Virus record (IMG/VR): IMGVR_UViG_3300027782_000300
Coordinates: 1 to 27,249 of that record
Length of the DNA stretch: 27,249 nt
Origin: a virus
Strand: one strand, 5' to 3'
A program made the translations under genes and the position numbers. Shown piece by piece: positions 1 through 27,249 of this stretch; position 1 is the first letter of the stretch; each line of letters begins with the position of its first letter. The notes below the pieces were generated by a model that did not search any database, was not told where the DNA came from, and worked only from the letters and a program-made list of their open reading frames with translations.

Positions 1-112
1 AGTCAGAGGCAGTAGTGCTCTCCCCATATCCTTGAATAGTTGCTTCCCAGCAGTCAACGCCACCAGGAGAGCAGGAGTAGTTCATTTCATATATTGCAAC
101 TTGTTGGGTCAT
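1..112 (-). CDS. Small phage protein, N-terminal part only
   Basis: An ORF starts at the ATG at 112 and runs off the left edge; 37 residues are visible, beginning MTQQVAIYEMNYSCSPGG and containing two cysteines and a CWEA segment. I do not recognise the family. The start is supported by a good sigma-70-like promoter (TTGACT, 17 nt, TAAAAT) whose -10 ends 6 nt before the ATG, so the mRNA is probably leaderless. No Shine-Dalgarno is present. Confidence 0.6.
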   Translation of the reverse strand, partial: MTQQVAIYEMNYSCSPGGVDCWEATIQGYGESTTASD

Positions 113-118
113 AGATTA

Positions 119-147
119 ATTTTAGCATTTTAGGGGAAAAAAGTCAA
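119..147 (-). promoter_or_regulatory. Sigma-70-like promoter, leaderless
   Basis: On the minus strand, TTGACT (142-147) is 17 nt from TAAAAT (119-124), which is 6 nt from the ATG at 112. The transcript would begin at or next to the start codon. Confidence 0.6.
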
Positions 148-210
148 ACATCGTAATCGAAATTCTGGAAAAATGTTATGATTATCTTAATAATGATTTG
201 ACAAAAATAT

Positions 211-224
211 AATTTTCCTAGGGG
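211..224 (-). repeat. CCTAGG box, copy 1 (reverse orientation)
   Basis: CCCCTAGGAAAATT on the minus strand, the only one of seven copies in this orientation. It lies just downstream of the tRNA. Function unknown. Confidence 0.55.
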
Positions 225-230
225 ATTTTG

Positions 231-304
231 CGATCTGTATCGGACTTGAACCGACGACCTCTACCGTGACAGGGTAGCGCTCTAACCAACTGAGCTAACA
301 GACC
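231..304 (-). tRNA. tRNA-Asp (GTC)
   Basis: The minus strand folds as a full cloverleaf. The acceptor stem is GGTCTGT/ACAGATC (one G-T pair), the D arm GCTC/GAGC, the anticodon stem CTACC/GGTAG with loop CTGTCAC (anticodon GTC, Asp), and the T arm contains GTTCAAGTCC with discriminator G. CCA is not encoded. A phage-borne tRNA-Asp may supplement host translation. It sits downstream of the DUF932 gene and may be co-transcribed with it. No integrase is nearby, so an attachment-site role is not supported. Confidence 0.95.
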
Positions 305-311
305 TAATGGT

Positions 312-336
312 GAGCAGTTTGAAATCATGCTCAGGA
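312..336 (-). repeat. Conserved stem-loop, copy 1
   Basis: The minus strand reads TCCTGAGCA, loop TGATTTCAAAC, TGCTC: a 5-bp stem (GAGCA/TGCTC) with an 11-nt loop. It lies between the DUF932 stop and the tRNA. Three other copies (2268, 2828, 5955) conserve the stem, the 5' TCCT and the loop's GA..T..AAAC. In the minus direction no T-tract follows, so it is not an ordinary terminator. Confidence 0.7.
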
Positions 337-343
337 TTTTTTG

Positions 344-1360
344 TTAGGCTAACGCCATAACATTTTGAACAACTTTTAGCAAACGATTTTTTTCTGCGTT
401 AATCGCAGGATCAAAACCACTTGCGGAAGCAAGGATAGATTCGTTAGAACCACCACGAGCAGAACGATACCAGTCAAGGCGTTCGGTTAGCGCATTGAAC
501 GCACCCCAAGCAGAGCCAGCAATCATTCCGTTAAACTCACCTGTGTAAATATCATTGACCACGTCAATTTTATTTTCCCACTTTTTAAGTGAACCCTTAG
601 AATCTTTTTCTGGCTTAGGATAAGCAGCAAGAACAATGTTGTTGAAATCAAGTGCTGTGACTTCTTTTTCAATCATAGCCTTAGCCATGAGATCAAATTC
701 ATCCATATACTTATTAGCCATGCCAAGAGTTTCACGAGCAATTTGAACTTTGCCGTTAGCAGTTTGAGTATGGCGAATCTTGAAAGATTGCTTGATACCG
801 TTCTTTTTCTTGATTGAACCAAGAGCAAGATTGAGAGTATTAGCGCATACAACACGAACGGGAGTGATTGAGGCTTGAATCGCAATCGAACCGTCATGTG
901 ATGTGTTAATGAGCAAATAAGTTTTTACCTTATCAGCCACACCAGTAGGGTCAAGAACTGTTTCACGCTCTAAAGCAAGAGCGCCAAATACTACACGCCC
1001 ACCTTTAATTGAGCCAGCAGTTTCCCAACGACCACCACCATCAAGAATGTTATCACCGAATGAGAATAGATCCTCATTTTGTAAAACATGGTAGCGTTCA
1101 CCAACTACACCAAGAATATCGGTCTGAGTGTTATCAGTAGGATTAGTACGCAAGACATATTGGTACGCCTTGTCGCTTGTTAGATGTGTAGGGGTTTCCA
1201 AATCCTCAAGACGAACATTCCACCCATTAAGGTTAGCAGCAGCCAACATTTCAGTAGTAGATTTTTCCTCTGTGAATACAGTACCCAATCCATGCCAAGC
1301 AGGTTCACGGAATGAAGCAAAACTTGCTACTCCATTTTGTGTTTCGATTTCATGTGCCAT
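344..1360 (-). CDS. DUF932 phage/plasmid-like protein
   Basis: This 338-residue protein starts MAHEIETQNG and has the AWHGLGT segment near residues 21-27 followed by FTEEKSTTEMLAAA, which is typical of the DUF932/TIGR03299 phage-and-plasmid family. Length and the conserved middle (YHVLQNEDLFSFGD, GGRWETAGSIKGG) match full-length members. The family is common on phages and plasmids, usually expressed early or from replication regions; its biochemical role is unknown. The ATG at 1360 is preceded by AAAGGAA at good spacing and by a TGTCAG-type promoter at 1394-1415. The tRNA-Asp follows downstream. No frameshift is seen. Family assignment is firm, function unknown. Confidence 0.9.
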   Translation of the reverse strand: MAHEIETQNGVASFASFREPAWHGLGTVFTEEKSTTEMLAAANLNGWNVRLEDLETPTHLTSDKAYQYVLRTNPTDNTQTDILGVVGERYHVLQNEDLFSFGDNILDGGGRWETAGSIKGGRVVFGALALERETVLDPTGVADKVKTYLLINTSHDGSIAIQASITPVRVVCANTLNLALGSIKKKNGIKQSFKIRHTQTANGKVQIARETLGMANKYMDEFDLMAKAMIEKEVTALDFNNIVLAAYPKPEKDSKGSLKKWENKIDVVNDIYTGEFNGMIAGSAWGAFNALTERLDWYRSARGGSNESILASASGFDPAINAEKNRLLKVVQNVMALA

Positions 1361-1393
1361 GAGTTTATTTCCTTTCGTTTGTTTGTTAATTTA

Positions 1394-1415
1394 AGTATAA
1401 CATCACCGACTGACA
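1394..1415 (-). promoter_or_regulatory. TGTCAG-type promoter a
   Basis: Minus strand: TGTCAG, 10 nt, TATACT with TG one base before the -10. It lies upstream of the DUF932 gene. It is one of 12 copies with identical spacing. Confidence 0.7.
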
Positions 1416-1461
1416 AAAGCAAATCAAGATAGTTAAACATGGACAATCTGGACATTTTCCA

Positions 1462-1477
1462 GGTGATCTTAATCACA
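1462..1477. promoter_or_regulatory. CRP/GlxR-like site
   Basis: GGTGA, TCTTAA, TCACA: nine of ten arm positions of the TGTGA-N6-TCACA consensus for the CRP/GlxR family. It lies upstream of promoter a in the intergenic region. Confidence 0.55.
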
Positions 1478-1506
1478 GCTCGTAAACTTGACAAATAAAA
1501 ATTTTT

Positions 1507-1520
1507 CCCCTAGGAAAATC
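1507..1520 (+). repeat. CCTAGG box, copy 2
   Basis: CCCCTAGGAAAATC, about 30 bp to the right of the CRP-like site. A TTGACA lies 17 nt before TAGGAA on the plus strand, but no plus gene follows. Confidence 0.5.
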
Positions 1521-1569
1521 TTGAAGCAGTTTTAGGACGTGCTTAGGTCCTTTGATTAGTAGCCCCCTA

Positions 1570-1974
1570 CTAAATATCTATGCGATCAATTGTTCCCGAA
1601 AGATATGTGATTGGCTCGTCATATGAAATAGAATCAAGATCAAGATCATGAATTGCGTTTTGTGCTTCTTCCAAATTCTTAGCGTTAACGGTTATTGAAT
1701 ATTGAACTGATACTTCTAATTCAAATTCTTGTGTTAATTCAAAACCAACAATATCGGCAATCTCTTGCGCTTCTGCTTCATTGATTGAGGCCTCTTCCAA
1801 TGCGTTCATCGTCCATTCGTGAAGGTCATCCCGTAGTTTTTGTAGGGTGCCTGCTGTGTCATAGTCACGCTGCGCTAAGCGCTGGGAATGTAGAACTAAA
1901 TCATTAATTCGCTCCTCTTGCTTAGCGATAGTGGCCTTAAGAAAGTCCTCTGTGGCATTTGTAGTTGTAATCAT
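1570..1974 (-). CDS. Hypothetical 134-residue phage protein
   Basis: The family is not recognised. The N-terminal half (about residues 8-70) is charged and helical with a likely coiled coil (QEERINDLVLHSQRLAQRD...). The C-terminal half (about 83-134) has a beta/alpha pattern with FELEVSVQYSITVNAKNLEEAQNAI followed by an acidic stretch, reminiscent of small ligand-binding or adaptor domains, but that is only a fold impression. Its ATG overlaps the stop of the upstream 88-residue gene by one base (TAATG), so translation is probably coupled. Confidence 0.75.
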   Translation of the reverse strand: MITTTNATEDFLKATIAKQEERINDLVLHSQRLAQRDYDTAGTLQKLRDDLHEWTMNALEEASINEAEAQEIADIVGFELTQEFELEVSVQYSITVNAKNLEEAQNAIHDLDLDSISYDEPITYLSGTIDRIDI

Positions 1975-2240
1975 TAGTTATCCAATCCTTCTGTTAGTTG
2001 GTTCATTTCTTTCATTGTAGCAACCATGTCTGACATATCTGATTCTGATAAGCATACTTGAGAGACAAGAGTTGCTGTTAGTGCTGATAGTGAGGCACTA
2101 TATTTAAATAGGATCTGAGCAAACTGTTCCTGTTCCATATACTCACGATTCTGAAACATAAGCTGTGCTAAACTCATTAGATCAGGATCAAATAGGGCTT
2201 CCTCTGTTGCTTCTTTAATTTGTAACATTGTGCTGATCAT
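1974..2240 (-). CDS. Hypothetical 88-residue helical protein
   Basis: An acidic, Met- and Leu-rich, probably all-helical protein (MISTMLQIKEATEEALFDPD...). It has one cysteine and no transmembrane segment, and I do not recognise it. The ATG at 2240 has GAAAGGT about 8 nt upstream, the Shine-Dalgarno type used throughout this arm. It forms a two-gene unit with the 134-residue gene. No TGTCAG promoter is seen directly upstream; the unit may be read from the promoter near 2802 through the stem-loop at 2268. Confidence 0.7.
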   Translation of the reverse strand: MISTMLQIKEATEEALFDPDLMSLAQLMFQNREYMEQEQFAQILFKYSASLSALTATLVSQVCLSESDMSDMVATMKEMNQLTEGLDN

Positions 2241-2267
2241 TGGGCTACCTTTCTAAAGTTTTGTGTT

Positions 2268-2292
2268 GAGCAGTTTATAGTCATGCTCAGGA
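2268..2292 (-). repeat. Conserved stem-loop, copy 2
   Basis: GAGCA, loop TGACTATAAAC, TGCTC on the minus strand, preceded by TCCT. It lies between the stop at 2347 and the start at 2240. A small GAAA-loop hairpin (GTTGC/GCAAC, 2313-2326) sits just before it in the transcript. Confidence 0.7.
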
Positions 2293-2346
2293 CTATCAGA
2301 CTACTTACTCATGTTGCTTTCGCAACTGCTGGTGCTTCGTCTAACC

Positions 2347-2769
2347 TTATAGGTATTCGGATACTGCGTTGTAAGTTGAGGTATTAACTGTTTCCTCATC
2401 TGTCATTTTAAGAATACGAATTGCGTTTGACAATTCTTTCTTAGACTCACGATAAGTGCTTGCGTGAATAAACTCAAAGTCACGCTCAGGCTCTGCTGGC
2501 AATTCACTTTCTTTAACATTTAAGTCAAAGTCAATGTTTAGAGTTTCATTGTATGAGCGATAGTTAGTGCGTAGGTTAAAAGACTTCTTAACATTAGCCA
2601 TAGCGAAGGCAAAGACATCTGCTTTCCACTTTTCAGTAGCCTTTAGAAACTTTGCTTCATTGGCTTCTTGTGTTGCGTAGTCTGCTTCTAACTTAGCGAG
2701 AGAGGCTTCTAACGCTGTGATGATTTTAGGTGTTGCGATTTTGACATTTATTGCTTTTGCTCTAGCCAT
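2347..2769 (-). CDS. Hypothetical 140-residue phage protein
   Basis: The N-terminal part is lysine/alanine-rich and helical (residues about 15-60 look like a coiled coil: ALEASLAKLEADYATQEANE). The C-terminal half has FDLNVKESELP and RDFEFIHASTYRESKKEL, then a helical end. It resembles small actinophage early proteins in size and style, but I assign no family. The ATG at 2769 has AAAGAGAAACAC upstream as a moderate Shine-Dalgarno, and promoter b lies at 2802-2823. Confidence 0.75.
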   Translation of the reverse strand: MARAKAINVKIATPKIITALEASLAKLEADYATQEANEAKFLKATEKWKADVFAFAMANVKKSFNLRTNYRSYNETLNIDFDLNVKESELPAEPERDFEFIHASTYRESKKELSNAIRILKMTDEETVNTSTYNAVSEYL

Positions 2770-2801
2770 GTGTTTCTCTTTTCTGTTTGTGGGGTATTTA
2801 T

Positions 2802-2823
2802 ATTATAGGGGGTTGGTCTGACA
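2802..2823 (-). promoter_or_regulatory. TGTCAG-type promoter b
   Basis: Minus strand: TGTCAG, 10 nt, TATAAT, upstream of the 140-residue gene. The -10 is a perfect consensus. Confidence 0.7.
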
Positions 2824-2827
2824 TTTT

Positions 2828-2852
2828 GAGCAGTTTGTATTCATGCTCAGGA
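2828..2852 (-). repeat. Conserved stem-loop, copy 3
   Basis: GAGCA, loop TGAATACAAAC, TGCTC on the minus strand, five bases upstream of the TGTCAG of promoter b and downstream of the 54-residue gene. Confidence 0.7.
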
Positions 2853-2865
2853 ATAAGTAATTAGA

Positions 2866-3030
2866 TTACTTTGCTGTCCAGATTGTGTAACGAGTCTTGC
2901 CTTCGACATCTAACTTTACACGGACATTACCATTATCAAGAGGTGTAATCTCTTGGATTGTTCCTGTTACTTTGTTCTTTTGAGTTGTGTAAAGGTCGCC
3001 GACCTTGTAAGTTGCTGTTGCTACTGACAT
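2866..3030 (-). CDS. Small SH3-like 54-residue protein
   Basis: The ORF starts at the ATG at 3030 (MSVATATYKVGDLYTTQK) and stops at 2866. It is beta-rich: YKVGDLY, TGTIQEITPL, NVRVKLDV and TRYTIWTAK suggest a small SH3/KOW-like barrel, which is inference. AAAAGAGAAAACA precedes the start, and promoter c sits 35 nt upstream. Its layout resembles the 69-residue protein at 6717. Function unknown. Confidence 0.75.
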   Translation of the reverse strand: MSVATATYKVGDLYTTQKNKVTGTIQEITPLDNGNVRVKLDVEGKTRYTIWTAK

Positions 3031-3064
3031 TGTTTTCTCTTTTCTGTTAGTTGGTTATAGATTA

Positions 3065-3086
3065 AGTATAACATTTCCTACTGACA
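3065..3086 (-). promoter_or_regulatory. TGTCAG-type promoter c
   Basis: Minus strand: TGTCAG, 10 nt, TATACT with TGT before the -10. It drives the 54-residue gene. Confidence 0.7.
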
Positions 3087-3192
3087 TTTATCAAATTATT
3101 ATCTGATAATCTCACTATGTGGAATTGTTATTTGGTTATACCTAAGTATGACAGAAAATCTCAGAAATGTCAAATCTTGCTCGTAATTCTGG

Positions 3193-3208
3193 GGTGATAA
3201 ATATCACA
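3193..3208. promoter_or_regulatory. CRP/GlxR-like site
   Basis: GGTGA, TAAATA, TCACA. As at 1462, it is followed by TTAAAC, TTGACA and then a CCTAGG box. Confidence 0.55.
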
Positions 3209-3240
3209 TCTTAAACTTATTTGACATTTGTAAAGTTTTG

Positions 3241-3255
3241 CCCCTAGGAAAATTT
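3241..3255 (+). repeat. CCTAGG box, copy 3
   Basis: CCCCTAGGAAAATTT, about 40 bp right of the CRP-like site and left of the stop at 3287. Between 3031 and 3286 I see only these regulatory elements and no gene. Confidence 0.55.
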
Positions 3256-3286
3256 CTGCGGGGAAGCACAGAAATTAACTTATTAC

Positions 3287-3538
3287 TTATTCATCACCAT
3301 CAACATACACATAGAGAGAGATCATCTCATCATGCTTGAAAGTGATAACATCTTTCTCACCAAATTCATCAATGAACTCAACATGATAGTCATCGCCATT
3401 ATTGCTATCGCTAATGCCTGTTACTTCAACAACCTCATCTGAGATACCGATTAGATCATTTAGCATTAGCTGGTTTGGCTGTAAGCGATCAGCAAAAATT
3501 AGTTCCATAGTTTTTATTGTAGCAGACATTTTATCCAT
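3287..3538 (-). CDS. Hypothetical acidic 83-residue protein
   Basis: A small acidic protein with a beta-rich second half (VVEVTGISDSNNGDDYHVEF, EKDVITFKHDEM). I do not recognise it. The start is uncertain: the ATG at 3538 overlaps the upstream gene by 8 nt, and a second ATG at 3529 follows that gene's stop by one base (TAAAATG) with GGATGGA upstream. The second would give 80 residues. It is the last gene of a string starting at 4549. Confidence 0.7.
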   Translation of the reverse strand: MDKMSATIKTMELIFADRLQPNQLMLNDLIGISDEVVEVTGISDSNNGDDYHVEFIDEFGEKDVITFKHDEMISLYVYVDGDE

Positions 3539-3647
3539 CCATTTCTACGCAGTCCATAAAACATTCCTCGCACATATATTCATCAATCGTGTAGTCATCT
3601 TGATTCATACAATCGTGCTCATCGCATGGGCATTTATTTATTGTCAT
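3531..3647 (-). CDS. Cys-rich 38-residue microprotein
   Basis: The ORF starts MTINKCPCDEHDC and ends ECFMDCVEMDG. Six cysteines (CPC, DC, MCEEC, DC) with acidic spacing suggest a zinc-binding knuckle. The start overlaps the upstream stop (TGATG), and an in-frame ATG one codon earlier (3650) is also possible. It overlaps the 83-residue gene by 8 nt. Tight overlaps on both sides support it being a real gene. Function unknown. Confidence 0.65.
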   Translation of the reverse strand: MTINKCPCDEHDCMNQDDYTIDEYMCEECFMDCVEMDG

Positions 3648-3841
3648 CATGCGAACATCGCATCTAATTCTGAGTCTGACATTTCTACCCACTCGTTACT
3701 ATTGATTAGAAATTCGGGCTCGCCAATAATAGACTCGCAGTCGCAAAAATCAGGGAATTGGTAATTGGTCATTACCTCTTCAATATCAGTCGTTTCAAGA
3801 TAAAACTCATGATACATGCTTACTTTATAGGTCTTAGACAT
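3647..3841 (-). CDS. Hypothetical acidic 64-residue protein
   Basis: MSKTYKVSMYHEFYLETTDIEE opens with a beta-hairpin-like region. The protein is very acidic and ends ELDAMFA. I assign no family. Its start codon shares a base with the stop of the 97-residue gene (TAATG). Confidence 0.7.
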   Translation of the reverse strand: MSKTYKVSMYHEFYLETTDIEEVMTNYQFPDFCDCESIIGEPEFLINSNEWVEMSDSELDAMFA

Positions 3842-4134
3842 TATTCGTTATCCTCATCTACTGGGTCAATAAACCAATTAAGGTGGTGTTGTTCAATGAT
3901 AGCCCACGCAGGTGCTTGAGTCAATCCACGCCAGCGTATTTGAAAGTCACCAACCATAGGCATATCAATTATGCGCTCATAGTCCTCGTCATAAGCGGCA
4001 TCTATTGCTTCAATACAAGGGGCAACCATTTCAACGGGTACTGGTGGATAATGATTACCCTGTAAGTGATACGCTAATTGCGTTTCTAAATCTAAGGTTG
4101 TATCTGCTAATCCAATTGCTGTGACTGATCCCAT
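3841..4134 (-). CDS. Conserved small actinophage protein, 97 residues
   Basis: The pattern of an N-terminal helix, AYHLQGNHYPPVP, a central IEAIDAAYDEDY, then RWRGLTQAPAWAIIEQHHL matches a small protein seen in many actinobacteriophages, where it is annotated as hypothetical. Aromatic and His residues around HYPPVP and EQHHLNWF look functionally constrained. It is coupled to both neighbours by one-base overlaps. Function unknown. Confidence 0.75.
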   Translation of the reverse strand: MGSVTAIGLADTTLDLETQLAYHLQGNHYPPVPVEMVAPCIEAIDAAYDEDYERIIDMPMVGDFQIRWRGLTQAPAWAIIEQHHLNWFIDPVDEDNE

Positions 4135-4343
4135 TATTTTACTCCTACTGTTCCGTTGCGGTGAAAGGTCTTAGTGAACATCTTACCCGTTGGGTCTGAC
4201 AAATTATAGGTAGCGTATTCCTTAGCAGTGCCATGATCTACGCATAGATTCCAAGCATTTACAATTTCTAATAAATTTGATACTCGCAGGGTATTTACTA
4301 ATTCCCCGTCATAAGCAGTAGTAAGTGAGTAAGTGTATTCCAT
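4134..4343 (-). CDS. Hypothetical 69-residue protein
   Basis: I place the start at the ATG at 4343 (MEYTYSLTTAYDGEL) rather than an upstream in-frame ATG at 4397, because 4343 overlaps the previous stop (TAATG) and has AAGAAGGAAAC upstream. Promoter e (4375-4396) would give a leader of about 25 nt. The protein is a mixed alpha/beta small protein with one cysteine. I do not recognise the family. Confidence 0.75.
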   Translation of the reverse strand: MEYTYSLTTAYDGELVNTLRVSNLLEIVNAWNLCVDHGTAKEYATYNLSDPTGKMFTKTFHRNGTVGVK

Positions 4344-4549
4344 TAGTTTCCTTCTTTCGTAGTTGATATTTCTGAGCCTACCATATCGGACTGACAATCG
4401 CAGGGTTCATCATAGTCAAACGAACAATAGTAGCAATCCATAAACTCATCGCATATACGGCACTGATATTTAAATTGTATTTCATCGCAGTGAATATGAG
4501 AAATATCCCAAATTAAGTAGTGATCTGTCTTATCTATAACTGTAGCCAT
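4343..4549 (-). CDS. Cys-rich zinc-finger-like 68-residue protein
   Basis: Residues about 20-55 contain CDE, CRICDE, CYYC and CDC: seven cysteines with CxxC spacing, suggesting one or two zinc ribbons. The N-terminus has an HIHCDE segment that could add ligands. The start at 4549 is preceded by AGAAAGGT, and promoter d is at 4580-4601. A second promoter (e) lies inside its 3' half. Function unknown; a nucleic-acid or protein-binding zinc microprotein is inferred. Confidence 0.75.
   Translation of the reverse strand: MATVIDKTDHYLIWDISHIHCDEIQFKYQCRICDEFMDCYYCSFDYDEPCDCQSDMVGSEISTTKEGN
4375..4396 (-). promoter_or_regulatory. TGTCAG-type promoter e, inside a gene
   Basis: Minus strand: TGTCAG, 10 nt, TAGGCT with TGG before the -10. 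It is inside the 68-residue gene and upstream of the 69-residue gene. Confidence 0.6.
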
Positions 4550-4579
4550 AGTTTTTACCTTTCTTTTTGTAATACTGTA

Positions 4580-4601
4580 AGCCTACCATGGGTCACTGAC
4601 A
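4580..4601 (-). promoter_or_regulatory. TGTCAG-type promoter d
   Basis: Minus strand: TGTCAG, 10 nt, TAGGCT. It heads the 4549-3287 gene string. Confidence 0.65.
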
Positions 4602-4610
4602 TTTTTTTAC

Positions 4611-4619
4611 AACACGCCG
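4611..4619 (+). repeat. GCGACACGCC-like word, copy 1
   Basis: AACACGCCG, a partial match to the word found at 5918, 7313, 8807 and 8916. Confidence 0.35.
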
Positions 4620-4640
4620 TAATCTGGGAAAAATTTCGGG

Positions 4641-4656
4641 TGTGTTTAATCTCACA
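4641..4656. promoter_or_regulatory. CRP/GlxR-like site
   Basis: TGTGT, TTAATC, TCACA, in the intergenic region upstream of promoter d. Confidence 0.55.
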
Positions 4657-4669
4657 TCGTAAATCACCC

Positions 4670-4689
4670 TGTGTATAAGCTGTGGACAA
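4670..4689. promoter_or_regulatory. Pair of DnaA-like boxes
   Basis: TGTGTATAA (4670-4678, reverse of TTATACACA) and TGTGGACAA (4681-4689, reverse of TTGTCCACA, the actinobacterial DnaA-box form) lie two bases apart. The preceding AAATCACCCTGTG is shared with the region at 8847. Confidence 0.5.
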
Positions 4690-4690
4690 C

Positions 4691-4707
4691 CCCCTAGGAA
4701 ATTTTTT
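4691..4707 (+). repeat. CCTAGG box, copy 4
   Basis: CCCCTAGGAAATTTTTT, abutting the DnaA-like boxes. Confidence 0.55.
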
Positions 4708-4712
4708 GCCAC

Positions 4713-4781
4713 TCAGAAAGGAGCAGCAAAAAAAATATAAATTAAAATTCCGACAAGCACTGAAATAACTATTGTTAACAT
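4713..4781 (-). CDS. 22-residue membrane micropeptide
   Basis: The ORF reads MLTIVISVLVGILIYIFFAA then PF and stop: a single strongly hydrophobic helix filling the whole peptide. It follows the GP88-like gene by 10 bases, with ATGAGA upstream as a weak ribosome site. It is too short to be sure of, but composition and tight placement suggest a real membrane micropeptide. Confidence 0.45.
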   Translation of the reverse strand: MLTIVISVLVGILIYIFFAAPF

Positions 4782-4790
4782 TTTATATTC

Positions 4791-5516
4791 TCATTTCTTA
4801 GTAGCAGAAAAAATTATGTCACTCTTAGAGTATACACACAATGAACATGAAACGCAAGCCGAGCCAGCAGTGCTAATCAATGGAATTTGTTTATTATTCT
4901 CAGGACATTTAGCAGCAGGGCGCCCGATCATTTCTTTTACATCTGCTTGACCTATAGCAAAATTCTTAGCAAGGTATGCCATGCGAATGCCACTATTAAT
5001 TTTTAGATCAACAGCAGTTTTAACATTCTCACTATCAGCAGAAAAATACAATGATAGGTTTTCAATATCTTTTAGAATAAGGGCAGCAGACTTAACACGA
5101 GTGTAAACCCAGAATTGTACATCCGCATTAAGTTTAATTACATCAGACCACGCAGTGGCATAAGTATCATTAAAGAAATCGCCATCCCAGTGGATACGGA
5201 ATAACATTGGTGCGTTTTTCTTTACGCAATCAGCTTTGAAATCAGCAATCATTTCACCGATCAGATTAAGCATAGTTAAATAGTCTGCGTCTTTTAGCAG
5301 GGTCCAGTTATGAAGTAGGTTAACCTTTACGGAAGGGAATACCTTTTCTAATTTTCCCGCATAGCAGATACTCTCGCAAACAGACGTTGCGCCAGGGCAA
5401 GAATAAGCCTTTCCAGCAGGTAATCCGAACGTGTTAGCAATTGCGGCTTGCTTTCCATTTTTAGTGACAAGGTTAGCGACCTTTCTATCGTTAGAGCGTT
5501 TTAATTTAGTAGTCAA
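4791..5516 (-). CDS. GP88-like phage protein
   Basis: This 241-residue protein has the features I associate with the phage GP88 family (named after mycobacteriophage gene product 88). These are an N-terminal basic KLKRSNDRK, a Cys cluster at C40, C47 and C51 (SCPGATSVCESICYAGK), a central FRIHWDGDFF and FWVYTR, and a C-terminal set C204, C221, C224, C227. The cysteines suggest a metal or iron-sulfur cluster; the activity is unknown to me. The start is a TTG at 5516: no ATG lies near the conserved N-terminus, and the TTG overlaps the upstream zinc-ribbon gene by 11 nt, which fits coupled translation. Promoter f would drive both genes. Confidence 0.75.
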   Translation of the reverse strand: MTTKLKRSNDRKVANLVTKNGKQAAIANTFGLPAGKAYSCPGATSVCESICYAGKLEKVFPSVKVNLLHNWTLLKDADYLTMLNLIGEMIADFKADCVKKNAPMLFRIHWDGDFFNDTYATAWSDVIKLNADVQFWVYTRVKSAALILKDIENLSLYFSADSENVKTAVDLKINSGIRMAYLAKNFAIGQADVKEMIGRPAAKCPENNKQIPLISTAGSACVSCSLCVYSKSDIIFSATKK

Positions 5517-5685
5517 GGGATAGGCTCATTTCTAAGGCCATGTCTTCATTAGTAACAGAATCTGCTAATTCATTTAGCCAGCAATGATCACACACTGGCA
5601 TATATTCATCAACAGCATTTTCATTACACTTAGGGCAGGTAGTAGCATAGAACTCATCATAGAATTCATCGTTTTCAAATGTCAT
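5506..5685 (-). CDS. Zinc-ribbon 59-residue protein
   Basis: It starts MTFENDEFYDEFYATTCPKC and continues to CDHC; CPKC and CDHC, 15 residues apart, form a plausible zinc ribbon. The rest is acidic and helical. The ATG at 5685 has AGAAAGGT about 9 nt upstream, and promoter f lies at 5722-5743. It overlaps the start of the GP88-like gene by 11 nt. Confidence 0.7.
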   Translation of the reverse strand: MTFENDEFYDEFYATTCPKCNENAVDEYMPVCDHCWLNELADSVTNEDMALEMSLSLDY

Positions 5686-5701
5686 GGGGGCACGACCTTT
5701 C

Positions 5702-5854
5702 TTAGTTGTTGTTATTTTTTAATTCTAGCATAGCAGACTGACATTTTCTACCCTTGCGAGTATAAGTCTTTTTAGAAGGTACGGCAGAGGCAGCATTAGA
5801 ACGGCGAAGTTCCATAAGTCTGCGTAATTCCTCAGCGGTTTTCTTAGTTGACAT
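5702..5854 (-). CDS. Basic 50-residue protein, leaderless
   Basis: It starts MSTKKTAEELRRLMELRRSN and is strongly basic (TYTRKGRKCQ), so it may bind nucleic acid; no family is recognised. The start is set by a consensus-like promoter (TTGACA, 18 nt, TAAGAT) whose -10 ends 6 nt before the ATG, implying a leaderless mRNA. Its 3' end contains promoter f for the next genes, so the coding and regulatory sequences overlap. Confidence 0.65.
   Translation of the reverse strand: MSTKKTAEELRRLMELRRSNAASAVPSKKTYTRKGRKCQSAMLELKNNNN
5722..5743 (-). promoter_or_regulatory. TGTCAG-type promoter f, inside a gene
   Basis: Minus strand: TGTCAG, 10 nt, TAGAAT with TGC before the -10. It lies within the 50-residue gene, upstream of the zinc-ribbon/GP88 pair. 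Confidence 0.6.
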
Positions 5855-5860
5855 ATAATA

Positions 5861-5890
5861 ATCTTAGCACATTTCGGGAGAAAATGTCAA
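5861..5890 (-). promoter_or_regulatory. Consensus sigma-70 promoter, leaderless
   Basis: Minus strand: TTGACA (5885-5890), 18 nt, TAAGAT (5861-5866), then 6 nt to the ATG at 5854. Confidence 0.65.
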
Positions 5891-5900
5891 ATCAACGTAA

Positions 5901-5916
5901 AGTGATTAATCTCACA
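5901..5916. promoter_or_regulatory. CRP/GlxR-like site
   Basis: AGTGA, TTAATC, TCACA, about 10 bp upstream of the -35 of the leaderless promoter at 5861-5890. Confidence 0.55.
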
Positions 5917-5917
5917 T

Positions 5918-5927
5918 GCGACACGCC
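5918..5927 (+). repeat. GCGACACGCC word, copy 2
   Basis: Exact GCGACACGCC, one base after the CRP-like site. Confidence 0.5.
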
Positions 5928-5933
5928 AAAAAC

Positions 5934-5949
5934 CCCCTAGGAAATTTTT
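5934..5949 (+). repeat. CCTAGG box, copy 5
   Basis: CCCCTAGGAAATTTTT, followed directly by stem-loop copy 4. Confidence 0.55.
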
Positions 5950-5954
5950 ATAGC

Positions 5955-5979
5955 GAGCAGTTTAAAATCTTGCTCAGGA
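5955..5979 (-). repeat. Conserved stem-loop, copy 4
   Basis: GAGCA, loop AGATTTTAAAC, TGCTC on the minus strand, downstream of the 49-residue membrane protein. Confidence 0.7.
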
Positions 5980-5990
5980 TTTATTTTTAT

Positions 5991-6140
5991 TTATTTAAGT
6001 CGTTCAGTTCGCAAAGCAACTTGTAGTCTGCGAATTTCTTTTTCTAATTGGATATTACGTTGCCAAAAAGCAATCATCATTCCAAGCGATCCAGCTAAAG
6101 CAATTACAATTGCGATCAGTGTTCCGTTATCTAAAATCAT
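5991..6140 (-). CDS. 49-residue membrane/coiled-coil microprotein
   Basis: The N-terminal two thirds is a single transmembrane helix (TLIAIVIALAGSLGMMIAFW) followed by a charged coiled-coil tail (NIQLEKEIRRLQVALRTERL). It begins with an ATGA overlap with the previous stop at 6137. A membrane-anchored small protein; function unknown. Confidence 0.7.
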   Translation of the reverse strand: MILDNGTLIAIVIALAGSLGMMIAFWQRNIQLEKEIRRLQVALRTERLK

Positions 6141-6337
6141 TTACTCATCTCCAATTCCTTATAGCAAGCAATAGCAAATCTATTTGCGTCAAATCTTTCG
6201 TTATCAGTTTCGAACATTAAAGAAAATTCATCTACTAAGTCAGCAAATAAAATTTCTCCTTGCTCATCAAAAACAGATGTAGCAAAGTAATTGCTAAGAA
6301 TTTCAGCAGTTGCGACATAGTCTTTACGAGTCATCAT
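6137..6337 (-). CDS. Conserved small actinophage protein, 66 residues
   Basis: MMTRKDYVATAEILSNYF, then FADLVDEFSLMFETDNERFDANRFAIAC resembles a short protein widespread in actinobacteriophages and annotated as hypothetical. The start overlaps the upstream stop (TAATG); the second Met is an alternative start. It is probably all-helical. Function unknown. Confidence 0.75.
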   Translation of the reverse strand: MMTRKDYVATAEILSNYFATSVFDEQGEILFADLVDEFSLMFETDNERFDANRFAIACYKELEMSK

Positions 6338-6543
6338 TATTCTGCCACCTTTAGAATTGCGTAAGACCCATTAGCATTTATTTCATCAAGTGCTGGCTTG
6401 ATAGCAGGCGCAAGCAAATTTTTTAGCATACCTTCAAGTAATTGAATTCGTGTGAATTCATCAAGTGCTAAGACCTGTTGTGCTATTGGATGAGTTTCAT
6501 CAAATTCTGTTACGAATTTTAGATTGTGTTCTATTTTTATCAT
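6337..6543 (-). CDS. Hypothetical 68-residue helical protein
   Basis: MIKIEHNLKFVTEFDETHP, then a helical core IQLLEGMLKNLLAPAIKPAL and a terminal strand. No family is recognised. AAAGAATAGGAAATA precedes the ATG (AGGAAA). It is coupled to the next gene by one base. Confidence 0.7.
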   Translation of the reverse strand: MIKIEHNLKFVTEFDETHPIAQQVLALDEFTRIQLLEGMLKNLLAPAIKPALDEINANGSYAILKVAE

Positions 6544-6561
6544 TTATTTATTTCCTATTCT

Positions 6562-6717
6562 TTAGTTTGATTCGGGAGTGTTAAATAAGTTTAAGTCTTG
6601 TTCCATGCCAAAATCGCATACGCAAGTTTCGACATCAAAATCATTTCCGTTACCGAAAAAAATTAAACCTGTTGAGTGGCATTCCTCGCAAGGAATTGTT
6701 AAAACTGAGTTTATCAT
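6562..6717 (-). CDS. Zinc-finger-like 51-residue protein
   Basis: It contains CEECHSTG near residue 10, resembling one half of a DnaJ-type CxxCxGxG motif, and CVC near residue 33, so metal binding is likely. The remainder is acidic. The start overlaps the upstream stop (TAATG). Confidence 0.7.
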   Translation of the reverse strand: MINSVLTIPCEECHSTGLIFFGNGNDFDVETCVCDFGMEQDLNLFNTPESN

Positions 6718-6926
6718 TATCCACCTACCTTAACGGCGACAGTTGCCCAAAAGTTTTTAATTCCACGAGTTGAGCGAACTTCGATAGCATATGCCTCGAA
6801 CTCTGACCCATACCAAATTTCGGGGCGTGGTGTTGCGTATTGGATAACGCCTTCATCATGGCGATTGGTTGAGCGATAAGTCTTGCCGATTAGCAAGTCT
6901 TGTATTGTGTATGGCTTTGCTGACAT
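6717..6926 (-). CDS. Small beta-rich 69-residue protein
   Basis: YTIQDLLIGKTYRSTNRHDEG, then GVIQYATPRP, AYAIEVRS and FWATVAVKVGG, suggests a small beta barrel. Its organisation resembles the 54-residue protein at 2866. AAGAAAGGTGAC precedes the start, and promoter g is upstream. Function unknown. Confidence 0.7.
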   Translation of the reverse strand: MSAKPYTIQDLLIGKTYRSTNRHDEGVIQYATPRPEIWYGSEFEAYAIEVRSTRGIKNFWATVAVKVGG

Positions 6927-7039
6927 TAGTTGTCACCTTTCTTTATTTCTTTAATTGTAGCGGATAGGACTGACAAGGCTTGAGCCTTGCTTGCGTTGCG
7001 TTGCGCCTCAATGTGCGCTTTGTATTCCTCAAGTGTCAT
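6926..7039 (-). CDS. Helical 37-residue microprotein
   Basis: MTLEEYKAHIEAQRNASKAQ continues as a charged helix to IKEIKKGDN. The ATG at 7039 has GAAAGGT upstream at good spacing, promoter h lies at 7069-7090, and its stop overlaps the next start (TAATG). Promoter g lies inside it. These signals favour a real gene despite its length. Confidence 0.6.
   Translation of the reverse strand: MTLEEYKAHIEAQRNASKAQALSVLSATIKEIKKGDN
6954..6975 (-). promoter_or_regulatory. TGTCAG-type promoter g, inside a gene
   Basis: Minus strand: TGTCAG, 10 nt, TACAAT. It lies inside the 37-residue gene and upstream of the 69-residue gene. Confidence 0.6.
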
Positions 7040-7068
7040 TATTTGACCTTTCTTTAAGTGATAAGACT

Positions 7069-7090
7069 ATCTTACCATTGGGGGCTGACA
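7069..7090 (-). promoter_or_regulatory. TGTCAG-type promoter h
   Basis: Minus strand: TGTCAG, 10 nt, TAAGAT with TGG before the -10. It drives the gene starting at 7039. Confidence 0.7.
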
Positions 7091-7100
7091 TTTTTACCAT

Positions 7101-7155
7101 TTATTTGCTAAGGCTCATTGTGATTTATCTCACACTTATTTGCTTAGGCTCATTG
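7101..7155. repeat. Two 20-bp direct repeats flanking a CRP-like site
   Basis: The segments 7101-7120 and 7136-7155 are identical except for one base and flank TGTGATTTATCTCACA (7119-7134), a perfect TGTGA-N6-TCACA. On the minus strand each repeat reads ATG AGC CTW AGC AAA TAA, a five-codon ORF (MSLSK). Confidence 0.65.
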
Positions 7156-7192
7156 GCCAAATTGTCCGTTATTTAGTTTTTCTTACTCTGTA

Positions 7193-7214
7193 AGTATAAC
7201 ACTTCCCACTGACA
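7193..7214 (-). promoter_or_regulatory. TGTCAG-type promoter i
   Basis: Minus strand: TGTCAG, 10 nt, TATACT with TGT before the -10, nearly identical to promoter a. It reads into the direct repeats and then promoter h. Confidence 0.7.
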
Positions 7215-7252
7215 AAAGCAAATTAGAAATGCGTATAAATCGGACATTTTTT

Positions 7253-7268
7253 TGTGATCATTCTCACA
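7253..7268. promoter_or_regulatory. CRP/GlxR-like site, perfect arms
   Basis: TGTGA, TCATTC, TCACA, upstream of promoter i. Confidence 0.65.
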
Positions 7269-7282
7269 TTTTAAAAAGTTTA

Positions 7283-7304
7283 GTAACAATTTCATAACAA
7301 TCTT
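7283..7304 (+). promoter_or_regulatory. 11-bp tandem direct repeat
   Basis: GTAACAATTTC followed by ATAACAATCTT. The same paired unit occurs at 8777-8798 (minus) and 12162-12183. An 11-bp period is typical of OmpR/PhoB-family response-regulator sites; the binder is unknown. Confidence 0.4.
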
Positions 7305-7312
7305 AAATCTAT

Positions 7313-7322
7313 CGGCGTGTCG
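7313..7322 (-). repeat. GCGACACGCC word, copy 3
   Basis: CGGCGTGTCG on the plus strand. The minus strand reads CGACACGCCG. Confidence 0.5.
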
Positions 7323-7329
7323 ACTTGCG

Positions 7330-7344
7330 CCCTAGTAAATTTTT
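7330..7344 (+). repeat. CCTAGG box, degenerate copy 6
   Basis: CCCTAGTAAATTTTT, with one substitution in the core. Confidence 0.4.
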
Positions 7345-7438
7345 ATTGCTCCTTAGACAATAAATATAAAAAACGAAAAGCAAAAAATAAAGTTAAGAAA
7401 AATAAAGCTCTGCCGTCAGTGAAAAAAGTTAAGTCCAT
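7343..7438 (-). CDS. 31-residue membrane microprotein
   Basis: MDLTFFTDGRALFFLTLFFA continues FRFLYLLSKEQ: one Phe/Leu-rich membrane helix with a short charged tail. GGAGAATAAAAAA upstream of the ATG is a good ribosome site. It follows the 34-residue gene by four bases. Confidence 0.6.
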   Translation of the reverse strand: MDLTFFTDGRALFFLTLFFAFRFLYLLSKEQ

Positions 7439-7442
7439 TTTT

Positions 7443-7547
7443 TTATTCTCCAATTCCGTTAAGCATTTTTTCTAATTCTAAAAGTTGATCATTAGTTAAA
7501 TGATCTAATTGTATTGCGTTAGCAAATCCAAATAAATCTATTTCCAT
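7443..7547 (-). CDS. 34-residue acidic microprotein
   Basis: MEIDLFGFANAIQLDHLTND then a Leu/Glu-rich helix (QLLELEKMLNGIGE). It starts two bases after the previous stop (TGAAAATG) with GAGGTG just upstream. Function unknown. Confidence 0.6.
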   Translation of the reverse strand: MEIDLFGFANAIQLDHLTNDQLLELEKMLNGIGE

Positions 7548-7549
7548 TT

Positions 7550-7741
7550 TCACACCTCTTCATTTTCTCTAATAGCATCTTCAAAATCCAAAAGCGATTG
7601 GTGATAAGCAACAGGGTCGCACTCTCGCAAAATCTGTGAGGCAGAAAAAGATAAGTTACCAATTTCAAAAGGCTTATACGATTCGTCTAACATGTCATCA
7701 AACCATGTTTTAATTTCAAAAGCGACATCAAAATCTAACAT
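7550..7741 (-). CDS. Conserved small actinophage protein, 63 residues
   Basis: EIGNLSFSASQILRECDPVA and the following LLDFEDAI are a pattern I recognise from many actinobacteriophage small proteins annotated as hypothetical. It is acidic and helical. The start overlaps the upstream stop (TAATG). Confidence 0.8.
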   Translation of the reverse strand: MLDFDVAFEIKTWFDDMLDESYKPFEIGNLSFSASQILRECDPVAYHQSLLDFEDAIRENEEV

Positions 7742-7917
7742 TATTTATCTCCTCTAATAGTTCCGTTAATTGCTAATAAGTCACACTCTACTTTTAGAGA
7801 TGTGTTTTTGTTAAGGCGTGAAGGCAGGGCAGAGATAAACTCTCGCACCTGTAATTCTGAATAGAAAGGCATTTTCTTAGTGTTGCCATTATATGAGGTA
7901 AGTGTAAGTGTTATCAT
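7741..7917 (-). CDS. Hypothetical 58-residue protein
   Basis: MITLTLTSYNGNTKKMPFYS, then VREFISALPSRL and KVECDLLAINGTIRGDK, a small alpha/beta protein without a recognised family. GGAGAAATAAAA precedes the ATG, a clear Shine-Dalgarno. Its stop overlaps the next start. Confidence 0.7.
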   Translation of the reverse strand: MITLTLTSYNGNTKKMPFYSELQVREFISALPSRLNKNTSLKVECDLLAINGTIRGDK

Positions 7918-7919
7918 TT

Positions 7920-8066
7920 TTATTTCTCCATTACTCTGATTACAGTATCTAAATCTTTATCGGTAAGCAATACGCTTGCGCTACCCCATAGGGCAGAGTG
8001 AGCATGCTCTCCATATTTTTCTTTTGCTAACGCATAGGCTAATTGCCTTTTGTCATATGTATCCAT
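7920..8066 (-). CDS. 48-residue protein, paralogue of the plus-strand gene at 9220
   Basis: MDTYDKRQLAYALAKEKYGE followed by HAHSALWGSASVLLTDKDLDTVIRVMEK aligns along its length with the product of 9220-9369 (shared YxxR..A..LAKE..G....A.LWG.ASVLLT.KDL...I.V.EK). Both are predicted helical. The two copies sit in oppositely oriented operons on either side of the central control region. The function is unknown. The start overlaps the upstream stop (TAATG). Confidence 0.75.
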   Translation of the reverse strand: MDTYDKRQLAYALAKEKYGEHAHSALWGSASVLLTDKDLDTVIRVMEK

Positions 8067-8245
8067 TACTTACACCCCTCGCATGTGAACTTAGTGAACT
8101 TTTTATCTTTAGCAAATACCTCTAAATAATTATCCTCGCATAATTGGCAGGGGATAAGTGCGGTAGTAGCACGGCGGTATAGATGAGGCTCTGATACGGA
8201 TAATAGGGCATTATCTATAACCTCTTGTGTTTTTAGTATAGTCAT
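8066..8245 (-). CDS. Zinc-ribbon 59-residue protein
   Basis: An N-terminal helix is followed by CQLCEDN and, 20 residues later, CEGCK at the C-terminus: two CxxC pairs consistent with a zinc ribbon. AAAGGTGGTC precedes the ATG at 8245, and promoter j is at 8279-8300. Confidence 0.75.
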   Translation of the reverse strand: MTILKTQEVIDNALLSVSEPHLYRRATTALIPCQLCEDNYLEVFAKDKKFTKFTCEGCK

Positions 8246-8268
8246 TTTATGACCACCTTTCGTTTTTG

Positions 8269-8472
8269 TTATATGGCAAGTTTAGCAGAGGGGTCTGACA
8301 AATCAGACGAATAAGTATAGAACCAAGTGTGATAGTCGTCACTCGGCTTATTAAGCCAAGCCCAAGCCTCAACGGTAGGGTGAGATTTATCTACTGAGCA
8401 GAAATTGTCCCATGCGTCACCTGTCCAATTACAGGATAGGCATTTAGATAGGTTATGAGAGAGGGCTATCAT
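8269..8472 (-). CDS. Hypothetical 67-residue CxxC protein
   Basis: I choose the ATG at 8472 (MIALSHNLSKCLSCNW), which overlaps the upstream stop as ATGA and has GGAAGGT upstream, over the in-frame ATG at 8496. CLSCNWTGDAWDNFC contains a CxxC and a third Cys. The rest is Trp/Tyr-rich (AWAWLNKP, DDYHTWFYTYSSDL). Its 3' end contains promoter j. Function unknown. Confidence 0.7.
   Translation of the reverse strand: MIALSHNLSKCLSCNWTGDAWDNFCSVDKSHPTVEAWAWLNKPSDDYHTWFYTYSSDLSDPSAKLAI
8279..8300 (-). promoter_or_regulatory. TGTCAG-type promoter j, inside a gene
   Basis: Minus strand: TGTCAG, 10 nt, TAAACT with TGC before the -10. It overlaps the last codons of the 67-residue gene and drives the string from 8245. 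Confidence 0.65.
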
Positions 8473-8651
8473 TGAGATACCTTCCAATCTGTCCACATAG
8501 GTAGACGCTCAGGGTCGGTATCGTTATACCAGCGCTCAATATTCTGCTCACAATTTTGGCAGAAAGTATATTCTGTATCTGCTACCTCTGAGATAGCGGA
8601 TTTCATAGGGTTATGCTCAAGGCATACTGTCATTTTTTCTAATGTAGTCAT
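8469..8651 (-). CDS. Zinc-ribbon-like 60-residue protein
   Basis: MTTLEKMTVCLEHNPMKSAI then FCQNCEQNIERWYNDTDPER: a Cys/His pair plus a CxxC suggest a zinc site. The ATG at 8651 has AGAAAGGTGG upstream; a GTG nine bases earlier would bury that site, so I reject it. Promoter k is at 8686-8707. It is the first gene of the leftward arm. Confidence 0.75.
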   Translation of the reverse strand: MTTLEKMTVCLEHNPMKSAISEVADTEYTFCQNCEQNIERWYNDTDPERLPMWTDWKVSQ

Positions 8652-8685
8652 TTTGACCACCTTTCTTTAATTTCTTTATACTGTA

Positions 8686-8707
8686 AGTCTAACACAGGGG
8701 TCTGACA
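8686..8707 (-). promoter_or_regulatory. TGTCAG-type promoter k
   Basis: Minus strand: TGTCAG, 10 nt, TAGACT with TGT before the -10. It heads the leftward arm. Confidence 0.7.
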
Positions 8708-8740
8708 AATTGAGGGGTACAAATAGAACAATTCGGACAT

Positions 8741-8772
8741 TGTGAGGTAGGTCACATGTGTTTCATGTCACA
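8741..8772. promoter_or_regulatory. Two abutting CRP/GlxR-like sites
   Basis: TGTGAGGTAGGTCACA (8741-8756, perfect arms and a TA centre as in GlxR sites) is followed without a gap by TGTGTTTCATGTCACA (8757-8772). Confidence 0.65.
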
Positions 8773-8776
8773 TAAT

Positions 8777-8798
8777 TAGATCGTTATCAAATTGTTAT
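8777..8798 (-). promoter_or_regulatory. 11-bp tandem direct repeat
   Basis: Minus strand: ATAACAATTTG followed by ATAACGATCTA, matching the units at 7283 and 12162. Confidence 0.4.
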
Positions 8799-8806
8799 AA
8801 TTATTA

Positions 8807-8816
8807 CGGCGTGTCG
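8807..8816 (-). repeat. GCGACACGCC word, copy 4
   Basis: CGGCGTGTCG on the plus strand, inverted relative to the copy at 8916. Confidence 0.5.
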
Positions 8817-8829
8817 ATTTGACAGGGGT

Positions 8830-8863
8830 TTATCCACATTATCTTAAATCACCCTGTGGATAA
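8830..8863. promoter_or_regulatory. Inverted pair of consensus DnaA boxes
   Basis: TTATCCACA (8830-8838) and TGTGGATAA (8855-8863) are exact bacterial DnaA boxes in opposite orientation, 16 bp apart, with an AT-rich centre. The right box shares AAATCACCCTGTG with 4661-4673. Confidence 0.6.
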
Positions 8864-8871
8864 CTTTTTGC

Positions 8872-8886
8872 CCCCTAGGAAAATTT
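8872..8886 (+). repeat. CCTAGG box, copy 7
   Basis: CCCCTAGGAAAATTT, eight bases after the right DnaA box, as in the arrangement at 4670-4707. Confidence 0.55.
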
Positions 8887-8888
8887 GA

Positions 8889-8904
8889 TGTGGCCTATAT
8901 CACA
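8889..8904. promoter_or_regulatory. CRP/GlxR-like site
   Basis: TGTGG, CCTATA, TCACA, about 40 bp upstream of the TGTCAG of promoter l. Confidence 0.5.
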
Positions 8905-8915
8905 AAAATAGTTTT

Positions 8916-8925
8916 GCGACACGCC
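8916..8925 (+). repeat. GCGACACGCC word, copy 5
   Basis: Exact GCGACACGCC, inverted relative to copy 4 and about 100 bp away, bracketing the DnaA boxes. Confidence 0.5.
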
Positions 8926-8942
8926 CGAAATACATGCCAAAA

Positions 8943-8964
8943 TGTCAGTACCCCCTGCTATACT
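8943..8964 (+). promoter_or_regulatory. TGTCAG-type promoter l (rightward)
   Basis: TGTCAG, 10 nt, TATACT with TGC before the -10. It is the only rightward member of the class and drives 8998-9704. Confidence 0.75.
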
Positions 8965-8997
8965 TCCATTATAACAACAACAAGAAAGGTTATCAAA

Positions 8998-9219
8998 ATG
9001 ATGACACTAAAGAACATAACACCAGAGGTTGATTTTGACCTACCATGCTTAGACGATATGTGTGACGGATATGGTTGCGATATACACGCAGACTATGCTC
9101 GCACAGGTTGCGACTCAGTAGGTTGTGACTCTACTATCTCAACTTACTTAGTAGAATTAGACGGAAAAGAATTATCAGTGTGTAACTGGCACTATCACTC
9201 ACTAAAGGAGAATAACTAA
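8998..9219 (+). CDS. Cys-rich 73-residue protein
   Basis: It starts MMTLKNITPEVDFDLPCLDD and contains CLDDMCDGYGCDIHADYARTGCDSVGC (residues about 17-43) plus a later CNWHYH: six Cys and several His, a likely zinc-binding fold. The start at 8998 (or the next ATG, 9001) is fixed by AAGAAAGGT at 8982-8990 and promoter l; the in-frame extension back to 8890 crosses the promoter and is rejected. It is the first gene of the rightward string. Confidence 0.8.
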   Translation: MMTLKNITPEVDFDLPCLDDMCDGYGCDIHADYARTGCDSVGCDSTISTYLVELDGKELSVCNWHYHSLKENN

Positions 9220-9369
9220 ATGAATAAATATGAACTAAGAGAAAAAGCCGTTACATTGGCTAAAGAAAATCACGGTACAGATAAGTACGCCGTACTATGG
9301 GGAGCAGCCTCAGTGCTACTCACAGAAAAGGATCTACAAATTATTATTAAAGTATTGGAGAAAAAATAA
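9220..9369 (+). CDS. 49-residue protein, paralogue of the gene at 7920
   Basis: MNKYELREKAVTLAKENHGT, then AVLWGAASVLLTEKDLQIII, closely matches the minus-strand 48-residue protein. It has GGAGAATAACTAA upstream (AAAGGAG). The paralogue pair lies on both sides of the central control region. Function unknown. Confidence 0.75.
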   Translation: MNKYELREKAVTLAKENHGTDKYAVLWGAASVLLTEKDLQIIIKVLEKK

Positions 9370-9519
9370 ATGAATACATTAGAACGCATTAGACAAGAAC
9401 AACAAGAACGCTACGCATTACAGCGAGCAAAAGATAAGGCAAGAGGCGAGGCGTTATACGCCCTCAACATTGCTCCACTAAATAACGCTTACCTATTAGA
9501 AAGAGAAGAAAATAAATGA
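9370..9519 (+). CDS. 49-residue helical protein
   Basis: The N-terminal 28 residues form a strongly charged helix (MNTLERIRQEQQERYALQRA), followed by a short hydrophobic/Asn segment and a charged end. It begins directly after the previous stop (TAAATG) with TTGGAGAAAAAA upstream. Its stop overlaps the next start (ATGA). Not recognised. Confidence 0.65.
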   Translation: MNTLERIRQEQQERYALQRAKDKARGEALYALNIAPLNNAYLLEREENK

Positions 9520-9704
9520 TAAACGCAACATTGACCAGTGTCACAGGTGGCACAAAAGTTATGGGTTTCCCTACAAAAGAAAATCTTATTGAATTTATTG
9601 ATAAGTATGCCGAGATACTTCCAATCGGTAAGGCTGTGTGTATAGACGCACCTCTCGCTGGAATTCATGCGGGGTGGATACAAGGCAAGGCTATTAAAAA
9701 ATAA
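9516..9704 (+). CDS. Hypothetical 62-residue protein
   Basis: MINATLTSVTGGTKVMGFPT then a helix ENLIEFIDKYAEIL and a beta/loop end GKAVCIDAPLAGIHAGWIQG. Not recognised. It is the last gene of the rightward string and starts with a four-base overlap. Confidence 0.7.
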   Translation: MINATLTSVTGGTKVMGFPTKENLIEFIDKYAEILPIGKAVCIDAPLAGIHAGWIQGKAIKK

Positions 9705-9893
9705 CCAGGCACCAGCACTAAAGTTTTAGGTGGCGCTACTATATACTTTTATTTAAAAATAATTTATATTATGGGCACACTAAATTTTAGCTTGGTTTAA
9801 AATTAAAGTACGTATCATACATCTAGACAAAATATTCAGATTTTAGGCAAACTGAATTTCTACAATTTTTCAGATTTGTGATATAATAAATCT
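9705..9893 (+). other. AT-rich spacer with inverted repeats
   Basis: No gene is seen. Two weak inverted repeats occur: AATTTTA/TAAAATT (about 9783-9804) and ATTCAG/CTGAAT (9834-9857), the second followed by a T-rich run (CAATTTTT), so it could end the 8998-9704 transcript. The gap closes with the extended -10 promoter at 9879. Confidence 0.35.
9879..9887 (+). promoter_or_regulatory. Extended -10 promoter, leaderless
   Basis: TGATATAAT, then 6 nt to the ATG at 9894. Confidence 0.65.
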
Positions 9894-9989
9894 ATGAACA
9901 AAGACCACTACGCTCCTATTGACATTGCTAATGATCTTGAAGATGAAGCTAATGCTGCAATTGATGCAGATAACCTTGCTAAAAAGTAA
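9894..9989 (+). CDS. 31-residue acidic micropeptide, leaderless
   Basis: MNKDHYAPIDIANDLEDEAN, then AAIDADNLAKK and stop; very acidic and probably one helix. No Shine-Dalgarno is present, and the start is given by the TGATATAAT promoter 6 nt upstream. The next gene follows by four bases. Unknown function. Confidence 0.65.
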   Translation: MNKDHYAPIDIANDLEDEANAAIDADNLAKK

Positions 9990-9993
9990 TTAA

Positions 9994-10188
9994 ATGGGAA
10001 TATTAGACAACCTAGAAAACGCATGGGATAAACTTGATCCTCAATACGAAAACCTTGCTCAAAAAGTATTTTCAGAAACTGTTTGCTCTGACTGCTCTTG
10101 TGGACAAGAGTCTAAGCTAATGCCTATAACTGATAACATGGGTAGAGAAATTTTTTGGGGAGATCTAGGAAGACCTACTGACGCTTAA
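9994..10188 (+). CDS. 64-residue protein with a CxxCxC motif
   Basis: An acidic helical N-terminus (MGILDNLENAWDKLDPQYEN) is followed by VCSDCSCGQE near residues 30-39 and a Gly-rich end. It is probably co-transcribed with the micropeptide. Its stop shares the TTAA tetramer with the stop of the convergent methyltransferase gene, and there is no terminator between them. Confidence 0.7.
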   Translation: MGILDNLENAWDKLDPQYENLAQKVFSETVCSDCSCGQESKLMPITDNMGREIFWGDLGRPTDA

Positions 10189-10847
10189 GGTGCTTCGTAT
10201 CTTCCATAATACTTATAGATCTCATATGGAATAACAGTAGAATCAACCCACCAGTCTTCATGACCTATCTTTGCAATTAAAGAATATCCAAGGTTGTTTA
10301 AAATCTCTCTTTGAGCATCACGCAATGAGGCATTCTTATAGTTGATAATATATTCGTGTTCAAAAGAAATCACGGTAAAGCGATATCTAGACAATGGCAG
10401 GGCAATTAAACCATTCAATGGTGTTCCAATAGGAGCAATAGGTCTTCCACCTTTATCCATAGGAGATTCAATATCAATTTGAAGGTAATCAATTTGTTTT
10501 GGAAAATTGTTTTCTTCAAAGTATTTTAAATAATCAAAAGTTGTAGCGTCTTGCATTAAACAAGGGTTTTTGCGAACAGAGTTATATTCATCAACATTTC
10601 TTTGATCTAAGTCAAAACCAACACCTATCCAGTCATATTCGTTTTCCATTTTATAGGTTGTGTTTCCACTTATAGGACCAGCTGATCCCATTTCTACATA
10701 ATATCCATTTTTCTTATATTCTAAGATATCTAAAGCAAACATATCCGAAGCTCGCATAACATTTCGTTTATCTCGCATATGTTTTTCAAATTCTGGTCGA
10801 GTCATAGTGTTTATTTCATTAATACGTTCAGTGATACGTTGATCCAT
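10185..10847 (-). CDS. SAM-dependent methyltransferase (FkbM-like)
   Basis: This 220-residue protein has a Rossmann-type methyltransferase pattern. Motif I is YYVEMGSAGPISGNTTY (about 49-65), a strand ending in Asp is at GVGFDLD (75-81), an acidic MQD at 98-100, and IDYLQIDIE at 119-127 matches the FkbM-type post-II segment. The C-terminus ends WWVDSTVIPYEIYKYY, as in surface-sugar O-methyltransferases. In phages such genes often sit next to fibre or glycan genes. The substrate is unknown; sugar, peptide or small-molecule methylation are all possible. It overlaps the oxygenase gene by 20 nt (ATG at 10847), so expression is coupled. Confidence 0.75.
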   Translation of the reverse strand: MDQRITERINEINTMTRPEFEKHMRDKRNVMRASDMFALDILEYKKNGYYVEMGSAGPISGNTTYKMENEYDWIGVGFDLDQRNVDEYNSVRKNPCLMQDATTFDYLKYFEENNFPKQIDYLQIDIESPMDKGGRPIAPIGTPLNGLIALPLSRYRFTVISFEHEYIINYKNASLRDAQREILNNLGYSLIAKIGHEDWWVDSTVIPYEIYKYYGRYEAP

Positions 10848-11418
10848 CGTGTTCCTCTATTTCGCTAAAGAGTTCTTTATTTAAAAGAACTGGACTTTCT
10901 TTTGATCCTCTTACAAATGATGTTGAAAAATATCGGGGGAGATCATCAAGAACCGCCAATGACTTATGCAGGATATTACCACCATGTAAAACTAAAGACC
11001 TAGCTTTAGGCTTATGTACAATACCTAACTCTGAGTACTCTAGTTCTCCTCCAGCATACTCGTCATTATAATATAAACATATACCATACCTGATGTGATA
11101 TGGCTCATCCTTTAGCCAATAGTCTCTATGTTCCTGAATAGCTGCTCCTTCTCTATACCGTTGAAGTGCAACTGAGCCTACATACAATAGTGATTCAAAT
11201 AGGTTTTGAATTTGATTGTCTATATCTTTAAATACCTGCGGTTTGTCACCGTTATATTGTTTACCGTAAAAAAATCCATTTTTATAATCATCATTAACTG
11301 ATAACCACCATTGCTCTTCATCCAAGCCTGATGCAAAATCTAAAACCTCTTTTTGTTGATCTACTGTAATAAAGTCTTCAATCTCATATAGATCTGGAGA
11401 TAGCCTATTGATTTTCAT
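10828..11418 (-). CDS. 2-oxoglutarate/Fe(II) oxygenase, prolyl-4-hydroxylase-like
   Basis: This 196-residue protein has the double-stranded beta-helix signatures of the family. QEHRDYW gives the HxD iron ligands (H97, D99), GGELEY follows at 123-128, and ILHKSL supplies the distal iron His (H151). PRYFSTSF supplies the Arg (R162) that binds 2-oxoglutarate; spacing is normal. The family couples 2-oxoglutarate decarboxylation to hydroxylation, often of protein proline. The start is the ATG at 11418 with GGAAAG upstream; an in-frame TTG at 11433 lies inside the upstream gene and is less likely. Nearby collagen-like and Pro-Phe-repeat fibre genes make fibre prolines a possible substrate, which is inference. 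Confidence 0.88.
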   Translation of the reverse strand: MKINRLSPDLYEIEDFITVDQQKEVLDFASGLDEEQWWLSVNDDYKNGFFYGKQYNGDKPQVFKDIDNQIQNLFESLLYVGSVALQRYREGAAIQEHRDYWLKDEPYHIRYGICLYYNDEYAGGELEYSELGIVHKPKARSLVLHGGNILHKSLAVLDDLPRYFSTSFVRGSKESPVLLNKELFSEIEEHDGSTYH

Positions 11419-11419
11419 A

Positions 11420-11620
11420 TTACCACTTTCCAATTGGACATTTAGCTTGTCGTAACGTAGATTTTAATTTCATAAAACATCCACACTTTTTGCACTTAGC
11501 TAAAGTTTTATTAAAATACGGACATTCGTTACAAATTGCTAATCTATGTTCAATTAGTTCTCTATCACTCCTTGGTTGCGAAGGATCAAATAAGTCACTA
11601 AATTTTACATCATCAGACAT
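11420..11620 (-). CDS. Cys-rich zinc-binding 66-residue protein, leaderless
   Basis: It starts MSDDVKFSDLFDPSQPRSDR. The second half has CNECPYFN, CKKCGCFM and CPIGKW, with a conserved-looking KLKSTLRQAKCP; this type of small Cys protein is common beside phage methyltransferase and structural genes. I choose the ATG at 11620 rather than the upstream in-frame start at 11656, because TATAAT (11627-11632) lies 6 nt before it and would be inside the longer form. Its stop at 11420 is one base before the oxygenase start, so the three genes form an operon. Confidence 0.8.
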   Translation of the reverse strand: MSDDVKFSDLFDPSQPRSDRELIEHRLAICNECPYFNKTLAKCKKCGCFMKLKSTLRQAKCPIGKW

Positions 11621-11626
11621 GCTTCT

Positions 11627-11632
11627 ATTATA
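11627..11632 (-). promoter_or_regulatory. TATAAT promoter of the methyltransferase/oxygenase operon
   Basis: Minus strand: TATAAT, 6 nt before the ATG. TTGGTT lies 18 nt upstream as a weak -35. Confidence 0.6.
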
Positions 11633-11653
11633 GCGTATAAGGGGCATAGGAAC

Positions 11654-11691
11654 CAATCTAAGACATGTTTGGGAGTGTCTCCCATAGATTG
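11654..11691. repeat. Imperfect inverted repeat between divergent promoters
   Basis: CAATCTA/TAGATTG (11654-11660, 11685-11691) encloses AGACA/TGTCT and an alternative GGGA/TCCC hairpin. It is an operator or RNA structure of unknown role. Confidence 0.4.
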
Positions 11692-11775
11692 TCTATAGAT
11701 GGTTTGGATATCCTCTATTTCGACGAATTTAAATCGGCAAACTTTATATCCCGCCGTATTTTAATAAACTAATAG

Positions 11776-11781
11776 TATAAT
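11776..11781 (+). promoter_or_regulatory. TATAAT promoter, near-leaderless
   Basis: TATAAT, then 7 nt to the ATG at 11789. Confidence 0.6.
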
Positions 11782-11788
11782 AAAACTT

Positions 11789-12040
11789 ATGAGCGTACAA
11801 GACTGGGCAGCATTAATTTTGAGCGTACTGACCATAGTTGGTATTATGGCGGGTGGAATTAAATTTCTCGTAAAACATTATCTCGTCGAACTTAAACCCA
11901 ATTCAGGCTCATCTATGAAAGACCAAATTTCAAGACTTGAACAGCGTATTAACGAAGCTGATGTAAAAAGATCAAATATGAATAAAAAATTAGACCATAT
12001 GTACGATATACTTTTAGACTATATTGCAAAATCTAAATAA
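11789..12040 (+). CDS. Holin-like small membrane protein
   Basis: This 83-residue protein has one N-terminal transmembrane helix (about residues 6-28, WAALILSVLTIVGIMAGGIK). A KHYLVELKPNSGSS linker and a C-terminal coiled coil (DQISRLEQRINEADVKRSNM) follow. The same layout is common in actinobacteriophages, where it is often annotated as holin or membrane protein. A role in membrane permeabilisation is possible but not shown; the only lysin candidate lies 8 kb away at 19662. The start is set by TATAAT 7 nt upstream. Confidence 0.7.
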   Translation: MSVQDWAALILSVLTIVGIMAGGIKFLVKHYLVELKPNSGSSMKDQISRLEQRINEADVKRSNMNKKLDHMYDILLDYIAKSK

Positions 12041-12161
12041 CTACTATATATATAATATATAAGATATATAAATATAAACCTTTAAAGATAGTTCTTTTTT
12101 CTTATATATATTTAGTATACACTATTACAGTCCTGATTTCTTAATTTTTATACCTTGACAA

Positions 12162-12183
12162 ATAACAATCTCATAACAATTTA
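12162..12183 (+). promoter_or_regulatory. 11-bp tandem direct repeat
   Basis: ATAACAATCTC followed by ATAACAATTTA, preceded by TTGACA. It is the third copy of the unit seen at 7283 and 8777. Confidence 0.4.
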
Positions 12184-12248
12184 CTTTATAACTTTTTGTT
12201 ATCTATAATTATAACGTTTTGTTACTTTAATATACATGATGTCCGATA

Positions 12249-12257
12249 TGATATAAT
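12249..12257 (+). promoter_or_regulatory. Extended -10 promoter of the small RNA
   Basis: TGATATAAT; the start point should fall at about 12264-12265, the first base of the stem-loop. Confidence 0.55.
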
Positions 12258-12264
12258 TTAGATT

Positions 12265-12316
12265 GACTAATACCTTGGTTGTCTTATACCCACCACCTTG
12301 GTATTAGTCATTTTTT
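12265..12316 (+). ncRNA. Putative ~52-nt self-terminating RNA
   Basis: Directly after an extended -10, GACTAATACC (12265-12274) pairs with GGTATTAGTC (12300-12309), a perfect 10-bp stem, and is followed by ATTTTTT. The 25-base loop contains CCACCACCTT. The RNA would be a single hairpin made from promoter to terminator, just upstream of the structural island. It could be a small RNA, or a transcript whose only purpose is termination. Confidence 0.5.
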
Positions 12317-12317
12317 A

Positions 12318-12326
12318 TGGTATAAT
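12318..12326 (+). promoter_or_regulatory. Extended -10 promoter, near-leaderless
   Basis: TGGTATAAT, then 7 nt to the ATG at 12334. It overlaps the end of the T-run of the small RNA. Confidence 0.65.
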
Positions 12327-12333
12327 CAAGATT

Positions 12334-12714
12334 ATGAGTACATGTGGTCCTGAGATTTTTGGTGCTGATCCCGTTAGAATTAAGTGGAACGTGGTTAGAG
12401 GAGATACTGCGCCTTTGCGTATTGAATTCTTAGAAGATGATGAGACTACTTATTTTGATATTTCTGATTGGGAATTTACAGCCTCAAGCTATGATCCTAA
12501 AGGCGACATTATAGATGATCTTGAAGTTGTCTCATATAATGGATATGTTGATGTTACAGCTCCTGCCTCAATTACAGAATATTGGGGAACTGGTTACAAA
12601 ACAGCGGTAGCTGAATTAATTTTTGATCTACAAGTAATTATTGATGGCGATACTACATGGACTCCAGTTATTGGAACTATTCATGTTATCGGAGATGTCT
12701 CAGGTACTTTGTAA
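12334..12714 (+). CDS. Ig-like virion protein, BppU-type (copy 1)
   Basis: This 126-residue protein starts MSTCGPEIFGADPVRIKWNV. The core VVRGDTAPLRIEFLEDDETT, DISDWEFTASSYD and a late strand GTIHVIGDV matches the beta-sandwich found at the N-terminus of phage baseplate/fibre proteins (BppU_N-like). It is paralogous to 20865 (VVRGDTSGFRVYATDD, IPDWDISM) and more distantly to 15769. The ATG at 12334 is chosen because TGGTATAAT lies 7 nt upstream; an in-frame ATG at 12298 lies inside the upstream terminator stem. Confidence 0.75.
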   Translation: MSTCGPEIFGADPVRIKWNVVRGDTAPLRIEFLEDDETTYFDISDWEFTASSYDPKGDIIDDLEVVSYNGYVDVTAPASITEYWGTGYKTAVAELIFDLQVIIDGDTTWTPVIGTIHVIGDVSGTL

Positions 12715-12800
12715 TGGCTGTCATTAAAGTTACTACCCCTAGACCCGAGTTGCCACCAGTAATTAGAATTAAAAACAAAACCTTTAAAGTAAATAAGTGA
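12714..12800 (+). CDS. 28-residue basic micropeptide
   Basis: MAVIKVTTPRPELPPVIRIK then NKTFKVNK and stop. The ATG overlaps the previous stop (TAATG), so it is translationally coupled. Its TGA stop is the TGA of the next promoter (TGATATAAT). The paralogous Ig-like gene at 20865 is also followed by a small TAATG-overlapping gene. Short, unknown. Confidence 0.55.
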   Translation: MAVIKVTTPRPELPPVIRIKNKTFKVNK

Positions 12801-12806
12801 TATAAT
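12798..12806 (+). promoter_or_regulatory. Extended -10 promoter, leaderless
   Basis: TGATATAAT, then 6 nt to the ATG at 12813. Its first three bases are the stop codon of the preceding ORF. Confidence 0.7.
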
Positions 12807-12812
12807 TTAGGC

Positions 12813-13088
12813 ATGACTTTACATGCCCACACAACCCTTAGTAACACAACTGCTACTCGCCTAAGTCCAAACGGACTTCACTCTGGAATGGATATTACAA
12901 TTCAAAACATACACGAATCTGCTTACGTATACGTTGGTGGAGAAGGTGTAACAGCATCTGGTTATGGATATCGTATTGCTCCAGGTGCAGCATTTTCTAT
13001 TGAACTACCTGGACAAGATGCACTTTATGCAATCTCAACTGTTAATAGTTCAAAGGTTGCAATTCTACAAACAGGGCTTGAAGGATAA
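12813..13088 (+). CDS. Small beta-rich virion-type protein, 91 residues
   Basis: TLSNTTATRLSPNGLHSGMD, ITIQNIHESAYVYVGGEGVT and GYRIAPGAAFSIELPGQDAL form a beta-sandwich pattern that I know from small phage proteins beside tail-fibre genes. Its position, leaderless start and overlap of its stop with the next ATG (TAATG) suggest co-expression with the following fibre. A structural role is inferred. Confidence 0.7.
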   Translation: MTLHAHTTLSNTTATRLSPNGLHSGMDITIQNIHESAYVYVGGEGVTASGYGYRIAPGAAFSIELPGQDALYAISTVNSSKVAILQTGLEG

Positions 13089-14974
13089 TGGCACGGTTTA
13101 CTACAACAGGTGGTAGCGGAGAAGGTACACCAGGTGCCCCAGGAGCAGATGGTGCAGATGGTACTTCATTCTTATGGTCTGATGCATTTGATGGCGGAAC
13201 AACATATCCTTTAAACTATGTAGTTTCATATCAAGGTTCTTCATATATTAAAGTTGCAACTGGAGGAAGTTTTCCACTTCCAACCGATTCCGACTATTGG
13301 AGTTTATTAGCACAAAAAGGTAAAGATTCATTTTTTCTTGGAACATGGAATAGCGAAACCGAATTCCTTGCACTATATCAAGGCGGTCCAGTAGGTTTAG
13401 CAGTTGGTGATTGGTGGGCGTTTGTAAAAGACAATACTAATTCAAATAAAATTTATGTAGTTCGTGAAGATCCTAATTCTGCAACTGGTTGGGTTATTGA
13501 TGATAACGAAAGTTTTACATTACCAGCAGGTGCTGACGGAGCAGACGGTGCCCCAGGTGCTGATTTTGGAATTTATTATTTAGGAAACTACAATCCATCT
13601 TCTGGCTATGTACCAGATATTGCGGTAGTACGAGGTTCAGATGGGCAGTTATATCTTGCTAAAGCAAGTGGACAGCTTAATGACCCAGTTGGAAACACCG
13701 CACAATGGGAAGTTTGGATTCCTAAAGGTGCAGACGGTGCCCCAGGTGCAGACGGAGCAGATGGTAATGATGGCGCCCCAGGTGCAGACGGTGCCCCAGG
13801 AGCAGATGCTCTATGGGAATATCTTGGAGAGTATAGCGGAGGAATAACCTACGGTGCTGGAGCAGTTGTTACATATGATGGACAACTTTGGTACAGAAAT
13901 GTTTATACCTCTGCTGGATATGTTCCTGGTGTTGGCAATACCTACTGGGACTTGCTTGCAGCCAAGGGTGCAGACGGAAATAATGGTACATCTTTTACAT
14001 CCCGTGGTGCATGGACAGATTCAGAAAATTATGCAATAAACGATATTGTAACCTTTGAAGGTTCTGCATATGTTTGTATAGTTGCAGTTACTGCTGGAAC
14101 AGATGTTGCACCTTATCCACAAAACATAGGTGCATATTGGAACTTGCTTGTATCTGGTTCAACAGCAGATACTGGACAAATTACATTTCTAGGCGTATAC
14201 ATTATAGGCGCTGGCGGTGGCTCTGGCGATGGTGCTGGTAATGGAACTATTAAATTAATGCCAGATGAAGATCTTGTTCAGCAGCAATATCATGAAGATC
14301 AGTATTTAATAATTGATCCAACTTCTCCAAATCATATTCATATTCGTGCAGGAGGAGTTCAAGATGCTTCTACTGCAGACCTATTTCTTGGAGCAGAAAA
14401 AAACAATGTAATAGTTTCTGACAGTTACAACAATGTTAAAATTAATTCAACACCAGATTCTATTGTAAATACCTATGGAAATTCTAATCAAGCAAGTAAC
14501 ACAGAATTTATGGTTGCATCTGGTACAGACATTATTGTTGGGGATACTGTGCATTTATACACAGGCGGAGACACTTATATAGTAACTGCAGTTACACCAG
14601 AATATCCTTATGCAGGCCTAATGACAGTTGTTGCTGACGGATTATCGTTTATAACTGGAGAAGCCTACACATTTACTCGTGAACAATATTCTAATACATG
14701 GATATTTGAAGAAGATGGAACACTTTACGGACCAGCAATGGGTGGTCTTCGTGTAACTGGACTTGAAGCAAACTCAACAAATCCATTCTGGATTTATTCT
14801 GCAGACGATATTGTTTTAAATGCTGTTGGTGGAGAATATATAGGTGCTAACGGAAACGCAGATAATCAAATTGCAACTATTGGTGATTTACCAACGGGAG
14901 CAACAGGAACATTTACTTCTCAAGATAACAAAACAATAACAGTAACTAACGGAATTATTACAAGCATAGTTTAA
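13088..14974 (+). CDS. Tail fibre with collagen-like and carbohydrate-binding repeats
   Basis: This 628-residue protein alternates collagen-like Gly-X-Y runs (GAPGADGADG types at about 14-27, 145-156, 213-238, 292-298) with about four repeats of a chitin-binding-like module. That module has the pattern Y..G..V.Y.GS.Y...........YW.LLA.KG (about 31-75, 158-215, 241-292, 299-357). A Gly-rich hinge near 373-382 leads to a C-terminal receptor-type domain (about 385-628) ending TFTSQDNKTITVTNGIITSIV-like strands. This architecture is typical of trimeric phage fibres that bind cell-surface glycans. The G-A-P/G-A-D repeats put Pro in the X-Y positions, possible targets of the hydroxylase-like enzyme at 10828. 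Confidence 0.85.
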   Translation: MARFTTTGGSGEGTPGAPGADGADGTSFLWSDAFDGGTTYPLNYVVSYQGSSYIKVATGGSFPLPTDSDYWSLLAQKGKDSFFLGTWNSETEFLALYQGGPVGLAVGDWWAFVKDNTNSNKIYVVREDPNSATGWVIDDNESFTLPAGADGADGAPGADFGIYYLGNYNPSSGYVPDIAVVRGSDGQLYLAKASGQLNDPVGNTAQWEVWIPKGADGAPGADGADGNDGAPGADGAPGADALWEYLGEYSGGITYGAGAVVTYDGQLWYRNVYTSAGYVPGVGNTYWDLLAAKGADGNNGTSFTSRGAWTDSENYAINDIVTFEGSAYVCIVAVTAGTDVAPYPQNIGAYWNLLVSGSTADTGQITFLGVYIIGAGGGSGDGAGNGTIKLMPDEDLVQQQYHEDQYLIIDPTSPNHIHIRAGGVQDASTADLFLGAEKNNVIVSDSYNNVKINSTPDSIVNTYGNSNQASNTEFMVASGTDIIVGDTVHLYTGGDTYIVTAVTPEYPYAGLMTVVADGLSFITGEAYTFTREQYSNTWIFEEDGTLYGPAMGGLRVTGLEANSTNPFWIYSADDIVLNAVGGEYIGANGNADNQIATIGDLPTGATGTFTSQDNKTITVTNGIITSIV

Positions 14975-14980
14975 AAGTCG

Positions 14981-14989
14981 TGAGATAAT
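14981..14989 (+). promoter_or_regulatory. Extended -10 promoter, leaderless
   Basis: TGAGATAAT, then 6 nt to the ATG at 14996. Confidence 0.6.
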
Positions 14990-14995
14990 CTATTT

Positions 14996-15751
14996 ATGGC
15001 TACTTCTAAATCTATGGATTTTCCTGCTTCAAAATCCTCTAGCTATGCCGATAAGGTTAAACAGGAAACTGGCCAATTAGATAATAGTATTTATATTCCA
15101 GTTCCTGGACCACAAGGGGAAAAGGGATATCCAGGAAAAGATGGTTTGCCTGGCCCAGAGGGACCCGTAGGACCAAGAGGTGAACGTGGACTTCAGGGTA
15201 AAGACGGAAAAGACGGTAAACCAGGTCCTCAAGGCCCTAAAGGGGAGCCTGGAGAGTTAGATCCAACAACTAATCCATATGCACAACACACGGGTTGGGC
15301 TATTTATGATAATTTAAATAATAAGGGCCTAAGAATTGGAGCAAATAGAGGAACAGATGGTTGGGTAGATCTTTCAGTTGATGGTTTGGGTTCAAATACA
15401 AATGAAGTGTACCTTCCAGGAAATAAAATTCCTTTATACAACATAGAATCTCAAAAGCTTAATTTTAAGCATATTAAGCTGGGATCCAGAGTAGACATAA
15501 CCTATAATCTAAGCATAGAAACTCTTAATAATAATACAGAAATATGGCTAAAATCACTTTTCCCAGATGATGACAACAGTATTATAAGTTTTGTAGCTTC
15601 CTTAAAGTATCAACATACATATAATCTATCTACTACTCATAGCTTTGTTATAGATACCGAAAAAGTTAAAAGGCTTGGTATTTCACCACAAATAATGTCA
15701 GATTTAGAAGGCACGGCTATCTTAAACTCTATCTACATTTCAATATCCTAG
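14996..15751 (+). CDS. Collagen-like short fibre
   Basis: This 251-residue protein has an N-terminal segment rich in Ser/Lys (1-36) and an uninterrupted Gly-X-Y collagen-like stretch (about 37-80: [20 protein letters not shown] and on). A C-terminal beta-rich domain (about 85-251) contains [20 protein letters not shown] and [12 protein letters not shown]. Six or more prolines occupy X or Y positions. It is probably a trimeric virion fibre. It has its own leaderless promoter and shares little sequence with the longer collagen-like fibre beyond the repeats. Confidence 0.8.
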
Positions 15752-15753
15752 CA

Positions 15754-15762
15754 TGGTATAAT
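15754..15762 (+). promoter_or_regulatory. Extended -10 promoter, leaderless
   Basis: TGGTATAAT, then 6 nt to the ATG at 15769. Confidence 0.7.
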
Positions 15763-15768
15763 AAAACT

Positions 15769-16128
15769 ATGGCATTTCCAGGCGAATTAAATATTAATTA
15801 CTATAAGGGTGACACCTACGAGTTTAAAATTTACCCTAAAATATCTACCGACGGAACAGTTTTTAATATGTCTGGATATTCTGTAAAATTTTCTATGGCT
15901 ACAGAAAGAGGGTCTTCAACAATTATTGAAGGTTACTCTTCAATATCTTCAGACAGCACCTATATTTCTTGTGCTATTACTCCAGGTAATGGAGCCAGTC
16001 TTATTGCTGGAACACAGTATGTGTATGATGTTGAAATTAAAAAAAGCTCAACACCATATAACTTAGTTCATACTTTGTTAAATGGAACAATTAGTGTAAC
16101 CAATCAAGTAACACCAGCAGGAGCTTAG
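15769..16128 (+). CDS. Ig-like virion protein, BppU-type (copy 2)
   Basis: This 119-residue protein shows INYYKGDTYEFKIYPKISTD, FNMSGYSVKFSMATERG, GTQYVYDVEIKKSS and VHTLLNGTISVTNQVT. This is the classic pattern of the BppU N-terminal Ig-like domain of phage baseplates. It consists of that domain alone, so it is probably an adaptor or decoration that attaches fibres. One base separates its stop from the next ATG (TAGTATG). Confidence 0.8.
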   Translation: MAFPGELNINYYKGDTYEFKIYPKISTDGTVFNMSGYSVKFSMATERGSSTIIEGYSSISSDSTYISCAITPGNGASLIAGTQYVYDVEIKKSSTPYNLVHTLLNGTISVTNQVTPAGA

Positions 16129-16129
16129 T

Positions 16130-16729
16130 ATGACAGAAATACTTTTGTCTTCAGAAGATCAAACAGTTTTTGGAGGACCTTCCTCAGTTGCAATTGAAGT
16201 TGATTTTGGGCCTTCTGGAGTTCGTGGAAGTAATATTTTTGCAGCATATGGAAAACCTAGCTTAGTACAAACAATTAGTACAGACGGTTCCATAAAAATA
16301 GATGGCCAATCAATACAAATTTTTGATATGTACATTAATTTACTTTCATCAGATGACGAGTATTTATATTTATATCAATATCACAACGTTTCAGGAACTG
16401 ATGCTTGGGAAGCAATTGTAAGCCTATCTCCAAACACCTATTCTGACAATTTTACAAAAACTTTTATTGATGGTGAAACAACAATTCTAATACCATTAAT
16501 AAGTATAGACCCCTCAGCCGTTGGTCTAAGCTCAAATAATTTTAATATACAGCATTCTATAGTAAATAATATTAATCCCGTATCTTCTTCTCTTTCAGTG
16601 GGAAGCGTTATTGAGGACACAGGGATTTTATGTTTACCAATTACAATTAAGGCAATAGAATATGATGAAGGTTTATGGAGCAATTTATCTGGATCTAAAA
16701 CTATTCATTTATTGATTACGGTGGTATAA
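16130..16729 (+). CDS. Virion/fibre protein, 199 residues
   Basis: A beta-rich, low-Cys protein with the motif VAIEVDFGPSGVRGSNIFAA near its start, common in phage fibre N-termini, and DMYINLLSSDDEYLYLYQY in the middle. I assign no specific family. It is coupled to the previous Ig-like gene. Its TAA stop lies inside the TATAAT of the next promoter. Confidence 0.7.
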   Translation: MTEILLSSEDQTVFGGPSSVAIEVDFGPSGVRGSNIFAAYGKPSLVQTISTDGSIKIDGQSIQIFDMYINLLSSDDEYLYLYQYHNVSGTDAWEAIVSLSPNTYSDNFTKTFIDGETTILIPLISIDPSAVGLSSNNFNIQHSIVNNINPVSSSLSVGSVIEDTGILCLPITIKAIEYDEGLWSNLSGSKTIHLLITVV

Positions 16730-16730
16730 T
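16722..16730 (+). promoter_or_regulatory. Extended -10 promoter overlapping a stop codon
   Basis: TGGTATAAT. Five nt later is ATG (16736), which opens a six-codon ORF (MVICNG) ending at 16756; the main start is the ATG at 16749, inside that ORF. Confidence 0.6.
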
Positions 16731-16748
16731 CTAAGATGGTGATATGTA

Positions 16749-17207
16749 ATGGCTGAAAATATTGATAATACGGAAAATGGAACTGGTTTATTTAATACCA
16801 AGGTTCCAAGTCTTGACGAAGCAGCAGACATTCAGGCAGCTCTCAGACTATATCACTATGGGTCAAGCACATATAACACAGCCAACACAGATCCCACCCA
16901 AATTCCAAACCCTTCTATTGCTAAACATTTACAAGACTTAACCGATGAAATCGCAGATGTAGATGCTAAAGGTATTGGTTCAATTTATTCAGCAACCGAA
17001 CCAACAACGCCACAAGATGGCTTTGTTTGGATGGATTCAACAACATCCAGCGCTTCTTCAGTTGGTATTCCAACAGCAGTATATACAAACTCAGCTCCAA
17101 CTACTGGTTTAACAGATGGATTATTATGGGTAGATAAAGATTCTTCACCACTAAAAATGTATATCTATGATTCTACTTTAACTACATTTAGAGAGATAGG
17201 TGCGTAA
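16749..17207 (+). CDS. Tail fibre/virion adaptor, GLFN-type N-terminus
   Basis: This 152-residue protein has an N-terminus ENGTGLFNTKVPSLDEAADI, related to 20325 (DDGLFNLPYPLAEDPVNVHGDIEAL). This looks like a virion anchor. The middle binds two short repeats (DGFVWMDSTTS and DGLLWVDKDSSPLKMYIYDS) of the kind common in phage fibre heads. Its transcript would begin near 16736-16738 with a tiny overlapping leader ORF. Its stop overlaps the next ATG (TAATG). Confidence 0.7.
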   Translation: MAENIDNTENGTGLFNTKVPSLDEAADIQAALRLYHYGSSTYNTANTDPTQIPNPSIAKHLQDLTDEIADVDAKGIGSIYSATEPTTPQDGFVWMDSTTSSASSVGIPTAVYTNSAPTTGLTDGLLWVDKDSSPLKMYIYDSTLTTFREIGA

Positions 17208-17320
17208 TGGCTAAGCTATCAGATCAAGAATTAAAAGAACTTGGAATTGGAAAATTAGTTGCACTTGGTTTAACTGAGGCAGAATTAAGAGCATTGGGGT
17301 TGAGATCAGATGACAATTAG
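17207..17320 (+). CDS. 37-residue helical micropeptide
   Basis: MAKLSDQELKELGIGKLVAL, then GLTEAELRALGLRSDDN and stop: two short amphipathic helices with a repeated LxxLG pattern (KELGIG, RALGLR). It overlaps the previous stop by one base and the next gene by 11 bases. Similar short helical linkers occur before phage fibre genes. Function unknown. Confidence 0.6.
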   Translation: MAKLSDQELKELGIGKLVALGLTEAELRALGLRSDDN

Positions 17321-17936
17321 TTCTAATGGAAAAGTAGCATATGTTTATCAAGATTCAACAGATACTTGGCATCCAGTAGCAGGAACAACATCAACTGGAG
17401 CAAATTATGCTTGGACTGGAACTCATAGTTTTGGTTCAGCTGTCAGCCTTACTGAAGTTTTAACTGCTAAAGCAGGAGTAAATAACTTTTTAAATACCGC
17501 TGCTCGTGATGCAGCACTTCCGTCTCCAACAAATGGAATTGTTTGTTTCGTTCGTCAAAATGACAACGGTAACGAAATTAACGAACTTCAATATTATGAT
17601 AATGCTTGGAGATCATTAAATGATGCTACAACACTATTACCTAAAACAGCAAGCTATACTGCTGCTATAACAGATGCTGGAAAAACTGTAACAATGGATG
17701 TTGCAAGTGCAAACACTGTAACTATTCCAACAAACGCTAGTGTTGCTTTTCCAATAGGTTCTAGATTTGATATTGTTCAAATTGGCGCAGGCCAAACAAC
17801 AATATCTCCAGTGTCAGTAGCTGTTACAATTTATAGCAAAAATTCAAATAAGAAAATTGCTGCAAGATACTCAGGTTGTACAATTTTTAAAATAGATACC
17901 AATGCCTGGGTTCTTATTGGCGATTTGACAGCGTAG
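17310..17936 (+). CDS. Tail fibre with shared C-terminal domain
   Basis: A 208-residue protein. A repeat-type N-terminus (KVAYVYQDSTDTWHPVAG) and DGIVCF-like module (NGIVCFVRQ, LQYYDNAWRSL) precede the C-terminal domain (about 115-208). That domain contains TVTIPTNASVAFPIGSRFDI, QIGAGQTTI and WVLIGDLTA, and is paralogous to the end of the 754-residue fibre at 24238 (TITIPTNTAVAYPVGTSIDI, WVVFGDLTA). Identical final residues GDLTA in both suggest a conserved receptor or trimerisation tip. Confidence 0.75.
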   Translation: MTISSNGKVAYVYQDSTDTWHPVAGTTSTGANYAWTGTHSFGSAVSLTEVLTAKAGVNNFLNTAARDAALPSPTNGIVCFVRQNDNGNEINELQYYDNAWRSLNDATTLLPKTASYTAAITDAGKTVTMDVASANTVTIPTNASVAFPIGSRFDIVQIGAGQTTISPVSVAVTIYSKNSNKKIAARYSGCTIFKIDTNAWVLIGDLTA

Positions 17937-17943
17937 GTTTCAA

Positions 17944-19188
17944 GTGCTGGGGTTTATAGGCCGATGGGCAGCATCCAAAGGAATGGTAGCAGTACCAAAC
18001 TTAATTGGTTCATTAAACACAGCAGCACAAACAGCAATTGCAAATAGTGGTTTAACTTTTTCTTCAAGCTCTACAACAAGCACTGGAGATTCTAATTTAG
18101 CAAATAAGGTTGAGTCTCAAACTCCAACTGCAGGAACTCTTGCTGATTATGAGTCTTCTGTTAGCTTTGTTTCTTATTCTTATGTAGCCCCTCCGTTTTT
18201 CCCGTTCTTTCCGTTCTTCCCACCGTTCTTCCCTCCATTCTTCCCACCGTTCTTTGGCCCATCACCGTTCTTCCCTCCATTCTTCCCTCCATTCTTCCCA
18301 CCGTTCTTCCCACCGTTCTTTGCACTTGGCTCAGCTCCATCAGTTCCAACAAATATTAGTGGATCTGATAACTTAAGTCCAGTAGGTGGAACGTTCTCTT
18401 GGACAGCATCAACTGGTACTGGACCTATAACATATGTTTATTCTATAGGCTCAAGTGACCCAGAAGCACCAATTCCAGTAGCATTTGGCGAGATCTCATC
18501 AACATCAGTTACTCTTGCACAGTCTGGAAGTTATAATATTGGAGTACAATCAAAGAACTCATTTGGTACATCAAATGTAGCAAGTAGTGGTTACGTTACT
18601 TTTACCACAAAGCCTGTAGCTCCAACAATTGATAACATTGTATTTAGTAACATAGACAGTACTGGAGCAACTGTAAGTTGGAATTCTACCAATCAAAGAT
18701 CATACAGTATTTCAACTAGCCCTTCCGCATCCTTAAACGGCGCCACAGGTGCCTTTGCTACATCTAGAAGCATGTCTTTTGGAACCCCTGGCACATTGTA
18801 TACTTTCACAATAACTGTTTACTCTGGAGCAAGCCAGACTGGGCTTAGCGCATCAGCCACAGGAAGCTTTACAACTCTTGGCGCATCACCGTTCTTCCCT
18901 CCGTTCTTCCCACCGTTCTTCCCACCGTTCTTTGGCCCATCACCGTTCTTCCCTCCATTCTTCCCTCCATTCTTCCCACCGTTCTTCCCACCGTTCTTTG
19001 GCCCATCACCGTTCTTCCCTCCATTCTTCCCTCCATTCTTCCCTCCATTCTTCCCACCGTTCTTTGGAATAGCGTGTACTCCAGGCACTGACTGTGGATC
19101 GTTCTGTATGTTTACAGAGCAAACATATTATGTTTATACATACAACGCATCTTGTCAGTGTGTGCTTGTTGATTACTACTTCTGTTAA
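17944..19188 (+). CDS. PASTA/FN3 protein with long PFFP repeats
   Basis: A 414-residue protein. Residues about 14-80 form a PASTA-like domain (VAVPNLIGSLNTAAQTAIAN, ending VESQTPTAGT), which in the family binds peptidoglycan. Residues 83-126 are a PFFP repeat array, about 130-313 are two fibronectin-III-like domains, and 316-374 are a second array in three blocks separated by GPS. A C-terminal 40 residues has six cysteines. The start is uncertain: GTG at 17944 or ATG at 17983 (MVAVPNLIG), directly at the PASTA domain. The Phe/Pro composition is extreme and has no function known to me. The same module ends the partial gene at 26534. Probably a surface adhesin/fibre. Confidence 0.75.
   Translation: MLGFIGRWAASKGMVAVPNLIGSLNTAAQTAIANSGLTFSSSSTTSTGDSNLANKVESQTPTAGTLADYESSVSFVSYSYVAPPFFPFFPFFPPFFPPFFPPFFGPSPFFPPFFPPFFPPFFPPFFALGSAPSVPTNISGSDNLSPVGGTFSWTASTGTGPITYVYSIGSSDPEAPIPVAFGEISSTSVTLAQSGSYNIGVQSKNSFGTSNVASSGYVTFTTKPVAPTIDNIVFSNIDSTGATVSWNSTNQRSYSISTSPSASLNGATGAFATSRSMSFGTPGTLYTFTITVYSGASQTGLSASATGSFTTLGASPFFPPFFPPFFPPFFGPSPFFPPFFPPFFPPFFPPFFGPSPFFPPFFPPFFPPFFPPFFGIACTPGTDCGSFCMFTEQTYYVYTYNASCQCVLVDYYFC
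18190..18321 (+). repeat. PFFP-coding 12-bp tandem array 1
   Basis: Units of CCRTTCTTCCCW encode PFFP; the coding strand is almost purely pyrimidine. The first units lack one P codon (PFFPFFPFF). Confidence 0.85.
18889..19065 (+). repeat. PFFP-coding 12-bp tandem array 2
   Basis: Three blocks of 4-5 PFFP units are separated by GGCCCATCA (GPS). The DNA of the blocks is nearly identical to array 1 and to the array at 27134. Confidence 0.85.
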
Positions 19189-19193
19189 AAATA

Positions 19194-19202
19194 TGGTACA
19201 AT
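19194..19202 (+). promoter_or_regulatory. Extended -10 promoter with leader
   Basis: TGGTACAAT; unlike its neighbours it is followed by AAGGAGG (19208-19214) and a start at 19222. Confidence 0.5.
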
Positions 19203-19221
19203 GTTACAAGGAGGCTTTAAT

Positions 19222-19605
19222 ATGTTAGATATGGTTGGAAGAGTTAGAGGCACAAACAAATACGCACTTGTTGTTAATAGTGAGATGGCGTGTGAAATTA
19301 GATACCCAGTAGAAGGAACAACAGAAGTAGAAAAAATAACTTCAATCCTTCAAAGTGATCCTAAAATAGTTTTATTTTCTGAAAATCCAGACGAAGCAAA
19401 TATTAATACTTACAATCTTTTAGTTAATGATGAGGTTGTTGGAAAATTTTATTGGCTTAATGATGGAGACACAGTTCCAGATCCAGCAATGATAACAGCA
19501 GCTCTTAAAAGTGATCCAAAAGTCATTGATATTACAAATATTGATCCAAAACCAGAAGCAGGTTGGAATTGGAATGGGTCTATTTTTATTAATCCAAATG
19601 CTTAA
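19222..19605 (+). CDS. 128-residue protein made of two tandem repeats
   Basis: The start is ATG 19222, set by AAGGAGG 7 nt upstream; the ATG at 19201 lies in the -10. Two repeats align: YALVVNSEMACEIRYP...ITSILQSDPKIVLFSENP (about 14-58) and YNLLVNDEVVGKFYW...ITAALKSDPKVIDITNID (about 64-109), followed by a Trp-rich tail GWNWNGSIFINPN. This looks like an internal duplication of a small alpha/beta module. I do not recognise the family; its place downstream of the PFFP gene suggests a virion-related or accessory role. Confidence 0.75.
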   Translation: MLDMVGRVRGTNKYALVVNSEMACEIRYPVEGTTEVEKITSILQSDPKIVLFSENPDEANINTYNLLVNDEVVGKFYWLNDGDTVPDPAMITAALKSDPKVIDITNIDPKPEAGWNWNGSIFINPNA

Positions 19606-19620
19606 TTAAAACAAATAAAA

Positions 19621-19651
19621 AACCCCTACTTTTTACGGTAGGGGTTCTTTA
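19621..19651. terminator. Bidirectional intrinsic terminator
   Basis: AACCCCTAC (19621-19629) and GTAGGGGTT (19638-19646) form a 9-bp GC-rich stem with an 8-base loop. It is followed by a TCTTTACTTTT-like tract and preceded by AAAAAA. It lies between convergent genes. Confidence 0.85.
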
Positions 19652-19661
19652 CTTTTAAATG

Positions 19662-20210
19662 TTAATCAGGAAAACGACTCATCCAAATTTTAGTCTTTGG
19701 CGTAATACCATGCCATGCCGACCAGTCTTTTCCTCCGTCTGACATATGAAATGCAATCTGTGCATTTATGACGGGATTTAAAAGGTCTGAATTAGAAACA
19801 AGATTAAACTTATCTCTACGTTCAGGCCCTAATGAATCAATCATATTAATTTGAAACATACCATAAGAACTGTCTCCAGTTTTAGTATCTCCATTAAATC
19901 TGATTGGTTGTCCATTAGACTCTTTTTTGGCTACTGCCCAAGCCTCCTTTAGATCGTTGTCCCTAAAGCCAACGAGGTATAAAAGTTCCTTGAGTTCACC
20001 ATCGGTTAGAGAACCCTTGTTTTCAAACTTTTTTAATTTTTTATCCTTAGAAACACTTAAAGCCTCTTGCGAGGCTGAATCTGCGGATACTACAATTTCC
20101 GTACTTAAGTTATTGCGTTCACTAGCGTTAGCAACATTTAAACCTTGTGCTGCCATTACTATAATCGTGAGTATTCCGATGAGTTTTTGTTTATCTTTTG
20201 TTATATTCAT
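19662..20210 (-). CDS. Secreted lysozyme/transglycosylase-like lysin
   Basis: This 182-residue protein has a signal-peptide-like N-terminus (about 8-29, KLIGILTIIVMAAQGLNVAN then ASE). A linker is followed by an SLT/lysozyme-like domain from about 75, with AWAVAKKES giving a candidate catalytic Glu (E97), GDSSYGMFQIN (112-122) and GGKDWSAWHG (159-168). These motifs are those of lytic transglycosylase/lysozyme-fold phage enzymes that cut peptidoglycan. The N-terminal helix could act as a signal peptide or anchor. AAGGAGG lies upstream of the ATG, with a promoter at 20260-20289 and a terminator-like hairpin in the leader. It could be the lysis enzyme or a virion muralytic protein; it is the only reversed gene in the structural island. 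Confidence 0.82.
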   Translation of the reverse strand: MNITKDKQKLIGILTIIVMAAQGLNVANASERNNLSTEIVVSADSASQEALSVSKDKKLKKFENKGSLTDGELKELLYLVGFRDNDLKEAWAVAKKESNGQPIRFNGDTKTGDSSYGMFQINMIDSLGPERRDKFNLVSNSDLLNPVINAQIAFHMSDGGKDWSAWHGITPKTKIWMSRFPD

Positions 20211-20230
20211 CTGTTTCCTCCTTAGAAACG

Positions 20231-20249
20231 AAAAACCCTTTTCAGGGTT
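20231..20249 (-). terminator. Leader hairpin with T-run (possible attenuator)
   Basis: In the lysin leader the minus strand reads AACCCT, GAAA, AGGGTT followed by TTT. It lies between the promoter and AAGGAGG, so it could end transcription before the gene. Confidence 0.55.
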
Positions 20250-20259
20250 GTTACTACCA

Positions 20260-20289
20260 AGTATAACATAATTTTATTACCATAGTCAA
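20260..20289 (-). promoter_or_regulatory. Sigma-70-like promoter of the lysin gene
   Basis: Minus strand: TTGACT (20284-20289), 18 nt, TATACT (20260-20265). The leader is about 43-45 nt. Confidence 0.65.
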
Positions 20290-20306
20290 ATCCCCAGTTC
20301 AGAAGG

Positions 20307-20315
20307 TGGTATAAT
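20307..20315 (+). promoter_or_regulatory. Extended -10 promoter, near-leaderless
   Basis: TGGTATAAT, then 9 nt to the ATG at 20325. Confidence 0.6.
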
Positions 20316-20324
20316 AAATATACT

Positions 20325-20846
20325 ATGGCTACTGGAAATACAGATGATGGTTTATTTAATTTACCTTACCCGCTTGCAGAAGATCCTGTAAATGTACACG
20401 GAGATATTGAAGCATTAGCTGATAGATTAAAAATTATTTTACCCCCACTTGGATTATCTCAATTTCAAATTCAAGTAAAAAATACTGGGGGATCAACACT
20501 TGCAGCAGGAACACCTGTATATGCAACAGGATACACTACAGTTACAACTGTGTCAAAAGCAGTTCCAACAACTACATCTCCTATTTTAGGATTATTAAAA
20601 ACTAGTTTAGCAAATAATGCTTCTGGTATTGCAGTTGTAGCAGGAGTTATGGAAGATATTAATACTTCTGGTTTTTCTAATGGAGATGTTTTATATGTTG
20701 CAGAGCCAGGCGGATTAACAGCAACACGACCAACATCTGGCTCAGGGGCAGTTGGAATTGTAGCTCATGCAGCCTCATCTGGAATTATTATTGTTGAGGC
20801 AAAAGGTAACGGGACATGGGGGGCACTAAAGGCTGGACTAGCCTAA
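20325..20846 (+). CDS. Virion protein with GLFN-type N-terminus
   Basis: This 173-residue protein starts MATGNTDDGLFNLPYPLAED, sharing the GLFN..P...D.....DI.AL anchor with 16749. The rest (about 45-165) is a beta-rich repeat domain (VKNTGGSTLAAGTPVYATGY, FSNGDVLYVAEPGGLTATRP) frequently seen in phage fibre and capsid-decoration proteins. It ends with a Gly-rich tail. A structural role is well supported by pattern and place; its position in the virion is unknown. Confidence 0.75.
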   Translation: MATGNTDDGLFNLPYPLAEDPVNVHGDIEALADRLKIILPPLGLSQFQIQVKNTGGSTLAAGTPVYATGYTTVTTVSKAVPTTTSPILGLLKTSLANNASGIAVVAGVMEDINTSGFSNGDVLYVAEPGGLTATRPTSGSGAVGIVAHAASSGIIIVEAKGNGTWGALKAGLA

Positions 20847-20849
20847 TAG

Positions 20850-20858
20850 TGATATAAT
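20850..20858 (+). promoter_or_regulatory. Extended -10 promoter, leaderless
   Basis: TGATATAAT, then 6 nt to the ATG at 20865. Confidence 0.7.
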
Positions 20859-20864
20859 AAACAA

Positions 20865-21269
20865 ATGACAACTACAAGAGGATCCTCAAATTCATACGAC
20901 ATTGGAAATAAACCTCCAACAGTTCTTTGGACTGTAGTTCGTGGAGATACTTCTGGTTTTAGGGTTTATGCTACAGATGATGCAAAGACTGCTTTAAATA
21001 TTCCTGATTGGGATATTAGTATGAAAATTAAAAGACCAAATAGTGTTGCTAATCTTGGAGTTATCACAGATGATGCGACAACAATTATGATTTTAATTCC
21101 CGCTGCTGATCAAAATGATGGTCCAGGAGAATTTACAGTTTGGCTTGAAGCAGCACAATCTCAAAATCTTCAAACAGGAGACATTTTTGATATTCAATTG
21201 TCAGACCCTACAAGAGTTTGGACAGTTGCTCAGGGTGCAATGAGAATTCTTGAAGATGTAACAGATTAA
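20865..21269 (+). CDS. Ig-like virion protein, BppU-type (copy 3)
   Basis: This 134-residue protein has VLWTVVRGDTSGFRVYATDD, IPDWDISMKIKRP, GEFTVWLEAAQS and RVWTVAQGAMRILEDV, clearly paralogous to 12334. Like that gene it is leaderless and followed by a small gene overlapping at TAATG. Probably a fibre or baseplate adaptor. Confidence 0.75.
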   Translation: MTTTRGSSNSYDIGNKPPTVLWTVVRGDTSGFRVYATDDAKTALNIPDWDISMKIKRPNSVANLGVITDDATTIMILIPAADQNDGPGEFTVWLEAAQSQNLQTGDIFDIQLSDPTRVWTVAQGAMRILEDVTD

Positions 21270-21463
21270 TGGCTACAGCATTAATACTTGATGAATTAAA
21301 TAATAAAACAAAAAGTATTTATTCAATAAATTATTCAGTTATAAAAATAAATGATATACTTCCCTTTAGAGTCAAGTTTATTCCTATACAGATAGAGTCT
21401 TTATTTGGTAATCCGCCAGGAATTGGGCTTCAAGTAATTGGTTATAGCAACTATATTCTCTAA
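21269..21463 (+). CDS. Small 64-residue phage protein
   Basis: MATALILDELNNKTKSIYSI, then INDILPFRVKFIPIQIESLF and GNPPGIGLQVIGYSNYIL. The second half is a hydrophobic beta-rich tail of a type I associate with small actinophage structural genes. It begins with a TAATG overlap on the Ig-like gene. It parallels the micropeptide at 12714 in position but not in sequence. Confidence 0.65.
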   Translation: MATALILDELNNKTKSIYSINYSVIKINDILPFRVKFIPIQIESLFGNPPGIGLQVIGYSNYIL

Positions 21464-21482
21464 TTAAATAACTATAAATAGG

Positions 21483-21491
21483 TGTTATAAT
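21483..21491 (+). promoter_or_regulatory. Extended -10 promoter, leaderless
   Basis: TGTTATAAT, then 6 nt to the ATG at 21498. Confidence 0.65.
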
Positions 21492-21497
21492 TACAGC

Positions 21498-21944
21498 ATG
21501 GCTAAAATATCAATTGCAAGCGTAAAGGCCCTGTTTCAAACAGGAGATAGACCTACTCAAGAAAATTATGAAGATTTAATTGATACCTCTTCAGCACAGG
21601 CAACAGATCTGGGCACTGCGGGTAATAATGAGAGCACAATTAATGGCATTGAGAATGCTACAACTATAGACAGCTTTGATGCAACAGCATGGAGATCAGT
21701 CTCGTACTCTATTTCAATTTCAAAAACTTCCGCAGGAGATAATAAATTCTATGCAACTAAACTAGATATTCTTATTGACGGATCAAATGTATCTGTTAAT
21801 GAGTATGGCACAATCGACAATGATGGGAATATTGGCACCATTAATGTTTCTCGCACTGGAAATACCGTGGCTATATCAGTCACTCCAGACCCAGCGATCA
21901 AGCCAGTCACTGTACGATATTCTCGCACAGGACTTAAGGCATAA
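21498..21944 (+). CDS. Short fibre sharing the C-terminal domain of 21961
   Basis: This 148-residue protein has an N-terminal helix with QTGDRPTQENYEDLIDTSSA, typical of phage tail/fibre attachment segments. A C-terminal beta domain (about 60-148) contains SFDATAWRSVSYSISISKTS and VNEYGTIDNDGNIGTINVSR. That domain is paralogous to the C-terminus of the 578-residue fibre immediately downstream (VDTWSATTYSSAKYLVQMKK, ITEYANVISNATLGTITAAY). This suggests domain shuffling between neighbours. Confidence 0.75.
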   Translation: MAKISIASVKALFQTGDRPTQENYEDLIDTSSAQATDLGTAGNNESTINGIENATTIDSFDATAWRSVSYSISISKTSAGDNKFYATKLDILIDGSNVSVNEYGTIDNDGNIGTINVSRTGNTVAISVTPDPAIKPVTVRYSRTGLKA

Positions 21945-21960
21945 CTAAGGAGATATAAAA

Positions 21961-23697
21961 ATGGCAACAGTAAATAAAGATTTTAGAATTAAGAATGGTC
22001 TCGTTGTTGAGGGTGCATCTGCCACCGTTAACGGCAAGAATATTATCACAGCAGGCGTCGTAGATGCTAAGGGTGATTTAATAGTTGGTAGCGCAGACGA
22101 TGCAGTAGCACGTTTAGGCGTTGGCACTAACGGTCAAGTACTTACAGCAGCATCAGGTGCAACCTATGGTGTTCAGTGGTCTGACCCAGCAGCAGTTGGC
22201 GTTTTCGGCTCAAGCATTGAGTTTGAGGGATCAACAGCAAATGCTTTTGAAACTACACTTACAGTTGTAGACCCAACAGCAGACCGCACAATCACACTTA
22301 AAGATGCTTCTGGAACAGTAGCATTTACTTCAGATATTCCTTCATCAACAACAGGACTTTCAGAAGGAACAAACCTTTACTTCACAGATGAACGAGCACA
22401 AGATGCAGTAGGTAACGCAGTTGGAACTGGACTTACATACACAGATTCAACAGGTGAAATTAAAGTAACACCAAATACATATGATGCTTATGGTGCAGCA
22501 GGATCAGCACAGACTGCAGCAGAATCAACTGCTTCAGGATATGTATCAACACACGCAAACCTTACAGAAGCACACGGCGCAACTGGTGCAGTAGTTGGAA
22601 CAACAAATACTCAGACTCTTACAAATAAGACTCTTACAAGCCCAACACTTACAACACCAGCACTTGGCGTTGCTACTGCTACATCTGTTAACGGTACAAC
22701 TATCCCATCATCAAAGACACTTGTTGTAACAACAGATAAGTTAAACGTACTTGCATCAACATCTTCTTCAGAACTTGCTGGAATCATCTCTGATGAAACT
22801 GGTACTGGAGCACTTGTTTTTGCTAATACTCCAACACTTGTAACACCAAATATTGGTGCTGCAACTGGTACATCTTTGGTTCTTTCAGGGGACCTAACAG
22901 TTAATGGTACAACAACTACAATTAACTCAACAGAAATCACAATTGATGATAAGAACCTTACACTTGGTTCAGTTGCATCTCCAACAGATGCAGGCGCTGA
23001 CGGTGGTGGTATTACTCTTAAGGGTGCTACAGATAAAACTTTCAACTGGGTAGATGCAACTGATGCATGGACCTCATCTGAGCACATTAACCTTGCTTCT
23101 GGTAAGGCATTTTACCTAAACGGTACACTAGAAACAGCTGCAACACAAACTCTTACAAACAAGACAATTGATGGCGCAAGCAACACACTTACAGTAAGAA
23201 TTGCAAATGATGTTTCTGGTCTTGGAACTGGCGTAGCAACATTTCTTGCCACACCATCTTCTGCAAACCTTGCATCAGCATTAACTGATGAATCAGGATC
23301 TTCAACAGTAGCATTTACTAATAGCCCAACTTTTGTTACACCAACTCTTGGCGCAGCAAAAGCAACATCTATGGAGTATCCAGATTCACTTTCAGGATCT
23401 TCAACAGGAACTGCTGGAACTTCAGCAACTACAGTTGACACATGGTCAGCAACAACTTATTCAAGCGCTAAGTATCTTGTTCAGATGAAAAAGTCTGGGG
23501 ATATTGAAACAAGTGAAATTCTTGTAACAGTAGACGGAGCAAACAATGTATATATTACAGAGTACGCTAACGTAATTAGCAATGCTACTCTTGGAACAAT
23601 TACTGCAGCATACAGTGCTGGAAATGTTGTTCTTACAGTAGCTGCTGCAGCAGCAGACACTTCAGTTAAGTTACACAAGACTTACGTTGAAGCATAA
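21961..23697 (+). CDS. Large modular tail fibre, 578 residues
   Basis: The N-terminus MATVNKDFRIKNGLVVEGAS is shared with 23732 (MATTTKDFKVKNGLSVANGG). The shaft contains repeats of the types FEGSTANAFETTLTVVDPTA, TNTQTLTNKTLTSPTLTTPA and NGTTTTINSTEITIDDKNLT, common in very large phage fibres. The C-terminal about 85 residues match the protein at 21498. AAGGAG lies 9 nt before the ATG, so this gene is not leaderless and is probably co-transcribed with 21498. It is codon- and composition-biased towards Ala/Thr/Ser, as expected for a fibre. Confidence 0.85.
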   Translation: MATVNKDFRIKNGLVVEGASATVNGKNIITAGVVDAKGDLIVGSADDAVARLGVGTNGQVLTAASGATYGVQWSDPAAVGVFGSSIEFEGSTANAFETTLTVVDPTADRTITLKDASGTVAFTSDIPSSTTGLSEGTNLYFTDERAQDAVGNAVGTGLTYTDSTGEIKVTPNTYDAYGAAGSAQTAAESTASGYVSTHANLTEAHGATGAVVGTTNTQTLTNKTLTSPTLTTPALGVATATSVNGTTIPSSKTLVVTTDKLNVLASTSSSELAGIISDETGTGALVFANTPTLVTPNIGAATGTSLVLSGDLTVNGTTTTINSTEITIDDKNLTLGSVASPTDAGADGGGITLKGATDKTFNWVDATDAWTSSEHINLASGKAFYLNGTLETAATQTLTNKTIDGASNTLTVRIANDVSGLGTGVATFLATPSSANLASALTDESGSSTVAFTNSPTFVTPTLGAAKATSMEYPDSLSGSSTGTAGTSATTVDTWSATTYSSAKYLVQMKKSGDIETSEILVTVDGANNVYITEYANVISNATLGTITAAYSAGNVVLTVAAAAADTSVKLHKTYVEA

Positions 23698-23731
23698 TTT
23701 AAAAATACAGTAAAAAGAAAAGAGGACGGGA

Positions 23732-24184
23732 ATGGCAACTACTACTAAAGACTTTAAGGTTAAAAACGGATTATCCGTAGCCAATGGAGGTTCCTTTGGT
23801 GGAACGGTAGTAGTTGCTACCCCAACCGAAAGTACTCACGCAGCAACAAAAGGGTACGTAGATACTAAAGCACCAAATGTACCAAGAGCAGCAGAAGCAC
23901 CTGCAGATCCAGTAGATGGACAATTATATTATGATACAGTCTTTAATAGACTTCATATTTTTTATAATAGCAGTTGGAGAGCGTTTGCAAATGTTGCAGA
24001 TGCAGAATTCCTACAAGAGCATATTCATGATACCTCAATTGGTGGAAATGGTTTGCTTTCAAGTATATTTGTTGAAGCAGGAAGTTATAATACTGAAGGA
24101 TCTTTGATAGAAACAGCAACATACAACACAGTACTATTTAGTGAAGTATGGGATGGCGGAATATCAATGGATAACTTCAATTAA
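23732..24184 (+). CDS. Short tail fibre sharing the 21961 N-terminus
   Basis: This 150-residue protein has the MATTTKDFKVKNGLSV anchor. ATPTESTHAATKGYVDTKAP, the tail-fibre repeat present in many phages, follows. A module DPVDGQLYYDTVFNRLHIFY NSSWRAFA leads to a Gly/Asn-rich end. AGAGGACGGG upstream is the ribosome site. It looks like a shortened relative of the larger fibre, carrying a different tip. Confidence 0.78.
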   Translation: MATTTKDFKVKNGLSVANGGSFGGTVVVATPTESTHAATKGYVDTKAPNVPRAAEAPADPVDGQLYYDTVFNRLHIFYNSSWRAFANVADAEFLQEHIHDTSIGGNGLLSSIFVEAGSYNTEGSLIETATYNTVLFSEVWDGGISMDNFN

Positions 24185-24189
24185 ATTGA

Positions 24190-24198
24190 TGTTATAAT
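24190..24198 (+). promoter_or_regulatory. Extended -10 promoter with leader ORF
   Basis: TGTTATAAT. An eight-codon ORF (MGSTQKEN, 24209-24235) ends three bases before the main ATG at 24238 and contains AGAAGGAG, the ribosome site of the fibre gene. Confidence 0.5.
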
Positions 24199-24237
24199 AA
24201 TATAAGTAATGGGTAGCACCCAGAAGGAGAACTAAAT

Positions 24238-26502
24238 ATGGCAACTAGAATGCAACAGCGCAGAGGAACTGCAGCTCAATGGATATCTTTAAATAATGGA
24301 GATGGCCCAATTCTCGCTGCTGGCGAAATTGGTTTTGAAACCGATACTGGTCAATTCAAAATTGGTGATGGCATTAGTCACTGGAGCGACCTTTCATATT
24401 TTAAAAACCTTGAAGACCTTGGTGGATCTCTTGACGACTATATTCTTCTTACAGAGAAAGGCGCAGCATCTGGAGTTGCAGAACTCGATGCTACATTTAA
24501 TGTATTAACAAAGACTGGCGTTGTTTTTGAAGGCGCTACAGCAAATGCATTTGAAACAACTTTACAGGTAACAGACCCAACAGCTGATCGGACTATCACT
24601 ATTCCTAATGCTACAGGAACCGTTCTACTTGCTGACGGTAGCGGAAATGTAACAGTATCAGGAGACTTAACAGTATCAGGTATGACTACTATAATTGACA
24701 GTACAGTTCTTAATGTTCAAAATGAAATTAAATTTGAAGGCGATACTGCAAATGCATTTGAAACTAGCATTAAAGTTGTAGACCCTACAGCAGATAGAAC
24801 TATTACATTCCCAGATTCTAGCGGAACCGTTATCCTAGACGGTACAACTCAAACATTAACTAATAAAACAATTAACTTAACTTCAAATACTTTAGCAACT
24901 ACTCTTGCTCAATTAAATACAGCAGTATCAGATGCTGATATTGTTTCACTTGCTGGATCAGAAACACTTACTAATAAAACTTTAACTTCTCCAAATATTA
25001 ACGAAGCCGTTGCTCTTACTGCAACTTCTACAGAACTAAACATCCTTGACGGAGTTACAGTAACTGCAGCACAAATAAATGTTCTTGGAAGCTTAACTGC
25101 TAGCGCATCAGAATTAAATATTCTAGATGGTGCAACTCTTTCTGTTGCAGAGCTTAATATTCTTGATGGAGTAACCGCAACTCCTACAGAAATCAATTAT
25201 TTAAGCGGAGTAACTTCTGCTATTCAAACACAATTAAGTAACAAACAATCAGTTGTAACTGGTGTTTCAGATGTTGAAATTGGTTATCTTGATGGAGTTA
25301 CTTCACCTATTCAGACTCAAATAAATAGCAAACTTTCTTCAGCTACAGCAGCAACTACTTATCAGCCAATAATTGTTGGTGTTTCAGATACTGAAATTGG
25401 ATATTTAGACGGCGTAACTTCATCTATCCAGACTCAACTAAGCGGCAAGCAGGCAATTGTTGCTAATGTTTCAGATGTTGAAATTGGATACTTAGATGGT
25501 GTTACTTCTGCTATTCAAACACAAATGAATGCTAAAGCACCATTAGCCTCACCTACCTTTACAGGCACTGTAACATTGCCTTCTGGCACTGTAACAAGCA
25601 CAATGATTCTTGATGGAACAATTGTAGATGCTGATATTAATGCTTCAGCTGGCATTGCTCAGTCTAAGATATCAGGATTATCAACAAGCCTTGGCCTTAA
25701 GGCAGACCTTGCTTCACCAACATTTACAGGCACAGTAACAATTCCCACAGGAGCATCAATTTCAGGGTTTGCTCCTCTTGCTTCACCAGCACTTACAGGC
25801 ACTCCTACTGCACCAACGGCTGCAGCACTAACTAACACTACACAAGTTGCAACAACTGCCTATGTTCGTGGAGAAATATCAGCACTTGTCAATAGCGCAA
25901 CTTCAACTTTAGACACTCTTGGAGAAATTGCAACCGCTCTTGGAAATGATGCAAACTTATCTACAACACTAACAACTTCAATTGGACTAAAGGCTCCACT
26001 TGCTTCACCAACATTTACAGGAACTGTAACAATTCCTGCAGGTGCAAGCATTTCAGGATTTGCTCCACTTGCATCACCAACATTCACTGGTACAAATAAC
26101 GTAGCAGCACTTACAGCATCAGGATTAATTACAGCCTCTGCTTCAGGTGTAGCATTTACAGACGGTACACAAACAAAGGAAGGCGTTCCTTCACGGACAC
26201 CAATTGTTCAAAAGACAGATTCTTATACACTATCAGCATTAACTGAAAGAGATTCACTAATTGAAGTTTCAAAAGCAACAGCTACAACAATTACAATCCC
26301 TACAAATACAGCAGTAGCATATCCAGTAGGAACATCTATTGATATTCTTCAAACTGGAGCAGGACAAGTAACAATTGCTGGAGACTCTGGAGTAACAGTT
26401 AACTCAACCCCAGGATTAAAGCTAAGAACTCAATGGTCATCTGCAACTCTCTTTAAGAGAGCAACAAATACTTGGGTTGTATTTGGCGATCTAACAGCAT
26501 AA
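24238..26502 (+). CDS. Mtd-N-type long tail fibre, 754 residues
   Basis: Residues 1-60 (MQQRRGTAAQW, LAAGEIGFETDTGQFKIGDG, WSDL) match the N-terminal domain of phage major-tropism-determinant and related fibres, which attaches the fibre to the virion. The shaft holds FEG.TANAFET....DPTADRTIT repeats, TLTNKTLTSPN segments, about nine ELNILDGVT/EIGYLDGVTS-type repeats (about 255-430) and ASPTFTGTVTIP repeats. The C-terminal about 95 residues match the end of 17310 and finish WVVFGDLTA. It is probably the principal long fibre and receptor-binding protein. No reverse transcriptase or template repeat is nearby, so diversity generation is not indicated. Confidence 0.88.
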   Translation: MATRMQQRRGTAAQWISLNNGDGPILAAGEIGFETDTGQFKIGDGISHWSDLSYFKNLEDLGGSLDDYILLTEKGAASGVAELDATFNVLTKTGVVFEGATANAFETTLQVTDPTADRTITIPNATGTVLLADGSGNVTVSGDLTVSGMTTIIDSTVLNVQNEIKFEGDTANAFETSIKVVDPTADRTITFPDSSGTVILDGTTQTLTNKTINLTSNTLATTLAQLNTAVSDADIVSLAGSETLTNKTLTSPNINEAVALTATSTELNILDGVTVTAAQINVLGSLTASASELNILDGATLSVAELNILDGVTATPTEINYLSGVTSAIQTQLSNKQSVVTGVSDVEIGYLDGVTSPIQTQINSKLSSATAATTYQPIIVGVSDTEIGYLDGVTSSIQTQLSGKQAIVANVSDVEIGYLDGVTSAIQTQMNAKAPLASPTFTGTVTLPSGTVTSTMILDGTIVDADINASAGIAQSKISGLSTSLGLKADLASPTFTGTVTIPTGASISGFAPLASPALTGTPTAPTAAALTNTTQVATTAYVRGEISALVNSATSTLDTLGEIATALGNDANLSTTLTTSIGLKAPLASPTFTGTVTIPAGASISGFAPLASPTFTGTNNVAALTASGLITASASGVAFTDGTQTKEGVPSRTPIVQKTDSYTLSALTERDSLIEVSKATATTITIPTNTAVAYPVGTSIDILQTGAGQVTIAGDSGVTVNSTPGLKLRTQWSSATLFKRATNTWVVFGDLTA

Positions 26503-26533
26503 TAAAAATTAAATAAGAAATTGGGAGATAAAA

Positions 26534-27249
26534 ATGGCATCAGGTAAAAAGATTGGAAAGAAGTCACAAGCATCAAATGACTTTTTAGAGCCATTGGCAC
26601 CAACAGGAGCAACAGCAACAGATGTTGGAACTGCAAGAGCCTTTAATAATGGTGCTGCAACAGTATCTTTTTCTTTACCTGCGCTATCTCCAGCAGCAAC
26701 TTCTTATACTGTAACATCTAGTCCTGGAGGATTTACTGGAACTGGATCATCTTCTCCAATTACTGTAGCTGGACTTCAGTCTGCTACTGCATACACATTT
26801 ACCGTAACAGCTACTAATGCTGCGGGAACTTCTCTAGCATCATCAGCATCAGCTTCTATTACCGCAACAACAGTTCCTGCAACCATGGCTGCTCCAACCC
26901 CTACTGCTGGAGTTAATCAAAACTCAATTGCTTTTTCAGCCCCAGCAACTGGTGGAAAAACAATTTCCAGTTATACAGTTACTGGCTCTGATGGCACATC
27001 TGGAACAGGAGCTACTTCTCCAATTGTTATTTCTGATACCGCAGGAACTTCACAAACCTATACAGTTACAGCAACTAATGCTAATGGTACAAGCACTGCT
27101 TCTCCTGCATCAGGATCAATTACAACATTAGCCCCGTTCTTCCCTCCATTTTTTCCACCGTTCTTCCCGTTCTTTCCGTTCTTCCCACCTTTCTTCCCAC
27201 CGTTCTTCCCACCGTTCTTCCCACCTTACTTCCCGTTCTTTCCGTTCTT
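26534..27249 (+). CDS. FN3/PFFP-repeat protein, 3' end missing
   Basis: At least 238 residues, running off the right edge. A basic N-terminus (MASGKKIGKKSQASNDFLEP) precedes two fibronectin-III-like domains (about 25-118 and 119-199). The pattern SYTVTSSPGG, TAYTFTVTATNAAGTS and TYTVTATNANGTST is typical of FN3. A PFFP array begins at about residue 201. It lacks the PASTA domain of 17944 but carries the same FN3-plus-PFFP arrangement. GGGAGATAAAA precedes the ATG. A surface or virion adhesin is likely. Confidence 0.78.
   Translation, partial: MASGKKIGKKSQASNDFLEPLAPTGATATDVGTARAFNNGAATVSFSLPALSPAATSYTVTSSPGGFTGTGSSSPITVAGLQSATAYTFTVTATNAAGTSLASSASASITATTVPATMAAPTPTAGVNQNSIAFSAPATGGKTISSYTVTGSDGTSGTGATSPIVISDTAGTSQTYTVTATNANGTSTASPASGSITTLAPFFPPFFPPFFPFFPFFPPFFPPFFPPFFPPYFPFFPF
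27134..27249 (+). repeat. PFFP-coding 12-bp tandem array 3 (cut by the edge)
   Basis: CCGTTCTTCCC units encode PFFP and PFF, with one variant PPYFPFF. They are nearly identical at the DNA level to the arrays at 18190 and 18889, seven to nine kb away. Confidence 0.85.

Follow-up and report, generated by a model that had tools for sequence, protein, structure and literature searches.

The distal tail fibre adhesins of T-even phages, gp37 and gp38, combine a conserved shaft with an exchangeable distal tip and an adjacent gene that is matched to the tip. Their specificity is reportedly swapped by recombination between conserved motifs. Mimivirus offers another precedent, as it encodes collagen together with its own viral lysyl hydroxylase/glycosyltransferase. 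Viral 2OG oxygenases are also common in cyanophages, with 24 in S-SCSM1 alone, and according to a 2022 paper their viral function had not been specifically investigated (PMC9602691). The locus described here, in which a gene for an FN3-FN3-(PFFP)n protein (gene A) is followed in relatives by a cluster of 2OG-Fe(II) oxygenase genes, would be of a known kind, namely a phage fibre whose tip can be exchanged, combined with modification of a repeat protein by the virus itself, with the pairing of PFFP and oxygenases as a new variant. Many aquatic phages have 2OG-Fe(II) oxygenases without a known substrate, and the PFFP stalk is a candidate substrate that can be tested. We name it as such because the oxygenases are encoded immediately downstream of a Pro-rich, fibre-like gene and are missing from loci with a different repeat.

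As in gp37/gp38, the shaft is conserved, the tip is exchangeable, a neighbouring gene is tip-matched and repeats flank the point of exchange; we draw this as an analogy and claim no sequence relation. Unlike gp37/gp38, the stalk consists of PFFP units, the tips are small and Cys-rich or Hint-like, and an oxygenase cluster is attached. As with Mimivirus collagen, the virus is proposed to provide its own 2OG oxygenase for a repeat-rich structural protein, but here the virus is a phage, the array is PFFP rather than Gly-X-Y, and there are five to seven separate small oxygenases. The cyanophage 2OG-Fe(II) oxygenases likewise belong to PF13640, occur in many copies per phage and have no assigned function (PMC9602691). 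Unlike them, the genes here are clustered in a set order, immediately behind a gene whose product is a candidate substrate.

The PFFP repeat type was unmatched in the cultured-phage collection by BLAST, a search limited by low-complexity filtering, and among 84,980 prokaryote species genomes scanned, only four contigs had in-frame PFFP genes. Uncultured viral contigs held at least 120 PFFP stretches and at least 417 relatives of gene A. We found no description of the PFFP array or its oxygenase coupling in the literature searched, which left most subscription journals outside its scope. FN3 proteins of uncultured Caudovirales phages (BFVD A0A6J5MFV5 and others) resemble the N-terminal domains in fold and in sequence, at no more than 55% identity. 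However, their annotation is FN3 alone, and we found no description of an array, tip or oxygenase coupling for them.

The window, the whole stretch of DNA that was analysed, is a virus contig of 27,249 bases (Table 1). Because gene A is truncated at the contig end, what comes after its array is not visible there. A first-pass annotation had read gene A as an FN3-PFFP gene, and this observation is real: the fn3 match (PF00041; E 9e-9) scores 35.8 bits, above the Pfam gathering cut-off of 25, the array runs from 27134, and the gene holds 10 P[FY]FP motifs vs. no more than 2 when its residues were shuffled 2000 times. In an AlphaFold2 model of a relative that is 89% identical (L143), block pLDDT values across the two FN3-type domains were mostly 85-95. 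The annotation also correctly noted the lack of a PASTA domain, as Pfam reported none in gene A and only a weak match in gene B (E 4e-4, under the cut-off). By contrast, its description of homogeneous 12-bp units was inaccurate, since the gene A array mixes in-frame 12-bp PFFP units with 9-bp PFF units. TRF delimited this array at 27134-27249 and the two of gene B at 18192-18320 and 18889-19067.

Table 1. Features of the window discussed in the text.
Feature	Position	Strand	Basis
Gene A, FN3-FN3-(PFFP)n protein	26534..27249	+	open reading frame, fn3 match; cut by contig end
Two beta-sandwich (FN3-type) domains, approximate limits	26591..27124	+	AlphaFold2 of relative L143; Pfam fn3 on first domain
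Gene A PFFP array, mixed 12- and 9-bp units, truncated	27134..27249	+	TRF, motif count
Fibre gene with Mtd_N domain, just upstream of gene A	24238..26502	+	PF18454 E 9e-13; tail fibre PHROGs
Gene B, PASTA-array-FN3-array-Cys-rich tip	17944..19188	+	translation, Pfam
Gene B array 1	18190..18320	+	TRF
Gene B array 2, with 66-bp higher-order repeat	18889..19067	+	TRF
85-nt identical pair inside gene B	18238..18322 = 18916..19000	+	exact match
Cys-rich C-terminal tip of gene B	19069..19185	+	translation
Small gene directly 3' of gene B tip, candidate tip partner	19201..19605	+	C-terminal GWNWNGSIF motif
2OG-Fe(II) oxygenase-like gene	10828..11433	-	PF13640 weak match; HxD motif H101/D103
FkbM-type methyltransferase-like gene	10185..10847	-	PF05050 E 7e-4, 20.2 bits (cut-off 22.7)

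A fibre gene of the Mtd_N type also precedes gene A in four related contigs (G001, G002, G003 and G121). Terminase, portal, major head protein, tail sheath and baseplate genes mark G001 as a contractile-tailed phage; TerL_ATPase (PF03354) had no match in seven contigs, but PHROGs did find the terminase in G001. Gene A lies within the structural block of G001, and this gene context is the clue to where the protein is located. The product of gene A is most likely a phage virion fibre or decoration protein, and both its virion location and a role in receptor binding are inferred.

Pfam had no match for the tip of gene B, which forms its own cluster among the 53 tip clusters described below, and a single-sequence AlphaFold model of gene B had a mean pLDDT of 37. 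The small gene directly behind it is a candidate tip partner, the association between tips and partners having been measured in the gene A family only. The oxygenase-like gene is the sole one of its 2OG-Fe(II) type in the window. It has the HxD motif, matches PF13640 below the cut-off of 27 (E 9e-5, 23.8 to 25.6 bits), overlaps the methyltransferase-like gene and lies far from gene A, outside any gene A cluster. The best matches of two window proteins were to actinophages at 53-55% identity, which is a lead only as to the host, and a PADLOC scan found nothing.

In relatives, the gene A array is followed by a C-terminus that varies even among close relatives, with 93 tips falling into 53 clusters. 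Tip exchange is evident in pairs such as L158 and L162, which have N-terminal DNA that is 94% alike and homologous flanks but unrelated tips. A conserved N-terminus and conserved flanks around unrelated C-termini are therefore features of the relatives, while the tip of the window's own gene A lies off the contig. Most tips are short (25-50 residues) and Cys-rich, and some are Hint-like or an S74 chaperone; a Pfam scan of ten tips returned only Hint_2, Intein_splicing and Peptidase_S74. Of 65 same-tip pairs, 63 shared a downstream gene family, compared to 5.9 expected and a maximum of 18 in 2000 permutations, a figure that includes phage relatedness. Tip and partner gene together look like an exchange cassette. 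Several of the downstream gene families end in WNG/WDG..F, recalling tail-fibre chaperones, and no Pfam family matched them. In four loci (L058, L178, L180 and L205), Hint-like C-terminal domains ending in HNK directly follow the PFFP array and could possibly be self-processing tips.

These features would fit a fibre whose extended Pro-Phe-Phe-Pro stalk is anchored by the two FN3-type domains and carries an exchangeable tip at its C-terminal end; a small gene matched to the tip adjoins, and tips would be replaced where the array ends. A conserved N-terminus, a repeat stalk, a variable C-terminus and a matched downstream gene are also the layout of a polymorphic-toxin-like system, in which the tip would be a toxin and the coupled small gene an immunity protein, and Hint-like domains among the tips are in keeping with this. 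Still, we consider such a system very improbable, as most tips are Cys-rich peptides of the short length given above, no toxin family appeared among the ten scanned, gene A sits among the structural genes of a contractile-tailed phage, and the WNG/WDG..F ends are reminiscent of fibre chaperones.

The enzymes that could act on such a stalk are encoded nearby. In G001, gene A is followed by five to seven 2OG-Fe(II) oxygenase genes, together with DUF6065, glutathione-peroxidase/TlpA-like (GPX) and SDR genes, and the order of the cluster is common to G001, G121, G002 and G003. Six of the oxygenases (OG1-OG6) match PF13640 above the cut-off and keep the HxD...H iron triad; OG7 has a weak Tet_JBP match only. 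For the one oxygenase tested, the nearest solved structures were procollagen lysyl and prolyl hydroxylases, including LH3. Homologues of OG2, OG3, DUF6065 and GPX, at 27-45% identity, also lie close to the PFFP genes of a further, deeply diverged group of phages (G005, G012 and G022). The nearest relatives of the window's gene A that could be checked (88-90% FN3 identity) have 5-6 oxygenase homologue positions downstream, and we infer that the genome to which the window belongs has its cluster past the right end of the contig.

In place of PFFP, certain orthologues of gene A and of gene B have pentapeptide arrays of the form [YF][SAT]F[TV]P, here called SFTP. This stalk repeat class (L409-L447, L321 and L322) is apparently undescribed so far. 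Both A- and B-type genes with SFTP arrays were found in the same phages, and no locus mixed PFFP with SFTP repeats. Among gene A orthologues with at least 5 kb of downstream sequence, an oxygenase homologue was present within 6 kb downstream in 94 of 95 PFFP-type loci (the exception being L113) vs. 0 of 9 SFTP-type loci. After deduplication at 97% FN3 identity, these counts became 65/66 and 0/6 (Fisher p 4e-8), the SFTP sample being small, with 6 independent loci. The FN3 tree required 4 changes of array type, at least 2 of them on supported branches. After the gene A orthologue, the SFTP contigs G049 and G050 have the gene that in G003 lies beyond the cluster.

PFFP arrays and the oxygenase genes were also closely tied when whole contigs were compared. 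Genes of PF13640 occurred in 46 of 48 PFFP contigs, most of which had 6 or more, compared to 6 of 50 random viral contigs and 4 of 22 SFTP contigs; the 46/48 derive from 47/50 contigs chosen for PFFP or gene A, minus G049 and G050. The two PFFP contigs without a PF13640 match (G011 and G037) have another architecture. Among 81 listed oxygenase genes, 75% lay within 8 kb of a PFFP array, whereas rotation leads one to expect 31% and reached a maximum of 62% in 5000. We also compared G001 with 24 contigs whose major head proteins were 82-99% identical to its own. PFFP was lacking in 22 of them, and 20 of these 22 had no PF13640 gene either. Of the two contigs outside the 22, G121 had PFFP and six PF13640 genes, and G105 had its array at the very end of the contig. 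One control contig without PFFP, G081 (L312), has three PF13640 genes and Gly-X-Y stretches in a nearby gene, perhaps another such substrate.

Because this hydroxylase-like gene set is missing when the stalk repeat differs, the pattern suggests that the PFFP stalk is chemically modified. We lean towards a fibre with a PFFP stalk and an exchangeable tip whose array would be hydroxylated by the oxygenases of the cluster, probably at its prolines. The arrays are without lysine, which makes proline the likeliest target, but Phe may be an alternative, and the oxygenases may also act on a target other than the array. Hydroxylation, like adhesion, is read here from gene content and arrangement, and for the window itself the model would apply by homology. 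Alternatively, ancestry and position alone could tie the cluster to PFFP genes, with the arrays serving as unmodified rigid or sticky spacers and the oxygenases targeting another fibre, the host surface, nucleotides or 2-oxoglutarate levels. Neighbouring genes travel together, so that linkage could suffice to hold them, and the many 2OG oxygenases of cyanophages have been guessed to have a metabolic role (PMC9602691). However, the association follows array chemistry within one orthologous gene across the supported switches described above, and the OG2, OG3, DUF6065 and GPX homologues recur near PFFP genes in the deeply diverged phage set. Linkage alone thus seems to us unlikely, if by no means negligible. 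A broader version of the hydroxylation reading, to which we give even chances, is that of a dedicated transferable module in which the oxygenase set would hydroxylate the PFFP stalks of every fibre on the virion of a given phage, perhaps at several different positions, while SFTP chemistry would need no such set.

The proposed hydroxylation bears on the resemblance between the arrays of genes A and B. The first-pass annotation had called their repeat DNA near-identical and proposed recent copying or gene conversion between the two genes. The arrays do share the same dominant codons, a true likeness, and the median codon distance was 1.11 within contigs vs. 1.66 between contigs, where the within-contig pairs include tandem homologues and near-identical strains. 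Yet the repeat DNA was far from near-identical: the longest exact match between A and B was 29 nt, with ~14% of 24-mers in common, and 44 of 150 array genes from other phages matched A exactly over that length or more. The mutual similarity of A and B ranked only 20th and 38th of 151 array genes by codon use, and 24th and 22nd by shared 24-mers. We therefore consider it highly unlikely that the array of either gene was recently copied from the other. Recent copying is genuine, however, between the two arrays inside gene B, which are identical over 85 nt spanning a non-repeat spacer, and where a 66-bp higher-order repeat reached 97%. We dropped a grouping of loci by shared 60-mers, as it lumped unrelated phages.

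Instead, the codons common to A and B are a habit across the PFFP array family. FF was written as TTCTTC at 79.5% of array sites vs. 10% elsewhere, and CCG preceded Phe in 34% of cases in arrays vs. 6% outside. We rejected the idea that FF codons are generally chosen to avoid slippage, since FF outside the arrays of the same loci was TTTTTT in 48% of cases, and Phe in SFTP arrays was TTT in 88%. Together, these two figures indicate that the TTC habit is peculiar to PFFP arrays; that it avoids T runs inside a long repeat is a guess. If all arrays of a phage are substrates of one shared set of its oxygenases, as we propose, then those arrays would share one chemistry, and A and B would look alike because each phage has one array chemistry tied to one hydroxylase-like enzyme set.

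The annotation had further proposed that gain or loss of units keeps the reading frame, and this was borne out, with the caveat that short-read metagenome assembly may misjudge repeat number. Four pairs of loci, with N-terminal DNA at least 99.8% identical and aligned downstream DNA identical, differed by one clean in-frame array indel (45, 39, 111 and 138 nt), in line with a stalk that would gain or lose units without losing frame. Three of the four indels had a junction overlap of 41-92 nt, which repeat recombination or assembler error would give alike. The 111-nt indel had no junction overlap and a broken unit pattern, so it may be an assembly error.

Elsewhere in the window, a fibre gene at 13088-14974 has collagen-like Gly-X-Y stretches and a CBM5/12 carbohydrate-binding module, and AT-rich tandem repeats (12045-12077 and 12186-12231) lie between the minus-strand genes and the first fibre genes.
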